A DNA stretch of 64,000 nt from Gemmatimonadota bacterium. Lineage in GTDB: Bacteria; Gemmatimonadota; Gemmatimonadetes; Gemmatimonadales; GWC2-71-9. Both the position numbers and the translations under genes were made by a program. The notes beneath the pieces were generated by a model. It saw nothing but the letters and a program-made list of their open reading frames with translations, did no database searches and was not told the DNA's origin. Location: NCBI GenBank assembly GCA_003222195.1, contig QHVB01000027.1, forward strand, positions 124,001-188,000. Direction: 5' to 3'. Shown here piece after piece: positions 1 through 64,000 of the stretch (its first letter is position 1; the number at the start of each line of letters is the position of its first letter).

Positions 1-229
1 CGATCATGCCGAGGAGCGCATAGAACAGCGCGAGACCGCTGACGTAGGTGAGCGTCAGCCCGACGGTGCGCCGCCGAGTCCGGCCTTCGACATTGACGCC
101 GGCGAGTGTCCCCGCGGTGATCGGAATCATCGGATAGATGCAGGGATTCAGGCTCGTCACGATTCCCGCGACGAAAAGCAGTCCCATCGCCAGCAATGGT
201 TGATGTTGCAACGCCTCAGAGATTCCCAC
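1..229 (-). CDS. CcdA/DsbD-type thiol-disulfide transmembrane protein (5' part)
   Basis: Only the first 76 codons are present; the gene runs off the left edge. The visible protein has a hydrophobic first helix, then the motif SLNPCIYPMIPITAG (residues 26-40). This is the signature of the cytochrome c biogenesis/DsbD membrane domain, whose cysteine in the NPC motif passes electrons across the membrane to periplasmic thioredoxin-like partners. A second helix begins near residue 57. The GTG at 229 is chosen because GGAAAG lies about 15 bases upstream; the frame stays open further upstream without an ATG, so the start is uncertain. It is divergent from the next gene, with about 90 bases between. 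Whether it is CcdA or full DsbD cannot be told from this fragment. Confidence 0.75.
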   Translation of the reverse strand, partial: MGISEALQHQPLLAMGLLFVAGIVTSLNPCIYPMIPITAGTLAGVNVEGRTRRRTVGLTLTYVSGLALFYALLGMI

Positions 230-319
230 GGCGAGATAATAACGCTTTCCGTACAACACGAGCCATCGGGCCAGAGGATTACCGCGTATCTTGTAAACGG
301 CAAACTCAAAGGACTTCGT

Positions 320-949
320 ATGACAACCTGTCGAGCAATCATCACCGCAATGGTCTCGGCCGCTCTTGTGGTCGTGCCGCGCGCCGGTGTGGCGCAGCAG
401 TTCACGCGGCGAGGACCCATCGCCGCGGTGCCCGCACCGGTCATTCTCGATACGACCGGATTGTTCTTGGATCGCGCCGCCCGCGTGGGCGAAGACATTT
501 TCGTCACCGGGCAGCCCACCGAGCGCGCGCTCCGCGAGTTGAAGACGCAAGGGGTAACGACGGTCGTGAACTTGCGGACACCGGAAGAAATGACGCGGAA
601 CGTCAAGTTCGACGAGCCGGCGCTCGTTGCGTCGCTCGGAATGCAGTATGTGTATCTGCCCGTGCGGGGGAACGACCAGTATCCGTACTCTCCCGCAACC
701 CTGACGAAGTTCGCCGACGCCGTAAGCAACGCGAAGGGGAAGGTGTTGCTCCACTGCACGGTCGCGTGGCGGGCGAGTCACCTGTGGGCCGCATACCTGA
801 TCAACCGTGGGATCCCGGTCGACTCGGCCCTCGCGAACGCGCGGGCGATCAACCTCATGGACGACCACCGCATGGGCTCGAACGGGCGCCAACCGATCGA
901 GGACTTTCTCGACAGGACGCTGCCCACGCTGGGCCACCCGCCGCACTAG
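320..949 (+). CDS. Secreted DUF442/BLH-like phosphatase-fold protein
   Basis: A 209-residue protein with a signal peptide (about residues 1-26, ending AGVAQ). The rest resembles the DUF442 (beta-lactamase-hydrolase-like) branch of the protein tyrosine phosphatase fold: IFVTGQPTERAL near 60-71, VVNLRTPEE near 82-90, and a P-loop-like HC-x4-R at C146/R151 followed by a helix. The usual small glycine-containing loop (SG) reads VA here, so catalytic activity is doubtful. The ATG at 320 is preceded by AAAGGA six bases upstream and begins exactly at the signal peptide; the same frame is open back to 200 but without support. Substrate unknown; an exported role is inferred from the signal peptide. 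Confidence 0.8.
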   Translation: MTTCRAIITAMVSAALVVVPRAGVAQQFTRRGPIAAVPAPVILDTTGLFLDRAARVGEDIFVTGQPTERALRELKTQGVTTVVNLRTPEEMTRNVKFDEPALVASLGMQYVYLPVRGNDQYPYSPATLTKFADAVSNAKGKVLLHCTVAWRASHLWAAYLINRGIPVDSALANARAINLMDDHRMGSNGRQPIEDFLDRTLPTLGHPPH

Positions 950-955
950 GGCGGC

Positions 956-1618
956 GTGAGTCGCACCGCCCTCGTTGCAGGCGCGACTGGCCTGGTCGGC
1001 AGTCACGTTCTCGAGCTTCTCCTCGCCGATCCGCAGTGGTCCCACGTTGTCACCGTGGGCCGTCGGAAGACGTCGAATCACAACGCCAAGCTCGAGCAGC
1101 GCGTGCTGAACCTGAGTGAGCTCGACAGCGTGACCGACCTCCCGCACGTCGACGACGTTTTCTGTTGCCTCGGCACCACGATCAAGCAGGCAGGCTCACA
1201 GCCGGCGTTCCGGCTCGTCGATCACGAATTCGTGGTCGGACTCGCCAGGGCTGGACTGCGCGCCGGCGCCACACAGTTTCTGCTGGTGAGCGCCATCGGC
1301 GCCGACCCGGAGTCGCGGGTGTTCTATAGCCGCGTCAAAGGAGAGACGGAAGCCGCGATTCGGAAACTTTCCTACCGCGGCATCCAGATCTTCCGCCCCT
1401 CCCTCCTCCTCGGCGACCGTTCCGAGTTTCGCCTTGGCGAGCGGATCGCGATGCTGGGCGCTCCCATGCTCCCCCTCCTGCTGGTCGGGAGGTTGCGGCG
1501 CTATCGACCGATTCAGGCGGCCACCGTGGCACGCGCGATGATCAGCATCGCGCACGACGCCCCGCGCGGGCCGAATGTCTTCGAGTACGACGCCATGCGC
1601 GCCAGCCAAGTCGCGTGA
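956..1618 (+). CDS. NAD(P)-binding SDR-like protein (HTATIP2/NmrA-like)
   Basis: A 220-residue Rossmann-fold protein. The N-terminus carries the dinucleotide motif AGATGLVG (residues 8-15). A second region has a tyrosine and lysine spaced like the SDR pair (Y124, K128, in FYSRVKGE), and IFRPSLLLG follows. This layout fits the extended/atypical SDR group that includes HTATIP2-like oxidoreductases often named NAD-dependent epimerases. The start is GTG at 956, six bases after the previous stop; its own stop overlaps the GTG of the deaminase gene by four bases, so the two are probably translated together. Substrate cannot be deduced. Confidence 0.85.
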   Translation: MSRTALVAGATGLVGSHVLELLLADPQWSHVVTVGRRKTSNHNAKLEQRVLNLSELDSVTDLPHVDDVFCCLGTTIKQAGSQPAFRLVDHEFVVGLARAGLRAGATQFLLVSAIGADPESRVFYSRVKGETEAAIRKLSYRGIQIFRPSLLLGDRSEFRLGERIAMLGAPMLPLLLVGRLRRYRPIQAATVARAMISIAHDAPRGPNVFEYDAMRASQVA

Positions 1619-2055
1619 CAGACCCCTTTCTCGCCGCCGCCATCGCCGAGGCAGAGCAAGGCCTGCGCGAAGGCGGCATTCCGATCGGCGCCGTGATCGT
1701 CGCCCAGGGCAAGATCATCGGGCGCGGGCACAATCGACGCGTGCAGAAAGGCAGCGCGGTACTACATGGAGAGATGGACGCTCTGGAGAACGCCGGCCGG
1801 CAACCGGCTTCGGTGTATCGCGGCGCGACGCTGTACACCACGCTGTCGCCCTGCGCGATGTGCAGCGGGGCGATCCTGCTCTATGGAATCCCGCGCGTGA
1901 TCATCGGCGAGAACAATACGTTTGAAGGCGAGGAGGCGCTGCTCAAGAGCCGCGGCGTGTCAGTCGAGGTGCGTCAAGATGCGCGGTGCATTGCGATGAT
2001 GACGGAGTTTATCCGCGCACATCCAGCGTTGTGGAGTGAGGATATCGGAGAGTGA
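1615..2055 (+). CDS. Yeast-type cytosine deaminase (Fcy1-like nucleobase deaminase)
   Basis: A 146-residue zinc-dependent deaminase. Zinc and catalytic residues are visible as H51-G-E53 and C80-x2-C83 (SPCAMC). Beyond the generic TadA/CDA signature, the protein keeps features I know from yeast cytosine deaminase: LENAGR after the HGE motif, LYTTLSPC, AILLYGIPRVIIGEN, and a C-terminus ending WSEDIGE that matches the yeast tail containing the substrate-contacting Trp and Asp. It lacks the TadA tRNA-binding C-terminus. Inferred reaction: cytosine to uracil plus ammonia in pyrimidine salvage. GTG start at 1615 inside the stop of the upstream SDR gene. A broader nucleoside deaminase role remains possible. 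Confidence 0.85.
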   Translation: MTDPFLAAAIAEAEQGLREGGIPIGAVIVAQGKIIGRGHNRRVQKGSAVLHGEMDALENAGRQPASVYRGATLYTTLSPCAMCSGAILLYGIPRVIIGENNTFEGEEALLKSRGVSVEVRQDARCIAMMTEFIRAHPALWSEDIGE

Positions 2056-2064
2056 AGAAAGCGT

Positions 2065-2100
2065 CCTTCACCAACCTCCACCAACCTTCACCAACCTTCA
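2065..2100. repeat. 10-bp tandem repeat (CCAACCTTCA)
   Basis: About 3.6 direct copies of CCAACCTTCA with one T-to-C variant lie in the 45 bases between two convergent genes. The run ends exactly at the stop codon of the minus-strand gene (2101-2103). It does not form a hairpin and is not terminator-like. Confidence 0.85.
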
Positions 2101-2928
2101 CTACCTGCTCTTCCTTACCGTCATCGGCCCATTCGTCGTGACGACGCGAACCGGCGGACCGCCGCTGCCGAGGGTCGTTGAGATGCGGTCGCGAACGCGG
2201 CCGCTCAGCGTCACCGTCATCGGGAAGCCGACATCCATTGGCCCGTTGACGGTACCGAATTCGATTTTGGCGTTGTAGTTGTCGGGGATCCTGAGATCCG
2301 CGGGCCCGTTCTGCGTCTCGGCGTCCAGCCCCACACCATCCCACCGCGTCCCCAGCAGCTCGATCATGAGCGGTCCGTTTTGCGCGCTGGCATGCACGTC
2401 GCCCCCGACACCGGATAACGAGAGCGGCCCATTCTGAGTCTGCAGATCCATTCGGCCCGACACGTCCTGCACCGAGAGCGGACCGTTTTGCGTGGAGAGC
2501 GAGAGATCTGTCCGCCGCGGGACCATCACGATGAAACTGACCGACCAGTTCTGTCGCCGGCCGAAAGGACCCGTGGCGCCGACGGCACGGATCGTCCCGC
2601 CGGCGGCCTCGATCTTGATGTCGCGGGCGATGGCGTCGGCATCCGACATGCTGCGCGCATTGACCTGGATCCGCGCGGTGATGCCGATGCTGTCGGATTT
2701 GTCCCAGCCGATGATCTCGACGCCGCCGTTCATCCCCGGATCCACGGTGAGCGCCCGTCCCGTAGCCTTCATCCCCGACTCGCGAATCTCGCAGTGCCGG
2801 GCGCGCTGCCCCCAATCACCCCAGCCCTCGCGACAGTTCGCCTGCCATTCATCATCACTTTCCTGGGCACGCAGCGTGGTGGGCAGAACGAGAAGAGCGC
2901 AGGCGACGGCGGCGAGATAGCGCGTCAT
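2101..2928 (-). CDS. Secreted DUF4097-like beta-repeat protein (QNGP repeats)
   Basis: A 275-residue exported protein of unknown function. A signal peptide covers about residues 1-20 (ending LRAQE). The mature part is built of short beta-strand repeats each carrying (Q/V/T)NGP: TQNGPLSV, TQNGPLSL, AQNGPLMI, TQNGPADL, VNGPMDV and TNGPMTV. This is the pattern of a right-handed beta-helix-like adhesin domain (DUF4097/DUF4098 family). The start is the ATG at 2928, with CGGAG six bases upstream and the signal peptide beginning there; an upstream in-frame extension is not supported. A second protein of this type lies at 3909-4985. Confidence 0.85.
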   Translation of the reverse strand: MTRYLAAVACALLVLPTTLRAQESDDEWQANCREGWGDWGQRARHCEIRESGMKATGRALTVDPGMNGGVEIIGWDKSDSIGITARIQVNARSMSDADAIARDIKIEAAGGTIRAVGATGPFGRRQNWSVSFIVMVPRRTDLSLSTQNGPLSVQDVSGRMDLQTQNGPLSLSGVGGDVHASAQNGPLMIELLGTRWDGVGLDAETQNGPADLRIPDNYNAKIEFGTVNGPMDVGFPMTVTLSGRVRDRISTTLGSGGPPVRVVTTNGPMTVRKSR

Positions 2929-3000
2929 GACGAGCTCCGGAGGTGGACAGAGTGATATCGGGTTCGACACTCCCTACGCTGGAAGGGTTGCCGGGATTCG

Positions 3001-3525
3001 CTAGTTGTGGGTGGGTTGGACGGTCTCGCCGAAGCGCTTGCCGAGCGCCTTGAGATAATTGTCGAGAGATCCGTAGTAGCCAAATAGGAACCGCGCCATG
3101 AACCGAAAAATGGGGTTGCTGATCCACCCGGCTTCGGTCACGCTCACGCGCGTGCCGTTCGACTCGGGCGTGAGCTCATACGTCCATGTTCCGCCGAACG
3201 CACCACCGGCTTTGGGATCGATCTGCGTCACAATCTTCCGCGGGGGGGATGATTCGAGCACGATAAGCGGCACGTCGAAGCCGCCCACCTTCTGGCGCCA
3301 GACTTCGTGCCCGTCACGATCCGGCAGCCGCTCGGATTTCTGCAGGGCGGGAAACCAGGCAGGAGCACCGCCGATGTCACGTACGACTTTCCACACGCTT
3401 TCCGGCGGCTGCCGCAGCGTTATCGTGCTCGTCGCGTGGTGCTCGCGAGCGACAAACGCGCCGATCAGCGCCATCAGGGCAAACAGCGCGGCCAAGACAC
3501 CCATGACGACGAGCAACCATTTCAT
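3001..3525 (-). CDS. Membrane-anchored SRPBCC family protein
   Basis: A 174-residue protein with one N-terminal membrane helix (about residues 3-26) and a START-like SRPBCC (polyketide cyclase/dehydrase) domain. Visible hallmarks are the beginning strand ATSTITLRQPPESVWKVV, the segment PAWFP, and a C-terminal amphipathic helix with YLKALGKRF. SRPBCC domains bind hydrophobic ligands; the ligand here is unknown. The gene is transcribed toward the DUF4097-like gene, which starts 72 bases beyond its stop, and diverges from hslR with only 23 bases between starts. ATG start; no strong ribosome binding site is visible. Confidence 0.85.
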   Translation of the reverse strand: MKWLLVVMGVLAALFALMALIGAFVAREHHATSTITLRQPPESVWKVVRDIGGAPAWFPALQKSERLPDRDGHEVWRQKVGGFDVPLIVLESSPPRKIVTQIDPKAGGAFGGTWTYELTPESNGTRVSVTEAGWISNPIFRFMARFLFGYYGSLDNYLKALGKRFGETVQPTHN

Positions 3526-3548
3526 GCGCGTTGATAATACCTTTGGGC

Positions 3549-3926
3549 ATGAGCGCCGATAGTGTGCGCCTCGATCGCTGGCTCTGGGCCGCGCGCTTCT
3601 TCAAAACCCGCGCGCTCGCCTCCGCTGCTATCGCCGGCGGCAAGGTGCACGTGAACGGCACGCGCGCTAAACCGGCAAAGCAGCTGCGGGTCGGCGACTC
3701 GCTGCGACTGCGCATCGGCCCGTACGAATGGCTCGTCACGGTTCGCGCGTTGTCGGAGCGGCGCGGGCCGCCCAAAGACGCTCAGCTCTTGTATGAGGAA
3801 TCGCCTGAAGGCCGCGCTGCGCGGGAACGGTTGGCCGAAGCTCACAAAATCGCGCCGGCCCCCGCCTATCGCGGCAAGGGCCGGCCGACAAAGAAAGACC
3901 GTCGCAAGCTAGAAGAGTTTCTGTAG
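3549..3926 (+). CDS. hslR: RNA-binding S4 domain protein, Hsp15 family
   Basis: A 125-residue basic protein. The S4 RNA-binding domain is at residues 5-65: VRLDRWLWAARFFKTRALA, then the glycine-turn GGKVHVNG and KPAKQLRVGD. The lysine-rich C-terminal tail (KGRPTKKDRRKLEEF) is typical of Hsp15, which in E. coli binds 50S subunits carrying a stalled nascent chain and helps recycle them. The start is set at ATG 3549, which begins right before the S4 domain; the frame is open to 3531. Its last 18 bases overlap the 3' end of the convergent DUF4097 gene. Confidence 0.88.
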   Translation: MSADSVRLDRWLWAARFFKTRALASAAIAGGKVHVNGTRAKPAKQLRVGDSLRLRIGPYEWLVTVRALSERRGPPKDAQLLYEESPEGRAARERLAEAHKIAPAPAYRGKGRPTKKDRRKLEEFL

Positions 3927-4985
3927 GCGCACGTCCCCAGATCCCGTTTCCACCGAGAGGCGCCCTTTCCCGTCTCCCAGGATCCCCTGCACGTGATCGT
4001 GCTCGATCCGGCGCACTTGGAGCGTCAATCCGCCGAGATCGATGTCACCACTTCCCGTATCGAGATCCACCTCCGCGCCGAGGGTCGGCGGCACCTTCAG
4101 CGTGACGTCGCCGGAGCCGGTCTCGATGTGTACCGTCCGGAACGTAGTCACGAGCGCCACATCCACGTTGCCGCTGCCGGTCTCGAACGACAGCTCGTCG
4201 CCTGACGACGCCGTCGCCTCGATATCGCCTGAGCCGGTTTCGACGTGCACGCTGGGTGCCTTGCCATCCGTCAGGGTGACATTGCCCGAGCCCGTCTCGA
4301 GCTTGAGGCTCGAGCCGTCGACGCCGGAGACCGTAAGGTCCCCAGAACCCGTCGCGAGGCTGACGTCGCCCGACGCGGTGCGCAGGTCGACGTTGCCCGA
4401 GCCGCTCTCGACCCGCAGCGAGCCACGCGTGCGATCTGCGGCGACGTCGGCCGACGCGACCCAAACGCGGATCGCGCCGTCCACGTTGGAGACGAACGCC
4501 TTCCCCACCCCGAGGTACAGCGCGACGTTCTTGCCCTTGGGGACGCTCACCCGGACGTTGGCGTACGCCTCGAGCCCATTCCGGCCGCGCCCCGTGATTC
4601 GCACTTCGTGACCGTCGCGGAACCAGCTGCTGCGTTCGTGCCGTCCATGTTCCTCGCCGAACGTTCCGTCGTCGCGTACGCGCAGCGACGTGTTCCAGCC
4701 GCGGCCCCACTCGGGCATCACGATGACGTCGTCAGGATAAATGATCCGGAGCGTTTCGCGACCGCGCAGCGGCCCCGCTTGGATGTCGAGCTTCGCCGCG
4801 TCCCCACCCTCGCGCTGGACCTCGACAGTGACATCGCTACCAGTTCCAGATTCGACCCGCAGCTCGCCGACGAGGTTGTAGACCGCGACGGAATCGCCTT
4901 TGAGAACATGTCGTGAGGTTTGAGCAGCAGCGGGAATGGACAACAGTACGACGCCTGAAACGAGCAGCAGCGAGTGACCGATCAT
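3909..4985 (-). CDS. Secreted DUF4097 family protein (TGSGD repeats)
   Basis: A 358-residue exported protein. Signal peptide residues 1-21 (ending PAAAQ). From about residue 185 the sequence is a run of beta repeats, each centred on (V/L)ETGSG(D/N)V or a variant, roughly every 20 residues (SGSGNVDL, TGSGDLTV, TGSGNVTL, TGSGDIEA and so on, to the last copy TGSGDVRL). This is the DUF4097 putative adhesin beta-helix. Function is unknown; in other bacteria such proteins often accompany anti-sigma or PspC systems, but none is adjacent here. ATG start with GGAG six bases upstream. Its 3' end overlaps hslR by 18 bases on the opposite strand. Confidence 0.88.
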   Translation of the reverse strand: MIGHSLLLVSGVVLLSIPAAAQTSRHVLKGDSVAVYNLVGELRVESGTGSDVTVEVQREGGDAAKLDIQAGPLRGRETLRIIYPDDVIVMPEWGRGWNTSLRVRDDGTFGEEHGRHERSSWFRDGHEVRITGRGRNGLEAYANVRVSVPKGKNVALYLGVGKAFVSNVDGAIRVWVASADVAADRTRGSLRVESGSGNVDLRTASGDVSLATGSGDLTVSGVDGSSLKLETGSGNVTLTDGKAPSVHVETGSGDIEATASSGDELSFETGSGNVDVALVTTFRTVHIETGSGDVTLKVPPTLGAEVDLDTGSGDIDLGGLTLQVRRIEHDHVQGILGDGKGRLSVETGSGDVRLQKLF

Positions 4986-5053
4986 AGCGGCTCCACAAGG
5001 AGTTGGCTCACGTTGGATAGCGCAATGAGTACAAGGGTTGCAGCTTTGACTAT

Positions 5054-5494
5054 ATGCAAGGTTGGCTGCTTTGGTTTCTGCTGGCCATCGCGCTGTTCGT
5101 GGGAGAGATGTTCACGGCCGGCTTCTGGCTGGCTTGTCTGGCGGTCGGGGCTGCGGTCGCTGGCATCGTGGGATTGATCCCCGGTCTTGGCTTTGTGCCC
5201 CAGGGCCTCGCGTTCGCGCTCTCCAGCATTGCCAGCATGGCGGGACTGCGGCCTCGGCTCATGCACTACTTCCAGCTCGGCCCCGGGTCTGAGCTCCGCA
5301 CCGGCGTGGACGCGCTGCTCGGCAAGACGGGGATCGTGACCGAACGCATCGGCCCGGGGCTTCCGGGCAGGGTAAAAGTGGAAGGCGAAGACTGGCGCGG
5401 CGCTTCCAGTGACGCGACGGTGCTCGAGCCCGGCACGCAAGTCACGATCATTCAGGTGGATGGGACGACTCTCATGGTCGAGAAGGAGCTCTAA
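5054..5494 (+). CDS. NfeD family membrane protein
   Basis: A 146-residue protein with two or three N-terminal membrane helices (about residues 4-65) followed by a C-terminal OB-fold domain (about 82-146; LLGKTGIVTERI, then GRVKVEGEDWRG). This is the short NfeD1b type, without the ClpP-like protease domain. It is followed after two bases by the SPFH gene, the standard NfeD-stomatin pairing, in which NfeD is thought to assist the SPFH scaffold in the membrane. ATG at 5054; no strong Shine-Dalgarno sequence is apparent. Confidence 0.9.
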   Translation: MQGWLLWFLLAIALFVGEMFTAGFWLACLAVGAAVAGIVGLIPGLGFVPQGLAFALSSIASMAGLRPRLMHYFQLGPGSELRTGVDALLGKTGIVTERIGPGLPGRVKVEGEDWRGASSDATVLEPGTQVTIIQVDGTTLMVEKEL

Positions 5495-5496
5495 CG

Positions 5497-6498
5497 ATGG
5501 GTCCGGGCACAATCCTGGTGGCCGCGGTGGCCTTCGGCGTCATCGTCTTGATCTCGAAGAGCATTCGCGTGGTGCAGCAGGCGCAGACGATGATCATCGA
5601 GCGGCTGGGGAAGTACCACAAGACCCTCGCGTCGGGAATCAATTTCGTCCTGCCCGTCATCGACCGTCCCCGCTCCGTGGACTGGCATCAGACGATCATC
5701 ACGCCGGCGGGCGACAGCTATTCGCGTCGCTTCCGCACCGAGCGTATCGATCTGCGCGAGACCGTGTACGTCTTCCCGCGCCAGAACGTGATCACCAAGG
5801 ACAACGTCGTCGTCGAAATCGACGCCTTGATCTATTCGCAGATCACCGATCCGGTGCGGGCGACGTACGAGATCGCGAATCTTCCGGACGCGATCGAGAA
5901 ACTGACGCAAACCACGCTCCGCAACGTGATCGGCGAGATGGAGCTCGACCACGTGTTGTCTTCCCGCGACACGATCAACGCCAAGCTGCGCGCGATTCTG
6001 GACGAAGCCACGCACAAGTGGGGCTCCAAGGTCAGCCGTGTCGAGCTCAAGGACATCAATCCGCCGCGCGACATTCGGGATGCCATGGAGAAGCAGATGC
6101 GCGCCGAGCGCGAGCGGCGCGCCACCATCATCACCGCCGATGCCGAGCGGCAGTCACGCATTCTCTCCGCCGAGGGTATTCGTCAGTCGGAGATCAACAC
6201 CGCGGAAGGCGACAAGCAGGCCAAGATCCTGCATGCCGAGGCGGAAGCGGCGGCGCGGCTCAAGGTCGCCGAAGCGGAAGCGCAGGCGATCGAGCGCATC
6301 ACCGCGGCGATCAAAGGCACCGGCGGCGACCCCGCGCAGTATCTGATCGCGATCCGCTATATCGAGACGCTGAAGGAGATGGTCTCCGGTCAGAACAACA
6401 AAGTCATCTACATGCCCTACGAAGCCACGGGCGTGCTCGGATCGCTTGGCGGAATTCGGGAGATGCTGGCGCCGGGCCCGTCCGACAAGAAGGCGTGA
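5497..6498 (+). CDS. SPFH/Band 7 domain protein (stomatin/QmcA-like)
   Basis: A 333-residue membrane-anchored scaffold protein. Residues 1-20 form a membrane helix; the SPFH domain spans about 22-190 (QTMIIERLGKYHKTL, then GINFVLPVID); a long charged alanine/glutamate-rich coiled coil follows (about 190-275, RAERERRATIITADAERQ). The C-terminal segment has the stomatin-type YIETLKEM and YMPYE. Such proteins oligomerise in membrane microdomains and modulate proteases and lipid organisation. It sits between NfeD (two-base gap) and an acyl-CoA dehydrogenase whose GTG overlaps its stop. Confidence 0.93.
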   Translation: MGPGTILVAAVAFGVIVLISKSIRVVQQAQTMIIERLGKYHKTLASGINFVLPVIDRPRSVDWHQTIITPAGDSYSRRFRTERIDLRETVYVFPRQNVITKDNVVVEIDALIYSQITDPVRATYEIANLPDAIEKLTQTTLRNVIGEMELDHVLSSRDTINAKLRAILDEATHKWGSKVSRVELKDINPPRDIRDAMEKQMRAERERRATIITADAERQSRILSAEGIRQSEINTAEGDKQAKILHAEAEAAARLKVAEAEAQAIERITAAIKGTGGDPAQYLIAIRYIETLKEMVSGQNNKVIYMPYEATGVLGSLGGIREMLAPGPSDKKA

Positions 6499-7637
6499 AC
6501 CCGCTCACCCAGCTCTCCGAAGAAGAACGGATGTTTCAGGGCGCCGTGCGCGACTTCGCCGCAAGCGAGGTCCGCCCGCGCGTGTGCGCGATGGAACAGG
6601 CGGCGCAGCTCGACCCCGCCCTCATCCCGAAGTTCTTCGAGCTCGGTCTCATGGGGATCGAGATTCCGGAGGCTCACGGCGGTGCCGGCGGCAGTCTCTT
6701 CATGACCGTGCTGGCCGTCGAGGAGTTGTCGGCGGTGGACGCGTCCGCCGCGATCTTCGTCGACGTGCAGAACACCCTGGTCAATGCGCTGTTGCTGAAG
6801 TGGGCGTCCGACGACATCAAGCGGCGTTACTTGCCGCGCCTCGCGAGCGAGGTGGTCGGTGCTTACGCGCTGTCCGAAGCAGGCTCTGGATCAGACGCCT
6901 TCGGCTTGCAGACCAAAGCGACCAGACAGGGCGACAAGTGGATTCTCGACGGCCGCAAGCTGTGGATTACGAATGGCGCGGAGGCGGGGGTCTACGTCAT
7001 CTTCGCCAATACCGATTTCGCAAAAGGCTACAAGGGAATCACGGCATTCGCCGTCGAGCGCGGCTTCAAGGGCTTCAGCGTCGGGAAGAAAGAAGACAAG
7101 CTCGGGATTCGCGCATCCTCCACCGCTGAGCTGATCCTCGATCATTGCGAAGTCCCGGCGGGCAACTTGATCGGCGAAGTCGGGAACGGATACAAGGTGG
7201 CGATCGAGACGCTGAACACCGGGCGCATCGGCATCGGCGCCCAGATGATCGGCATCGCGCGAGGCGCGCTCGACGCGTCGCTCAAGTACGTGAAGGAGCG
7301 CCAGCAGTTCAACAAGCCGATCGCCGAGTTTCAAGGCGTGCAGTTCCAGCTCGCGCAGGCCGCGACGGAGCTCGAAGCGGCGCGGCTGATGGTCTACAAC
7401 GCCGCCCGGCTGGAGGACGACGGCCAGTCGTATACGAAGGAAGCGGCGATGGCCAAGCTGTTGAGCTCGCAGGTTGCCGAGCGGGTGACATCGCTCGCGG
7501 TCGAGCTATTTGGCGGGTACGGCTACACCAAGGAGTATCCGGTCGAGAAGTTCTACCGCGATGCCAAGATCGGGACGATCTACGAAGGCACGAGCAACAT
7601 GCAGCTCAATACGATCGCGAAGCTGCTGCTCAAATGA
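6495..7637 (+). CDS. Acyl-CoA dehydrogenase (short/branched chain type)
   Basis: A 380-residue flavoprotein matching full-length acyl-CoA dehydrogenases. Visible motifs are AYALSEAGSGSD (FAD/substrate contact), WITNGAEAG, the middle beta domain, RIGIGAQMIGIARGAL in the C-terminal helical domain, and IYEGTSNMQ with E364 as the presumed catalytic base of the short-chain type. It oxidises acyl-CoA to trans-2-enoyl-CoA and passes electrons to ETF; no ETF genes lie nearby. GTG start at 6495 overlaps the SPFH stop, so it is co-transcribed with NfeD and SPFH. Exact chain-length preference cannot be read from sequence. Confidence 0.93.
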   Translation: MNPLTQLSEEERMFQGAVRDFAASEVRPRVCAMEQAAQLDPALIPKFFELGLMGIEIPEAHGGAGGSLFMTVLAVEELSAVDASAAIFVDVQNTLVNALLLKWASDDIKRRYLPRLASEVVGAYALSEAGSGSDAFGLQTKATRQGDKWILDGRKLWITNGAEAGVYVIFANTDFAKGYKGITAFAVERGFKGFSVGKKEDKLGIRASSTAELILDHCEVPAGNLIGEVGNGYKVAIETLNTGRIGIGAQMIGIARGALDASLKYVKERQQFNKPIAEFQGVQFQLAQAATELEAARLMVYNAARLEDDGQSYTKEAAMAKLLSSQVAERVTSLAVELFGGYGYTKEYPVEKFYRDAKIGTIYEGTSNMQLNTIAKLLLK

Positions 7638-7640
7638 GCG

Positions 7641-10600
7641 TCACGGCTGAATCACCCGCACCACGTTATCCAGTTGGCTCGGCACGTACACGCGCCCTGT
7701 GGACGGATCGACTACGGCCGCCTTCGGGGTCTGGCCTACAACCAGCGTCGCGAAAACGTTGAGCTTCACGGCATCGATGAGCGATAGACTGCCATCGCCG
7801 CTGTTCCCGATGTACACCACACCACGGTTGGAGTCGACCCCGAGCCCCTCGGGGCTGAGGCCCACCGGCAGGCGCACAATTTCCTTGAAGTCTACCGGGT
7901 TGATCACCGACACGTTGCTGTCATCCCGGTTTGTCACATAGACAAGATTCGCCCTGACATCCACCGCGACACCGTAGGTGCCCTTCCCGAGGTTTAGAAT
8001 CTCACCCACGACTCGCGCGCTGCCAGGCTTGGGATCGATGACCACCACCTCCCGCAACGTCGGGATCGCGACGTAGACGAACCCGTCGTTCGGGTTGAAC
8101 GCTACGCCTGCGCCCGGAGCGGGAAGGAACACAACATCGGCCGTGGCGACGATGTCCTTTGAACCGTCGATCGGCACGAGGGCGGGCTGGAGCGGATCGG
8201 CCGACACGGCGACATAGATGCGGTTGGCCCCTTCGTCAACCGCGACCCCCTTGGGGCTGGTCCCTACCGGAATCAAGACACGGGCGAGATCAACAGCTCC
8301 ATCGATCATGGTAACGCCGGCCAGGGTCGAGACGTAGATCTTGTTCGTCCTCGCATTGACCGCCACGCCAAACGGTGACTCGAATCCCGTGAGTTGCGGC
8401 AACACCTCTCTCTCGTTCACCAGGACCGAGACCAGACTCGTTCCCGGCAGGTAGATCTTCTTCGTTTGGGGATTCAGCGCGGCGGCGACTGGCCCGAGCT
8501 GGGTCACTGGAATCGCCTTGATCACACCACCGATGTCGAACGGCGTGCTGGCCGCCCCGGCCAGACTGCCGGACCTGGCGTTGAGCGTGTAGCCAAGCCC
8601 GGCGGAGTCGACGGCCAAATTGGGGAACGACGCCACTCCGTTTACCGCTGCACCGCTGACAGGGCCCTGCAGTTTGGCCGCGGGGTTCGGCGTTGGCACA
8701 AGCGCCAGCGTAACGACGTCCTGCGCCGGCACCACCAGATTGCTGTATTGGTCCTGGATCGCCACCTGCACGGCGGGCGCAATGGTGTCGCCAGCGAGAC
8801 CCCGTGTCGGCTGTGTGATGAACGCGAGGCGGGCTGGCGGCCCGGCGACGCTGGTGGCGGTGAAGGTTACGGCCGGCAAGGTGCCGGCAGTGGTCGAAAC
8901 AGTGTTCGTCCCGACGAGAGACCCGAGCGTCCAGCTGCCGGCGCTAACGAGCCCCGCAGGGTCGCTCGTGTTGGTCGTCGCGCCGAGGATGCCGCCGCCC
9001 GTGGCCGCAAAGCTCACAATGACTCCACCCACGCCGTTGCCGAATTGATCCGTGACTTTCACCACGGGGGCAGCGACGGCGGTCGCCACGGTGCCCGTCT
9101 GTGGATCGAGCGATTGCTTGACGAGCCGTGTCGCCGCGCCGGCGAGCGCGGTCGCGCTGAACGTCACCGGCGAACCCGACAGCCCGCCGACCGATGCCGT
9201 CGCGGTTTGGGTGCCGGCGACAGTACCCAAGGTACGGATCGCCGTAGCGATGCCGGCGCCATTAGTTGTCGACTGCGCGGGCGCGATCGTCCCACTACTT
9301 GGCGGGACCGCCCAACTCACTGGGACACCAGCCACTGGCAAGCCAGCGAGGTCCTTCACGACCACGGTATACGGGGTTGCCAGAGAAATTCCGACGGTGC
9401 CGGTCTGTAGGTCACCACCATTAAGTGCGATGCTGCTTGCCGTGGACACGATCGCTTGCGCGCTGAATGTCAGTGTCGGAAGTGTGGGAAGGCCGGTCGC
9501 CGTCGCGGTGAGCGTGTTCAAACCGGCAAGGCCGAGGGTCCACGTGGGCGACCGCGCGATCCCGGCCGTGTCGGTCGTGACCGTAGAAGGTGGCCCGATG
9601 CTGCCGCCCCCGAGGCTGATGGTGAATGTGACGGGTACGCCGCCAATCGCGTTCCCATACTGGTCACTCACGCGCGCGGCGGGATTGATGGACACCGCGC
9701 TGCCGATAAGCGCCGACTGGCCGTCGCCCGCGAACGCCACCATCTGCGATGCAACGTCGACCAGGCCCGTCGCCGTAAATGTGATCGGACTGCCGGCGAG
9801 TCCGGTCCCGCTCACTTTGACGGCGTTCGCGCCCACGAGCGTGCCGAGCCGCCAGCCCCCGACGCTCGCGATACCCGAAGAGTCCGACACGGGCGTCGCG
9901 TTCACGACGCTCCCGCCTCCCGAGGTCACGGCGCTGACCGTGGTGCCGGAGACGGAATTGCCGAATTGGTCTACGATCCTGACTTGAGGAGCAGTGGAGA
10001 CGATCGTATTCACGATCGCCGACTGGAGATCGCCGGCGACCTTGACGATGGTGGCGGCCGCCCCCGCCAACCCGGTCGCGGTGAACACCACGGGTGTCAC
10101 ACCCAGTGCGCTCGCCGTCAGGGTGTTCGGACCCGCGATCGTGCCGAGTGTCCAGCTGCCCACCGTAGCGAGGCCGGCGGCGTTCGTGAGCTGCGTGCCG
10201 CCCGTCAGACTCCCGCCGCCGCCGCTCACGGTGAACGTCACGCTCGCCCCGGCGACGGGATTGCCACCCGCGTCCTTGAGCAGCACCGCAGGACGTGTGA
10301 GCAGCGCAGTCGCCACCGTCGCGAGCTGCCCGAGGCCTGCGATGGCGAGCAGCTGCGCAGCCGGTCCGGCGAGCGCGACGACGCCGAACGTCACGGGGCT
10401 ACCGCTCAGTCCCGGAGCGGCCGCCTCGAACGTCTGGCCGCCGGGCAGCCCGCCCAAGGTCACGGTCGTGCGCGCGTGCCCGGCGCCATCCGTCACGACG
10501 ACGGAGTCCGTCACGCTGCCACCGCCGGTGAGCGCCCGGAAGTGCACCGGGACCCCACCCACACCCAAGCCGTCCGCGGCGCGCGCCTGGACCTCAAGCG

Positions 10601-11357
10601 GCAGACCAAGCAGCCGGCCAATCGTGTCGATCTGACCGCCTCCCGCGAAGGCGAGCAGCTGCGTGGCGCGCGGCGTGAAGGTGGCCGACACGGAATCAGT
10701 CGCGCCGGAGGGCGTGCGTGCCCGCACCCACACGGCACCGCGGGCGGCGGGTGCCCGCAACACACCGAAGAAGTTGATGGGTGCTGCCGTCGGGTCGCTC
10801 GTGCTCCACGACACGAAGAACTGAGTCACGGGGACGCCGCCGTTGAACGCGTGTGCTTGCAGCCGCAGCGAGTCATTCAGAAGAATGAAGGGGCTCCGCG
10901 GCAGAATAACCACGCTGTCTGCCGCGGGGCCGATATAGGTCGTGACCGGAATCTCGGGCGGGGGCGGGGGAGTGGGCACCCGCACCGGCCTCGTGCCAGT
11001 GAACAGCGGTATCGTGCCGCTCAGGGCAACGATCGAGACATTCAGCGTCTCAGGAGAAGCGACGAGCGGCACCCGGAGCTCCAGCGCCAGCTCCGTGGCA
11101 CCGAGCGGCAGGACGAGCGTCGTATCGGCAAGCGTATCGGACACCGGCCGCACGACCACGAACCGGACGTGATCGATGGTCAGACCGAAATCGCCAAGGG
11201 CCGCCTTGGACGGCAACACGGGCGCCACGGCGATTCGGGCCAAGGGGTGAGGCTCGAACCCGTCGCGGCATCTTGCGAGTGTCAAAAGAAGGGCCAACGC
11301 GAGAAGCGCGCGGGCCCGAACCAGCCGGACGAACCATGGCTTGCGGCGGGACTTCAC
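7641..11357 (-). CDS. Large surface protein: seven Ig-like (Big_1) repeats plus YVTN beta-propeller
   Basis: A 1,238-residue exported protein. An Arg-rich N-terminus and hydrophobic segment (residues about 12-28) give a signal or anchor; a cysteine at the end (LARC) is not a good lipobox. After a variable N-terminal domain come seven bacterial Ig-like repeats of roughly 95 residues, each opening with a block such as AGDGQSALIG or GGDLQTGTVG and containing a VxDQ(F/Y)GNxVxGVxV strand. The last 300 residues are YVTN/NHL-type propeller repeats (NPQTKKIYLPG, NARTNKIYVS, VRANLVYVTNRDDSNVSVI). A secreted binding or surface role is inferred. GTG start at 11357. It is convergent with the dehydrogenase gene, three bases apart. 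Confidence 0.85.
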   Translation of the reverse strand: MKSRRKPWFVRLVRARALLALALLLTLARCRDGFEPHPLARIAVAPVLPSKAALGDFGLTIDHVRFVVVRPVSDTLADTTLVLPLGATELALELRVPLVASPETLNVSIVALSGTIPLFTGTRPVRVPTPPPPPEIPVTTYIGPAADSVVILPRSPFILLNDSLRLQAHAFNGGVPVTQFFVSWSTSDPTAAPINFFGVLRAPAARGAVWVRARTPSGATDSVSATFTPRATQLLAFAGGGQIDTIGRLLGLPLEVQARAADGLGVGGVPVHFRALTGGGSVTDSVVVTDGAGHARTTVTLGGLPGGQTFEAAAPGLSGSPVTFGVVALAGPAAQLLAIAGLGQLATVATALLTRPAVLLKDAGGNPVAGASVTFTVSGGGGSLTGGTQLTNAAGLATVGSWTLGTIAGPNTLTASALGVTPVVFTATGLAGAAATIVKVAGDLQSAIVNTIVSTAPQVRIVDQFGNSVSGTTVSAVTSGGGSVVNATPVSDSSGIASVGGWRLGTLVGANAVKVSGTGLAGSPITFTATGLVDVASQMVAFAGDGQSALIGSAVSINPAARVSDQYGNAIGGVPVTFTISLGGGSIGPPSTVTTDTAGIARSPTWTLGLAGLNTLTATATGLPTLPTLTFSAQAIVSTASSIALNGGDLQTGTVGISLATPYTVVVKDLAGLPVAGVPVSWAVPPSSGTIAPAQSTTNGAGIATAIRTLGTVAGTQTATASVGGLSGSPVTFSATALAGAATRLVKQSLDPQTGTVATAVAAPVVKVTDQFGNGVGGVIVSFAATGGGILGATTNTSDPAGLVSAGSWTLGSLVGTNTVSTTAGTLPAVTFTATSVAGPPARLAFITQPTRGLAGDTIAPAVQVAIQDQYSNLVVPAQDVVTLALVPTPNPAAKLQGPVSGAAVNGVASFPNLAVDSAGLGYTLNARSGSLAGAASTPFDIGGVIKAIPVTQLGPVAAALNPQTKKIYLPGTSLVSVLVNEREVLPQLTGFESPFGVAVNARTNKIYVSTLAGVTMIDGAVDLARVLIPVGTSPKGVAVDEGANRIYVAVSADPLQPALVPIDGSKDIVATADVVFLPAPGAGVAFNPNDGFVYVAIPTLREVVVIDPKPGSARVVGEILNLGKGTYGVAVDVRANLVYVTNRDDSNVSVINPVDFKEIVRLPVGLSPEGLGVDSNRGVVYIGNSGDGSLSLIDAVKLNVFATLVVGQTPKAAVVDPSTGRVYVPSQLDNVVRVIQP

Positions 11358-11413
11358 AGCCAGCGAATTGGCCTCCGTCCAGACTACCGGTCAAGACGGT
11401 ATCTTTCGCGGTC

Positions 11414-12565
11414 ATGCGCACTGCACGCCGCACGCACGGCTTTACCGAATCGGTGATTCGTGGGATGACCCGGCTCGCGAATGAGCACGGGGCCATCAAC
11501 CTGTCTCAGGGCTTCCCGAACTTCCCCTGCCCCGACGTCCTCAAAGACGCCGCGGCCCGCGCGATCCGTGATGACATCAATCAATACGCCATCACCTGGG
11601 GTGCTGCCCGCCTCCGGAACGCGTTGGCCGCGAAGTACCAAGATTGGTACGGGATGGCCGTCGATCCAATGACGCAGGTCACAGTGACATGCGGAGCGAC
11701 CGAAGCGATGGTGTCAGCGCTACTTGGGATCGTGAATCCGGCCGACGAAGTCGTCGTCTTCGAGCCGTTCTACGAGAACTATGGGCCGGACGCCATCCTC
11801 TGCGACGCCAAACCGGTCTTTGTTCCGATGCCGGCCGACGGGCCGATCGATCTGGACCGGCTCGCCAAAGCGTTCACGGCCAAGACGCGCGCCATCATCG
11901 TCTGCACGCCGAACAATCCGACCGGCCGGGTGCTGTCGCGCGCCGAGCTCACGGCCATCGCGGAGCTCTGCCAGCGCCACGACGCGTTCGCGGTCACCGA
12001 CGAGATCTACGAGCACATCTTCTATGATGGCGAGCACATCCCGCTCGCGACGCTGCCGGGAATGGCCGATCTGACGATTACGACCAGCGGTGCGTCGAAA
12101 ACGTTCAGTGTGACGGGCTGGCGAGTCGGGACGATCATCTCACCTCCCGATGTGACCGGCGCGATCCGCAAGGTGCACGACTTCCTCACCGTGGGCGCCG
12201 CCGCTCCCCTGCAGGAGGCCGTCGCGGTCGGCATGGAAACACTCGGCGACGACTACTACGAAGGGCTGGCGCGGGATTACCGCCGGCGGCGCGACATCCT
12301 GTGCGCCGGACTCCTCAAGGCAGGCTTCAAGTGCCGGCCGCCGCAGGGCGCGTACTACGTGATGGCCGATTTCTCGGGGCTTTCAGATCTACCGGATGAC
12401 AAGTTCGCCGCATGGCTGACTATCGAGCATGGCGTCGCGTCGGTGCCGGGCTCGAGCTTCTACTCGCGCCCCGAGTTGGGCCGTAAGTACGTGCGGTTTG
12501 CCTTCTGTAAGACCGACGAGATGCTGCAGCAGGCAGTGGAGCGGTTGCAGCGCGTGCGCGACTAG
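11414..12565 (+). CDS. PLP-dependent class I/II aminotransferase
   Basis: A 383-residue fold-type I aminotransferase. Visible are the N-terminal AINLSQGFPNFP (residues 27-38), TPNNPTG with the cofactor Asn168, D196 in VTDEIYEHI, and Schiff-base lysine K229 in SGASKTFSVTGWR. The N-terminus and FSVTGWR resemble the kynurenine/methionine aminotransferase (YbdL/CCBL) group rather than aspartate aminotransferase; the substrate is therefore probably methionine, glutamine or kynurenine-like, by inference. ATG at 11414 is the first start next to conserved sequence. Its 3' end overlaps the convergent kinase gene by four bases. Confidence 0.9.
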   Translation: MRTARRTHGFTESVIRGMTRLANEHGAINLSQGFPNFPCPDVLKDAAARAIRDDINQYAITWGAARLRNALAAKYQDWYGMAVDPMTQVTVTCGATEAMVSALLGIVNPADEVVVFEPFYENYGPDAILCDAKPVFVPMPADGPIDLDRLAKAFTAKTRAIIVCTPNNPTGRVLSRAELTAIAELCQRHDAFAVTDEIYEHIFYDGEHIPLATLPGMADLTITTSGASKTFSVTGWRVGTIISPPDVTGAIRKVHDFLTVGAAAPLQEAVAVGMETLGDDYYEGLARDYRRRRDILCAGLLKAGFKCRPPQGAYYVMADFSGLSDLPDDKFAAWLTIEHGVASVPGSSFYSRPELGRKYVRFAFCKTDEMLQQAVERLQRVRD

Positions 12566-14469
12566 AGGGCCTCTTCGACCTCGCGGAACCCTTCGACCTG
12601 CGCGCTGATGCTGCGCGCGACTTCCCGCGCCAGACCCAGATCCGTCGTCAGACTCCGCACCGAGCCGGTGCCTGCGTGCAGGCGCAGGAGATTGAGGCGA
12701 ATCGTCTCGAGCGCGGCCACGGCGTCCTTGAGACGCTGCTGCACCAGATCGCGCTCGGCACTCAGGTCCGCGACGATGCGGTCGTGGCGGGCCCCGATCG
12801 CGGGATCAGGAGTGCCGGGCGTGCCGCGCTGCCCGACGTCCGACAGCGCTTCCTGCAGCTCCTCCAATCGGGCGCGCATGCGCTGCGCATCTTGCTCGAG
12901 CCGGTGGACGACGTCGGGTAATTCGCGCAGCTGCTGACGCGTCTCCTTGGGCAGTGTGTCGTACAGCTGCTCGGCGGCCATGCCGAGGGCGAGCTCCGTC
13001 GGACGATGGGTAAGCGACGCGGGAACTGCTTTCGCACTCGTGAACATCCGCGCGACGCCGAAGAGCCAACGCCCGAACCGCCCCGTCCAGAACCGGCCCC
13101 AGAATTCGGCGTCGACGTCGCGCCGGCGTTGCAGCATGATGAGCGCGCCCATGCCCGACCCGACGCCGATCGTCAACGTCCACGCGAACGTCGTCATGAG
13201 CGTGAAGGCCCCCAACGGCTCGATCGCATTCATGACGGCAAGCGTCACCATCGCCGTCCCGGTACCGATGCCCCCGATCCACCGTAGCACCCGCTCGAGC
13301 ATCGACGGACCGCCGCCATACCCGAGCCCGTACGCGCGCTCCTCGCGCGTACGGTCGATCTCTGCCTTGAACGCGACGCCGATGTCGCTATGGCCGAAGC
13401 CGGCGTTGAGTAATTTCCGCGCGCGATTGATCAAGACGCCGAGCGGGACGAGCGTGTAGCCGCTCACCAGCGTCACGAATCCCACCGCCACCGACTGCGT
13501 CAGCATGCCGGCAATCGGTGTGGCGACGAGCATGATGAACGGCCAGAGCAGGACGCCACTGCCGTCGAGCCGGGCGTCATGTTTCACGAACGCGCGCAGC
13601 GCAACCGGAAGATCACGCCGCTGCTCCAGCGCGTGACCCAGCTGGTCGGCGAGGACGGCGGGCCCGTCCGGGCGCTCTTCCCGGTCCTTGGCGAGACAAC
13701 GATCGATCGCCTGGGCGAGGCGGCGCGGCACGAGCGGCGCGACTGTGCCGAGCAGTGGCACCGGCTCGGTCACCTGCTTGGCGAGCACCTCAGTTGCCTT
13801 CTCCGCTTCGAACGGCAGCGTGCCGGAGAACGCGAAGTAGCCCACGATGCCGAGGGAGTAGAGATCGCTCCGCCCATCCACCGCTTCGCCCAGCGCCTGC
13901 TCGGGACTCATGAACTCAGGCGTCCCGACGACTTCTCCCGTGCTGAGTCCACTCGCGCCCGCGACGATGCTCGCGATCCCGAAATCGGCGACCAGTACGC
14001 GGCCGCTGTTTTCGAGCAGGATGTTGTCGGGCTTCACATCGCGATGGATGACGCCTTGCCCGTGTGCGTAGGCGAGCGCCCAGGCGACGTCGCGCAGCAC
14101 GCGCGATGCCTCCGACGGCGCCAGGGGACCGCGCCGCCGCACCCGCTCGGTCAGCGTTTCGCCCTCGACATACGCCATCGCGAAGAACACGAATCCGCCG
14201 ATCTCTTCGACCGCATGAATCGGGATGATGTTCGGGTGGGAGAGCTTGGCGGCGGTGCGCGCCTCGCGCAGAAACCGCTCCCGGAGTTTAGGGTCGGATG
14301 CTTTGGAGGGCGGCAGCAACTTGATCGCGACGGAACGGTCCAGCCGCACTTCGCGGGCCAGATAGACCACGCCCATGCCGCCGCGCCCCAGCTCGCGCTC
14401 GAGCGAGTAGCGGCCGGCGACCGCCCCCTGGAAGTCGAGGAACAACCGATCAGGAGAGGGATGTGTCAT
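12562..14469 (-). CDS. Membrane Ser/Thr protein kinase with C-terminal coiled coil
   Basis: A 635-residue Hanks-type kinase. Kinase domain about residues 21-280: GRGGMGVVY loop (28-36), ATP lysine K50, catalytic HRDVKPDN (142-149), D162-FG, and MSPEQ in the activation segment. It is followed by RAFVKHDAR, four hydrophobic segments (about 310-450), and a C-terminal heptad-rich helical region (about 520-630). All catalytic residues are present, so it should be active. The C-terminal half is homologous to that of the kinase encoded immediately upstream (27 bases away), indicating tandem duplication; only this copy has the coiled coil. Confidence 0.93.
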   Translation of the reverse strand: MTHPSPDRLFLDFQGAVAGRYSLERELGRGGMGVVYLAREVRLDRSVAIKLLPPSKASDPKLRERFLREARTAAKLSHPNIIPIHAVEEIGGFVFFAMAYVEGETLTERVRRRGPLAPSEASRVLRDVAWALAYAHGQGVIHRDVKPDNILLENSGRVLVADFGIASIVAGASGLSTGEVVGTPEFMSPEQALGEAVDGRSDLYSLGIVGYFAFSGTLPFEAEKATEVLAKQVTEPVPLLGTVAPLVPRRLAQAIDRCLAKDREERPDGPAVLADQLGHALEQRRDLPVALRAFVKHDARLDGSGVLLWPFIMLVATPIAGMLTQSVAVGFVTLVSGYTLVPLGVLINRARKLLNAGFGHSDIGVAFKAEIDRTREERAYGLGYGGGPSMLERVLRWIGGIGTGTAMVTLAVMNAIEPLGAFTLMTTFAWTLTIGVGSGMGALIMLQRRRDVDAEFWGRFWTGRFGRWLFGVARMFTSAKAVPASLTHRPTELALGMAAEQLYDTLPKETRQQLRELPDVVHRLEQDAQRMRARLEELQEALSDVGQRGTPGTPDPAIGARHDRIVADLSAERDLVQQRLKDAVAALETIRLNLLRLHAGTGSVRSLTTDLGLAREVARSISAQVEGFREVEEAL

Positions 14470-14496
14470 CGCATCCCTAAACTAACGCTCCCCATT

Positions 14497-16020
14497 TCAG
14501 GCAGGCGTTTCCAGGCGACCGAGCACCCTCAGAATCGAGGGGTCGGCTGGATTGCGCCGCCCCGCGACCCGAAACAGCGCGCGGCCCAGCGGGCCCTGCC
14601 AGAATCGCAGCGCCCGCTCGCCAACAGGGTCGGTGCGCTTTTCGGTCCGCGACCGGGCCAGAATCGCCGCGAGCATCGTGGTCGCCGCTCCGATCGCGAC
14701 GACGGACGTAAGGAACGGTCCGACCACGGGGGACACGTCGATGAAGTCCAGCACACCGCCCACGCCAGCAATGGTCGTGAGCAACGCGAGGCGCGCAAGC
14801 CATCCCATGGAGCGCTCGAAACTGGTAGGACCCGTACCGTAGACGAATGCCAACTCCTCACGGCGCCGCGCCTGGCGCGCGGCCAGAGCCGCGACCAGCT
14901 CCTCACGCTGGTGACCAGCGGCGAGCAAACGGCGCACGCGCGCGACCGCCACCAAGGCGGGCAGCAGCAATGCAACGGCCAGCGCGACGGTCGTGGCCGC
15001 CCGCGCCGTCGCCGTCGCCGGTGACAGCCAAGCAGCAACGGCTGGGGGTAACAACCCGACGCCCGTCACAAATGCGTGGATCAGCGCGGGCGCCTCGAGG
15101 TGTGTGCTCCGCACCATGAAGGCGCGGATCGCCAGCGGCGCGGCCCGAGGTGCAACGGCTTCCGAGATTGCCCGCACCAGCGCCGCCGCATCGGGGTAGC
15201 GCGCCCACGGCTCCTTCGAGAGACAGCGATCTACGATGTGCGCCAGGCGCGGCGGGACGCGCGGCACAACCGTCGCGATCTTGGGAGCGGGATCCGAGAT
15301 GTGTTGAGCCAGAAGCCCCTCGTCGCTGCTCGCCTCGAAGGGCAGCCGGCCCGAAAGCGCGTAGTATGCGACCACGCCCAGTGAGTAAATGTCGCTCCGG
15401 GCGTCCACAAGGTCGCCGCTCGCCTGTTCCGGACTCATAAACGCGGCTGTGCCGACGACGTGCCCGCGCGGCGCGGCGGGACGTCCCAGCTGTCCCGACG
15501 CGCGTGACGGGGGGCTCGCATGCGCGATCCCAAAGTCGGAGAGCAGCGCCCGTCCCGTGGCCTCATCGATCAGGATGTTGTCGGGCTTCACGTCGCGATG
15601 CACCACGCCACGCGCGTGCGCGTAGTCCAGCGCCTCGCCGATATCGCACAGGATCCCGCCGGCGGTGTGCGGATCGAGCCGGCCGCGCGTAGTTACACGC
15701 TGCGCCAGCGTTTCTCCTGTCACGTAGGCCATCGCGAAGAACACGAACCCCTCGACGTCGCCCACGGTGAAGATCGGCACGATGTTGGGATGCGTGAGCT
15801 GCGCCACGGTCCGTGCTTCGCGCAAGAACCGCAGGCGATGCGTGTCGTCACGGGCCAGATCGGGGTGTAACACTTTGATCGCCACCGGCCTGTCCAGACG
15901 CTGCTCGCGCGCCAGATAGACGAGGGCCATCCCGCCCCGGGCGATCGGCACCTCGATGTCGTAAAGGTCTGCGAGCGCCGCGCGCAGGTCGTTCAGCATG
16001 AAATCGGTTGATTCCGTCAT
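14497..16020 (-). CDS. Membrane Ser/Thr protein kinase (tandem paralogue)
   Basis: A 507-residue kinase. Domain about residues 22-290: glycine loop ARGGMALVY, with Ala in place of the first Gly; K49; HRDVKPDN (141-148); D162-FG; MSPEQ. The C-terminal part has four hydrophobic segments and shares RAFMVRSTH, the REELAFVYGTGPTSFERSMGW block and GPLGRALFRVA with the downstream kinase, but stops before the coiled coil. ATG at 16020 is chosen because AGGGG precedes it; an in-frame extension to 16161 is rich in Arg and overlaps the divergent transporter gene. The two kinases are likely co-transcribed. Confidence 0.9.
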   Translation of the reverse strand: MTESTDFMLNDLRAALADLYDIEVPIARGGMALVYLAREQRLDRPVAIKVLHPDLARDDTHRLRFLREARTVAQLTHPNIVPIFTVGDVEGFVFFAMAYVTGETLAQRVTTRGRLDPHTAGGILCDIGEALDYAHARGVVHRDVKPDNILIDEATGRALLSDFGIAHASPPSRASGQLGRPAAPRGHVVGTAAFMSPEQASGDLVDARSDIYSLGVVAYYALSGRLPFEASSDEGLLAQHISDPAPKIATVVPRVPPRLAHIVDRCLSKEPWARYPDAAALVRAISEAVAPRAAPLAIRAFMVRSTHLEAPALIHAFVTGVGLLPPAVAAWLSPATATARAATTVALAVALLLPALVAVARVRRLLAAGHQREELVAALAARQARRREELAFVYGTGPTSFERSMGWLARLALLTTIAGVGGVLDFIDVSPVVGPFLTSVVAIGAATTMLAAILARSRTEKRTDPVGERALRFWQGPLGRALFRVAGRRNPADPSILRVLGRLETPA

Positions 16021-16092
16021 CGGGCCCCTGCATACCCGGAAGGGCCTGCGCAGGTTCGCTGCTGGACACTTGCGCCATTCTGAGGCCAGATT

Positions 16093-18327
16093 GTGCCGCC
16101 TATGACGAGCATCCCAGCGGCGCATCCTGCACCGCCATCCGCGCGCGCGGGCGCCACGCACCAGCCTTACATCCCGGCGTCGCAGGCTCCAGCGGAGCTG
16201 ACCCTCCGCGCCATCGTGCTCGGCGTGATTCTCGGCCTCATCTTCGGCGCGTCGAACGTCTACCTCGCGCTGAAGATCGGCCTCACCGTCAGCGCCTCGA
16301 TTCCGATCGCGGTGCTGTCGATCACCATCTTCCGCTGGCTCGGTCGGTCCACGATTCTCGAAAACAACATCGTCCAGACGACCGGCTCGGCGGCGGATTC
16401 GGTCTCGGCGGGGGTGGTCTTCACGATCCCCGCCATTTTGTTGATGGGCTACGACCTCGACATTTCGCGCGTCACGATCCTAGCGATCGCGGGCGGGCTG
16501 ATGGGCGTCCTGATGATGATCCCGCTACGCCGGGCGCTCATCGTCAAAGAGCACGGCAATCTCCCCTACCCCGAGGGGACCGCCTGCGCCGAAGTGCTGA
16601 TCGCCGGAGAGCGTGGCGGGATTCACGCCAAGACCGTCTTCCAGGCATTCGGCATCGCGTTCGTCTACAAGTTCTTGATGACGGCACTGAAGGTGTGGCA
16701 GGAGTATCCCGGGAAGGTGATTCGCTCCTTCCAGGGCGCCGAGGTGCGGGTGGAGGCCAGTCCTGAGCTGATCGGGGTCGGCTACATCATCGGGCCCCGG
16801 ATCGCCGGATATCTGTTCGCCGGTGGGTGTCTCGCCTACGTCGTGCTGATGCCGGCGATCAAGCTGTTCGGCAGCGCGATGACGGAGCCGATGTTCGGCA
16901 CGACCAAGCTGATCCGCGACATGAGCGCGGGGGAGATCCGGGCGGCCTTCGTGTTTTACATCGGCGCGGGGGCCGTGGCGAGCGCCGGCATCATCGCGCT
17001 GGCGCGGTCACTCCCGACCATCGTCGGGGCATTCCGTGCCGGTTTTGCGGACATGCGGGCCAGCCGGCTCGGCCAGGCAGTGGCCACCAAACTCCGCACC
17101 GATGACGACCTCCCGATCAGCCTGACCGTGTTCGGCTCGATCGTGCTGGCCATCGTGATCGCGCTCCTCCCGCAGATCGGCGTGAACCTGCTCGGCGGTT
17201 TCTTGATCATCATCTTCGGATTCTTCTTCACCACGGTCTCATCCCGCATCTGCGGCCAGGTGGGCAGCTCCGCGAATCCGATCTCCGGCATGACGATCGC
17301 GGCGCTGATCGCGATCTCTTTCATCTTTCTCTTGCTCGGCTGGAATCAGATCGACGACCGAGTGCGCGCGATTTCCATCGCCTGCGTGATCGCCGTGGCG
17401 GTCGCGAACGGCGGCAACACCTCCCAGGACCTCAAGACCGGGTTTCTCGTCGGCGCCACGCCCCGGCGGCAGCAGATCGCCATCCTGATCGGCGCGATCG
17501 GTTCGGCACTGGCGGTCGGGTGGACACTCACGTTCCTGAACAGCGCCTACAGCTACCAGGTCCCCGAAACGCGGTCGGGCTTCGTCGCCCCGGCGAGCGG
17601 GTCCAGCCCGGACGGGAACGTGGTCGTGCGCACCGAGACGATGTCGCATTTCGGCATCGGGGGCACAGACTCGATCGACAACAGCAGCTATCAGGTGATC
17701 CGCGTGTACGTCGAAACGCAGGGCGTCCCTCCCGGGAAGTACCTGGTCGACCCGGCATCGCACGAGATCCGCTACGTCGTGGACCCGGGCATCGGCGGTC
17801 GCATTCGCGAATACCGCGGCCACGAGCTGAAGCGCCTCGATTCCCCCAAAGCGACGTTGATGGCGTTGATCACCGATGGAATCCTGACGCACAGACTGCC
17901 CTGGGCCCTCGTGCTGATCGGCGTGTTTCTGACGATTGCGATCGAGCTGATGGGCGTGTCTTCGCTGCCCGTGGCCGTTGGCGTCTATCTGCCGATCACC
18001 ACGTCGGCCGGAATGTTCGCGGGCGGGATCGTGCGCTGGCTCGTCGAACGCCGCGTGCGGTCGGCTAACCGCTCCCTCGCCGAGATCGAGTCGGGACCGG
18101 GTGTGCTGTTTGCGAGCGGTTTGATCGCAGGCGGCGCCATCTGTGGCATCGCGGTCGCGGCGATCGCGGGGTGGGGCTCGCGGACCGGCAAAGCCGCCGA
18201 CTGGCTCGCCGGGGCTGTGCCGCTGTATCACCAACTCGGCTGGTTTGCGACGTCCGCCGTCGTTGGGCTGATCATGTTCGCGATTCTGGGGTTCTTGCTC
18301 TATCGCACGGGCCTTCGCCGCCAGTGA
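16093..18327 (+). CDS. OPT family oligopeptide transporter
   Basis: A 744-residue integral membrane protein with about 14-16 hydrophobic segments. Diagnostic OPT motifs are visible: IFGASNVYLALKIGLT, ENNIVQTTGSAADSV, NLPYPEGTACAEVL and GNTSQDLKTGFLVGATP. OPT proteins import peptides or metal-chelate complexes, probably proton-coupled. A periplasmic loop near residues 480-600 (around TETMSHFGIGG and YVVDPGIGG) is larger than in minimal family members. The GTG at 16093 has TGAGG seven bases upstream; ATG at 16102 is the alternative but is spaced less well. It diverges from the kinase pair with 72 bases between starts; a peptidase gene follows. Confidence 0.92.
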   Translation: MPPMTSIPAAHPAPPSARAGATHQPYIPASQAPAELTLRAIVLGVILGLIFGASNVYLALKIGLTVSASIPIAVLSITIFRWLGRSTILENNIVQTTGSAADSVSAGVVFTIPAILLMGYDLDISRVTILAIAGGLMGVLMMIPLRRALIVKEHGNLPYPEGTACAEVLIAGERGGIHAKTVFQAFGIAFVYKFLMTALKVWQEYPGKVIRSFQGAEVRVEASPELIGVGYIIGPRIAGYLFAGGCLAYVVLMPAIKLFGSAMTEPMFGTTKLIRDMSAGEIRAAFVFYIGAGAVASAGIIALARSLPTIVGAFRAGFADMRASRLGQAVATKLRTDDDLPISLTVFGSIVLAIVIALLPQIGVNLLGGFLIIIFGFFFTTVSSRICGQVGSSANPISGMTIAALIAISFIFLLLGWNQIDDRVRAISIACVIAVAVANGGNTSQDLKTGFLVGATPRRQQIAILIGAIGSALAVGWTLTFLNSAYSYQVPETRSGFVAPASGSSPDGNVVVRTETMSHFGIGGTDSIDNSSYQVIRVYVETQGVPPGKYLVDPASHEIRYVVDPGIGGRIREYRGHELKRLDSPKATLMALITDGILTHRLPWALVLIGVFLTIAIELMGVSSLPVAVGVYLPITTSAGMFAGGIVRWLVERRVRSANRSLAEIESGPGVLFASGLIAGGAICGIAVAAIAGWGSRTGKAADWLAGAVPLYHQLGWFATSAVVGLIMFAILGFLLYRTGLRRQ

Positions 18328-18366
18328 ACACTATTAAGACACCATAACGACACCTCTAACGACAGC

Positions 18367-19437
18367 GTGACCATCAAGACCGTCGGATTCCTCAAGAAGC
18401 TGCTCGACACGGCGGGGCCGTCGGGGTTTGAGTTGGCCCCGGGGCGCGTGTGGCGCGACGAAGTCGGGACGTTTGCCGACGACGTCCGCGCCGACGTGCA
18501 CGGCAATTCCGTGGCGTCGCTCAATCCCAAGGGCAAGCCGCGCGTGATGTTCAGCGGGCACATCGACGAGATCGGCCTGCAGATCACGCACATCGACGAA
18601 CAGGGTTTCCTCTACTTCAGCGGGATCGGTGGGTGGGACTCACAGGTGCTGGTTGGACAGCGCGTCCTGCTGCTGACGCGTGATGGTCCCGTGCACGGCG
18701 TGGTCGGCAAGAAGGCCGTTCATCAACTGAAGAAGGAAGATCTCGACCGCGTCACCAAAGTCATCGATTTGTGGATCGACATCGGCGCCGCGAGCCATGA
18801 CGAGGCGGCGGGGCGGGTGCGCGTCGGTGACCCAGGGGTGCTCGACAGCCGAGTCGACGAGTATCCCAATGGCCGGATCGTTTCGCGCAGTCTCGACAAC
18901 CGCATTGGAGCGTTCGTCGCGGCGGAAGCGCTGCGGCGGCTCGCCAAGCAGCCGCCGAAACACGCCGCGGTATTCGCTGTCGCCTCGACCCGCGAGGAGA
19001 TTGCCTGGACCGGGAGTGGCGCCCGGACCAGCGCCGTCGGCATCGAGCCGGACGTCGCGGTCGTCGTGGACGTCACGCACGCGACCGATTATCCCGGCGC
19101 CGACAAGAAGCACTCCGGCGATCACAAGCTCGGCGGAGGAGTCGTCTTGAGCCGTGGGTCGTCGGTGAGCTCGGTGGTGTTCGATCTCCTCGTGGAGTGC
19201 GCCGAGCAGGCGAAGATCCCCTATACGATCCAGGCCGCACCGCGCGACACGGGAACGGACGCGGATGCGATCTACAACGCGATGCGCGGCATTCCCACCG
19301 GGCTCGTGAGCGTGCCCAACCGCTACATGCACAGTCCCAACGAAATGGTCGCGCTGGAGGACCTCGATCGCGCGTCCGATCTCCTGGCGGCGTTCGCGCG
19401 CCGGCTCGAACCGGGGCTGGACTTCATTCCCAAGTAG
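18367..19437 (+). CDS. M42 family metallopeptidase (glutamyl/deblocking aminopeptidase-like)
   Basis: A 356-residue di-metal aminopeptidase. Metal ligands expected for M42 are visible: H-x-D in FSGHIDEIGLQ, D in SLDNRIGAF, the EE pair in STREEIAW, D in VVVDVTHATDYPG, and the late His in RYMHSPNE. M42 enzymes form large dodecameric cytosolic shells that trim N-terminal residues from peptides. It begins (GTG 18367) 39 bases after the oligopeptide transporter on the same strand, so peptide uptake and breakdown may be coupled; this link is inferred from position. Confidence 0.92.
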   Translation: MTIKTVGFLKKLLDTAGPSGFELAPGRVWRDEVGTFADDVRADVHGNSVASLNPKGKPRVMFSGHIDEIGLQITHIDEQGFLYFSGIGGWDSQVLVGQRVLLLTRDGPVHGVVGKKAVHQLKKEDLDRVTKVIDLWIDIGAASHDEAAGRVRVGDPGVLDSRVDEYPNGRIVSRSLDNRIGAFVAAEALRRLAKQPPKHAAVFAVASTREEIAWTGSGARTSAVGIEPDVAVVVDVTHATDYPGADKKHSGDHKLGGGVVLSRGSSVSSVVFDLLVECAEQAKIPYTIQAAPRDTGTDADAIYNAMRGIPTGLVSVPNRYMHSPNEMVALEDLDRASDLLAAFARRLEPGLDFIPK

Positions 19438-19441
19438 CTCG

Positions 19442-19475
19442 AAAAAAAAGGGCCCCGGCGAATTGCCCGGGACCC
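19442..19475 (-). terminator. Rho-independent terminator for the minus-strand polyproline gene
   Basis: An imperfect GC hairpin (left arm GGGCCCCGGC, right arm GCCCGGGACCC, AATT loop) is flanked on the left by eight A, which read as a T8 tract on the minus strand. It lies between two convergent genes and most clearly terminates the 19504-20352 gene. Confidence 0.8.
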
Positions 19476-19503
19476 TTAGTTGGTCAGGAGTTTACGACGA
19501 ACC

Positions 19504-20352
19504 TTACGGTACCAGCTGCTCTCCGAAATTGTTGACCGACCACGTCATAAACGGGTTGTTGAACGGGAACGCGTAGCCGGCACCACTGCAGGCTGATCCA
19601 CCGACCGGCAGCGTCTGCGTCACCCGCCCGGCCGACCAGCTCAAAGGGGGGGCCCCGAGACACACCTCGAACATAAGGCTGCCGGTGTTGCCGAGATTGC
19701 CGAACACGAAGCTCCCGTCGGCTCCCGACATCATGGTGGCGATGACCTCGCCGTTCCACCGCAGGTCGACGGTCCAACCCTCGATCCCCAGTTCACCCGA
19801 GAAGATGTCCTGGACGCCGTTGCCATCGAGGTCCTCGAACACCACACCCCTCGCCTGATTCTGCCCCGTCGGGGGCGGTGAAGGCGGCGGCGGAGGCGGC
19901 GGAGGCGGCGGAGGCGGCGGCGGCACCGGAGCCGGAGGCGGCGGAGGCGGCGGCGGTGGCGGCGGTGGCGGAGCCGGTGGAGGCGCCGGGGGCGGCGGCG
20001 GTGGAGGCACCGGGGGCGGAGCCGGGGGCGGCGGCGGTGGCGGCGGCACCGGAGCCGGAGGCGGCGGCGGTGGCGGCGCCGGTGGAGGCGCCGGAGGCGG
20101 CGGTGGAGGCGGTGGCGGCGGCGCCGGAGGCGGAGCCGGTGGCGGCGGAGGCGGCGGCGGCGGCGCCAGAGGCGGCGGAGCCGGGCACTTCTTCGCGAGA
20201 CCCGGAGGCACGTGACCGCTGTTGCCAGCGGTCGCAACGGCCCCTGCGGCCTTGCATGTGTTGGCGCTGTTGCCATGGCTCTGCGCGGCGACCGCGAACA
20301 GCGGCAACGCCGACAGGCCCAGCACAGCAAACAGGACGCGAACGCTTTTCAT
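19504..20352 (-). CDS. Secreted polyproline protein with SdrD_B-like C-terminal domain
   Basis: A 282-residue exported protein. Signal peptide residues 1-21 (ending AVAAQ). Residues about 55-165 are almost pure proline, with scattered alanine, valine and leucine, encoded by a GGC/GGA-rich (antisense) low-complexity stretch at 19870-20185. The C-terminal domain begins QARGVVFEDLDGNGVQD, with Asp-rich turns typical of the SdrD_B/Cna-B-like fold, and ends after a pair of cysteines. The polyproline likely acts as a rigid spacer holding the domain away from the surface. The start ATG at 20352 has AGGAGA four bases upstream. A terminator follows the gene. Function unknown. Confidence 0.85.
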   Translation of the reverse strand: MKSVRVLFAVLGLSALPLFAVAAQSHGNSANTCKAAGAVATAGNSGHVPPGLAKKCPAPPPLAPPPPPPPPPAPPPAPPPPPPPPPPAPPPAPPPPPPPAPVPPPPPPPPAPPPVPPPPPPPAPPPAPPPPPPPPPPPPPAPVPPPPPPPPPPPPPPSPPPTGQNQARGVVFEDLDGNGVQDIFSGELGIEGWTVDLRWNGEVIATMMSGADGSFVFGNLGNTGSLMFEVCLGAPPLSWSAGRVTQTLPVGGSACSGAGYAFPFNNPFMTWSVNNFGEQLVP

Positions 20353-20574
20353 GATCTCTCCTGACCGAAGAGGTCGTTGGGTACACGAACAGCAGGCTCG
20401 ATACGGGCAAGAACCGCACCCATTACAGTGCAATTGCCGTAAGGAACGTACGTGCAACGAGTTACAGGCTTCGAGTGGAGTGTTTTTGGGCCGTGCTGCC
20501 GTCAGGAAAGTTGACGTTGCGTTATGCTGGTTTTGACGCGATATGCAAGTGACATTAAGGCATGAGAAGCTGCC

Positions 20575-22086
20575 CTATTTGTGTTTGAGATCAGCGAGCG
20601 CCGATTGCGCGGCTGCGCGCACCTGTTTATCGCCGTCGTCGGTGAGACCTTCGAGTGTGCCGATCGCCGCCGGTGTCGCGGCGAGACGCAGCGCCTCGAC
20701 CGCGGTCGCCCGCAGCCCGGCCGGCCTCCGTCCGAACAACCGACCGCCCGGCTGCGCAAACTTGATGAGCGCTTGTACTGCGGACGCGCTCCCGATGCGA
20801 CCGAGCGCGAGGATGAGCTCCCGTTCCACGCCCTCGTCCTCTTCCTCTTCCATCGCGACGACGAGCGGCATCGCGAGCGCACTGGACTTGCGGCCGCCGA
20901 CGCCGAGGGCGGCCTGCATCCGGACCTCCGGTGATTTGTCCCGCAAGGCCCGGCGCAGCGGCTCGGCCGCGGCACTCGATCCGATCTTTGCCAGCGCGGA
21001 TGCCACGGCTTTGCGCACCCGCTCGTCCTCGTGATCGAGCTGCTGCGCGAGCGCCGGGACCGCCTCATCCAGTCCGAGCTCCCCCGCCAGCTCCGCTACG
21101 TTGCGCACCACGAACCACTCGTGGTGTCCGAGCATGTGCACCAGCTGATCCGTGCCCTCCTTCATCCCCGTCAGCGCCATGAAAATGCCGCGCCGCTCTT
21201 CGATGGTTGGCGCCGCGACCAGCAGGTCGAGCAGGACCTCGACCCCGTCTTCGCCCGCCCGGCGCAACACCAACAGTGCGTCATCCCGGTCCGACGGATG
21301 ATTGGCCACTTCGGCAATCGCCTCGAGGAGGGCCTTGCTGTACATGCGTTTCAGGGCAATCGAATACTGGCGGCGCCGGGTCGCATCACTCACTTGCTGC
21401 TCCGCCCGGACGATACCCGCGACAATGGACAGCGCCTGCGAGACGCGGTTCGTCTTCATCGCCGCTTCGAGCTGCCGGCCGAGCACGGCGAGCACGTCGC
21501 CGACATGCGGTCCATCCGGCTTGTCCCGCAGCTGGGCGATCAGGGACGCGGGTGTGCTGCTGGCGGCAGCCGCCGGTGAGAACGCGGCGTGCGTAGCGCT
21601 GGCCTCGCGAACGATCTCCGGGACATCATTCGCCTCCGGCGTACCAGGCACCTTGGCAGGGCCTGACGGCGGCGCGACGGCGGCAGCCTGCTGCACTGGC
21701 ACCGCTGGCGGTTCGACCAGAAAAGTCTGGATGGTGACGGAGATTCGCTGCGCCCCGTTCGCCCGCAGTCGCGACGCGATGTCCTCATCGCCAGGTTGAT
21801 CGGCGAGTGCCCGCAGCAGCTCGAACAGTTCGCCGAGGGGCGGGTCGGTGGGGATCGCAATCTCCTTCACCGAATGGAATTCGAGCCGCTGGAGGAGCGT
21901 CTTCCCATCCAGTGTCGTCCCGTTCACGACCAAGTGCCCATCCCGCACGGCTAGCGTCACGCTCGCGAGCTTCAGCAGACCAGCCAGCGTGCGGAACTGG
22001 GCCTTCTGTTCCTCTTTCGCTCCGGGATCGCGGAACAGGTCCAGAGTGCGCGCGAACAACGCGACAAATTCCTGCGGGCTGGCCAT
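20575..22086 (-). CDS. HEAT-repeat protein
   Basis: A 503-residue soluble protein of unknown function. Residues 1-125 form an N-terminal domain with no recognised family. A Pro/Ala-rich linker follows (about 120-185), and the C-terminal 300 residues are HEAT/PBS-lyase-like helical repeats, for example LDEAVPALAQQLDHEDERVRKAVASALAKIG and EPLRRALRDKSPEVRMQAALGVG. Such repeats form a protein-binding solenoid. ATG at 22086 is preferred; TTG at 22098 is in frame. TATAGA about 20 bases upstream of the ATG could be a -10 box, which would give a very short leader. Confidence 0.85.
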   Translation of the reverse strand: MASPQEFVALFARTLDLFRDPGAKEEQKAQFRTLAGLLKLASVTLAVRDGHLVVNGTTLDGKTLLQRLEFHSVKEIAIPTDPPLGELFELLRALADQPGDEDIASRLRANGAQRISVTIQTFLVEPPAVPVQQAAAVAPPSGPAKVPGTPEANDVPEIVREASATHAAFSPAAAASSTPASLIAQLRDKPDGPHVGDVLAVLGRQLEAAMKTNRVSQALSIVAGIVRAEQQVSDATRRRQYSIALKRMYSKALLEAIAEVANHPSDRDDALLVLRRAGEDGVEVLLDLLVAAPTIEERRGIFMALTGMKEGTDQLVHMLGHHEWFVVRNVAELAGELGLDEAVPALAQQLDHEDERVRKAVASALAKIGSSAAAEPLRRALRDKSPEVRMQAALGVGGRKSSALAMPLVVAMEEEEDEGVERELILALGRIGSASAVQALIKFAQPGGRLFGRRPAGLRATAVEALRLAATPAAIGTLEGLTDDGDKQVRAAAQSALADLKHK

Positions 22087-22138
22087 GGGGACGCTCAATC
22101 TATAGAGTACCGTTCATGACCGCATTGTTACTCGTCAC

Positions 22139-22603
22139 ATGACTGCAAGCTCCGTTTCGGAAGCCGGCAAGGTTGTCCGCGCCCTTCGGGCCGCGCATTT
22201 GCACGACGACGGTCGCCAGACGCTGCTCCAGCTGGCCTGCGACCGGATACGCTCGTGGGGGCCGCCGTACACGTCCGTCTACGCGTACATGCTCCACGGC
22301 AATGAGCTCGAACTCGACGCGTTCGCAGGCCGGGAGACCGAGCACACGCGGATTCCGGTGGGGCAGGGTGTGTGTGGCACCGCGGTGGTGGAGAAACGCG
22401 ATCAAAACGTCGGGGACGTAAACGCGATCGGGAATTACCTCGCCTGTAATGCGTTCACCAAATCGGAGCTCGTCGTGCTGATCCGGCGGGGCGATCACAT
22501 CCTCGGCCAGATCGACATCGACTCCGACGTACCGAACGGGTTTGGCGAGCGCGAGCATGCGGATGTGAAAGAGGTCGCCGACGCTCTGGCTGTTCTGCTG
22601 TAG
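22139..22603 (+). CDS. GAF domain protein related to free-methionine-(R)-sulfoxide reductase
   Basis: A 154-residue single GAF domain. The segment RIPVGQGVCGTAV, then VGDVNAIGNYLACNAFTKSE and GQIDIDSD, matches the fRMsr (YebR) type of GAF. C79 and C103 correspond to two of its three redox cysteines. The cysteine that sits a few residues before RIPVG in E. coli YebR is replaced here (H69), so the enzyme either uses a different resolving thiol or has become a ligand-binding GAF. ATG 22139; no clear ribosome binding site. The stop overlaps the GTG of the hydrolase gene by one base. Confidence 0.8.
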   Translation: MTASSVSEAGKVVRALRAAHLHDDGRQTLLQLACDRIRSWGPPYTSVYAYMLHGNELELDAFAGRETEHTRIPVGQGVCGTAVVEKRDQNVGDVNAIGNYLACNAFTKSELVVLIRRGDHILGQIDIDSDVPNGFGEREHADVKEVADALAVLL

Positions 22604-23415
22604 TGCAGCTCTTCACGCGGCGGGTCGGTAGCGGCCCTCTTGTTGTCGTAGTGCATGGCGGGCCGGGTGCGAGTCACGACTATCTCCTTCCCCAATACGA
22701 TCTGTTGGCTCGAAGCCGCTCTCTCCTTTATTACGACCAACGCGGCGGCGGCCAGTCGCCCGTTTCACGGGACACGCCAGTTGGATGGCGGGAGCACGTC
22801 GCCGATCTCGAGGGGATGCGCGAGCACCTCGGGCTTGAGCGACTGGTTCTGTGCGGCTACTCCTGGGGCGGCTTGCTGGCCGTGCTCTATTTCCTCGAGC
22901 ATCCGGAACGGGTCGAGCGACTCGCGCTCGTTTCCCCCGCCTCGATCACCGCCGCCTACCGGAAACAGTTCGAAGACGAGTTCGCACGTCGCCTGCAGGC
23001 GCCTGAAATCGAGCGGGAGCGGGCCACGCTGCGCGCCAGCGGCCTGCGCGAACGCGATCCCGCGGCCTATCAGCGGCGCGCATTCGAGCTCTCGGTCGCG
23101 GGGTATTTCCGCGATTTCCATGACGCCAGGAACCTGACGGCGTTTCGGGTGACGGCCCGAACACAGGAAGCAGTCTGGAAGAGCTTGGGAGACTATGATC
23201 TCCGGCCCCAGCTTCGAAACACGGTTTCCCGCGTCCCCCTTCCCCCTTCCCTCGTAGTTCACGGCACTTTCGACCCGCTTCCCATCGCGGGATCCCGCGA
23301 GTTGGCCGGCTTGCTGTCCGCCAAGCTCGTGGAGCTGCCGGTGGGACATTGCCCGCACGTGGAGGCAACGGAGGATTTCGTACGAACGCTGGACGCCTTT
23401 CTCCCTTCGATCTAG
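22603..23415 (+). CDS. Alpha/beta hydrolase, proline iminopeptidase-like
   Basis: A 270-residue alpha/beta hydrolase. The oxyanion HGGPG (residues 18-22), YDQRGGGQS (44-52) and nucleophile elbow GYSWGG with S87 are the proline iminopeptidase signature; the acid Asp lies in HGTFDPL and the His in VGHCPHVE. It is probably a cytosolic peptidase releasing N-terminal proline or a related esterase. GTG start overlaps the GAF stop by one base. A region at codons about 200-210 is C-rich (cgtccccc, ccttccccc) but the frame is intact. Confidence 0.88.
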   Translation: MQLFTRRVGSGPLVVVVHGGPGASHDYLLPQYDLLARSRSLLYYDQRGGGQSPVSRDTPVGWREHVADLEGMREHLGLERLVLCGYSWGGLLAVLYFLEHPERVERLALVSPASITAAYRKQFEDEFARRLQAPEIERERATLRASGLRERDPAAYQRRAFELSVAGYFRDFHDARNLTAFRVTARTQEAVWKSLGDYDLRPQLRNTVSRVPLPPSLVVHGTFDPLPIAGSRELAGLLSAKLVELPVGHCPHVEATEDFVRTLDAFLPSI

Positions 23416-24065
23416 CCTTCGGCGCGATCGCGCCGGCCCGGTTTCCCGCCATTGCCGAGGCGCTCCAGCAGGAAGGCGCGTCGCCCACCGACCGCGATCG
23501 GTTCGTGCTGCTCGAGCCGGTCGGCCGGCTGCTCCGCGAGATCGTGGGGGACGCCGGGCCTGACGCGCTCGAAGCGCACGTGCTGTTGCTGCATCACGCG
23601 TATCTGTTTTGGGCCGCCGACCAACGGATCTATCAGATCAGCGAGCCGATGCTGCGTCGAGCGGTCGGCGACAAGAGGGTCACGACCGCTGTGCCTCAGC
23701 CCGCGCAGTATCTCCAACTCCCGGAGCTGCGGGTTTGGGGATCGCCGCACGACGCGAGTCCCCCCGAGCCGCTCGACGGCCTGTTTGTCCACCGTACCGA
23801 TGCGGCCGGCAGCATTGCCGTCCTCGCGATCTTCGGGATGCGACCCGACCGGCCGGGGTTCAGCGCGGTCGGGCTCGACGGTCGAGCCGATCCCGACGAT
23901 CCGTCAGCCACGGAGATCGAAGTCGCCGCCACGCGCGAGGATGGCAGCGCAGCGTTCGGCCCCCGGCTGGCCGGCGGGACAGCGGCGGGACTGTTTTCGG
24001 TCGCGAATGCGGGCGAGCTGCTCCTGCTCACCGGCAGGCTCCTCGCGCTGCTAGATTCCGGCTAA
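23349..24065 (+). CDS. Hypothetical protein
   Basis: Up to 238 residues, not recognised. The conserved-looking part begins near FDLAFGAIAPARFPAIAEAL and continues as an alpha/beta protein with no signal peptide or membrane segment. The segments EAHVLLLHHAYLFWAADQRIYQ and GLFSVANAGELLLLTGRLLALL look like amphipathic helices. The only in-frame start upstream is TTG at 23349, which makes a 67-base overlap with the hydrolase gene; a non-standard start closer to 23400 is possible. It lies in the same operon between the hydrolase and nth. Confidence 0.6.
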   Translation: MPARGGNGGFRTNAGRLSPFDLAFGAIAPARFPAIAEALQQEGASPTDRDRFVLLEPVGRLLREIVGDAGPDALEAHVLLLHHAYLFWAADQRIYQISEPMLRRAVGDKRVTTAVPQPAQYLQLPELRVWGSPHDASPPEPLDGLFVHRTDAAGSIAVLAIFGMRPDRPGFSAVGLDGRADPDDPSATEIEVAATREDGSAAFGPRLAGGTAAGLFSVANAGELLLLTGRLLALLDSG

Positions 24066-24068
24066 CCC

Positions 24069-24728
24069 ATGAAAACGAAAGTCAGCGCGGCCGCAGCGGA
24101 GCGCAAAACGCGGGCGCGGAAGATCATCGCGCGGCTCAAGCAGGAATACCCCGACGCCACGTGCGCCCTACACCACCGCAGCGCCCTCGAGCTCGTGGTC
24201 GCCACGATTCTTTCGGCGCAGTGCACCGATGCACGCGTCAACATGGTCACGCCGCATCTCTTCGCGAAGTACCGCACGGCGGCGGACTACGCCGCCGCCG
24301 ATCCGCGGGTGCTGGAAAGAGAGATTCAGTCGACCGGCTTCTTCCGGAACAAGACCAAATCGATCATCGGGATGGCGCAGGCACTCGTCGAGCGGCACGG
24401 CGGTGAAGTCCCGCAAACCATGGAAGAGCTGACCGCCCTGCCCGGCGTCGGCCGGAAGACGGCGAACGTCATCCTCGGCACCTGGTTCGGCAAAAACGAG
24501 GGCGTGGTGGTGGACACGCACGTGCACCGGCTCAGCCGGCTGCTGGGGCTCACGCGCCAGGACGACCCGGTGAAGATCGAACAGGAGCTGATGCAGCTCG
24601 TGCCGCGGGAAGACTGGACCTGGTTCTCACACACCCTGATTCAGCATGGCCGGGCGGTGTGTATCGCGCGGCGGCCGCGCTGCGCAGAGTGCGTGTTGAA
24701 TCGTTTATGCCCGAGCTCCACCGTATGA
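24069..24728 (+). CDS. nth: Endonuclease III
   Basis: A 219-residue base-excision-repair DNA glycosylase/AP lyase. Helix-hairpin-helix [10 protein letters not shown] contains catalytic K130; D149 in [10 protein letters not shown] is the second catalytic residue; the C-terminal iron-sulfur motif is C198-x6-C205-x2-C208-x5-C214. All match the E. coli enzyme, which removes oxidised pyrimidines. ATG at 24069, three bases after the previous stop. Its TGA overlaps the ATG of the amidohydrolase gene (ATGA). Confidence 0.96.
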
Positions 24729-25897
24729 AGGGGCTCGGGGGGCTCGCGCCGGTCGATCGCGCAGCGCTGGTCGCCATGAGGCGTGACATTCATCAACATC
24801 CCGAGCTCGGATTCGAGGAGACTCGTACCGCGGCCCTGATTTCGGAGCGGCTCCGCGGGCTGGGATTGACCGTCAAGACCGGCGTGGGAAAGACGGGTGT
24901 CGTCGGTCTCAAGGAGAATCGAGGACGAAAGAAAGACCGCTGCGTCCTGCTGCGCGCGGACATGGACGCACTCCCGGTCGACGAGACCAACGCCGTCCCT
25001 TACCGATCCCAACAACTGGGGAAGATGCACGCGTGCGGCCATGACGGGCACGTGGCCATCGGCCTCGAGGTTGCGCGCCGGCTCGCCCCGCTCGAGCTCG
25101 GCGGCAGCGTGAAGTTCGCGTTTCAGCCTGCCGAGGAAGTGTCGAATGGCGCGCAAGCGATGATCCGTGACGGCGTGCTCGAGACGCCGCACGTGGATGC
25201 GGCGTTCGGGATTCACCTCTGGAACGACCTGCCGGTGGGCACCGTGGGCGTCATGGCCGGAGCCGTCATGGCTTCGGTAGATCAGTTCGAGATCGAGATC
25301 GTGGGACGCGGGGGCCACGCGGCCGCGCCGCATCAGACGATCGATCCGGTGCTGGTGGCGGCGCACGTTATCACAGCGCTCCAGAGTCTGGTGTCGCGAC
25401 GCCGCGATCCCCTCTCGGAGGCAGTCGTTTCGGTCACGGAGGTGCACGCGGGCCGCGCCTTCAACGTGATCCCCGATCGCGCCGAGCTGCGTGGCACTGT
25501 CCGCACGTTCGGCGGGAGCTTCTTTGAGGACGCCCCGCGGCTCCTCGAGGAGACGGCGCAGGGTGTTGCGGCGGCGTTCGGCGCGCGCGCCGAGGTGGAG
25601 TACCGCCGTCTGAGCGCGCCGCTCGTGAATAATGAAAAGCTGAGCGCCTTGATGCGCGACGTCGCGGCCGACTTGATCGGTGCGAGCAATGTGCGCACTG
25701 GTGTACGCACGATGGGCGGCGAAGACATGTCCTACTTCCTCGAGAAGGTGCCTGGCTGTTTCGCCTTCGTGGGCTCGGCGCCACGTGGAACGGGTCGGGC
25801 CGCGCCGCACCACAGCCCGACTTTCGATATCGACGAGGAATCGCTCGTCATTGGCGCGGAGCTGTTGACGCAAACCGCCATCCGCTACCTGGCCTAG
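24725..25897 (+). CDS. M20 family amidohydrolase (IAA-amino acid/hippurate hydrolase-like)
   Basis: A 390-residue zinc amidohydrolase of the M20D group. Visible signatures: [14 protein letters not shown] at the N-terminus, [20 protein letters not shown] (metal Cys/His), QPAEE (metal and general base Glu) and, in the dimerisation domain, [10 protein letters not shown]. The late metal His is in [11 protein letters not shown]. Such enzymes hydrolyse N-acyl amino acids. ATG at 24725 overlaps the nth stop; ATG at 24707 is an alternative. A cytosolic location is expected, as there is no signal peptide. Confidence 0.92.
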
Positions 25898-25900
25898 GTC

Positions 25901-27889
25901 GTGGCAGCCAATCAACTGTCCGCCGAATCTTCGGCGTATCTCAAGTCCGCGGCGCACCAACCAGTACACTGGCTGCCGTGGGGGGATGCGGCGTTCGCGC
26001 GCGCCCGCGCGGAGCACAAGCCGATCCTATTGGATATCGGCGCCGTGTGGTGTCATTGGTGCCACGTGATGGACGGCGAGTCGTATGAGAATCCGGAGGT
26101 CGCGGAGGTCCTCAATCGCGATTTCGTCTGCATCAAAGTGGACCGCGACGAGCGGCCCGACGTGGATGCGCGCTATCAGCGCGCCGTGCAGGCGCTCAGC
26201 GGTCAGGGTGGCTGGCCGCTCACCGCGTTCCTCACGCCGGACGGGGAGGTGTTTTTCGGCGGCACGTATTTCCCGCCCGACAACAACGCCTACGGCCGGC
26301 CCGGCTTTCACCGCGTGCTGATGGAGATCGCGCGTGCGTTTCGCGAGGAGCGCGATCGCGTCACGACGAACGCGCGTGCGATCCGCGAGCACGTCGTCAA
26401 AACGCTCGATGAAGCGAAGCCCGGCGACGTGAGTGTGGACCTGATCAGCGGCGGGGAGGACCAGATGGCGCGTCTGTTTGACGTGCGGTACGGCGGCTTT
26501 GGATCGGCGCCCAAGTTTCCCCATCCCGCCGCGGTCGAGTTCCTGCTCGCCCGCTGGCACGATGCCAAAGGGGGCCTCGCGTGGCAACGTGAGATCGTCG
26601 AAAAGACGCTCACCGGCATGGCGCGAGGCGGCGTCCGCGACCACCTCGGCGGCGGCTTCCACCGCTACTCCGTCGATGAGCGCTGGATCGTGCCGCACTT
26701 CGAGAAGATGTCGTACGACAACTCCGAGTTGCTGCGCGCGTACCTGTCGGCGTATCAGGCGTTCGGCACCCCGCTGTTCCGGGAAGTCGCTACCGGCATC
26801 GTGGATTGGGTGCTGGAAGTCATGACGGACAAGGAGCACGGCGCGTTTGCAACATCGCAGGATGCCGATCTGACATTTGGTGATGACGGTGACTATTGGA
26901 CGTGGACGGTCGAGGAGGCCAAGGGCGCTTTAACGCCGCGAGAAGGCGCGGTCGCTTCGAGTGTGTTCGATATCCAGGAAACCGGCGAGATGCACCACGA
27001 CCCGAGGAAGAACGTGCTGTGGTGGACGCAGGATCCGGCGAGTGACGACGAGTGGCCGGTCTTGCGCACGGCCATCAAAAAGCTCAAGGCGGCGCGTGAC
27101 CGCCGCACGGCACCGTTCGTGGACCGGACCGCGTACGTCAACTGGAATGCGATGATGGCCGGCGCGTTTCTGCAGGCGGGCGCCGTCCTCGACCGGCCGG
27201 AGTGCAACGAGCTTGCGCTGAAGGTTCTCGAACGGATTTGGACCGATGCGTGGGATAAAGACCATGGAATGTCGCATGTCCTTGGCCGTCCCGAGCCTCG
27301 GGGTATGCTCGATGACAACGTGCAGGCGGCCGCGGCATTCCTCGATGCCCACGAGGCGACCGGGGACTCGGCCTGGCTCGATCGCGCCGTCGAGGTGATG
27401 AAGTACTGCAACAAGGCGCACGCGGATACCACCGCCGGCTACTTCGACATCGCGGCGACGAACGGCACGGCGTATCTCGCCACGCGAGCCAAGCCGGTCC
27501 AGGACGCGCCGACGCCCTCGCCCAATGGCGTCGCCGGCCTGGTGCTCGCCCGACTCGCGGCGTTGACCGACAATCCGGAGTGGCGCGCCCAGCTCGATCA
27601 GCATTTGCGGGCGTTTGCGGGCAGCGCGCGCGAGCTATCGCTCCACGGGTCGACCTTATTGCGCGCGATCGACTGGGCGGTGCAGCCGGTGTCGCGCATC
27701 GAAGTCGCCGGTCCCCGCGGCGACGGGCCCGCGTGCGACATGCATTTGCTCGCGCTGCAGACGTATCGGCCGCGCAAGATCGTCGTACGGAAAGTCGCCG
27801 AGCGTCCCGCGGCGACGGTGTGCGTAGGGACGAGCTGCTCGCTGCCCGTATCGACCGCCGAGCAGCTGGCGGGCCTATTGGAGGGGTGA
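25901..27889 (+). CDS. Thioredoxin domain protein, DUF255 (YyaL/SSP411 type)
   Basis: A 662-residue protein with an N-terminal thioredoxin-like DUF255 domain (residues 3-165): [18 protein letters not shown] with the C-x2-C active site, and [13 protein letters not shown]. An (alpha/alpha)6 six-hairpin domain follows (about 230-560; [27 protein letters not shown]). This matches full-length YyaL/SSP411 proteins, whose activity is not established; the second half resembles N-acylglucosamine epimerase-type barrels. GTG start three bases after the amidohydrolase stop. No signal peptide, so cytosolic. Confidence 0.93.
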
Positions 27890-27923
27890 GCAGATTCCTT
27901 CTCATCTTAACGCGAGGCCGTAC

Positions 27924-28373
27924 ATGCCGAACAAGAAAGCCGTGATCGACACTAAGAAGGGCACGATCGAACTGGAGCTGTTCGCCGACGAAGTGCCCAA
28001 CACGGTGGCGAACTTCGAGAAGCTGGCCAATTCGCAGTTCTACGACGGCACCAAGTTCCATCGGGTGATCCCAAACTTCATGGTCCAGGGCGGCGACCCG
28101 TATTCGAAGACCGGCAAGGGACCGGTCGGCACGGGCGGTCCGGGATACACGATCAAATGCGAAACGCAGAAGAACACGCACAAACACGTCGCCGGAACGT
28201 TGTCGATGGCGCATGCCGGTAAGGACACGGGCGGCAGCCAATTCTTCATCTGTCACGCGCCGCAGCGCCATCTCGACGGCGTGCACACGGTGTTCGGGCA
28301 GGTCACCAAGGGCATGGATGTCGTCAACGCCATTAAAGGAAACGACGAGATCACGTCGATTCGAGTCTCTTAG
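27924..28373 (+). CDS. Peptidyl-prolyl cis-trans isomerase (cyclophilin)
   Basis: A 149-residue single-domain cyclophilin. Active-site segments [23 protein letters not shown] and [17 protein letters not shown] are all present, including the catalytic Arg of FHRV. No signal peptide, so it is a cytosolic PpiB-like enzyme. The ATG at 27924 follows GAGG by about seven bases. The DUF2911 gene begins ten bases downstream. Confidence 0.95.
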
Positions 28374-28382
28374 GGGGAGTTC

Positions 28383-29507
28383 ATGCTGGCGTTACTGTTG
28401 ACAATTTCCTTCGCCGTCCAGGATTCTGGAGCCTTCGTCGTCAAGTTGGGGAACGACACGGTAGCCCTTGAGCAGTACACGCGGACGGCGACGCAACTGC
28501 GCGGCGACTACGTGGTGCGTACGCCCCGGAGCATGCATCGCATCTATACCGCCGACCTAAATCCCGACGGCACGATTCGTCGGTGGGAGTTGGTCACCCA
28601 CAACATCGGTGTCGGGCCAGGCCCGATGGAGACGAAGTCCTGGGTCCAGTTCTCCGGCGACACGGCAGTAATGGTGTCTCCACAGGGAGACAGCACCGTG
28701 ACGTCCAAGTTCGTCGTGCCGCGCGGCACGTTTCCGTTTCTCATCTACGGGTATGGCTTGATGGAGTACATGGGCCGGTGGGCTCGCGGAACCGGGAAGG
28801 ATAGCGTCCGATTCACCGCGCTGGCGTCCGCCAATCAGACCAGCGGCGGCTACATCCGCAAACGTGGCGGCGACACGTTGGTGTTCATGCTCGATCAAGG
28901 GCAACTCGCCGGCGTCGGCCCGTTCACATTCCGGCTCGACCACCAGGGTCACCTGACGTGGCTCACGGGGAAAGGCAGCACCCTCCAGGTCGACGTCCAG
29001 CGCGTCGCATCCGTTCCTATGGCTCAAGCCACGCAGTCCTTCGCGAGCCGCCCGCTGGGTCAGCTGTCGCCGCGCGACACCGTGCGCGCAACCATTGGCG
29101 GCTCCGAGGTCTGGATCGATTATAGCCGACCGGCCCGGCGCGGGCGTGACATCTTCGGCGTGTTGGAGCCGTGGAACAAGGTGTGGCGCACGGGGGCTAA
29201 CGCGGCAACGCAGCTCAACACGCCCGCGGACCTGGTGATCGGCGGCGCCACCGTTCCCGCCGGCAAGTACACCCTCTGGACGCTGCCCTCGCCGACCGGA
29301 TGGAAGCTCATCATCAATAAACAGAACGGGCAGTGGGGGACCGAATATCATTCGGAGCAAGACTTGGTCCGTGTCGACGCCAAGACGGAGACGCTCGCCA
29401 CGCCGGTCGAGCAGTTCGTGATCGCGTTCGAGCCCGCTGCCGCACCCTCGGCTATCACGTTCGCATGGGACAAGGCTCGCTACTCGGTTTCGGTGGCGAA
29501 GAAATAG
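28383..29507 (+). CDS. Secreted DUF2911 domain protein
   Basis: A 374-residue exported protein. The first 15-20 residues form a short hydrophobic leader. An N-terminal beta-rich domain (about 20-215) precedes the DUF2911 domain (about 225-370), recognised by VWIDYSRPARRGRDIFG, WRTGANAATQL and PAGKYTLWTLP. DUF2911 proteins are common in Gemmatimonadota and Bacteroidota and have no assigned activity. GGGGGAGTTC precedes the ATG, a good ribosome binding site. The next gene begins at the base following the stop. Confidence 0.88.
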   Translation: MLALLLTISFAVQDSGAFVVKLGNDTVALEQYTRTATQLRGDYVVRTPRSMHRIYTADLNPDGTIRRWELVTHNIGVGPGPMETKSWVQFSGDTAVMVSPQGDSTVTSKFVVPRGTFPFLIYGYGLMEYMGRWARGTGKDSVRFTALASANQTSGGYIRKRGGDTLVFMLDQGQLAGVGPFTFRLDHQGHLTWLTGKGSTLQVDVQRVASVPMAQATQSFASRPLGQLSPRDTVRATIGGSEVWIDYSRPARRGRDIFGVLEPWNKVWRTGANAATQLNTPADLVIGGATVPAGKYTLWTLPSPTGWKLIINKQNGQWGTEYHSEQDLVRVDAKTETLATPVEQFVIAFEPAAAPSAITFAWDKARYSVSVAKK

Positions 29508-29945
29508 GTGCATCTCGACTTCGCAGTCGTCGCCGACTACGCGCTGGTCGACCAGTCGGGCAAGATGTCGGTGCTCGGCATTTTCCAGCACATCTGGGTG
29601 CCGCAGTTTCCGGCGATGCACCCGCGCCTGCACCTCGTGCTGCGGCTCAAGGGAAAACGCACCGAAGTGGGCGAGCATCAGGTGCAAATCAAGCTGCTCG
29701 ATGAAGAAGACGCGGAGCTGTTGGGTGGCTCGGGGACCGTGAACTTCGCCGAGCCGCCCGCCGGCGTCACGGAAATCGAGGCGGCGGCGGTGCTGGTGTT
29801 CGACGTGCCATTTCCGCGGGCGGGGCAATACCGCTTCGAGATCACGGTGGACGCCGAGCGGAAGGCGAGCGTTCCGATCACCGTGTCGCAGATGCCCACC
29901 GCGCCCGCACAGCCACCCCCGACTCCCCAGGCTCCCGGTTCCTAA
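29508..29945 (+). CDS. Conserved hypothetical protein (DUF6941-like)
   Basis: A 145-residue protein. It opens with a pattern LDFAVVADYALVDQSGKMSVLGIFQ seen in small proteins of the DUF6941 group, followed by beta strands (LHLVLRLKG, VQIKLLDEEDAEL) that suggest a C2- or immunoglobulin-like sandwich, and ends in a proline-rich tail. No signal peptide. GTG start directly follows the DUF2911 stop with no gap. Function unknown; the family assignment is from memory and moderate. Confidence 0.7.
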   Translation: MHLDFAVVADYALVDQSGKMSVLGIFQHIWVPQFPAMHPRLHLVLRLKGKRTEVGEHQVQIKLLDEEDAELLGGSGTVNFAEPPAGVTEIEAAAVLVFDVPFPRAGQYRFEITVDAERKASVPITVSQMPTAPAQPPPTPQAPGS

Positions 29946-29967
29946 CCCTCTCCCGCTCGGCGCCCAC

Positions 29968-31641
29968 GTGCGGCTGCCGATGCTGCTCTTCGCCGCGGTG
30001 CTGGCGCTGGGATTCAACCTCGGCGGGTATGCGCTGTTCGACCCCGACGAGGGACGCAACGCCGAAGTCGCGCGCGAGATGGCGGCGACGAACGACTACG
30101 TGCTCCCGCATTTCGACGGTCTCCCCTACCTCGACAAACCGATCGTCTACTTCGCGTCCGCCGCCGCGGTGATGGAGGTCCTCGGACCCACCGAGACGGC
30201 CGCCCGTCTGCCCGCGTATCTGTTCACGCTCGCCACGCTGATCATTGTCGTGTGGTTCGTGAGACGCCGCTGGGGCACAGACGCGGGATGGCTGGCGGCG
30301 CTGGCGCTCGCCACCATGCCGCTCGTCCTCGCATACGCGCGCACGACGATCATGGACAGCGCGCTTGCCTTCTGCACGACGCTCGCGATCCTCGCGTTCT
30401 GGGATGAGCGTCCTGTATTGGCATGGGCGGCAATTGGACTCGGATCCATTACCAAGGGCCCGGTCGCGATCCTGATCCCGCTCGCGACACTGATGCCCTA
30501 TACCCTGCTCACCGGCGGCAAGCTGCGTCGTCTGTTCCCGCTCGCGGGTCTCGGGGTATTCGGGCTCGTCGCCCTCCCCTGGTTTCTCGCGGTGTCCCGT
30601 CGCGTCCCCGAGTTCCCGCACTACGTCTTCGTGCGCGAGACGTTCGAGCGCGTTACGACGAAGAGCTTCCACCGGACTGCGCCATTCTGGTACTATCTGC
30701 CGATCGTTCCGGTCGCCGCATTTCCCTGGATCGTGCCCGCGCTCGCACGCCTGAGGAACTGGCGCTGGGCCTGGCTTGCCCGCCGTGTGAACCCGATGGC
30801 GCAGGAGGCCACGCTCCTGGCTTGCTGGGTGCTAGGACCGCTGCTCTTCTTCACGCTGAATCAGTCGAAGCTGCCGCAGTACCTGTTGCCGCTGATGCCG
30901 CCCTTTGCGCTTGCCGCCGCTCGGCTGCTGACGCGCGAGACGAGCGAACTGGGGGGGGGCGGCGGAATCGGAGTCGGAAGACGCACCTACGCGGTGATCG
31001 CGGCACTGTTCGGCATCGCGCTGGTGTCCCTGACCATCTGGCTCCCCGCGCCGATCAGCCTGACGCCGGGCGAGCGGGCCGCGATCCCGCAGACCGCACT
31101 GGCGCTGGGAATCGCGTTGCTGATCTCGGCGGGGTTGGTCTGGTACGCGGGGCGAGCGGAGCGCCCGCGTCCTGCTCTCGCCGTGATGGGATATGCGCTC
31201 ACCGTGATGGCGATGCCGATCGTGTCGGGGCAGCTCCTTACGGCGGTCGGCGAGGACCGCTCATCAGCGACGATCGCGCGCGTCATTCAGAACGCTCGGC
31301 CGATGGGTGCAGAGCTGGAGGTGGTTGGGGTTGCTGCGTTCCCGACGTCCCTGCCGTTCTATCTGCGACACCAGGTACTCCTCGCGTCGGCGACCGCGCG
31401 CGAGCTGACGAGCAACTTCGTCATCGATTACCAGGAACAATTCCGCCAGGGCAGCACGTCGCCGCTCAAGCCCGCGGAGTACTGGCGCGGCCGGGTGCGC
31501 CAATGCCGTACACCAGTCGTGTTCGTGGCGCGCGCCAACGACGCGCCCGTGCGCGCCCAGCTCGATTCTGTACTCCCGCTGCTCGCCGTTGAAGGCAAGT
31601 ACGCGGCCTATGGACCATGTGCGGCATCTTCGGCGCGATAG
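29968..31641 (+). CDS. Glycosyltransferase family 39 (ArnT/PMT-like) membrane protein
   Basis: A 557-residue polytopic protein with about 10-12 membrane helices. The first periplasmic loop has FDPDEGRNAEVAREM (acidic catalytic pair) and GLPYLDKPI, typical of ArnT-like polyprenyl-phosphate-sugar glycosyltransferases. The C-terminal 120 residues form a soluble domain (ELEVVGVAAFPTSLPFYLR). It likely transfers a sugar from a polyprenyl-phosphate donor to a lipid or protein acceptor outside the membrane. GTG start. The 3' end overlaps asnB by 25 bases. There is a G9 run at codons near 30953-30961 in frame. Confidence 0.9.
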   Translation: MRLPMLLFAAVLALGFNLGGYALFDPDEGRNAEVAREMAATNDYVLPHFDGLPYLDKPIVYFASAAAVMEVLGPTETAARLPAYLFTLATLIIVVWFVRRRWGTDAGWLAALALATMPLVLAYARTTIMDSALAFCTTLAILAFWDERPVLAWAAIGLGSITKGPVAILIPLATLMPYTLLTGGKLRRLFPLAGLGVFGLVALPWFLAVSRRVPEFPHYVFVRETFERVTTKSFHRTAPFWYYLPIVPVAAFPWIVPALARLRNWRWAWLARRVNPMAQEATLLACWVLGPLLFFTLNQSKLPQYLLPLMPPFALAAARLLTRETSELGGGGGIGVGRRTYAVIAALFGIALVSLTIWLPAPISLTPGERAAIPQTALALGIALLISAGLVWYAGRAERPRPALAVMGYALTVMAMPIVSGQLLTAVGEDRSSATIARVIQNARPMGAELEVVGVAAFPTSLPFYLRHQVLLASATARELTSNFVIDYQEQFRQGSTSPLKPAEYWRGRVRQCRTPVVFVARANDAPVRAQLDSVLPLLAVEGKYAAYGPCAASSAR

Positions 31642-33422
31642 CGCGGGGGGAAGCTCCGCTGCGGCATCCGGAGGCGCTCGCGAGAATGGCGGCCGCGCTC
31701 AGCCACCGCGGCCCGGACGGCGAATGCATCGTCGGACACGAGCGGGCCCGAATCGGCGCGCGGCGCCTCGCGATCATGGACCTCACGACCGGCGACCAGC
31801 CGTTCCAGAGTCCGGACGGCAAGATCTGGATGGTCTGCAACGGCGAGATCTACAACGCGCCCGACCTGCGCCGCGAAGCGGGCGCCTGGGGCTACCCGTT
31901 CCGCTCGCACGGCGACATCGAGACGATCGTGCCGTACTACGACCGGTTTGGGCCGGACGCCGTCTCGCGCCTCGAGGGAATGTTCGGGCTGGCCATCTGG
32001 GACGACGCGCGCCAGCGCTTGGTGCTCGCGCGCGATCGCGCCGGCGAGAAGCCGCTGTTCTGGACCGAAGTCGATGGCGAGCTCCGGTTCGCGTCCGAGA
32101 TCCAGGCGCTGCTCGAGTTCCCCGACCAACCCCGCCGGCTCAACCGCAAGGCGCTGTCGCTGTATCACGCCTTGGGATACGTCCCCGCGCCGCATACGAT
32201 GTTCGACGGCATTCACAAGTTGCCGCCCGCGTCACTCCTGATTGCGGATCGCGAGCGAACTGAGATTCGCAGCTACTGGAGCGCGGCGGAGGCTGCCAGC
32301 CGGCCTGCGTCGCTGTCGTTCAAAAACACCGCCGAGCTGCGCGAGACGCTGCTGCGGGCCGTCAAGCGCGAGCTGATGTCGGACGTTCCGCTCGGCGTCT
32401 TCACGAGCGGCGGCCTCGACTCCTCGCTGCTGGTGGCCGCCGCCGCGCGTGCGATTCCCGGCGAGCGCATCCACACGTACGCGATCCGCTTCACCGAGCG
32501 CGGCTACGACGAGAGCCCGTACGCCGAGGCCGTCACGCACCAGATCGCCAGCGTCCATCACGTCGTGATCGCGGACGACGAGTCGCTCGGCCGTGCGCTC
32601 GAGGTGGTGTCCCGCTCCCTCGCCGAGCCACTCGGCGACCCTGCGGTGCTGCCCACGTGGCTGTTGGCACAAGCGGCACGCGAAAACGTCAAGGTCATTC
32701 TCTCCGGCGAAGGCGCGGACGAGCTGTTCGGCGGCTACCCGACCTATCTCGGTCACAAGTTCGCGGCGACCTGGCAAGGGCTCCCCCGGCCGCTCCGCCG
32801 CGCCGCGCGCTGGATCGTGGATCGCTGGCCGTCATCGACCGGCAAGATGACGCTCGAGTACATGCTCAAGCAGTTCCTGGCGGCGACGGAGCTGCCGTGG
32901 CTGGAGCGGCATCTGACGTGGCTGGGAGCGATGCAGATCGACGACGGGGTCATCGCCGAGCTGGCGTGCAAACTCGATCGCTTTCCGCACGACGATGCGT
33001 TGAATCGCGTCATGTGGTTCGACTTTCTGACGTATTTGCCGGATGATCTGCTGGTCAAGGTCGATCGCGCCACGATGTTGGCGTCGGTCGAAGCGCGCGC
33101 GCCGTATCTCGACCGCGAAGTGATGGAGCTGGTGCTGCCAGGGCCCACGCGTTCCAAGGTGCGGGGCCTCCGCACCAAGGCGATATTAAAGGAAGCAGCG
33201 CGTGGACTCGTCCCCGGGGAAGTGATCAACCGGCGCAAGCGCGGCTTGTCCGTGCCGGTGGCGCGCTGGCTCAACACTGGCCTCGCTCCCCTGGCCGACC
33301 GGTTGCTCGACACACCGCTCCTCGCGGAGCATCGGACGGGCCGCCGGAATCATGCGCGGAGATTGTGGCCGCAGCTCATGCTCGCACTCTGGAGCGAGCG
33401 GTGGGGAGTCGACCTCTCGTGA
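31617..33422 (+). CDS. asnB: Asparagine synthase (glutamine-hydrolysing)
   Basis: A 601-residue two-domain enzyme. Cys2 (MCGIFG) is the glutamine amidotransferase nucleophile; LSHRGPDGE, NGEIYN and RDRAGEKPLFW belong to the N-terminal domain. The synthetase domain has the PP-loop FTSGGLDSSL and LSGEGADELFGGY. It converts aspartate, glutamine and ATP to asparagine, or serves a dedicated amidation step as in surface polysaccharide clusters. It overlaps the glycosyltransferase gene by 25 bases and the HD gene by four, so translational coupling is likely. Confidence 0.95.
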   Translation: MCGIFGAIARGEAPLRHPEALARMAAALSHRGPDGECIVGHERARIGARRLAIMDLTTGDQPFQSPDGKIWMVCNGEIYNAPDLRREAGAWGYPFRSHGDIETIVPYYDRFGPDAVSRLEGMFGLAIWDDARQRLVLARDRAGEKPLFWTEVDGELRFASEIQALLEFPDQPRRLNRKALSLYHALGYVPAPHTMFDGIHKLPPASLLIADRERTEIRSYWSAAEAASRPASLSFKNTAELRETLLRAVKRELMSDVPLGVFTSGGLDSSLLVAAAARAIPGERIHTYAIRFTERGYDESPYAEAVTHQIASVHHVVIADDESLGRALEVVSRSLAEPLGDPAVLPTWLLAQAARENVKVILSGEGADELFGGYPTYLGHKFAATWQGLPRPLRRAARWIVDRWPSSTGKMTLEYMLKQFLAATELPWLERHLTWLGAMQIDDGVIAELACKLDRFPHDDALNRVMWFDFLTYLPDDLLVKVDRATMLASVEARAPYLDREVMELVLPGPTRSKVRGLRTKAILKEAARGLVPGEVINRRKRGLSVPVARWLNTGLAPLADRLLDTPLLAEHRTGRRNHARRLWPQLMLALWSERWGVDLS

Positions 33423-33991
33423 ATCGTGACGAAGCCCTGGCCTTGATGCAGGAGCACACGCAATCGCCCTCCCTCCGCCAGCACATGCTCGCGGTCGAGG
33501 CCGCCATGCATGCCTACGCCGTCAAATTCGGCGAGGATCCCGAGCCATGGGGGCTCGTCGGGTTGTTGCACGACTTTGACTACGAGAAATTCCCCAATCA
33601 GGACCACTCCCCCACGGACGGGCATCCGGTTTGGGGGGTGAACCTCCTGCGCTCCAAGGGCGTCGGCGAGCCGCTGCTGCGCGCCGTCCTGGGACACGCG
33701 ACCTATTCCGGTGTGCCGCGCGATTCGCAGCTGGCCAAAACCCTGTTCGCCGTCGATGAGCTGTGCGGCTTTCTGGTCGCGTGCGCATTGGTGCGACCGT
33801 CCAAGAGCTTCAAGGACCTCGAGGTCTCGTCGGTGAAGAAAAAGCTCAAGGACAAGGCGTTCGCGCGCGGAGTCAACCGCGACGAGGTCCGTCAGGGCGC
33901 CGAGGAGCTCGGCGTGCCGCTCGACGAGCACATCGCGTTCTGCATTCAGGCGCTGCGGCCGGTGGAACCCTCACTAGGTCTCGGAGGGTGA
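33419..33991 (+). CDS. HD domain hydrolase
   Basis: A 190-residue HD-superfamily phosphohydrolase. Metal ligands are visible as H22, H51-D52 (LLHDFDYEKFP), a His in LGHATYSG and D in FAVDELCGF. Members of this small cytosolic group are often annotated as HDIG or YqeK-like, with unknown substrate (nucleotide or phosphoester). GTG at 33419 overlaps the asnB stop; an upstream in-frame extension to 33365 has no support. Its own stop overlaps the next GTG. Confidence 0.88.
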   Translation: MNRDEALALMQEHTQSPSLRQHMLAVEAAMHAYAVKFGEDPEPWGLVGLLHDFDYEKFPNQDHSPTDGHPVWGVNLLRSKGVGEPLLRAVLGHATYSGVPRDSQLAKTLFAVDELCGFLVACALVRPSKSFKDLEVSSVKKKLKDKAFARGVNRDEVRQGAEELGVPLDEHIAFCIQALRPVEPSLGLGG

Positions 33992-35412
33992 CCGCGACCG
34001 TCCCGCCCGCGCATCTGTTTTCGCGGGCGCTCGATCGCGCCACGGGTGCGCGGCCGATCCCGGGCAACATCGTGCGTCACGTCGCGGTCAGCAGCGCCGC
34101 GCTCGATACGATGTTGGAGATGATCGTGAGCGCCCAGCGCACGGTGCACTTCGAGAATTACATCATTCACGACGACGACACCGGCCGCCGCTTTGCGACG
34201 GCGTGGGCCGAGCGGGCGCGCGCCGGGGTGCGCGTGCGCGTCCTCTACGACGCGTTCGGCTCCCTCGGCACGAGCGGCGCCTACTGGCGTGAGCTGCGCC
34301 GCTCCGGCGTCGACTGCCGGCCGTTCCGACCGATCCTGACGAGTGGTCCGATCCAGGCGTTCAGCCGTGATCATCGCAAGCTGCTCGTCGTGGACGGGGA
34401 ACGCGCCATCACCGGTGGTCTGTGCATCGGCGACGAGTGGGCCGGCAATGCCGCCGAAGGTCTGGCGTGCTGGCGTGATACAATGGTGGTCGTCTGCGGA
34501 CCCGCCGTGGCCGCCCTCGACGCGGCATTCGGGCGCATGTGGGCGCGCGCCGGGCGTCCCCTGCCCGAAGCCGAAACGACTCCGGCCTCCGAGGAATGCG
34601 GGCCATCGGCGGTGCGCGTCGTGGAGGGATTACCAGGACAGTCGCGCATCTACCGGGCGGTCCAACTGCTCGCCGCGGCGGTGACGGAGCGGCTCTGGAT
34701 TACGGACGCGTATCTGGTCGCACCCCCACCACTCTATGCCGCGTTCGTGGACGCCGCCCGGAGCGGTGTCGATGTGCGTTTCTTGCTGCCGGGGACCTCC
34801 GATATCCCGGTCGTCCGCATGTTCACGCGCACGGGATATCGCGAGCTGCTGCACGCGGGCGCCCGCATCTTCGAGTATCGCGGCCCGATGCTGCACGCGA
34901 AGACGCTCGTCGCCGATCACGAATGGGCGCGAGTGGGGTCGAGCAACCTCAACGTCTCCAGCCTCCTCGGCAACTACGAGCTCGACCTCGTGGCCGAGCA
35001 CGAGGGATTGACGGCGACGCTCGCCACGCAGTTTCTACACGACATGGGACAGAGCCGCGAGATCGTGCTGATGGCACGCCGCCGGCTGCCGCTGCCGCCT
35101 AAGCTCGTCGATACGGTCGCGGTGCATCCGGCTCAGGGCATCGTGCCGGCGCTGCCGCAGGTTCCTCAACGGCGCACGCGGCATGAACGCCGGGTGGTCG
35201 CTGCGATCGCGCTCATGCAGCTCGCCGGGGGCGCGCGCCGGAGGCTGGCCGGTGCGGCGGCGACGGCGTTCTTCGTGATCGGCCTCATGCTCATCTTCTT
35301 TCCGATCATTACCAGCACCGTGCTTGCGGTGGGGACCCTGGTGACCTCCGTCTGGCTTGCCGGCTTCGCCCTTGCCCGGCGCCGGGGGCGCCGTGAGAGC
35401 GATGTCGGCTGA
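33988..35412 (+). CDS. Phospholipase D-like / cardiolipin synthase family protein
   Basis: A 474-residue protein with two HKD motifs: H129-K131-D136 (DHRKLLVVD) and H303-K305-D310 (LHAKTLVAD), each followed by the GG or GSSN element. This is the transphosphatidylase fold of cardiolipin synthases. Unlike typical Cls, which has two N-terminal membrane helices, this protein starts straight with the catalytic region and carries its hydrophobic helices at the C-terminus (about 415-462). GTG at 33988 overlaps the HD stop. A phosphatidyltransfer role at the membrane is inferred. Confidence 0.9.
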   Translation: MTATVPPAHLFSRALDRATGARPIPGNIVRHVAVSSAALDTMLEMIVSAQRTVHFENYIIHDDDTGRRFATAWAERARAGVRVRVLYDAFGSLGTSGAYWRELRRSGVDCRPFRPILTSGPIQAFSRDHRKLLVVDGERAITGGLCIGDEWAGNAAEGLACWRDTMVVVCGPAVAALDAAFGRMWARAGRPLPEAETTPASEECGPSAVRVVEGLPGQSRIYRAVQLLAAAVTERLWITDAYLVAPPPLYAAFVDAARSGVDVRFLLPGTSDIPVVRMFTRTGYRELLHAGARIFEYRGPMLHAKTLVADHEWARVGSSNLNVSSLLGNYELDLVAEHEGLTATLATQFLHDMGQSREIVLMARRRLPLPPKLVDTVAVHPAQGIVPALPQVPQRRTRHERRVVAAIALMQLAGGARRRLAGAAATAFFVIGLMLIFFPIITSTVLAVGTLVTSVWLAGFALARRRGRRESDVG

Positions 35413-36016
35413 GGCTCCCCGCCCCGAGGCGTCAGTTCAACCTCCCAGCGGCCCTGCGCGTATGGGAAGCAGCGAAGACGACGCGGCGCTGGTTGCCAGT
35501 ACTGTCGCAGGCGACCGGGCCGCGTTTGGGGTTCTCGTGGAGCGCTATGCAGGACAGGCGCGGCGAGTCGCCCGGGCGGTCTTAGGTGATCCCGATGATG
35601 CGGATGACGCGGCCCAGGACGGATTTCTTTCCGCCCTGGTAAAGCTCGCGCAATATGATGCCCGTCGGCCATTCGGACCCTGGTTGATGCGGATCGTCGC
35701 GAACGCGGCGACCGATCGGCGCCGGCGTCGCAACGTCCGCCGAGCCGAGCCGCTCGATGCGTCGCTGGTCGGCGGTGGCCCGCGACCCGATGCGATCGCG
35801 GTCCGCAGCGAGCTCGGCGAGCGGTTGCGCGCTGCGTTGAAGGAGCTGCCCGAGCGGCGCCGCACCGCGGTGGTGCTGTTCGATGTCGAGGGGTACTCGC
35901 ATGCCGAGATCGCCGGGATCCTCGGGATTCCCGAGGGCACGGTGCGCTCCGAAGTATTTCACGCGCGTCGCCGTCTACGCACGCTGCTGGCTGACTGGAA
36001 GGAGGAAGCACGATGA
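35402..36016 (+). CDS. ECF-type RNA polymerase sigma factor
   Basis: A 204-residue sigma-70 family factor of the ECF size. Region 2 (about 40-110) shows LVERYAGQARRVARAVLGD, the DDADDAAQDGFLSAL core and WLMRIVANAATDRRRRR. Region 4 (about 140-195) shows LKELPERRRTAVVLFDVEGYSHAEIAGILGIPEGTVRS. The start is ATG 35402 (overlapping the previous stop); ATG 35462 is an alternative giving a shorter N-terminus. It heads a chain of overlapping genes ending in a TolC/MacAB system, and probably drives that operon. Confidence 0.93.
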   Translation: MSAEAPRPEASVQPPSGPARMGSSEDDAALVASTVAGDRAAFGVLVERYAGQARRVARAVLGDPDDADDAAQDGFLSALVKLAQYDARRPFGPWLMRIVANAATDRRRRRNVRRAEPLDASLVGGGPRPDAIAVRSELGERLRAALKELPERRRTAVVLFDVEGYSHAEIAGILGIPEGTVRSEVFHARRRLRTLLADWKEEAR

Positions 36017-36381
36017 AAGATTTGCCGTCGGATTTCCGGCCCGATCCCGAGCTCGGCGCCGCATTGCGGAGTGCGCTGGAACCGAAGGACGACCACGCGG
36101 CGTTCGTCGCGCGGGTCATGGCGCGGTACGACCAGGCGCTCGATCGGGCCACGATCCCGACGCTCGACGTCCTGGCGTCGTGGTTCCGGCCCGGCATCGC
36201 CGCGGCCGCAGCCGCCCTCATCGCCGGTTTTCTGATCGGCCGCGCGGTCTTGACGCCGGCCCCAGCGTCGTTCGATGCCGCCCTGGCGCCGCTCGAAGGA
36301 CCGGGACTCGCGGCGCTCGTCACGGCGCAGGATCCGCCCGACGCCAGTGTCGTGTTTACGTCCCTTGTCGAGCAACGCTAG
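36013..36381 (+). CDS. Probable single-pass anti-sigma factor
   Basis: A 122-residue protein with a soluble N-terminal half containing helices (LGAALRSALEPKDDHAAFVARVMARYDQALD), one membrane helix (about 57-82, AAAAAALIAGFLIGRAV) and a short periplasmic tail. Its ATG overlaps the sigma factor stop (ATGA), the classical layout for a cognate anti-sigma factor. It lacks a zinc-finger H-x3-C-x2-C motif, so it is a non-ZAS type; the role is inferred from topology and position only. Confidence 0.7.
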   Translation: MKDLPSDFRPDPELGAALRSALEPKDDHAAFVARVMARYDQALDRATIPTLDVLASWFRPGIAAAAAALIAGFLIGRAVLTPAPASFDAALAPLEGPGLAALVTAQDPPDASVVFTSLVEQR

Positions 36382-36399
36382 AAAGAGGAAAGAGAAACT

Positions 36400-36810
36400 A
36401 TGCTGAATAGATCGAAACTCGCCGCCGTCGGCCTGTTGGCCGCTGTCTTCCTGGCCGGTGGGCTGGCCGGCTGGGGTGGCCGCGAGGCCGCCGAACGCGA
36501 CGACCGCCCGGGAGGCGGACATCGCGGGCCGGACGCACTCGTCGCCTATCTGACCCGCCAGCTGGATCTCAGCGCCGCGCAGCGCGACTCCGTGCGCGCG
36601 ATCATCGCGCGGCACCGCCCCGAGACCGATTCCCTGTGGGCGCGGGTCCGGCCGCGCTTCGATTCCATCAAGGCCCGCATGCGCGCGGAGATCGACGCGC
36701 AGCTCACTCCCGAGCAGCGCACGCGTCACCAGCAACTGATCGACCGGGCTGAGCATCACCGTAGGGAGCGGGAAGACTCGGCCAAAGGTGCACCGGGGGA
36801 GCGTCACTAA
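36400..36810 (+). CDS. Spy/CpxP-like periplasmic protein
   Basis: A 136-residue protein with an N-terminal signal or anchor helix (residues 6-26) and a helical periplasmic domain rich in Arg and Asp. The segments LDLSAAQRDSVRAII and LTPEQRTRHQQL are LTxxQ-type motifs of Spy/CpxP and of zinc-resistance sensors, which sense or buffer envelope stress. AAGAGG lies about ten bases before the ATG. It lies between the sigma/anti-sigma pair and TolC, making it a candidate stress input of the system. Confidence 0.82.
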   Translation: MLNRSKLAAVGLLAAVFLAGGLAGWGGREAAERDDRPGGGHRGPDALVAYLTRQLDLSAAQRDSVRAIIARHRPETDSLWARVRPRFDSIKARMRAEIDAQLTPEQRTRHQQLIDRAEHHRREREDSAKGAPGERH

Positions 36811-38093
36811 TGCGCTGGACCGTCCGTATCCTGACAACCGTGCTGGCAGCTTCGCTTGCTCGCCCCGCCGCGGCACAGCACCCGATCACCCTGCAAGAGG
36901 CGATTCAACGCGCGTTCACGGTTCAGCCCGCCATGGTCCAGGCGCGGGGTGACCAGTCGAACGCCGGCATGCAGCGGCTAGCTGCGGTCGGCGCGTTCAT
37001 CCCGACGATCACGGTGAACTCGAGCGCCTTCCGGCAAAACACGGGGTCGATTGTGAACGGGCTGCCCGCGCAGGCCGGCAGCTACCAGTACAGCTCGGGC
37101 CTGACGCTCAGCCTCGACTTGTTCGACGGACTGCGCCGGATTCAGCGCTACCGGAACGCCGCGGCCACCATATCCGCCGCGGACGCCGGGTACACCAATC
37201 AACAGTATCAGGTGACGCTTCAGACGAAGCAGGCCTTCTACAACGCGCTGGCCAACGAGGAGCTGGTGCGCGTCGCGGAATCGCAGCTGGACCGCGCGCG
37301 GCAGCAGCTGCGAATCTCGATCGACAAGCTGCATGCCGGCTCGGCGACGCGCTCGGACTCGCTGCGCTCGACCGTGGACTTCGGCAACGCGCGGATCGCG
37401 CTGCTCCAGGCCCAGGCGAACCTGGCCACCGCCCAGGCGAATCTCGGTCGCCAGGTCGGCATCGACAGTCTCGTGCGCGCGATTCCCGACAGCACGCTGC
37501 CGGCGCTCCCTGACTCCGCGGGGTTGCGGGTCGCGGCGCTCCAGAACTCGCCGCAGGTCATCCAAGCCGAAGAGCAGGCGCGCGCGTTCGGCGCCACGGT
37601 CTGGGACCAACGCTCGCAATACCTGCCGACGCTGAGCGTCTCTTACTCCACGTCGAGCCAGGGTTATGTGCAGCCGTGGCAGGGCTTCGATCTCCCCAAC
37701 CGCAACGTGAACTCGCTGCGCTTTACGCTGAGCTGGACGATTCTCAACGGCTTCGCGCGGGAGCAGCAGCAAACGGCGGCGACGGTGCAACGCGAAGTCG
37801 CCAACGCCCGTGCCGAAGATGCGCGCCGCCAAGTCAACGCGGCGCTCACGCAGCAGCTCGCCGCCGCGGCGACGGCGTACGTACAAATCGACATCGCGAG
37901 GGCGAACCTGGCGGCGGCGACGGAGGATTTGCGCGTGCAGAACGAACGCTACCGCGTCGGCGCAGCGACGATCCTCGATCTGCTGACGTCGCAGGCGTCG
38001 CTGACACAGGCCGAGGTCAACCTGGTCCAAACGCGTTACAACTATCTGATCGCCCGCGCGCAGGTCGAGGCGGTCGTGGGACGGATGCTATGA
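36810..38093 (+). CDS. TolC family outer membrane efflux protein
   Basis: A 427-residue outer-membrane channel. Signal peptide residues 1-22 (ending RPAAAQH). The internal repeats typical of TolC are visible: [22 protein letters not shown] near the N-terminus, [28 protein letters not shown], and the second half [16 protein letters not shown] and [28 protein letters not shown]. It provides the exit duct for the ABC/adaptor pair that follows. ATG overlaps the Spy-like stop by one base and its TGA overlaps the ABC ATPase ATG. Confidence 0.93.
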
Positions 38094-38833
38094 CCTCGGT
38101 CCAGGCGATGACGTTCCGCACGGGCGATACGCCGACGCCCGATACCGTGATCCTGACACATCACCTGGCGCGCGAGTATCAGATGGGCGCCGAGGTGGTG
38201 CACGCGCTGCGCGGCGTCGACATCCAGATCAAGAAGAACGAGTTCGTCGCAATCATGGGTCCGTCGGGGTCGGGTAAGTCGACGCTGATGAACCTGATCG
38301 GCTGTCTCGATACGCCGACGACCGGGGAGTACTGGCTGAATGGGCAGAAGGTGAGCGACCTCACCGACGACGAGCTGGCCCGCATCCGCAACAAGGAGAT
38401 CGGGTTCGTCTTTCAGACCTTCAATCTGCTGCCCCGCGCCGACGCGCTGCACAACGTGGAGCTGCCGCTCATCTACGCCGGCATGGCTGCCAAGGAAAGG
38501 CGCGAGCGCGCGGCCCACGCTCTGAGCCAGGTGCAGCTGGCCGACCGCATGGATCACCGGCCCAACGAGCTTTCGGGCGGACAGCGCCAGCGCGTGGCGA
38601 TTGCGCGGGCACTCGTCAACTCCCCCAGCATCCTGCTCGCCGACGAGCCAACGGGCAACCTCGACTCGGCGACGGGAAACGAAATCATGGGGGTTTTCCA
38701 GGAGTTGCACCGGACGGGCCAGACCATCGTGCTGGTGACGCACGAACATGACATCGCGGCGAACGCGCACCGCCAGATTCACCTGCTCGATGGCAAAGTC
38801 GCGCGCGATGAGAAGATGGAAGGTCAGACGTGA
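38090..38833 (+). CDS. MacB/LolD-type ABC transporter ATPase
   Basis: A 247-residue ATPase: Walker [11 protein letters not shown]-loop FQTFNLL, signature [15 protein letters not shown], Walker [13 protein letters not shown], and the H-loop VTHEHD. The MacB/LolD subfamily is indicated by [15 protein letters not shown] and [12 protein letters not shown]. It powers the permease encoded two genes downstream. ATG overlaps the TolC stop; the stop overlaps the adaptor GTG. Confidence 0.95.
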
Positions 38834-40383
38834 ACAAATACTTCTGGGCAAGCGCCACGGCGCTCGTGCTTACCGGCATCGCCGGCTGCCACAAGACACA
38901 GACCACGCAATCGTACGAGGCGGTTCCGGTCCAGCGCCGCAACCTGGTCGTGTCGGCGTCCGCGTCGGGCGCCATCGAGCCCGTGCTGACGGTCGACGTG
39001 AAGTCGAAGGCCTCAGGCGAGATCATCGGGATGAACGTGCAGACGGGCGACGACGTGAAGAAGAGTCAACTGCTCGCGACGATCGACCCGCGCATCCCGC
39101 GCAACAACCTGGCGCAGGCGGAGGCGAACCTGCAGGTCGCCCAGGCGCAGCTCAGCAACGCGAAGGCACAGCTCGCGCGGTCGGACACGCTGTTCAAGGC
39201 GCAGGCGATCACGCAGACGGAATACGACACCGCCAAGCTGGACTACGCGAATGCCAACGCGGCGGTGATCCGCGCGCGCTCGGATCTCGAGAACGCGCGG
39301 GACCGCATGACCGATACGAAGCTGAGCGCGCCGCTCGCCGGCACGATCATCACGAAGAACGTCGAGCTGGGTACCGTGATCTCGTCGCCGACGACGGACG
39401 TGGGCGGCGGCACGGTGCTGTTCAGGATGGCGAACCTCGACACGGTACAGATCCGCGCGCTCGTCGATGAAACGGATATCGGCAAGGTGTCGCCGGGCCT
39501 CCTCTCGACGATCACGGTGGACGCGTATCCCAATCGTCCGTTCGAGGGCACCGTCCTCAAAATCGAGCCGCAAGCCACCGTCCAGCAGAACGTCACGATG
39601 TTCAACGTGCTGGTCCGCATTCCCAATCCGAATCACTTGCTCAAGCCGGGTATGAACACCGAAGTCGAGATTCACGTCGGGCGTCGCGACAACGTGCTCG
39701 CGGTGCCGAACGCGGCGCTGCGGACGCAGCGCGACGTCGCCTCAGCGGCGCAGGTACTGGGTCTCGATCCCAACGATGTCCAACAGCAGCTCGCGGCCCA
39801 CCAGCAGCAGCAGCAGGCCCCCGCAAACCGCGACAGCGCGTCGCTGGGCGGTGGCGTCGCCAGTCGCGACTCGGCCGCGCGCCGCGATTCCGCTGCACGG
39901 AGCGCGGGCGGGAGTACGATGACGACGCCTGACGGCCGGACGATTCAGCTGCCGCCAGGCGTGAGCGAAGCGCAGGTCCGCTCCGCAATTCAGAAGCGCA
40001 TGTCCGGTCAGGATCTGACGCCGGCCGAGCAGAACGCGATGGCGGCTATGCGTGCCGCATTCCAGAAGATGGGCGGTGGTGGAGGAGCCGGCGGCGGTGG
40101 GTTCCGGCGCAACACCGGCGAGACGTCCAGCTACATCGTGTTCACGCTGAAGCAAGGGAAGCCAACACCCGTGCAGATCCGCACGGGCCTGACGGACCTC
40201 GACTACGTCGAGGTGCTGAGCGGGCTCACTGAGCAGGACACGGTGCTGGTGCTGCCGAGCGCGTCCCTGCTCAACTCGCAACGCGACATGCAGCAGCGCA
40301 TGCGCAACATCGGCGGGCTGCCCGGCGTGCAGCAACAGCAGCCGACCGCGCCGCGCCCGCAGGCGACGCCCGCGAGGCCCTAG
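38830..40383 (+). CDS. MacA-like periplasmic adaptor lipoprotein with long disordered insert
   Basis: A 517-residue membrane fusion protein. Lipobox IAGC (Cys20). Lipoyl halves flank a hairpin (about 75-160; [23 protein letters not shown]) and a beta-barrel follows (about 190-295). Between the barrel and the membrane-proximal domain is an insert of about 130 residues (roughly 298-433; bases 39720-40130) rich in Gln, Asp/Arg, Ser and Gly. It contains a helix-like piece with [16 protein letters not shown]. The C-terminal domain is at about 440-490, followed by a Pro/Gln tail. It bridges permease and TolC. GTG start. Confidence 0.9.
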
Positions 40384-40384
40384 C

Positions 40385-41605
40385 ATGCTGCTCGGCGAGA
40401 TTTTCCAGGTCGCGCTCCAGGCGATCCGCGCGAACAAGCTGCGGTCGTTCCTGACGATGCTGGGCATCATCATCGGCGTCGGCGCGGTCATCACGATGGT
40501 CGCGCTCGGCAGCGGCGCGCAAAAGGCGGTGCAGGAGCGCATTCAGGCGCTCGGCCCTACGCTGCTGTCGCTCTACCCGGGGCAGTCGTTCCGCGGCGGG
40601 ATCATGATCGATTTCGGATCGCGGGTCAGTCTGACCGTGGACGACGCGAACGCCCTCGCGAGCAGTGCCCGGTACGTGAAGGCGGTGGTCCCGGAGCTCA
40701 CGCGCAATCTGCAGATCAAGAAGGGCGGCCAGAACGCGAACGTGAACATCGTCGGCACGACGCCGAACTACCCCGTCGTGAAGAACTACACCCTCACGGC
40801 CGGACGGATGTTCACCGCCGGCGAGGACGAAGGCCGCCGCCGATTGGCTGTGCTCGGCTCGGCCATCCCGGACATGTTCAATGCGAATCCTGGCGCGATG
40901 ATCGGCCAGGAGATTCAAATCCGCGGGATTCCGTTCGAGATCGTCGGCGTGTTGTCGTCGAAAGGCTCGGCGATGGGGTTCGGCAATCCGGACGAGCAGG
41001 TGTTGATCCCGCTGCAAACCGCCCGCTACCGCATCATGGGGACGGATCGGCTGCGGACCATCACGGTGGACGCCGCCAACGTGCAGCAGATGACGCTCTC
41101 GATGATCGAGATCGAGCGCGTGCTGCGGCGTGAACACAAGATCCGGCCGGGCGCCGAGAACGATTTCCAGATCCGCAATCAGTCGGACATTCTCGCCACA
41201 TTCCAGCAGACGACGCAGACGTTCACGTACCTGCTCGCCGGCATCGCGGCCGTGAGCTTGCTGGTCGGCGGAATCGGGATCATGAACATCATGCTGGTGT
41301 CGGTGACCGAGCGGACGCGTGAGATCGGGGTGCGCAAAGCCCTCGGGGCGACGCGCTTCAATATCCTGTTCCAGTTTCTAGTCGAAGCGCTGGTGCTGTG
41401 CCTGGTCGGCGGGATCATCGGGATTCTGTTCGGCGCGCTCGGCGCGGTCGCGCTTTCCAAGCTCGCGCACTGGAATACGTCTATCAATTTCTTCGCGATT
41501 CTGGTCGCGTTCGTCTTCAGCGCGATCGTGGGGCTGTTCTTCGGGATCTGGCCGGCGCGGCGCGCTGCCGCACTCGATCCCATCGTAGCGCTGCGATACG
41601 AATAG
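40385..41605 (+). CDS. MacB-type ABC transporter permease
   Basis: A 406-residue FtsX/MacB-fold permease: one N-terminal membrane helix (about 20-45, SFLTMLGIIIGVGAVITMVALGSG), a large periplasmic domain (about 46-275), and three C-terminal helices including GGIGIMNIMLVSVTERTREIGVRKALGA, the MacB coupling signature. The ATPase domain is a separate gene. Mechanotransmission drives export of lipids, peptides or small molecules through TolC. It ends a gene run that includes the ECF sigma factor; an inverted repeat follows. Confidence 0.94.
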   Translation: MLLGEIFQVALQAIRANKLRSFLTMLGIIIGVGAVITMVALGSGAQKAVQERIQALGPTLLSLYPGQSFRGGIMIDFGSRVSLTVDDANALASSARYVKAVVPELTRNLQIKKGGQNANVNIVGTTPNYPVVKNYTLTAGRMFTAGEDEGRRRLAVLGSAIPDMFNANPGAMIGQEIQIRGIPFEIVGVLSSKGSAMGFGNPDEQVLIPLQTARYRIMGTDRLRTITVDAANVQQMTLSMIEIERVLRREHKIRPGAENDFQIRNQSDILATFQQTTQTFTYLLAGIAAVSLLVGGIGIMNIMLVSVTERTREIGVRKALGATRFNILFQFLVEALVLCLVGGIIGILFGALGAVALSKLAHWNTSINFFAILVAFVFSAIVGLFFGIWPARRAAALDPIVALRYE

Positions 41606-41610
41606 TCAAA

Positions 41611-41708
41611 GCGTGCGGCGTGGGGCGTGCGGCGATGATGGGCCGAGCTGACGCTTCGTAGGGTGGTTCGAACTAGACGTTGACACGCCGCACGCGACAC
41701 GCCGCACG
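41611..41708. repeat. Heptamer-based inverted-repeat element
   Basis: Two arms of 23 bases (41612-41634 and 41686-41708) are inverted repeats with 21 matches, separated by 51 unique bases. Each arm is itself a run of 7-bp units of the form CGTGCGG or CGTGNNG. It lies between the stop of the permease gene and the start of the DUF5916 gene and holds no ORF. TTATTTTAA follows the right arm, so a terminator function cannot be excluded. Confidence 0.8.
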
Positions 41709-41722
41709 TTATTTTAATCTCC

Positions 41723-44029
41723 ATGCTCGCCGTTCTTCTCGTGGTGCTCCAGTCGCAAAGCAACCCGCAGGCGGTGTACGACGGCCGCCTGCACCAAACC
41801 GACGTCCGCATCCCGCGGCTCGACGTCGGCGTAACGGTCGACGGGGTCCTGGATGAGCCGGTGTGGCGTGAGGCCGCGTTGCTCAAGGGCTTCACCCAAT
41901 ACCGGCCCGTCGACAGCCGCCCCGTGGCGGACTCCACCGAGGTGCTCGCCTTCTACGGGCCCGACGCGATCTACTTCGGAATCCGCGCGTATGAAGCGCA
42001 TGGCACAGTTGTCCGCGCGACCCTCGCCGATCGCGATAATATCGGAACCGACGACAACATCCAGATTCTGCTCGACACCTTCAACGACCGGCGGCGGGCC
42101 CTGTTGTTCGCGGTCAATCCGTTCGGCGTACAGCAAGACGGCGTGCGCAGTGAAGGGCTCGCCGGCGCGGCGGGCGGAGCCAACGCGGGATTCCGGTTCG
42201 ACGGCGTGGTCGATCTCAATCCGGATTACGTGTACCAGTCAGCGGGCCACGTGACGCCGTGGGGCTACGAAGTCGAGGTGCGCATCCCCTTCAAGAGTTT
42301 GCGTTACCAGAGCGGCGCGACGCAGGACTGGGGCATTCAAGTCATTCGCGTGACCCAGCACACGGGGTACGAAGACACGTGGACTCCGGTGGTGCGCGCC
42401 AACGCGAGCTTTCTCATTCAGTCGGGGACACTCAAGTCGCTGACCGGGCTGCATCGCGGCCTGGTCATGGATGTCACGCCGGAGTTCACGTCACGGCTGG
42501 ACGGCGCACCCGGCTCGCCATCCTCGTATCAGTACCAGAACATCAATCCCGAGCTCGGCGTGAATGTGCGCTGGGGGATCACGCAAAACCTGAGCGCGGC
42601 GGGGACGGTGAACCCCGACTTCTCACAGGTGGAAGCGGACGTCGGGCAGGTCACGGTGAACCAGCGGTTCGCGCTGTTCTTTCCCGAGAAGCGGCCGTTC
42701 TTTTTGGAAGGCCTCGAGCAGTTCGACACACCCAACGCACTTATCTATACGCGTCGGATTGCGGCGCCCATCGCAGGTACCAAGTTGACCGGCAAAGTCG
42801 GCGGGATGGGGGTCGCCTACATCGGAGCCGTCGACGATAACAACGACGTCCCGCGCCATTACCCCGTGCACAACCTGCTCAGGCTACGGCGCGATCTGGG
42901 CGCGAGCTCGACGCTGGGACTCGTCTACACCGACCGAATCTTCGGGAGCGCATGGAACCGCGTCCTCGGCGCCGATGCTCGCGTCATCTGGAAGAAGATC
43001 TGGTTTTCCACCGCACAGATCGTGGGCTCTTGGACGAAGGACGTCGGGACCCAGTCCGGAGCGCTCTGGGACGTGACGCTCTATGACCGCACAGGCTACT
43101 CCTACGGCAATCACGCCGAGCTCGTCGGCATCAGTCCCAATTTCGCGGCGCTGAGCGGATTCGTGAATCGCGTCAACATCGTGCAGGGCCGTTTCGCGAA
43201 TCGTTTCACGTGGTACGGGAAGCCCGGCGCATTGCTTGAAAACACCACGACCTTCATTCTCATCCAGCCGACCTGGCGCTACCGCGACTTCTTCAAGCTC
43301 GGGAGCACGCTCGAAGGCAGCATCAACCAGAATTGGATCTTCACGCTCCGCGGTGGCTGGAATCTGTCGGCGTACCTTGCCAACGATCATCAGGTGTTTG
43401 ATCCAGCCGACTTTGCCGGCTATCAGGTGGAATCCGGAGGTACACTGCGACCCTTCGCGGTCCCGCACGGACTCTACAACCTCTGGACCGGAATCGCCGC
43501 GGTGGCAACGCCGGAACGGACGTGGAAAGTGAACGTCAGCATCGGACGCGCGTCCGGTCCGATCTTCGCGGAGGCCGCGGAAGGTCGTGCCCTGAACCTG
43601 TTCCTCGCCGCGACCTGGAAGCCGACGCCGACGTTGCACTTCGACGCGCAATGGCCTCACCAGATCATCACTCGGGCACGAGACGGGAGCTGGTTTTCCT
43701 CAGCCAATATCCCGCGTCTCAAAGTCGAGTACCAGCTCACGCGGGACATCTTCTTCCGCTACGTAGGCCAGTACACGGCGCAGAAAGTCGACGCGCTGCG
43801 CGATCCGCGCACTGACGACACGCTGGTCGTCAACGGCACGCCGCGGGCTCGAACCACGAGTGCCGACTTCCGCAACGACTTCCTCTTCTCGTACAAGCCG
43901 ACGCCCGGGACCGTGCTGTTTTTAGGATATGGCGCGTCGCTCACCGAGGCCGATCCCTTCAGCTTCCGCCGTCTGTACCGCACCGGCGATGGCTTCTTCT
44001 TGAAAGCCAGCTACCTGTTCCGCCTGTGA
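41723..44029 (+). CDS. Outer membrane DUF5916 protein with CBM9-like N-terminus
   Basis: A 768-residue protein. A short hydrophobic leader precedes a carbohydrate-binding-9-like domain (residues about 28-215; [35 protein letters not shown]). The DUF5916 beta-barrel-like region follows (about 220-768; [34 protein letters not shown] is its hallmark) and ends in an aromatic residue-rich strand with terminal YLFRL. Such proteins are probably outer-membrane barrels tied to peptide or glycan handling. Its ATG follows the inverted repeat by 14 bases and its stop overlaps the MCP start. Confidence 0.9.
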
Positions 44030-45660
44030 TCAGTCTCCAGCATCAGCTCCTCGAGGAGCGCGTGGCGAAGCAGCGGCAATACGTCCTGGCGAACACGCGA
44101 GCACGCTGGGGGTTCGTGGGGTTCGGCATGGTTCTCCTCGCGGCGGTCAAGCTCGCGGGCATCACGACCATCTCGTGGTGGTTCATCCTCGGCTTTGCGG
44201 CGAGCTTCGCGGCGGCGAACACCGGGATGCGCCGGCTCGTGCAGGGCGGCGCCTTCGAGCCGTGGTACGCGCAGCTCAACATCGTCATTGGCTCGTTGCT
44301 CATCTCCGCCGTGCTGTTTGCGATGGGACCAAATGGCCACGTCCTCTACGGCGCCTACCTGATCGCGCCGCTGCAAGCCGCTCTGTACCTCGAGCGGCGC
44401 GAGGCGTGGGGCGCGTTGATCATCAACCTGGCCGCGTTCACGCTGGTCAGCGCGCTGGCCCAGGCGACGGGGCACGGCTGGAACTGGTCGCTGTACATCC
44501 AGGAGAGCCTGGTGCTGGTGTTCGCGTGCGTTGCGCTCGTGCCGATGCTCGTCCAGATCGTCGATCGCTTGCGGAGCGCGCGGGGCGTGCTGGGTGAGAT
44601 CGAGCGGGGCGACCTAACCCGCCAGCTGGAAACCAGCGCCGCGCATCTCGCTGCCGACGAGCTTGGCTTTCTGGGCGTGAGCGTGAATCGGACGACTGCG
44701 GCCATCGCGGAGATCATGCGCGAGGTAGCGCGCCAGGGGAGCTCGCTCGCATCCATGGCACGCAGCCTGGCCACCGCCGCGCGCGAGCTGCAGACCGCAT
44801 CGCAAGCGATTTCGAGCACCACGGTGCAGCTGTCCGAAGGCACCGAGCGCCAGCGCCAGCTGATCGGCTACGGGCGGCAGGATTCCGAAGCCGCTTCGGG
44901 CCTAGCGACGACGCTGCACGCGCGCGCCCAGGAGGCCGAGCGCCAGATCACGGAGATTGCGCTGCAGGCACACAAGCGGGGCGAGGAAGTCGCGCGTGCC
45001 AGCACGTTGCTCATGAACCTGATGGTGCACATGGATCACGCGTCGGAAGTGGCCGGCGCGCTCGACCGTGATTCGCGTGAGATCGGCAAGCTCGTGGATG
45101 GCATCACGCGCATCGCGAGCCAGACCGATCTCCTGGCCCTCAACGCGGCGATCGAGGCGGCGCGCGCGGGGCAGCATGGTCTCGGGTTCCGCGTAGTGGC
45201 CGGCGAAGTGCGCAAGCTCGCCGAGCAGAGCGCGCGCTCGGCGGAGGAAGTCCGCTTGCGGGTGCGGGCGACGCAGGACCAGATCAGCCGCGTCGTGGTA
45301 GCCATGCAACAGGGCCGCGAGGCCGCCAAGGGCGTCGGGAGCGTGGCCACCACGGTGCACGGCGCGCTGGATGCGATCTTCGCCGACCTGAACTCGACGG
45401 TCCAGTTCGCGACGACGTTCGCCGCGGAGACCGAGAATCAGACGAAGCGCATGCGGGAGGTCCTGCGGCGCATGGAGGAGGTCGCCGCGATCGCCGATGG
45501 CGCCGCCAGCGGCGCGCGCCAGACCTCGGCCGCGACCGCCCAGCAGATTGCCTCGCTCGGCGAGCTGACATCCACGTCGCAGCGACTCTCCGATGCCGCG
45601 GCGACGCTTTCGCAGACGATTCAACGGTTCCGCGTAACCGGGAACGGCAGCAAGAAGTAG
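44026..45660 (+). CDS. Methyl-accepting chemotaxis protein
   Basis: A 544-residue receptor. About five hydrophobic segments (residues 27-180) form a membrane sensor without a large periplasmic domain. A HAMP-like linker follows (about 185-235; [20 protein letters not shown]) and then the signalling coiled coil (about 240-535), with the hairpin tip [41 protein letters not shown]. No che genes are in this window, so its partner array is elsewhere. GTG start overlaps the DUF5916 stop by four bases, which may link sensing to that outer-membrane protein. Confidence 0.92.
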
Positions 45661-45661
45661 A

Positions 45662-47005
45662 CTACAGGTTCACCGCGCGCCGCAGCCGGGCAGTCGCGGC
45701 GTTCGCATCGCGGCGAATCTCCGCAACATTTGCCGTCTTCAACTCACCGTCCCGGACCACGATCCGGCCGTCCACGATGACGTGCCGCACGTCCGCGGCG
45801 CGCGCGCTGTAGACGATGCGCGACATGAGATCCGCGCTCTCCGGCTGCGCGTGCGGCTCAGCGAGATCGAGCACCGTCACATCCGCGCACTTCCCGACCT
45901 CGATCGACCCGATCTCCGACTCGAGTCCCAGCGCGCGCGCGCCCCCCAGCGTCGCCAGCTCCAGCACTTGCGTCGCCGGAAGCGCGTCCGGTCCGAGCCG
46001 CGGCTTCTGAATCAGCGCGGCCAGACGCATCTCGGCGAAGGCGTCGAGGCGATTGTTGCAGGGCGCCCCATCCGCGCCGATGCCGACCCGGCAACCGGCG
46101 GCCAGCATTTCGGGAATCGGGGCGATGCCACTGCCCAGCTTCAAGTTCGAGCTGGGACAATGGACGACGTTCGTCCGCTGCCGCGCGAGCGCGGCGATGC
46201 CGTCGCGGTCGACCCAGACGCAGTGCGCCAGCGCCGCCCGTGGCCCCGAGATCCCAACCGAGTCGAGGTAGGCGATCTCGTCATGGCCGGTCTCGCGCTT
46301 GACCGTATCCAGCTCGAGCGGCGTTTCCGCGGCGTGCGTGTGAATCGTCGCCCCGCTTCGCTCGGCGAGATCGCTCACCGCTCTGAGCAGCGGCCCCGTG
46401 CAGCTCGGCGCGAAGCGTGGGGCATAACAGTAGCGCAACCGCCCACCCGCGGCGCCATGCCAGCGCGCGCACAAGTCCGCGCTCTCGGTGATCGCCTGGT
46501 CGGTGGACTCGCGCAGTGCCGGTGGATTCGCCGGGGGAGGGGCATCCATCAGGCACTTTCCCGCTGTCGCGCGGATCCCAATGGACTCGAGCGCCTCGAA
46601 GGCGGCTTCGGTGTGACGCACGGTCTCCATGTCGAGAATCGCCGTCGTGCCGCCGAGCAACAACTCCGCCGCGCCCAGCATCGCGGACGCGTAAACCGAG
46701 GCTTCGGTATGCGCGGCTTCGAGCGGCCAGATGCGCTTCGCCAACCACTCCTCGAGCGACAAGTCGTCGGCGAGGCCGCGGAAGAGAGTTTGACAGAGGT
46801 GAATGTGGGCTTGCACGAGACCAGGCAGAACGACCAGCCCGCTGCAATCGATCGTGATTGGCTTTGACCGTCCAACCGTCCGACCGTCCAACCGTCCAAT
46901 GCGTTTGATTCGCCCGTCTTCGATGAGCACATCGGCGTTCAGGATGCGGCGGGAGGCATCCATCGTCACCACCCGCCCGCCGCGCAGCAGCAGCGATTTA
47001 CTCAA
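45662..47005 (-). CDS. Amidohydrolase, 5-methylthioadenosine/S-adenosylhomocysteine deaminase-like
   Basis: A 447-residue TIM-barrel deaminase of the MtaD/SsnA group. Metal ligands: H67-x-H69 (QAHIHLCQ), later HTHAAE, AHCVWVD with HCPSSN, and D in IGADGAPCNN. It probably deaminates adenosine derivatives or guanine-like bases. The start is TTG 47005, overlapping the stop of the upstream lipoprotein gene. Oddity: residues 37-47 are encoded by a perfect two-copy 16-bp tandem duplication inside the variable loop before TIDCSGLVVLPG. The gene is convergent with the MCP gene, one base apart. Confidence 0.9.
   Translation of the reverse strand: MSKSLLLRGGRVVTMDASRRILNADVLIEDGRIKRIGRLDGRTVGRSKPITIDCSGLVVLPGLVQAHIHLCQTLFRGLADDLSLEEWLAKRIWPLEAAHTEASVYASAMLGAAELLLGGTTAILDMETVRHTEAAFEALESIGIRATAGKCLMDAPPPANPPALRESTDQAITESADLCARWHGAAGGRLRYCYAPRFAPSCTGPLLRAVSDLAERSGATIHTHAAETPLELDTVKRETGHDEIAYLDSVGISGPRAALAHCVWVDRDGIAALARQRTNVVHCPSSNLKLGSGIAPIPEMLAAGCRVGIGADGAPCNNRLDAFAEMRLAALIQKPRLGPDALPATQVLELATLGGARALGLESEIGSIEVGKCADVTVLDLAEPHAQPESADLMSRIVYSARAADVRHVIVDGRIVVRDGELKTANVAEIRRDANAATARLRRAVNL
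46866..46897. repeat. Intragenic 16-bp tandem duplication (8-bp units)
   Basis: GACCGTCCAACCGTCC is present twice in perfect tandem; it is also four units of (G/A)ACCGTCC. It sits inside the amidohydrolase gene, encoding residues 37-47. A change by one 8-bp or one 16-bp unit would shift the reading frame. Confidence 0.9.
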
Positions 47006-47523
47006 GTCGAGATTCGCGGCTTCGCGTCGACGCTGTCGGAAGGCGGCAGGTCGAAATAGGCTTGGACTTCGTCGAGCAGCTCGTCGTCCGCGTAGAGACC
47101 CGCGAGAATACGCTCCGCGGCTCCCGGCTCGACGAGCACATACCCAAAGGGATAGTCCACGCCGGTCAGCAGAATCGTGCGGCGCTGGCGGTTGGGCAGT
47201 GCGACATAGATCGTGTCGGAGTTGGTCGGCACGAGCTTGATGTTGTGCCGGGCCAACGTCGCCGCGATTCCCTCGGTGGTGGAATTGAGCTCGTCGAGCG
47301 CCTCGGCCTGATCATCGGCCGAGAACGTGTCGGCTGCCGCGAGCCAGAACACGACCACGGTTGGCTCCGTCACGACGCGCGACTTGAGCAGTACGCTGTC
47401 GGCCGAGTCGGCCGGCGCGACGTCGGCAAAACTCAGCGAATCGGCGTTGCCAGTCGTGACGGTCGCTTGCTGCGACCGGCAGGCCACGAGGCATGTGATC
47501 GCGAGGAATGTTGCTGCGCGCAT
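47002..47523 (-). CDS. Putative lipoprotein, unknown function
   Basis: A 173-residue protein with a lipoprotein signal peptide: hydrophobic MRAATFLAITCLVAC with lipobox LVAC (Cys15). The mature region is acidic and contains strands TVVVFWLAAADTFSADD and TIYVALPNRQRRTILLTG, with no family I recognise. ATG 47523 is the only start that gives the lipobox; the frame is open further but runs into the divergent gene. Its stop overlaps the TTG of the amidohydrolase, suggesting a two-gene operon. Only 21 bases separate it from the divergent cytochrome gene. Confidence 0.78.
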   Translation of the reverse strand: MRAATFLAITCLVACRSQQATVTTGNADSLSFADVAPADSADSVLLKSRVVTEPTVVVFWLAAADTFSADDQAEALDELNSTTEGIAATLARHNIKLVPTNSDTIYVALPNRQRRTILLTGVDYPFGYVLVEPGAAERILAGLYADDELLDEVQAYFDLPPSDSVDAKPRIST

Positions 47524-47544
47524 CGGACGGAATATACTTAGCCC

Positions 47545-48261
47545 ATGACTGCTACTCCGGTCCCGAAATCCCCTCCCCCTCCCCCTGCACGGCCCAAACC
47601 GGCAGCGGTCAAACGGCATCATTGGATTGTCCGCCTGACGCATTGGCTGACGTTCGTTGTGCTCGCCGGGATGATCATGAGCGGGTTGCAGATTTATACC
47701 GCGTACGCGCGCTTCGGCGAGCGCGACGGTCCGTCCTACGTGAATGCGTTCGAAGGGCATGGCTTTCCGCACTGGAGCCGGCTGGGCGGATGGCTCGCGG
47801 GCGGACTGAACTGGCACTTCGCGCTGATGTGGCCGCTCATCGCCGGCGGCGTGGTGTACCTGTCGTACCTCGTCGTGAGCGGCGAGTGGCGGTCGCTGCT
47901 GTTTCGGCCGCGCGATATTCGCGGGGCGATCGAGATGCAGAAGTACTACCTCCGGCTGCGCAAGGATCACCCGCCGCAGGGAAAGCACAATCCGCTCCAG
48001 AAGCTCGCCTACACCTTCATTATTCTACTGGGCGTGCTGTCGGTCCTCACGGGATTCGCGGTCTACAAGCCGACGCAATTCTCCTGGCTCACCGCGCTGT
48101 TCGGCGGATTCCAGGGGGCGCGGTATTGGCACTTCTGGGCCGTGTGGATCTTCACCGGGTTTCTCATCGTGCACGTCATTCTCGTGTTCGTCGTCGACCC
48201 CGCGTCGCTGCGCGCCATGATCTCCGGATGGTATCGGGGAAGATTCCCGAGCCATGATTGA
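47545..48261 (+). CDS. Cytochrome b561-type membrane subunit
   Basis: A 238-residue protein. After a proline-rich cytoplasmic N-terminus come four membrane helices with candidate haem ligands: H33 (RLTHWLTF), NWHFALMW, and the pair in YWHFWAVWIFTGFLIVHVIL. This is the prokaryotic cytochrome b561 (Ni/Fe-hydrogenase b-type) fold. It likely passes electrons from quinol to the molybdopterin oxidoreductase encoded next, whose ATG overlaps its 3' end by eight bases. It takes the place that MsrQ holds beside MsrP in proteobacteria. Confidence 0.88.
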   Translation: MTATPVPKSPPPPPARPKPAAVKRHHWIVRLTHWLTFVVLAGMIMSGLQIYTAYARFGERDGPSYVNAFEGHGFPHWSRLGGWLAGGLNWHFALMWPLIAGGVVYLSYLVVSGEWRSLLFRPRDIRGAIEMQKYYLRLRKDHPPQGKHNPLQKLAYTFIILLGVLSVLTGFAVYKPTQFSWLTALFGGFQGARYWHFWAVWIFTGFLIVHVILVFVVDPASLRAMISGWYRGRFPSHD

Positions 48262-48958
48262 TCGGCGCGCGTTCTTACGACTGGCCGCCGGCGCCGGCCC
48301 CGCGTCGCTGGCGGCGGCGTGCGGCTGGGACGGCGGCAACGCCGTTCGCCCGCTCTTGCTCGACGTCAGTCGCCTGAACGACTGGGTCGGCGAGAAGATC
48401 CTGTTTTCGCAGCACCGCCTCGCGCCCCAGTACGACATCGCCCAGCGGGCGACCCGGCTGCCGAGCTATTTCATCTCACCGATGATGCCGGTCCTGCGCG
48501 ACCCGAACGCGTGGCGGCTGCAGGTCGGCGGATTGGTCCGGCAGCCGCTGACGCTGTCTATCGACGATCTCCAGGCGATGCCGCGAACGACTTACACGGT
48601 CAAGCATCACTGTGTCGAGGGATGGAGCGCGATCGCGACCTGGCATGGCGTTGCCCTGTCGGCGGTCGCCGCGCGCTGCGGCATGCTCCCCCAAGCGCGC
48701 TACGTGCGCTTCGACTCGTTCGACTCTGGGTACTCGAACGGCTGGGATCTCGCGAGCGCGATGCACCCACAGACGATTCTGGCCTACGGGATGAACGACA
48801 ATCCGCTGCCGGCGTCGCACGGCGCGCCGCTGCGGCTGTATTCGCCCACCAAGCTCGGCTACAAGATGACGAAGTATCTGGTGTCGGTGACGTTCACGGC
48901 CGAGCGGCCGGGCGGGTACTGGGAGGATCAGGGGTACCCCTGGTTCGCTGGAGTGTGA
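48254..48958 (+). CDS. Tat-exported molybdopterin oxidoreductase (sulfite oxidase/MsrP-like)
   Basis: A 234-residue protein of the sulfite oxidase fold. The N-terminus has a twin-arginine motif (RRAFLRLAA) followed by a lipobox-like AAAC (Cys23), suggesting Tat export and lipid anchoring. Molybdenum-ligand cysteine C120 lies in KHHCVEGWS; YSNGWDL and HGAPLRL follow as in MsrP. It is shorter than sulfite oxidase and lacks the dimerisation domain. With the upstream cytochrome b it probably forms a membrane-linked reductase for oxidised substrates such as methionine sulfoxide; substrate is inferred. Confidence 0.88.
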   Translation: MIDRRAFLRLAAGAGPASLAAACGWDGGNAVRPLLLDVSRLNDWVGEKILFSQHRLAPQYDIAQRATRLPSYFISPMMPVLRDPNAWRLQVGGLVRQPLTLSIDDLQAMPRTTYTVKHHCVEGWSAIATWHGVALSAVAARCGMLPQARYVRFDSFDSGYSNGWDLASAMHPQTILAYGMNDNPLPASHGAPLRLYSPTKLGYKMTKYLVSVTFTAERPGGYWEDQGYPWFAGV

Positions 48959-49185
48959 TGGGCGGCATCCCTACCCGAAACGGCATGCACGAACTGCGGC
49001 ATCCAAAGCCCCGACCATACAAGCGGTCGCCCCTGCTCATTTTCGCCTACGGTGCGCTTACCGCGGCAATCGTCAATCTCATCTTGCGCGCCGGCATGTT
49101 TTGGATCGCGGGGTCAGCAGGATTGGCGGTGCTATTTGCGGTCGCGGAAATAATTCTCCAGGTTCGGCGGCGTGGAGCTTCCTAG
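48958..49185 (+). CDS. Small membrane protein, unknown
   Basis: A 75-residue protein with two hydrophobic segments (about 27-45 and 48-66; LLIFAYGALTAAIVNLIL, MFWIAGSAGLAVLFAVAEIIL) and a basic, histidine-containing N-terminus. ATG 48958 overlaps the TGA of the oxidoreductase (TGATG), and the next gene begins inside its 3' end. It may be an accessory membrane subunit of the oxidoreductase pair, by position only. No known family recognised. Confidence 0.65.
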   Translation: MGGIPTRNGMHELRHPKPRPYKRSPLLIFAYGALTAAIVNLILRAGMFWIAGSAGLAVLFAVAEIILQVRRRGAS

Positions 49186-49822
49186 CCGCCTGCTCACGCT
49201 CGCGCTGAGCTCTGCCTTCTTCGGCGGCGTCCTCGGCGCGCAGAGTCCGGTCGGCGTCTTTACCACGCATACGAACGTCGGCAGAGCAAGAGGTTCTGCG
49301 TCTTACGATCCGCAGCAGCAGACCTACCTGGTCGCGGGCTCGGGTCAGAACATGTGGGACACGCGCGACGATTTTCATTTCGTCTGGAAACGGATCAGCG
49401 GCAACTTCACCCTCTCCACGCGCGCGCACTTCATCGGCTCGGGGCGAGAAGAGCATCGGAAGATCGGCTGGACCATTCGGCCCTCGCTCGAACCGGGCAG
49501 CGCGCATGTGACCGCGGCCTTGCACGGCAACGGCTTGATGTCGCTCCAGTTCCGCCGGCGGACCGGCGCGATCACGGAGGAGGAGAAGTCAGCGGACAGC
49601 CTCCCCGACGCGGATGCCATAATCCAGCTCGAGCGGCGCGACGGGGTCTACTACATGTCGGTCGCGCAGTTTGGCGATACGCTCGTCACCCAGCGACTTA
49701 CCGGCGTCTCACTCCCCGATACCGTCTACGTCGGGCTGTTCGTCTGTTCACACAACGACGCCGTCACGGAGCGCGCCACTTTTCGCGACGTCCACATCAC
49801 GACGCCAGCAATCGCACGGTAG
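49172..49822 (+). CDS. Secreted DUF1349-like beta-sandwich protein
   Basis: A 216-residue exported protein. Signal peptide residues 1-23 (ending VLGAQ). The mature domain has the DUF1349/concanavalin-like pattern: NMWDTRDDFHFVWKRISGNFTLSTRAHF, then HRKIGWTIRPSLE, VTAALHGNGLMSLQFRR, and a final YVGLFVCSHN with ATFRDVHI. Similar domains often precede TolB-type or sugar-binding modules; here it stands alone. GTG start at 49172 overlaps the previous gene by 14 bases. Role unknown, perhaps ligand binding in the periplasm. Confidence 0.8.
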   Translation: MELPSRLLTLALSSAFFGGVLGAQSPVGVFTTHTNVGRARGSASYDPQQQTYLVAGSGQNMWDTRDDFHFVWKRISGNFTLSTRAHFIGSGREEHRKIGWTIRPSLEPGSAHVTAALHGNGLMSLQFRRRTGAITEEEKSADSLPDADAIIQLERRDGVYYMSVAQFGDTLVTQRLTGVSLPDTVYVGLFVCSHNDAVTERATFRDVHITTPAIAR

Positions 49823-49835
49823 GTTAGGAGGAACA

Positions 49836-50291
49836 ATGTCTCGAATAGGTGTCGCAGGAGGCATCTGCCTTTGCCTCTTGCTCCCCCGCCTCAACGGGGA
49901 TGGCTCTTCACCAATTCCGCGGCTGCAAGCGAATTCTCTTATCGAGCACGACACCACTGTCGCGGCGCAGCAACCTGGGCCTCACGGCGGCGGCGGAGTA
50001 ACGACCGCGTACTCCTTCTTCGCCGGGGCGCCCAACCTCCAGTTGGTCTTCCGCAAACGGGCGCTGCATCATGGGGCGGCAATCGGATACCACCGGCAGG
50101 ACGAAGACGAGATCTACTACGTCGTAAGCGGCACTGGCGCACTCACCTTGAATGGCCAACGGTCAATCGTTGGCCCTGGTACCGCGATCTTGACCCGGAC
50201 CGGCAGCTCGCACGGCATACAGCAGGTGGGTTCCGACGACCTGGTCATCATCATTGTGTATCAGCAATCGAACAACGCGCGGCGGTCCTGA
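49836..50291 (+). CDS. Secreted cupin domain protein
   Basis: A 151-residue protein. An N-terminal signal peptide (about residues 1-20) leads to a linker and then a single cupin_2 beta-barrel: GYHRQDEDEIYYVVSGTGALTLNG is the first metal motif and GPGTAILTRTGSSHGIQQVG the second. The metal positions appear as His, Glu and a final His. ATG 49836 has AGGAGG six bases upstream, an ideal site. Substrate unknown; exported cupins may bind small acids or sugars. It converges with the sensor-kinase gene, nine bases apart. Confidence 0.85.
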   Translation: MSRIGVAGGICLCLLLPRLNGDGSSPIPRLQANSLIEHDTTVAAQQPGPHGGGGVTTAYSFFAGAPNLQLVFRKRALHHGAAIGYHRQDEDEIYYVVSGTGALTLNGQRSIVGPGTAILTRTGSSHGIQQVGSDDLVIIIVYQQSNNARRS

Positions 50292-50300
50292 CGAGTGCGA

Positions 50301-52331
50301 TCACCCCAAGCGCGCGAGCGCGTCGTGCATGTCCGACGCCGTCGCGTAACGGTCAGCCGGCTGCTTCGCCATCGCTTTCAAGATCACGGCCGCGAGTGGG
50401 CCCGGAACGTCCGGGTTGAACTTGCGGGGATCCGGCGGTTCTTCCTCGAGATGCTTCGCCACCAGGGCCCACGTCGTCTCGCCCTCGAACGGCACCCGCC
50501 CCGTGACACATTCGAACAGTACGACGCCGGCGGCGTAGAGGTCGCTGCGAGGATCGAGCTCCGCCCCCGATAGCTGTTCGGGCGACATGTAATCCGGCGT
50601 GCCGATCGACACTCCCGCCTCCGTCAGCCCCTTGCCCTGCGGCGGATTGGCGAGCCGCGCGATGCCGAAATCCATCACCTTCAAGAATCCGCTCGGTTCC
50701 ACGACGATATTCTGCGGTTTGATGTCCCGATGGATCACGCCCTCGGCGTGCGCGACTTCGAGGGCACGACAGAGCTGTTTGCCGACGGTCAACGTCACCG
50801 CGACGGGCAGCTTGCCGCGCGACACGATCAACTGCTTGAGCGAGGTGCCCTCGACGTACTCCATCGTCAGGTAGTACATCCCGTTCTGCTCGCCGAGATC
50901 GTAGGTCCGGACGACGTTGCGATGCGCGATCTTCCGCGCCAGCCGGATCTCTTGCTTGAAGCGATCGAGCGCGACGCTGCCGCCGGCCATGGCCTCTGGC
51001 TTAAGCGTCTTGATCGCCACAGGCTCCTGGAGCTCGCGGTCGTATGCGCGATACACGACGCCCATCCCGCCCGCGCCGAGCACTTCCTTGACTTCATAGC
51101 GGCCGGCGAAAGTGGCGCCAGGCCGCAGCTGGCCGCCGTCGACCGGACGGACCGCCGTCGGCATCGAGGTAATCGGCTGCGTCGCCGCGCTGCCCGACGC
51201 CTGCATCATGTAATCGACCAGCGCCGCCTTTTCTTTGAGGTCTTCGACGAGGCTCTTGAACGCTTGCGACAAAATGCCGATTTCGTCTCGCGACTGTACG
51301 GCAACGTCGACGCTGTAGTCGCCGTCCTGCACCCGACGGGTCGCAATCGCGAGCCGGCGCACCGGACCGGCGATCTGTCGCGCCTGGACGAAGGCGAAGA
51401 TCAGCGCGAGCACGACACCCAGCCCCACCGCCCACAACATCGTGCGCCGCAGCGCGTTGAACGCCGCCAGCTCCGATTCCCGGGAGCGCAGCGCGACGAA
51501 TCCGCCGCGCACGTCGCCAGCGGGCGAACGAATCGCTCCGGCAAGGCCGATCACGTGCTGCTTCCCCAGCGACGCCGCGAGCGCCATGCCTTCGCCGCCG
51601 GTATCCGCGGCCAGCGCTTCCGCTTTTACTGAGCTCTGCAGCGCTGGGCTGATGTCCTGCGCCGGCACAGTGCTCCCTACGACGACCGGCTTACCGAGCG
51701 TATCGAGCGCGAAGAACACGACGTCGGAGTTCGTGGCCTGCTTGATCGCGCCGGCGAGCGAGTCGTCGATTTGATACGTGGCGACGAGTGCGCCAAGCGG
51801 TGCCGCCGTCGGCCGGTCGCGTAGCGGCGTCCCGACGGCGAGGTACATCGTCCCCCGCACGTCGTCGAGCCAGGCGCCGCTGGTTTGATCGCCGCTCAGC
51901 GCATTGGCGACGAGCGGTGCGATCGAGAGGTCGCGGTCATACTGCTCGCGGTAGTCGGTCCGCGCGATCAGGATGCCGTCGCTGTTCGTGACCAGGACCC
52001 AGGCGGCCCCGATCAGGCCGCGGATATCATCCGCCTGATCCAACGCCTCGGCGCGCGCGCCCTGGTTGAGGAGGCGCTGGCGGTATTGCGGGACGTCGGT
52101 CGCCACCGTGCTCGCGCGTCCCAGCGTGCGCGTGCGGGCGGCGAGATAGTCGTCGACCGCGCGCCGCGTCGAGAGCAACGCCCGATGGATAGACGCATCC
52201 GCGGTGCGATTCGCCTGGAGGGACGTGACGCCGAACGTAATCCCCAGCACCGCCACAACGAGGAGCGTCGAGGCAACGAAGATCTTGGCGGTCAGGCCGA
52301 ACGCCGGTTTAGTAGCGTTCGCGTCCGGCAT
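50301..52331 (-). CDS. Sensor Ser/Thr kinase: extracytoplasmic sensor, HAMP, kinase domain
   Basis: A 676-residue fused receptor. First membrane helix about 12-38; periplasmic dCache-like sensor about 40-295 (WVLVTNSDGILIARTD, then GTMYLAVGTPL); second helix 298-316; HAMP 317-370 (RQIAGPVRRLAIATRRVQDGDYSVDV); linker; kinase domain 411-676 with GAGGMGVVY, K441, HRDIKPQN (534-541), D554-FG and MSPEQ. The architecture replaces the usual histidine kinase or MCP output by a Ser/Thr kinase. ATG 52331 is chosen (in-frame ATG 52391 also exists); its 5' end overlaps the cupredoxin gene by 23 bases, so the two form an operon. Confidence 0.9.
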   Translation of the reverse strand: MPDANATKPAFGLTAKIFVASTLLVVAVLGITFGVTSLQANRTADASIHRALLSTRRAVDDYLAARTRTLGRASTVATDVPQYRQRLLNQGARAEALDQADDIRGLIGAAWVLVTNSDGILIARTDYREQYDRDLSIAPLVANALSGDQTSGAWLDDVRGTMYLAVGTPLRDRPTAAPLGALVATYQIDDSLAGAIKQATNSDVVFFALDTLGKPVVVGSTVPAQDISPALQSSVKAEALAADTGGEGMALAASLGKQHVIGLAGAIRSPAGDVRGGFVALRSRESELAAFNALRRTMLWAVGLGVVLALIFAFVQARQIAGPVRRLAIATRRVQDGDYSVDVAVQSRDEIGILSQAFKSLVEDLKEKAALVDYMMQASGSAATQPITSMPTAVRPVDGGQLRPGATFAGRYEVKEVLGAGGMGVVYRAYDRELQEPVAIKTLKPEAMAGGSVALDRFKQEIRLARKIAHRNVVRTYDLGEQNGMYYLTMEYVEGTSLKQLIVSRGKLPVAVTLTVGKQLCRALEVAHAEGVIHRDIKPQNIVVEPSGFLKVMDFGIARLANPPQGKGLTEAGVSIGTPDYMSPEQLSGAELDPRSDLYAAGVVLFECVTGRVPFEGETTWALVAKHLEEEPPDPRKFNPDVPGPLAAVILKAMAKQPADRYATASDMHDALARLG

Positions 52332-52992
52332 TGGTGGGGTAGTTGCGTCCGTACTTGTTGCGATGGGGCTCCCACTTGTAGCCGCGGGCATTCAGTGCAA
52401 TCTGCAGGTCCTGCTGGGTGGCCCCTCCTCCGGCCCCGGCCATGACGTCCTTGACGACTTCGCTGGGAATGCGCTCGTGCCAGACGTGCAGGCGATATCG
52501 CCCGGCGGGCACGTTGTCGATGGTGAAGCTGCCGTCGTTGCCCGGCTGCGTGTAATACCGGTTCTCCATGACGAGCACGTAGGCCACCATCCGCGGGTGG
52601 ACGTTGCAGTACACTCGCACCAGACCGGGGTGATCGAACGTATGGCTCTTCGCTTCGCCCCGACCGTACAGCCCCAGGTCGAAGCTGTTGGGCTCGCTGA
52701 CCGAGAAGACGTTGTGGTTGAACGGATCGTGGTTCGGAAAGCGCACGGTCGAGCCGGCAGGCACGACGACGACGTGCGGGGCGTACGTCTTGTCCGTAAT
52801 CGCGATCTCGACAGTGGCCGGCTTGCCGGCGGTCGTCGCGCTGGCGGGCGCCTCCAGATAGAGCACTGCGTCGCTCAGATCCGGCGACGGTTTGTTGTCT
52901 TTCTCGAGAATCACGACTCGGCCTGATATGCCCGCGTCGGACATCAGCCCACCAGCGGCAAGCAGCATCACGATTCCCGCCACTACGCGCAT
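52309..52992 (-). CDS. Secreted cupredoxin-like protein with carboxypeptidase-regulatory-like domain
   Basis: A 227-residue exported protein. Signal peptide residues 1-20. The first half is a plastocyanin-like fold with a complete candidate type-1 copper site: H93 (FNHNVFS), C129, H132 and M135 (YCNVHPRM). It is followed by a CarboxypepD_reg-like segment (GNDGSFTIDNVPAGRYRLHVWHE). It could carry electrons or sense copper in the periplasm. ATG 52992 has CGGAGAA six bases upstream. The 3' end overlaps the start of the sensor kinase, suggesting co-expression. Confidence 0.87.
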   Translation of the reverse strand: MRVVAGIVMLLAAGGLMSDAGISGRVVILEKDNKPSPDLSDAVLYLEAPASATTAGKPATVEIAITDKTYAPHVVVVPAGSTVRFPNHDPFNHNVFSVSEPNSFDLGLYGRGEAKSHTFDHPGLVRVYCNVHPRMVAYVLVMENRYYTQPGNDGSFTIDNVPAGRYRLHVWHERIPSEVVKDVMAGAGGGATQQDLQIALNARGYKWEPHRNKYGRNYPTNAGRERY

Positions 52993-53072
52993 CACGAATT
53001 CTCCGGAAACTGTTGCGTCCGAGGGCGTGGAGCTTACTGTAGTGCCAACCAAGTCGCCAGGAGCGAGCCGTG

Positions 53073-54230
53073 ATGCAGGTCTTGCTTTTGCTCTCACTCA
53101 CTGCACAGCAGCCTGCATCCCCCCCCGCTCCGCCGCCGCCACCACCGCCCGTCAAGCGCACGGTCGAGTTCACCGGCACCGTGCTCATGAACGGTTTCTA
53201 TAATAGCGCGCGCACCAACAACAGTGACGTCCCCGTCTTGGCTGATACGGACGCGACCGGCGTAACGGGCACCAGTGCCACGATGCGACAGACGCGGCTC
53301 GGCGTCTTCGTCACCGATCCCGACGTGCTTGGCGGCGCTTTCAGTGGCGAGGTCGACGTCGACTTCTTCGGCGGACAACAAGCGGCCGCCGGCAATCGCA
53401 CCTTCCCGCTGCTTCGCCTGCGCCGGGCCATCGGCACCGTGCAATGGACCCATGTGCAAATCATGCTCGGCCAGGAAACCGCGCTGGTTTCGGACCGCAA
53501 CCCCCGCTCCCTGGCAGGCGTCGGCGTACCCGACTTCAGCCTCGCGGGGAATCTCTGGTTTTGGATTCCTCAAGCGCGTGTCACGTGGGAGTACGGATAC
53601 ACGTTGCGTCTCGCCGTCCAGGGTGCCGTGCTGGCCCCAATCAGCGGTGCGCCACAAGGCGCTCTCACCACACAGGCGGACTCGGGCGAACGAAGCGGGC
53701 GCCCCTACCTCGAAGGCCGCGTGCGGCTGGGGTGGGGACCGACGGACGATCCCAGCGAGGTCGCGATCGGCGGCCACATCGGCTGGCTGCGCGGTCTCGA
53801 CTCCCTCACGGGTGATTCCCTGCTCCAGTCACGCGCGGTCACGTTCGACACGCGACTCAAGTTCGGACCCGCCGAGATCCTCGGCGAAGCGTTCGTCGGC
53901 CAGGCGATTGCGGGTCTGGGCGGTGGCGCGATCGGACAGAATGCCGGAGTCGGCGGCGCTCCGGTGCGCACGCACGGCGGGTGGGGCCAGCTGAACGTGC
54001 GCCCGCGCACGGGGTGGATGCTCGGCGGCGGCTGCGGCATCGACGATCCGAAGGATGCGGATGTGCCGGCAACGGGACGATTCCGTAATTTCGTGTGCGA
54101 AGGGCACGTCGAGTGGCGTCCGCCGGGCCCCCTGGTGTTCGGCTTCGAGTTTCGCCGCCTCCAGACGCGTTATCAGGCCGGCGACTTCACCGTCAACCAT
54201 CTGAACCTGGCGGCCGGCTTCAGGTTTTAG
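53073..54230 (+). CDS. Porin-like outer membrane protein
   Basis: A 385-residue exported protein. Leader residues 1-12, then a short polyproline stretch, then a beta-barrel-like sequence: alternating strands such as VEFTGTVLMNGFYNSA, GAFSGEVDVDFFGGQQ, VQIMLGQETALVS, RVTWEYGYTLRLAVQGAV, and a C-terminal strand ending in phenylalanine (LAAGFRF), the signature of barrel assembly. It resembles phosphate-selective or carbohydrate porins loosely. AGGAG lies nine bases before ATG 53073; GTG 53070 is directly upstream. Divergent from the cupredoxin/kinase operon with 80 bases between. Confidence 0.78.
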   Translation: MQVLLLLSLTAQQPASPPAPPPPPPPVKRTVEFTGTVLMNGFYNSARTNNSDVPVLADTDATGVTGTSATMRQTRLGVFVTDPDVLGGAFSGEVDVDFFGGQQAAAGNRTFPLLRLRRAIGTVQWTHVQIMLGQETALVSDRNPRSLAGVGVPDFSLAGNLWFWIPQARVTWEYGYTLRLAVQGAVLAPISGAPQGALTTQADSGERSGRPYLEGRVRLGWGPTDDPSEVAIGGHIGWLRGLDSLTGDSLLQSRAVTFDTRLKFGPAEILGEAFVGQAIAGLGGGAIGQNAGVGGAPVRTHGGWGQLNVRPRTGWMLGGGCGIDDPKDADVPATGRFRNFVCEGHVEWRPPGPLVFGFEFRRLQTRYQAGDFTVNHLNLAAGFRF

Positions 54231-54244
54231 GAAATCCTGCTCCT

Positions 54245-54403
54245 CTAGTCGACGTCGATCGCTTTCGCGTGCTTCTCGCGCCGGCGATACGCCTTCTTGG
54301 AACGGTGGACTTTGTGGGAGGGAGTCTTGAGCCGCTCTTTGACTGGCGCGCGCGGGTTCGGCACGCGGATGACGACCTTTTCTTTGTCGCGCTTGCGACT
54401 CAT
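54245..54403 (-). CDS. Small basic protein, unknown
   Basis: A 52-residue, strongly basic protein (MSRKRDKEKVVIRVPNP, ending SKKAYRRREKHAKAIDVD). The last third is almost all Lys, Arg and His, which suggests RNA or ribosome contact. No known family is assigned. ATG 54403 overlaps the stop of the upstream DinB gene by four bases (ATGA). It is too short for a confident fold, but the overlap and codon usage argue that it is real. Confidence 0.7.
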   Translation of the reverse strand: MSRKRDKEKVVIRVPNPRAPVKERLKTPSHKVHRSKKAYRRREKHAKAIDVD

Positions 54404-54912
54404 TCGCCGGTGACGCGTTCCCGGATCTGCGGCGCGTGGTGACGCGCGTGAATCATGTGGAATCGCATCCATTCCTCGATCGTCAGGTCACCCATCCGCG
54501 GATGCTTCACGAAGAGATTCGCGCGACGCTCCGGCATCAAGGCGCGGTCGACTTGATCCCATGCCTCGATCCCGGCACGGAAATGCGCTTCCGCCGTCGC
54601 CCGGCTGATTCCCGGCGGCGGCGTCGTGCGTTCCGGCGCCTTCCGGCCCGGCGGGAACCAGCGCAATCCGAAAATGAAGAACCGGGCGACCTGCTGGGCG
54701 GGCGTGCGCGGCCGGCGGGACATCGGTGCATGATTGCGGCGCGCTTGAAACGTTGCGGCGCTCAACGTGAGACCGAGCGCGAGGTGCTCGACGATCTGCG
54801 CGGGGGTCCACTTTCCGGCTGGGGCGCGCTCCCAATCGCTGTCGCTCCGGTCGCGCCACGGGTCCAGCACCAGCGCAGGCAGCTCGGCAAGGCGGCGGCG
54901 AGGGTCGATCAT
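54400..54912 (-). CDS. DinB family protein
   Basis: A 170-residue four-helix-bundle protein of the DinB/YfiT type. Candidate metal His residues: H43 in QIVEHLALG and the HMIHARHH cluster near the C-terminus (FHMIHARHHAPQI). Such proteins serve as thiol-dependent transferases or damage-induced enzymes of unknown role. ATG 54912; it is the first gene of a two-gene unit with the small basic protein. Divergent from the PHP protein gene with 59 bases between. Confidence 0.87.
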   Translation of the reverse strand: MIDPRRRLAELPALVLDPWRDRSDSDWERAPAGKWTPAQIVEHLALGLTLSAATFQARRNHAPMSRRPRTPAQQVARFFIFGLRWFPPGRKAPERTTPPPGISRATAEAHFRAGIEAWDQVDRALMPERRANLFVKHPRMGDLTIEEWMRFHMIHARHHAPQIRERVTGE

Positions 54913-54971
54913 CGCGTGCGGAGCCAGCGACTACTAGTTTCTACCCGACCCGACATGCGGGGAATTTGCGA

Positions 54972-56222
54972 GTGAACCTGCTGCGCCGCCACCCGGTCGC
55001 GATCGCGCTGGTGGTCCTGCTGCTCCTGACGGCGATTCACCCGTTGCCCGCGCTGGTCGATGCCGTGACGGGCTCCGCGCCGGGCGACGCCGATCTCGAT
55101 CGCCCCATGCTGTATGTCCTCTTCGCACCGCTCTCCGATACCCTCGACGCACTCACCTTCTTCAGTCTGTCGCGCGCGGTGTGGGCGGTCGTCGTCTGGG
55201 TGTTGCTCCTCGCCGCCTGGGGCGCGATCCGGGCGTCGAGTGACTCATTGAGCTGGCGCCGCATCGTCGCGAGTGCGTTGCTCGGCCCCCTCGCGCTGGT
55301 GGCGCTTGTCGTCGCCGCGTTGATGCTGCCGCGTCCCGTGCCCCGCCTCGTCAGCGACGGCCCAGGCAGCGTGATCGACTATCACGCCCACACGAACGCC
55401 TCACACGACGGCCGGCCCGGGTGGACGCTCGCCAAACTCGCCCAATGGCACGAGCGCCAGGGATTCCAGGCGACCTACGTCACCGACCACAATGTCATCT
55501 ATGACAGATCACTGCCCGTGCCTGAGGGCACCTCGATCAGCTTGTTGCCGGGCGTCGAGTGGAGCGTCTATCGCCAGCACGTCGTGGCGATCGGACGTGT
55601 CGAGGCTTTGCCGCGCGACAGCTTCGGGGAGAGCACGGCACGGATGGTCCGGATGTTTGCCGTCATCGAACACCAGGGTGGGCTGAGCATCGCGTCGCTG
55701 CCCGAGTACTGGCGCTATCACGAGGAGGAGCTAGGCGCGTTCGTGCGCGGCGGCGTCGATGGATTCGAGATCGTCAACTGCGCGCCCAAGGCGTTGGGGT
55801 TTCCGCCCGACCTCCGTCGCCAAGTGGTGGCGCTCGCCGCGAGTCACGATCTGGTGGTCGTCGGCGCGAGCGACAATCATGGCTGGGGACAGGTCACCTG
55901 CGTCTGGAACGTCTCACAACCGGGCGCGCAGGGCTTTCACACAAACCGCGTCTTCGCCCGGCCGCTCGCCCTGGTGCAGGGCGACCGGCAGGCGTGGACC
56001 GCGCCGGTGACCCAGCCCTGGTTCATGCTGCGCTCGCTGACGTGGGCCGAACGCGCAAGCTGGTTGACGTGGGTGGTCATTATCCTGCTGTACCGCGCCC
56101 TGCCGCGCCGCGAGGGGCAAGCTGCGGGGCTCGGGATTTTGGCTCGCTCGCTGGGCCGCCGCTCACGCAAGACACCCCCGCCCCCTTCACCGACGCCTGT
56201 TCCTAACCAAAACCCGACGTGA
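54972..56222 (+). CDS. Membrane-anchored PHP domain phosphoesterase
   Basis: A 416-residue protein. Three or four N-terminal membrane segments (about 5-120), then a PHP-type domain (about 130-330): YHAHTNASHDG (His-x-His metal site), TYVTDHNVIYD, LLPGVEWSVYRQH, and GASDNHGWGQ. A final hydrophobic segment near 365-385 follows. This places a trinuclear metal phosphoesterase on the membrane, an unusual layout; the substrate is unknown. The GTG at 54972 has GGGGA about eight bases upstream; TTG 54966 is the alternative. A proline-rich tail ends the protein. Confidence 0.85.
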   Translation: MNLLRRHPVAIALVVLLLLTAIHPLPALVDAVTGSAPGDADLDRPMLYVLFAPLSDTLDALTFFSLSRAVWAVVVWVLLLAAWGAIRASSDSLSWRRIVASALLGPLALVALVVAALMLPRPVPRLVSDGPGSVIDYHAHTNASHDGRPGWTLAKLAQWHERQGFQATYVTDHNVIYDRSLPVPEGTSISLLPGVEWSVYRQHVVAIGRVEALPRDSFGESTARMVRMFAVIEHQGGLSIASLPEYWRYHEEELGAFVRGGVDGFEIVNCAPKALGFPPDLRRQVVALAASHDLVVVGASDNHGWGQVTCVWNVSQPGAQGFHTNRVFARPLALVQGDRQAWTAPVTQPWFMLRSLTWAERASWLTWVVIILLYRALPRREGQAAGLGILARSLGRRSRKTPPPPSPTPVPNQNPT

Positions 56223-56302
56223 CAGGCCGCAACTAAAGCGCGAAGTTGGACGTCTTACGCGCGGGTGCTTCCGTTCCTTCTTCCTTTTCTGGAGACCGTC
56301 CC

Positions 56303-57988
56303 ATGCAGGCAGCTGGTCGTTCTGTCATTCTCGGTGCTCTTGTGGCCATGGCGTCACCGGCCGCCGCGCAAATGGCGTTGCCGCTCAAGCATGCTCCGGC
56401 GCGCACGCAGACGGCCATCACTCCGGCGGATCTCATGACCCGCCTCTATCTCTATTCCGACGATTCCATGATGGGCCGCCTGGCCGGCAGCGAATACAAT
56501 CTCAAGGCGACGGCGTACATCGCGGCCGAGGTCAAACGGTTCGGGCTGCAGCCCGCGGGGGATTCCGGCGGCTACTTCCAGAACGTGCCGCTCGTCAAGC
56601 GACAGCTCGAAGCGAGCGCGGGCCTCTCCGTCGATGGTACACTCTTGCGTCCCTGGGATGATTTTGTACCGCGCGATCCTGGCGCAGCGACGCGCGCCTT
56701 CGATGGTGCCCAGGCGGTGTACGCCGGCGTGCTCGGCGACAGCACTCAGCTGTCGCCCGACCAGGCGAACGGGAAGTTCATCGTCCTCGCGGTGCGGCGC
56801 GGGCCGAATCTGCCGCCCGCGGCGCAGGTGAACCGCGGTGCACTGCTCGCGAAGTACCGCACCGCGGCCGGTATCGCCGTCGTGGCGCTCGAAACCTTCC
56901 CGCCCCAGGCGATCAATTTCTTCCGGCAGCCGCAGACGATTTTGAAGGACAACATGGCGATGAGCGACACGACCAGCCTGCCCGTCTACGTCTATGTGAA
57001 CGCCGGCGGCGCGAGGACATTACTCGGCGCGCCGATCGACAGCCTCCGCGCGGGGGCGACAGGAAAGGCGGTGCACGGCTCGGTTTCGTTCAGCGAGACG
57101 CCGGCGCCCGCCCGGAACGTCGTCGCCATTCTGCCGGGCAGCGATCCGAAGCTGCGCGGTGAGTACGTCGCGATCGGGGCCCACAACGATCACGTCGGCT
57201 TCGACCATGACGCCGTGGACCACGATTCCATCCGCGCCTACAACGACGCCGTTCGCAAGCTCCAGCTCGCCTCTCCCACGCATCGCGTCACACCAGATCA
57301 GGTCCAGCAGATTCACGTGAGCATCGACAGCCTGCACCGGCTCCACGCGGCGCGACGCGATTCTATCTTCAATGGCGCCGATGACGATGGCTCAGGGACG
57401 GTAGCGCTGCTGGAAATCGCCGAGGCGTTCGCCGGTGCCCGCGTCAAGCCGAAGCGCTCGCTCATCTTCGTCTCGCATACCGGCGAGGAGCTCGGGCTCT
57501 TCGGATCGCAGTACTTCACCGATCATCCCACGGTGCCGCGGGACTCGATCGTGGCGCAGCTCAACATGGACATGATCGGGCGCGGCCGCGCCGACGACGA
57601 GACCGGCGGCGGGCCGGGATACCTGCAGCTCATCGGGACGCGCCGGCTGTCGACCGAGCTGGGAGACCTGATCGAGAGCGTGAACAAGGCACGGAAACAG
57701 CCGTTCACGTTCGACTATCAGTTCGACGCGTCCGGCCATCCGGAGCAGTACTACTGCCGCAGCGATCACTACATGTACGCGCGCTACGGCATCCCGATCG
57801 CGTTCTTCACGACGGGCAACCATCGCGACTATCACCAGGTGACGGACGAGCCGGAGTACATCGATTACGACAAGCTGGCGCACGTGGCGCAGTTCGTGTA
57901 CGACATCGCGGCGACGGTGGCGAACCTCGATCACCGCGTGGTCGTGGACAAGCCGAAGCCGGATCCGCACGGCAACTGCGTGCAGTAG
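56303..57988 (+). CDS. Secreted M28 family peptidase with PA domain
   Basis: A 561-residue exported aminopeptidase. Signal peptide residues 1-22. A protease-associated domain (about 115-240) is inserted before the catalytic core. Metal motifs: IGAHNDHVGFDHD (first His/Asp), FNGADDDGSGTVALLEIA, SHTGEELGLFGSQYF (catalytic and metal Glu), MDMIGRG, and RSDHYMYARYGIP (last His). Between the first two sites is an extra His/Asp-rich helical insert of about 45 residues. ATG 56303 has GGAGA eight bases upstream. A strong terminator follows. Confidence 0.92.
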   Translation: MQAAGRSVILGALVAMASPAAAQMALPLKHAPARTQTAITPADLMTRLYLYSDDSMMGRLAGSEYNLKATAYIAAEVKRFGLQPAGDSGGYFQNVPLVKRQLEASAGLSVDGTLLRPWDDFVPRDPGAATRAFDGAQAVYAGVLGDSTQLSPDQANGKFIVLAVRRGPNLPPAAQVNRGALLAKYRTAAGIAVVALETFPPQAINFFRQPQTILKDNMAMSDTTSLPVYVYVNAGGARTLLGAPIDSLRAGATGKAVHGSVSFSETPAPARNVVAILPGSDPKLRGEYVAIGAHNDHVGFDHDAVDHDSIRAYNDAVRKLQLASPTHRVTPDQVQQIHVSIDSLHRLHAARRDSIFNGADDDGSGTVALLEIAEAFAGARVKPKRSLIFVSHTGEELGLFGSQYFTDHPTVPRDSIVAQLNMDMIGRGRADDETGGGPGYLQLIGTRRLSTELGDLIESVNKARKQPFTFDYQFDASGHPEQYYCRSDHYMYARYGIPIAFFTTGNHRDYHQVTDEPEYIDYDKLAHVAQFVYDIAATVANLDHRVVVDKPKPDPHGNCVQ

Positions 57989-58007
57989 CCGGCGCCACAT
58001 TTGCACG

Positions 58008-58034
58008 AACGGGCCCCGACGGGGCCCGTTTTTG
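58008..58034 (+). terminator. Rho-independent terminator
   Basis: A perfect 10-bp stem (AACGGGCCCC / GGGGCCCGTT) with a GAC loop, followed by TTTTTGTTT, 20 bases after the M28 peptidase stop. The stem could also serve the convergent gene ending at 58036, whose side carries no T tract but several A/T bases. Confidence 0.93.
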
Positions 58035-58035
58035 T

Positions 58036-58803
58036 TTAGGGCTGGCCGGGCTGGGGTGGTGGAGAACCCGAAGCGCCAAGGTATTCGACGGTGCCGTCCT
58101 CGTGGACGGCGAAGTGATAGAACCGTCGTCCGATGCAGCCAGCGGGACAGTCTCCGTACCCGACACTGTAGTCGAGCAGAATCGGATCGGCGCGTGACAC
58201 CCGAATGTCGTTACCGTCTCCCCCCATTCCGTCAGGCTCGGAATAGCGGATGCCCGCAATTCCCTCGAACAGGTGCTCGAGCGCGGCGATGTTCAACGTT
58301 GCGGCGGACCGCAGCACGATGAGCATCTCATTCGAGGTGGACAGCGGGTATTTCCAGTCCAAAGAAAGCCCGTAGTCCTCGAGCAGACGATCCACGTGCG
58401 CGTTACCGGTAGGCAGTTCCCCGTTCACCAGCCGCTGCACCCATTCCTGATCCGCAGCGGCCTGCAACAGCAGCCGGTGCGTTTCCGGCTGGCCGAAGGT
58501 GTGAATGCTATAGACGTCCACGACGGTATCGCGCGCGCCCAGGCCGTCGGCGTTGAATACCTGGACGAGCGCAGCGTAGTAGGTGTCGATCAGCTCTGCG
58601 GTAATCGCGATGTCGCCGTAGCCGCCCGGCCGGGCCTGCAGCTCGCGGAGCGCGAGGCGAGCGGCATCTTCACGGTACAGGATACGCAACTCGTCCGGCA
58701 CCCGCGAGTCGTTGACGAATGAACGGACGGTCCGCGGGGCGGCGGGATCCGCACACGCACCGAGCGCGGCCACGAGAGTCAAGCCACACATAAGTCTGTT
58801 CAT
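58036..58803 (-). CDS. Putative lipoprotein, unknown function
   Basis: A 255-residue protein. N-terminus MNRLMCGLTLVAALGAC ends in lipobox LGAC (Cys17). The mature part has a helical region (DAARLALRELQAR, ITAELIDTYYAALVQVF) and a beta/loop region (GIRYSEPDGMGGDGNDI, YSVGYGDCPAGCIGRRFYHFAV) with a C-x3-C pair and ends in a Pro-rich tail. No family recognised. The ATG has GGGGGAGATC just upstream, a strong ribosome binding site. Its 3' end abuts the terminator of the convergent peptidase gene. Confidence 0.8.
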   Translation of the reverse strand: MNRLMCGLTLVAALGACADPAAPRTVRSFVNDSRVPDELRILYREDAARLALRELQARPGGYGDIAITAELIDTYYAALVQVFNADGLGARDTVVDVYSIHTFGQPETHRLLLQAAADQEWVQRLVNGELPTGNAHVDRLLEDYGLSLDWKYPLSTSNEMLIVLRSAATLNIAALEHLFEGIAGIRYSEPDGMGGDGNDIRVSRADPILLDYSVGYGDCPAGCIGRRFYHFAVHEDGTVEYLGASGSPPPQPGQP

Positions 58804-58875
58804 GGATCTCCCCCGCTTCTTCTACCCACGCCGGCCGCTGCGGCGTCACAGGGGGAAAATGTAGATTGAGGGCCG

Positions 58876-59280
58876 ATGGCAGGATACTCCGGCAAGTCTC
58901 TTGTCGACAAACTGGGCATCAAGCCGCGCACGCGCATCGCCATCCTCAACGCGCCGCGCGGCTACCGCGGCACCCTGGGCAAGCTGCCTTCCGGGGTCAC
59001 GGTAGCCACCGCCGTGAGGGGCTCACTCCCCTTCATTCATCTCTTCGCGACTGATCGAGCACTGCTCGAGGCAAAGCTGCCGGCCTTGCTGCGAGCGCTC
59101 GAGCCGGATGGGACGCTGTGGGTGTCCTGGCCGAAAAAGTCCTCCGGTGTTGCGACGGATATCACCGAGGACGTGGTGCGGGCCGTCGCCCTGCCGACCG
59201 GTCTTGTGGACGTGAAGGTCGCGGCGGTGGACGACGTCTGGTCGGGGCTCAAGCTCGTGCGGCGGCTCAAAAACCGCTGA
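58876..59280 (+). CDS. DUF3052 family protein
   Basis: A 134-residue soluble protein. GYSGKSLVDKLGIKPRTRIAILNAP at the N-terminus and LWVSWPKKSSGVATDITEDVVR in the C-terminal half match DUF3052, a small alpha/beta family of unknown activity whose central segment resembles a Rossmann-like half. The end, VKVAAVDDVWSGLKLVRR, is also typical. ATG at 58876. Its stop lies only four bases before the candidate operator of the following cluster. Confidence 0.88.
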   Translation: MAGYSGKSLVDKLGIKPRTRIAILNAPRGYRGTLGKLPSGVTVATAVRGSLPFIHLFATDRALLEAKLPALLRALEPDGTLWVSWPKKSSGVATDITEDVVRAVALPTGLVDVKVAAVDDVWSGLKLVRRLKNR

Positions 59281-59284
59281 CAGA

Positions 59285-59304
59285 CTTTATATTGCAAAGT
59301 ACTT
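59285..59304. promoter_or_regulatory. Candidate operator site 1 (CTTTAT-N4-CAAAGTACTT)
   Basis: CTTTAT, four bases, CAAAGTACTT; the last ten contain the palindrome AAGTACTT. Its end overlaps the start of the TTGACA -35 box at 59303, a position suited to repression. The same composite motif with the same spacing recurs at 60313-60332. Confidence 0.6.
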
Positions 59305-59330
59305 GACAGAATGCCTTCCCGCCCTAGCTT
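59303..59330 (+). promoter_or_regulatory. Sigma-70 promoter giving a leaderless mRNA
   Basis: TTGACA (59303-59308), a 16-base spacer, and TAGCTT (59325-59330). Initiation seven or eight bases downstream would fall at the ATG at 59338, so the transcript would be leaderless; no Shine-Dalgarno sequence precedes that ATG. Confidence 0.65.
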
Positions 59331-59337
59331 TGATGGC

Positions 59338-59922
59338 ATGAGCTCGCCGCAGCCCCTCCGCGACCGGGCGCTCGACAATCTCCAGTTCATCCGCTCCGCA
59401 ATGGAGCGGGCCGGCTCGTTTACGGCGGTGCCCGGCTGGGGGATGGTCGTGGTCGGCTGCACCGCCCTGGCCTCCACCTGGTTGGGGCTGCGGCAGGCAC
59501 GGTCCGCCGACTGGCTGGCGGTGTGGCTGGGTGAAGCGGCGCTCGCCGTGGTCGTCAGCGGCGCGGCGCTGGTCCAGAAGGCCCGCGCCGCGAACGATCC
59601 GCTGCTGTCGGGACCGGGACGCCGATTCGGCCTCAGTTTTCTGCCGCCGATCGTGGTGGGGGCGTTGTTGACGGTCGCGCTGGATCGGGCGCAGCTGTAT
59701 TCGCTCATGCCGGGGACGTGGCTGCTGCTGTACGGCACCGCCGTCGCGACCGCCGGCGCCTTCTCGGTCCGCGTCGTTCCCCTGATGGGGGTGTGCTTCA
59801 TGGTGCTCGGGACCGTGGCGCTGTTTACGCCGTTTCGGTGGTGGCCCGGGTTCATGGCCGTGGGATTTGGCGGTCTCAACATCGCATTCGGTCTCATCAT
59901 TGCCCGGAGGTACGGTGGCTAA
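59338..59922 (+). CDS. Four- or five-helix membrane protein, unknown
   Basis: A 194-residue protein. A short soluble N-terminus (SSPQPLRDRALDNLQFIRSAMERAGSF) precedes about five hydrophobic segments (about 35-55, 65-80, 100-118, 122-140, 150-185). No family is recognised with certainty. Membrane proteins of this sort commonly pair with winged-helix regulators, as here: the regulator GTG overlaps its 3' end by eight bases. ATG 59338 coincides with the predicted transcription start; ATG 59311 lies inside the promoter spacer and is unlikely. Confidence 0.75.
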   Translation: MSSPQPLRDRALDNLQFIRSAMERAGSFTAVPGWGMVVVGCTALASTWLGLRQARSADWLAVWLGEAALAVVVSGAALVQKARAANDPLLSGPGRRFGLSFLPPIVVGALLTVALDRAQLYSLMPGTWLLLYGTAVATAGAFSVRVVPLMGVCFMVLGTVALFTPFRWWPGFMAVGFGGLNIAFGLIIARRYGG

Positions 59923-60286
59923 GAGCAATACGGCGCGGCTCACCCGCGTGGAAGCGGAACGACCGGTGAAGACGAAAACGCAGCCGGCGGCGGAGCTGGA
60001 CCGGCTGATTCACGAGCGCGTGCGGCTCGCAATCGTGAGCGCGCTCGCGGTACGCGACAGCCTGACCTTCAACGAGCTGAAAGCGCTCCTGAAGACGAGC
60101 GACGGTAATCTCAGCGTCCACGCGCGCAAGCTCGAGGACGCAGACTACATCACCTGCGACAAGTCGTTTGCAGGCCGCGTTCCCAAGACGGAATACCGAC
60201 TCACCGCTCTCGGCAAGCGGGCGCTCGAGCGCTACCTCGACCACATGGAAGCGTTGATCCGCGCCGCACGCGGTGGCGCGCGCTGA
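59915..60286 (+). CDS. Winged-helix transcriptional regulator (PF13601/HTH_34-like)
   Basis: A 123-residue DNA-binding protein. After a basic N-terminal arm, the winged helix spans about residues 28-110: LIHERVRLAIVSAL, LTFNELKALLKTSDGNLSVHARKLEDADYI (recognition helix SDGNLSVHARKL), then the wing KSFAGRVPKTEYRLTALGKRAL. This matches the one-domain MarR/ArsR-like HTH_34 family. No sensory cysteines or extra domain are present; it probably works as a dimer. GTG start with CGGAGG four bases upstream. It lies between the two candidate operators, which suggests autoregulation. Confidence 0.88.
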   Translation: MAKSNTARLTRVEAERPVKTKTQPAAELDRLIHERVRLAIVSALAVRDSLTFNELKALLKTSDGNLSVHARKLEDADYITCDKSFAGRVPKTEYRLTALGKRALERYLDHMEALIRAARGGAR

Positions 60287-60312
60287 CGTGGACTCTTTTT
60301 TTTGCGGGATAG

Positions 60313-60332
60313 CTTTATGAAACAAAGTACTT
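60313..60332. promoter_or_regulatory. Candidate operator site 2 (CTTTAT-N4-CAAAGTACTT)
   Basis: Same composite as site 1 with identical spacing: CTTTAT (60313-60318), four bases, CAAAGTACTT (60323-60332). The uppS-like ATG at 60317 lies inside it, and a TAGCTT at 60310-60315 matches the -10 hexamer of the first promoter. No good -35 box is seen upstream of it. Confidence 0.55.
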
Positions 60333-60952
60333 CTTTGCACGTCGCCATCGTCATGGACGGCAACGGCCGCTGGGCCACGCGCCGCGGCCTTCCCCGGGCC
60401 GCCGGCCACCGCGCCGGCGCGGAGGCGGTGCGGCGCGTCGTGCGCATCGCGCCGGGTTGCGGCATCACCGCCCTCAGCCTGTACGCGTTCTCGTCGGACA
60501 ACTGGAGCCGGCCGGCTGCCGAAGTCTCCACACTGATGCGCCTGTTCGCGCGTCATCTCCGGACCGAGACCGCCGAGCTGGCGGCGCAGGGCGTCAAGCT
60601 CACCGTCGTCGGCCGGCGCGATCGTCTGCCCCGCTCCCTCATCACCGCGATCGCGGCCGCCGAGCACAGCACCGCGGCCGGCACACGGCTCGAGTTGCGG
60701 ATCGCGGTGGACTATTCAGGACGCGCGGCGATCCGCGCGGGTCAGCTCCTGCCCGACGTCGATCTCCTCATCCGCACCGGCGGCGAGCAGCGGCTGTCGG
60801 ATTTCCTGCTCTGGGAATGCGCGTATGCCGAGCTGTGGTTCACCGAACGCATGTGGCCCGACTTTGGCGCCTCGAATCTTGCGGCCGCCATCCACGAATT
60901 CCACTCACGCGACCGCCGCTTCGGCGGGTTGCCGACGCAGGAGGCCGTATGA
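60317..60952 (+). CDS. Compact cis-prenyltransferase (UppS-like)
   Basis: A 211-residue member of the undecaprenyl diphosphate synthase family. Present: catalytic Asp in [61 protein letters not shown] and a final RRFGG. Compared with E. coli UppS, about 30 residues are missing between VDYSGRAAI and the [11 protein letters not shown] segment, the region after the NYGGR motif. A shorter product chain or altered acceptor is possible. ATG 60317 lies in the operator; TTG 60302 is an alternative. The stop overlaps the DUF4173 ATG. Confidence 0.88.
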
Positions 60953-62463
60953 GGGTGGTTCCGACGCTTTCGGCGCGGACCAGGCTGGGCCTCGAGATCC
61001 TGGCGTTCGGTGCAGCCGGAGGAGTGATCGGCGACGCCCTGCTCCGCGCGATGCCCTGGGGGTTGAACGTGGCGGTTGGCACGGCCGGCCTGGTGGGTGC
61101 CGGCGCCTGGCTCGTCCGCCGCCATCGGATCACACCAGGACCCGACGCGGCCTGGCTCGCGATTACCGCATTGCTGCTGGGCGCAGCCTTCGTGCGCCGC
61201 GACGCCGCGGAGCTCGCCCAGTTCGATATGCTCGCGCTCGTTGGCGCGCTCGCCTTCGCCGCGGGGAGTCTGCAAGGCGAGCACATCATGCGCTGGAGCC
61301 TGGTCGACTATGTCCGCGCAGGCGCGACGGCCAGCGTCGCCAGCATCGTCGGGGGGCTGTCGCTGGTGGGCCGCGACATCGATTGGCACGAGCTGCCACG
61401 CGAGGGCCGCCTGCGTCACCTGCGCGGCGTCCTGACCGGGATCGTCATCGCGGCGCCCGTGCTCATTGTCTTCGCCGCGTTGTTCGCGTCCGCCGATCAG
61501 GTCTTCGCGAACGTGCTCCAAAATCTCTTTGCATTCGACGCAGAAAGTATCGTGCAGCACACGTTTTTCATTCTCTTTTGGGGCGCGCTCACCGCCGGCT
61601 GGCTCCGCTGGAATCTCATCGGCCGGCCGATTGCCGGTCCCCGCCTGGACTACATCCCCTCCAGTGTTACGCCGTTTGTCGTCGCGTTGGGACTCCTCAA
61701 CGCGCTCTTTCTCCTGTTCGTCGTCGTGCAGCTGCGCTTCCTCTTCGGCGGTGCGGCGCTCGTCGAGCAAACCGGGGGGCTCACCTACGCCGAGTACGCG
61801 CGTAACGGGTTCTTCCAGCTGGTCACGGCGAGCGGCCTGGTCTTGCCCGTGCTGCTGGGCGTCGATTTCCTGGCGCGCGGCGGCACGCCGCCCCAGATCC
61901 GGACGATTCGCCAGTTCTCGGGCCTCCTCCTCGTGCTGCTTGCGGTCGTTATGGCGTCGGCGCTGGAGCGCATGCGCTTGTATGTCTCCGCGTTCGGGCT
62001 CTCGGCCACGCGTCTCTACGCGACGGCGTTCATGGTTTTGCTGGTCGGCGTGTTCGCCTGGTTCGCGTGGACCGTGCTGCGCGGCCAGCGGCAGCGGTTT
62101 GTGTTCGGCTCGCTCATGCAGGGCCTGGCTGTGCTGGCCGGCCTGCATCTCCTCAACCCCGATGCCTTCATCGTCAAGACGAATCTCAATCGTCCCGCGG
62201 CTGAGCGGCCGTTCGACGCGAAGTACGCCGTGACACTGGGGGGAGACGCCGTGCCCTCGCTTCTCGCCGCCTTGCCGCAGCTCGGCGCCGACACCCGCTG
62301 CATCGTGGTGCACGGCCTGCTGAAGCGCTGGGACAAAGCGGAAGTCGATTGGCGCACCTGGAACTGGAGTCGCGCACGCGCACGTAGCCTTGTCCGCAGC
62401 CAAGCCGACGCCCTGAGGGCGTCGTGTCCAACCCCACCGCAGGAGCAGCGCAATGATCACTGA
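60949..62463 (+). CDS. DUF4173 (DUF4153-like) membrane protein
   Basis: A 504-residue protein with about ten or eleven membrane helices in residues 15-395 and a C-terminal soluble part (about 410-500; [39 protein letters not shown]). The pair LFASADQVF and the region [19 protein letters not shown] are typical of DUF4173. Function is unknown. ATG overlaps the uppS-like stop (ATGA). The next gene starts inside its last 11 bases, so it is transcribed with both neighbours. Confidence 0.88.
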
Positions 62464-63079
62464 TGGGTTGAATCCGTTCACGGTCCTGCTCTTTGTGGGC
62501 GCCGTGCTGGTGGGGGCGACGCTCATCCTCCTCTACGTGATCGCGCGAGTGACGAAGCGCGAGCCGTTCGCCCGAATTACACTGCGGCTGCTGCTCGGGG
62601 GCGCGGGTCTATATCTGCTCCTGTTCCTCGGCGCCTCACTGCTGAGCCACAATCGCGTGCTGGCGCCGGGCGAGGAGAAGCACATCTGCGAGATCGACTG
62701 TCATCTGGCGTACGCAATCGCGGCGACCAAGTCGGAACCACTGCCGAACGGGCTGGTACGGACCACGGTGACGGTCAAAGTCCGATTCGATGAAGAGACG
62801 ATCTCGTCGCGCCGGCCTCGGGACGCGACGCTAACACCCAACAGCAGATACGTCGCGTTGGTGGATGACGCGGGCAACCGGTACCCGGGGTCGACCGATG
62901 GGCTGAAGCGCAAACTGATTCCCGGCGAGTCGTACACGACTGACATCGTGTTCGACGTACCTGCGGCAGTACCGGGCTTACGCTTGATCCTGCGCAACAA
63001 CGATCCCGAGACGGCATTCATCATCGGGCACGAGAACAGCCTGCTCCATGGCAAGACCACCTTTCGCTTGCCAGGATAG
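62453..63079 (+). CDS. Membrane-anchored beta-sandwich protein, unknown
   Basis: A 208-residue protein with two N-terminal hydrophobic segments (about 8-30 and 42-62) and an extracytoplasmic domain. That domain begins HICEIDCHLAYAI, with a Cys-x3-Cys pair, and has DUF4352-like strands (LVRTTVTVKVRFDEETI, SYTTDIVFDVPAAVPGLRLILRN). ATG 62453 is preceded by AGGAG seven bases upstream. It ends the cluster controlled by the winged-helix regulator; the 3' end lies just before the left inverted repeat of the four-helix-bundle gene. Confidence 0.8.
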   Translation: MITDGLNPFTVLLFVGAVLVGATLILLYVIARVTKREPFARITLRLLLGGAGLYLLLFLGASLLSHNRVLAPGEEKHICEIDCHLAYAIAATKSEPLPNGLVRTTVTVKVRFDEETISSRRPRDATLTPNSRYVALVDDAGNRYPGSTDGLKRKLIPGESYTTDIVFDVPAAVPGLRLILRNNDPETAFIIGHENSLLHGKTTFRLPG

Positions 63080-63080
63080 G

Positions 63081-63583
63081 GGTCAGGTGTCTGGTGTCAG
63101 GGACGACGTGCCTTGAGCGCCCGGACGAGACCGGCAAGGAGCCGTCCGACGTCTCCGCTCAAATTCAGCCCGTGCTCTAAAGCGGCCTGATCGATGTAGT
63201 GCCTGCGCGAGGCGATTAGAAACTGAGTCTCAAGCTCCATCAATGATCCATTCGCAATCGATAGGTGATGGAGATACTCTCCGAGGTGTTGCCTTCCGTG
63301 TCCCTCAGCGATGTTGCTGGGAATCGACGCGGAGGAGCGCTGCATTTGACTCGTTAATGCAAATCGCTCGTCCCTAGGAAACGATTTGGTGACCTCGTAG
63401 GCGAAGTCAGTGAGCTCCATCGCGCGCTGCCAAACGATCAAATCGCGATACGAAACGACACGGGTTCGTGCAACGGTCATCCTCGACAATCGTATGTCAG
63501 CGTCGGTCGTTGTCAGACCATTCGAGCTCCCCTGGGCACATTCGAGCGCAGACCTGACACCAGACACCCGACACCTGACACCG
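63081..63583. mobile_element. Heptamer inverted-repeat unit carrying a four-helix-bundle gene
   Basis: The left arm 63086-63101 (GGTGTCTGGTGTCAGG) and the right arm 63553-63568 are perfect 16-bp inverted repeats. The right arm continues outward as further 7-bp units of GGTGTCN on the minus strand (63569-63582); the left arm shows a partial extra unit (GGTCA, 63081-63085). The 127-codon minus-strand gene lies between, with its stop codon inside the left arm. No transposase and no target-site duplication are seen. Confidence 0.65.
63097..63480 (-). CDS. Four-helix-bundle protein (S23/IVS-encoded type)
   Basis: A 127-residue four-helix-bundle protein. Recognised by VSYRDLIVWQRAMELTDFAYEVTKSFP, then RFALTSQMQRSSASIPSNIAEGHGR and LHHLSIANGSLMELETQFLIA. 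This is the family of proteins encoded in 23S rRNA intervening sequences, and of the Avd accessory protein of diversity-generating retroelements; the function of lone copies is unknown. ATG 63480 is the first start at the conserved N-terminus; the frame is open to 63681 but overlaps the right repeat and the divergent gene. The stop codon falls in the left repeat. Confidence 0.92.
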   Translation of the reverse strand: MTVARTRVVSYRDLIVWQRAMELTDFAYEVTKSFPRDERFALTSQMQRSSASIPSNIAEGHGRQHLGEYLHHLSIANGSLMELETQFLIASRRHYIDQAALEHGLNLSGDVGRLLAGLVRALKARRP

Positions 63584-63598
63584 CTAGATTTGATCATC

Positions 63599-64000
63599 AT
63601 GCTCCTCCGTATCACGCAGGTAGACGCCTTCACCAATCGCCCGTTCGCCGGCAACCCCGCCGCCGTCTGCATCCTTCCCAAGGCCGCCGATTCCGCCTGG
63701 ATGCTGAACGTCGCGCGCGAGATGAACCTCGCCGAGACCGCGTTCCTCGTTCGCCAAAAGGATGGCTACGATCTCCGCTGGTTCACGCCCGCGGTGGAAG
63801 TCGATCTCTGCGGTCACGCGACACTCGCGAGCGCGCACGTGCTATGGGAAGACGGACATCTCAAACCTGATTCGCAGGCGCGCTTCCACACCAAGAGCGG
63901 TCTCCTGACAGCCGATCGGCGCGCGCCCTGGATCGAGCTCGACTTTCCCACCACGCCGCCAGTGGCCGCACCTCCGCCCGCCGGTCTCGTCGAGGCGCTC
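63599..64000 (+). CDS. PhzF family protein (5' part)
   Basis: The first 134 codons are present; the gene continues beyond the right edge. The sequence matches the N-terminal half of PhzF/YddE proteins: ITQVDAFTNRPFAGNPAAVC, MNLAETAFLV with the catalytic-type glutamate E46, and LRWFTPAVEVDLCGHATLASAHVL. Family members adopt the diaminopimelate-epimerase fold and act as isomerases or hydrolases of unknown substrate outside phenazine clusters. No phenazine genes are nearby, so a phenazine role is not implied. ATG at 63599, 119 bases from the divergent four-helix-bundle gene. Confidence 0.93.
   Translation, partial: MLLRITQVDAFTNRPFAGNPAAVCILPKAADSAWMLNVAREMNLAETAFLVRQKDGYDLRWFTPAVEVDLCGHATLASAHVLWEDGHLKPDSQARFHTKSGLLTADRRAPWIELDFPTTPPVAAPPPAGLVEAL

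Follow-up and report, generated by a model that had tools for sequence, protein, structure and literature searches.

Our study indicates that a short tandem array located inside a deaminase gene of a Gemmatimonadota genome from soil (labelled G000 in our genome comparisons) is probably an array-only derivative of the end repeats of a mobile element built around a four-helix-bundle gene of the PF05635 family, and that it has been tolerated in a protein loop. On the evidence presented here, the array looks like a tolerated passenger and not like an on/off switch. It lies within the 64,000-nucleotide stretch of DNA that we analyzed (the window), and it was compared with similar arrays in the same genome, in related genomes, and beside PF05635 genes of Gemmatimonadota and of cyanobacterial plasmids.

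The array occupies positions 46866-46897 (forward-strand coordinates) and consists of two perfect 16-bp copies, 46866-46881 and 46882-46897, each of which reads GACCGTCCAACCGTCC in the window. The original prediction had described these copies as four 8-bp units; the two 16-bp copies stand, but the four units (RACCGTCC, or GTYGGACG on the coding strand of the deaminase) are not equal, given that, counting from 46867, the second one ends in G and the others in A. TRF delimited the repeat at 46867-46899, with period 8, 4.1 copies, and a score of 59. The whole array is contained in a 447-aa open reading frame on the reverse strand (45662-47005), where it occupies codons 36-47 in frame, in agreement with the earlier claim that the repeat lies inside the reading frame of a deaminase gene near its N-terminus; with 576.6 bits against the NCBIfam model NF005557 (cut-off 522), the product belongs to the 5'-deoxyadenosine deaminase family. 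The variable loop that had been proposed for this place was also observed. In an AlphaFold2 model, for which the input was a 44-sequence alignment, the array residues form the turn between strands 32-37 and 50-53, which is the block of lowest confidence in the model (pLDDT 70, against a model mean of 94.2), and the loop from I33 to D53 measures 21 residues here and 18-36 residues in 15 other Gemmatimonadota rows, with outgroup lengths of 16-19 residues in 22 of 28 rows, 20-22 in five, and 37 in one. Folding of positions 46840-46925 revealed no hairpin (z +0.5), the array being single and not palindromic, and a PADLOC scan of the deaminase and of the four-helix-bundle protein encoded in the window returned no match.

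The repeat belongs to a dispersed family. With at most one mismatch, the 16-mer was found 17 times in the 3.5-Mb genome, including both window copies, and its reversed control was not found at all; a looser 14-mer gave 74 matches against 4 for the control, and a three-unit pattern (GTYGG units eight bases apart) gave 47 against 3. This three-unit pattern is present in 62 of the 102 family genomes, with 120 matches in the richest one, and a four-unit pattern is present in 57 of the 395 genomes of the phylum; it is important to consider that the reversed control also scores in some of the 102 family genomes (for example, 19 in G097, 8 in G101, and 8 in G015) and that counts mean little in genomes where it does so, such as G167, G241, G298, and G097. 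When 684 kb of the genome were surveyed with no preset motif, the coding arrays included 11 of period 7 and three of period 8, the next non-triplet period being 14, with two arrays, and periods 4, 5, 10, 11, and 13 having none. When codons were shuffled within genes, the intergenic arrays remained the only ones of period 7 and arrays of period 8 did not become more numerous, and in 420 kb of the control genome G027 no array of period 7 or 8 was found.

Among the 31 arrays that we delineated in sampled stretches, which are matches of one octamer family with some one-mismatch matches absent, 25 overlap a predicted gene, a figure that includes one that merely touches the start of a gene (L184), one in a doubtful ORF (L179), and one 14-nt match (L170). 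Since about 94% of the genome is coding according to the codon-usage gene finder that provided our gene calls, and that missed the window's own four-helix-bundle gene, this proportion means that genes are not strongly avoided; the density of arrays is about three times higher between genes than within them. A Pfam family was assigned to 19 of the 20 array-bearing proteins scanned, and the families include aconitase, queuine tRNA-ribosyltransferase, iPGM, biotin carboxylase, VitK2_biosynth (MqnA), and a cytosine/purine permease.

The window also contains a four-helix-bundle gene with arrays at its sides. Its coding region (63133-63447, reverse strand; 23S_rRNA_IVP, PF05635/TIGR02436; 111.4 bits against TIGR02436, cut-off 24) is part of an ORF whose true start is unsure (63097-63681), and it lies between a left array of 7-bp units of the GGTGTCA type (63078-63101, forward strand), which is inverted to 63553-63576, and a right array of 7-bp units of the GACACCT type (63553-63582, forward strand), which is 92% complementary to the left one over 24 nt. 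The element 63078-63582 thus has, as 23S-rRNA intervening sequences do, an ORF of the S23 protein, which we take to be the PF05635 family in keeping with the Pfam name 23S_rRNA_IVP, between inverted ends. It is located between predicted protein genes that end at 63079 and start at 63590, and not in a 23S rRNA gene, and its unit differs from that of the deaminase array. Its protein was rejected as the Avd protein of diversity-generating retroelements, with 34.4 bits against NF033474, below the cut-off of 80. Another array of 7-bp units (41611-41634, forward strand) is inverted to positions 41686-41708 of its partner (41682-41708, forward strand), to which it is 91% complementary over 23 nt; the pair occupies the gap between predicted genes ending at 41605 and starting at 41723, with no predicted gene between the arrays. 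These inverted heptamer arrays, 51 nt apart, constitute an array-only palindrome. On contig 24 of the same genome, an inverted octamer pair surrounds another PF05635 gene. Elsewhere in the window (19874-20184), there are about 300 bp of GGC/GGA-rich repeats whose TRF periods of 12, 33, 36, and 42 are all multiples of three and which resemble a coding repeat rich in glycine. As regards the deaminase array, it sits inside its host gene with no four-helix-bundle gene carried and no inverted partner array, and consequently it could represent no more than an array-only derivative.

Arrays stand beside PF05635 genes in many genomes. Our sample comprises 72 PF05635 loci: 50 from the genus, which has 89 matches, and 22 from the rest of the family, which has 287. 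The search tool selected 30 and 22 of them, respectively, and the highest-ranked of the remaining matches supplied another 20; three copies of G000 were left out, and weak or broken copies are under-sampled. An array within 300 bp of the match, on either side, was found at 55 of the 72 loci and in 81 of 1000 random windows, the latter drawn from G000 only and the former from many genomes; arrays on both sides were found at 24 loci, against 1 random window in 1000. Left arrays number 41, a count that leaves out one flank consisting of a run of N, and right arrays 38, with 40 and 42 per 1000 in the random windows. In addition, the two flanks share an exact inverted match of 12 nt or more at 47 of the 72 loci (12 of 1000 random windows), and any array or inverted match is present at 63 of them (91 of 1000); the other nine loci have neither within 300 bp. 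PF05635 matches are present in 85 of the 102 family genomes, and their number correlates with that of the octamer arrays (rho 0.53 for the 102 genomes; rho 0.56, p 1.6e-4, for 41 genus means), a correlation that, being drawn across related genomes, is not independent evidence. The control genome G027 has neither a PF05635 match nor an octamer array. A clear exception to the correlation is G083 (78% complete), which has 80 octamer matches and zero PF05635 matches; either its PF05635 gene was missed or arrays persist without the gene.

The arrays embedded in genes also share sequence with those beside PF05635 genes. At least 12 nt are shared with a PF05635-flanking array by 25 of 39 embedded arrays, the corresponding figures for 780 random coding windows and 780 shuffled-unit arrays being 8 and 12; 20 of these 25 matches depend on one locus, G004:C289, without which 5 of the 39 match, against 7 of 780 and 6 of 780, respectively. 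The five are DUF1501 loops with 10-bp units in three species, an ImuB loop with GATGGAAC-type units, and a GpmI loop (GGAGTCA). At G004:C289, which belongs to a sister species, an intact four-helix-bundle ORF lies between GTCGGACG-type arrays that are similar to each other and have no exact inverted 12-mer between them. None of the other 71 loci has the GTCGGACG unit, and an array in the flank of G004:C289 has a 15-nt exact match with the window array. The repeat is one of a dispersed family whose like recurs beside four-helix-bundle genes, which supports the suggestion in the original prediction that it could be a simple repeat invasion that has been tolerated.

Similar loci were also identified on plasmids, mostly in another phylum. 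A search of plasmid proteins with the four-helix-bundle region of the window returned 21 records, 19 of them cyanobacterial, and all 12 plasmid loci examined (11 cyanobacterial and one from Gemmatirosa, including two near-copies on two plasmids of one strain) have a period-7/8 array, nine of them on both sides and the others on one. Two of these plasmids also provided 38 short control genes, none of which has such an array beside it; among 1000 random windows, 18 have one. Plasmid C of Trichormus variabilis carries a 428-bp insertion with a four-helix-bundle gene and period-7 repeats that is absent from two plasmids with 98% identical flanks, that is, a clean insertion with two empty sites; the 5-bp GTAAT is present at both of its ends, in this one case only. 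At three other plasmid loci (five comparisons), a relative is also without the gene, with less clean boundaries. In two different cyanobacteria (Anabaena sp. 90 and Pseudanabaena galeata), the place between cas6 and cas4 on a plasmid is occupied by a four-helix-bundle gene that has heptamer arrays.

We conducted a comparison of the loops of 13 array-bearing genes with those of up to nine relatives of the same genus, which resulted in 97 rows once seven TolB rows with a one-sided anchor were excluded, PstB having yielded no rows. A scored array is present in 39 of the 97 loops (period 8 in 32, period 7 in two, period 9 in two, and period 10 in three) and not in the other 58; for comparison, 10 of 4000 random 33-nt windows of G000 score as an array. 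At the same sites, sister species have other 7-10-bp arrays, some of them as inverted pairs. The aconitase loop has 30 nt in G000 and four relatives, 9 nt in one, and 0 nt in three; the Tgt loop measures 33 nt here and 9-12 nt in six relatives, and two further relatives have inverted arrays in it and lengths of 63 and 81 nt; for ImuB, three relatives carry inserts, which measure 48, 51, and 75 nt. The four inserts that were folded, two of ImuB and the two long ones of Tgt, all form hairpins (z -5.0 to -9.4). Other sites are of constant length (33 nt in MqnA, 33 nt in ThrAld, and 24-27 nt in GNAT), and their native peptide resembles the one encoded by the arrays. The deaminase orthologue is present in all 10 members of the genus, and the units in its loop differ: GTTGGACG here and in G009, GTCGGACG in G008 and G002, GTTGGAAC in G005, and GTCGGCCC in G003, with a degenerate array or no scored array in G004, G007, G001, and G006. 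Outside the genus, four of 17 readable loops have a period-8 array and two an array of period 7.

These comparisons bear on an explanation that we consider unlikely, while giving it real weight, namely that the arrays grow in place by slippage or template switching on a local seed (GTCGG, Val-Gly) in tolerant loops, with mutation bias producing the recurring unit and no mobile element being involved. The constant-length sites (MqnA, GNAT, and ThrAld), with their unit-like native peptide, are places where arrays may have grown in this way; the deaminase loop starts at a conserved Val/Ile-Gly, a single loop carries differing units across species, and the sequence link of the unit to a PF05635 element comes from one locus. 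However, one unit recurs at dozens of unrelated sites, there are inserts, inverted pairs included, that are matched by short or empty sites in relatives, and, with the G004 locus set aside, there are still five embedded arrays, of other units, that match PF05635-flanking ones. We infer that the deaminase array is derived from an element end and did not arise in place.

A second explanation, that selection maintains the arrays as targets of a regulator that binds DNA or RNA, appears very improbable. The arrays of Geobacter metallireducens, many of which are opposite-strand pairs, are annotated as predicted sites for a global regulator or as regulatory RNA elements (PMC2700814); against this interpretation, the units at one site differ between species, and most of the delineated arrays are inside unrelated genes.

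The layout of the deaminase array had originally been regarded as typical of a phase-variable contingency locus, in which slippage by 8-bp units would toggle the deaminase off and on, a view consistent with a unit length that is not a multiple of three and with the in-frame position near the N-terminus. We rejected this possibility, which now has hardly any credibility, because no out-of-frame change in unit number was found among the relatives: 96 of the 97 orthologous loops in the nine same-genus relatives keep the frame, and the only exception, the deaminase of G009, lies beside the array and not in it. Copy number was also compared among relatives, and G009, whose deaminase is the most similar one (93-97%), has an array identical to that of the window. 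Furthermore, the tract is short, its units are not all identical, and the host gene encodes a metabolic enzyme. In the out-of-frame row, the G009 array is intact and the stretch just 3' of it is shorter; this gene (G009:C223, stretch L040, approximately 1430-1600), with its frame break 3' of the array, runs to the contig end, and the break could be real or an assembly error. Equally remote is the possibility that the arrays are REP-like elements mobilized by a Y1 (RAYT-type) transposase, a mover that is not needed according to the 102 genomes compared, given that Y1_Tnp is found in 20 of the 29 array-rich genomes (at least 8 matches) versus 36 of the 73 others, a weak difference (Fisher p 0.08), and that the array-rich G011, G035, G074, and G007 have no Y1_Tnp match.

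For the derivation from PF05635 elements, we propose the following mechanism. The full element would measure approximately 430-510 bp and would consist of a four-helix-bundle gene (PF05635) with an array of 7-10-bp tandem units on each side, the two arrays being inverted relative to each other, and array-only derivatives, single or as inverted pairs, would also insert into genes. The four-helix-bundle protein may take part in moving these elements; we know of no transposase activity of such proteins. None of the six frames of the GTCGGACG unit contains a stop codon, and three units make 24 bp, so that some insertions leave the protein with a short loop or tail rich in Gly, Arg, Asp, Val, and Thr; both properties would help an array to survive in genes. 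Selection would presumably remove the frame-breaking insertions and retain the frame-preserving ones in permissive places, such as the turn of the deaminase, where the array is likely to be without benefit to the host. The units would turn over after insertion, and sister species would consequently come to have different units at the same loop.

More broadly, and only as a tentative proposal, S23/PF05635 genes could be the core of a widespread class of mobile elements that end in tandem arrays and are active in both Gemmatimonadota and cyanobacteria, and perhaps in Geobacter as well. Their array-only offspring might explain the dispersed hepta- and octamer repeats that have been known for a long time, and might repeatedly supply new protein loops. 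This proposal offers one testable cause for the dispersed short tandem repeats of several phyla, for the role of a four-helix-bundle protein that has mostly been described in rRNA intervening sequences, and for the acquisition by enzymes of loop insertions that keep the frame. It also follows that non-triplet arrays in genes should be compared among relatives before they are called phase-variation tracts.

Dispersed hepta-/octamer arrays, S23 intervening sequences, and in-frame repeat insertion (in Rickettsia) are already known. What appears to be new is the connection among dispersed arrays, S23/PF05635 elements, and in-frame loop insertion, which we did not find among the literature matches listed; these contained nothing on point on repeats in Gemmatimonadetes or on STRR/heptanucleotide repeats, and none that tied S23/four-helix-bundle genes to dispersed repeats, STRR included. 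The STRR heptanucleotide repeats of heterocystous cyanobacteria, reportedly described by Mazel et al. in 1990, are said to be dispersed in Nostoc/Calothrix-type genomes and are, by that description, like the heptamer arrays that flank PF05635-type genes on Nostoc/Calothrix-type plasmids. The palindromic elements of Rickettsia, reportedly described by Ogata et al. in 2000 and 2002, are said to be dispersed and inserted in frame in protein genes. They are palindromic and longer, and to our knowledge they have no tandem 7-10-bp units or partner gene. The arrays in our study are likewise found in frame in unrelated protein genes; unlike those elements, the window array is non-palindromic by its folding score. 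The four folded inserts in relatives do form hairpins. The Rickettsia elements are cited as small repeats that are in frame in many protein genes (PMC6649704).

Palindromic or dyad-symmetric repeats inside coding sequences have also been reported as PARCELs, which are believed to spread both inside a genome and from one genome to another (PMC2996958), and in nematomorph mitochondria (PMC6649704). The former differ from our arrays in that they form tracts of protein repeats of 25 residues (PMC2996958), and the latter in that they are long coding palindromes that encode conserved residues (PMC6649704). The intervening sequence in the 23S rRNA of Coxiella burnetii resembles the full element: in the accessible part of the report, it is described as 428 nt long, with inverted ends and an S23-protein ORF, as horizontally acquired, and as suspected to be mobile (PMC4990558). 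That part makes no mention of tandem-array ends, and intervening sequences are located in 23S rRNA and excised by RNase III (PMC4990558), whereas the elements identified here lie between or inside protein genes. Finally, Geobacter metallireducens, according to the available sections of its genome description, has tens of copies of arrays of three to five tandem 7- or 8-nt units, with one heptamer family located within and between genes and octamer families that are mostly opposite-strand pairs (PMC2700814). Those arrays have other units (GGACCGG and GTTGCTYN) and were read as regulatory, and neither a four-helix-bundle gene nor a loop insertion in frame is named in the same sections; the Geobacter arrays nevertheless resemble the ones described here in being dispersed hepta-/octamer tandem arrays that occur within genes and in pairs (PMC2700814).
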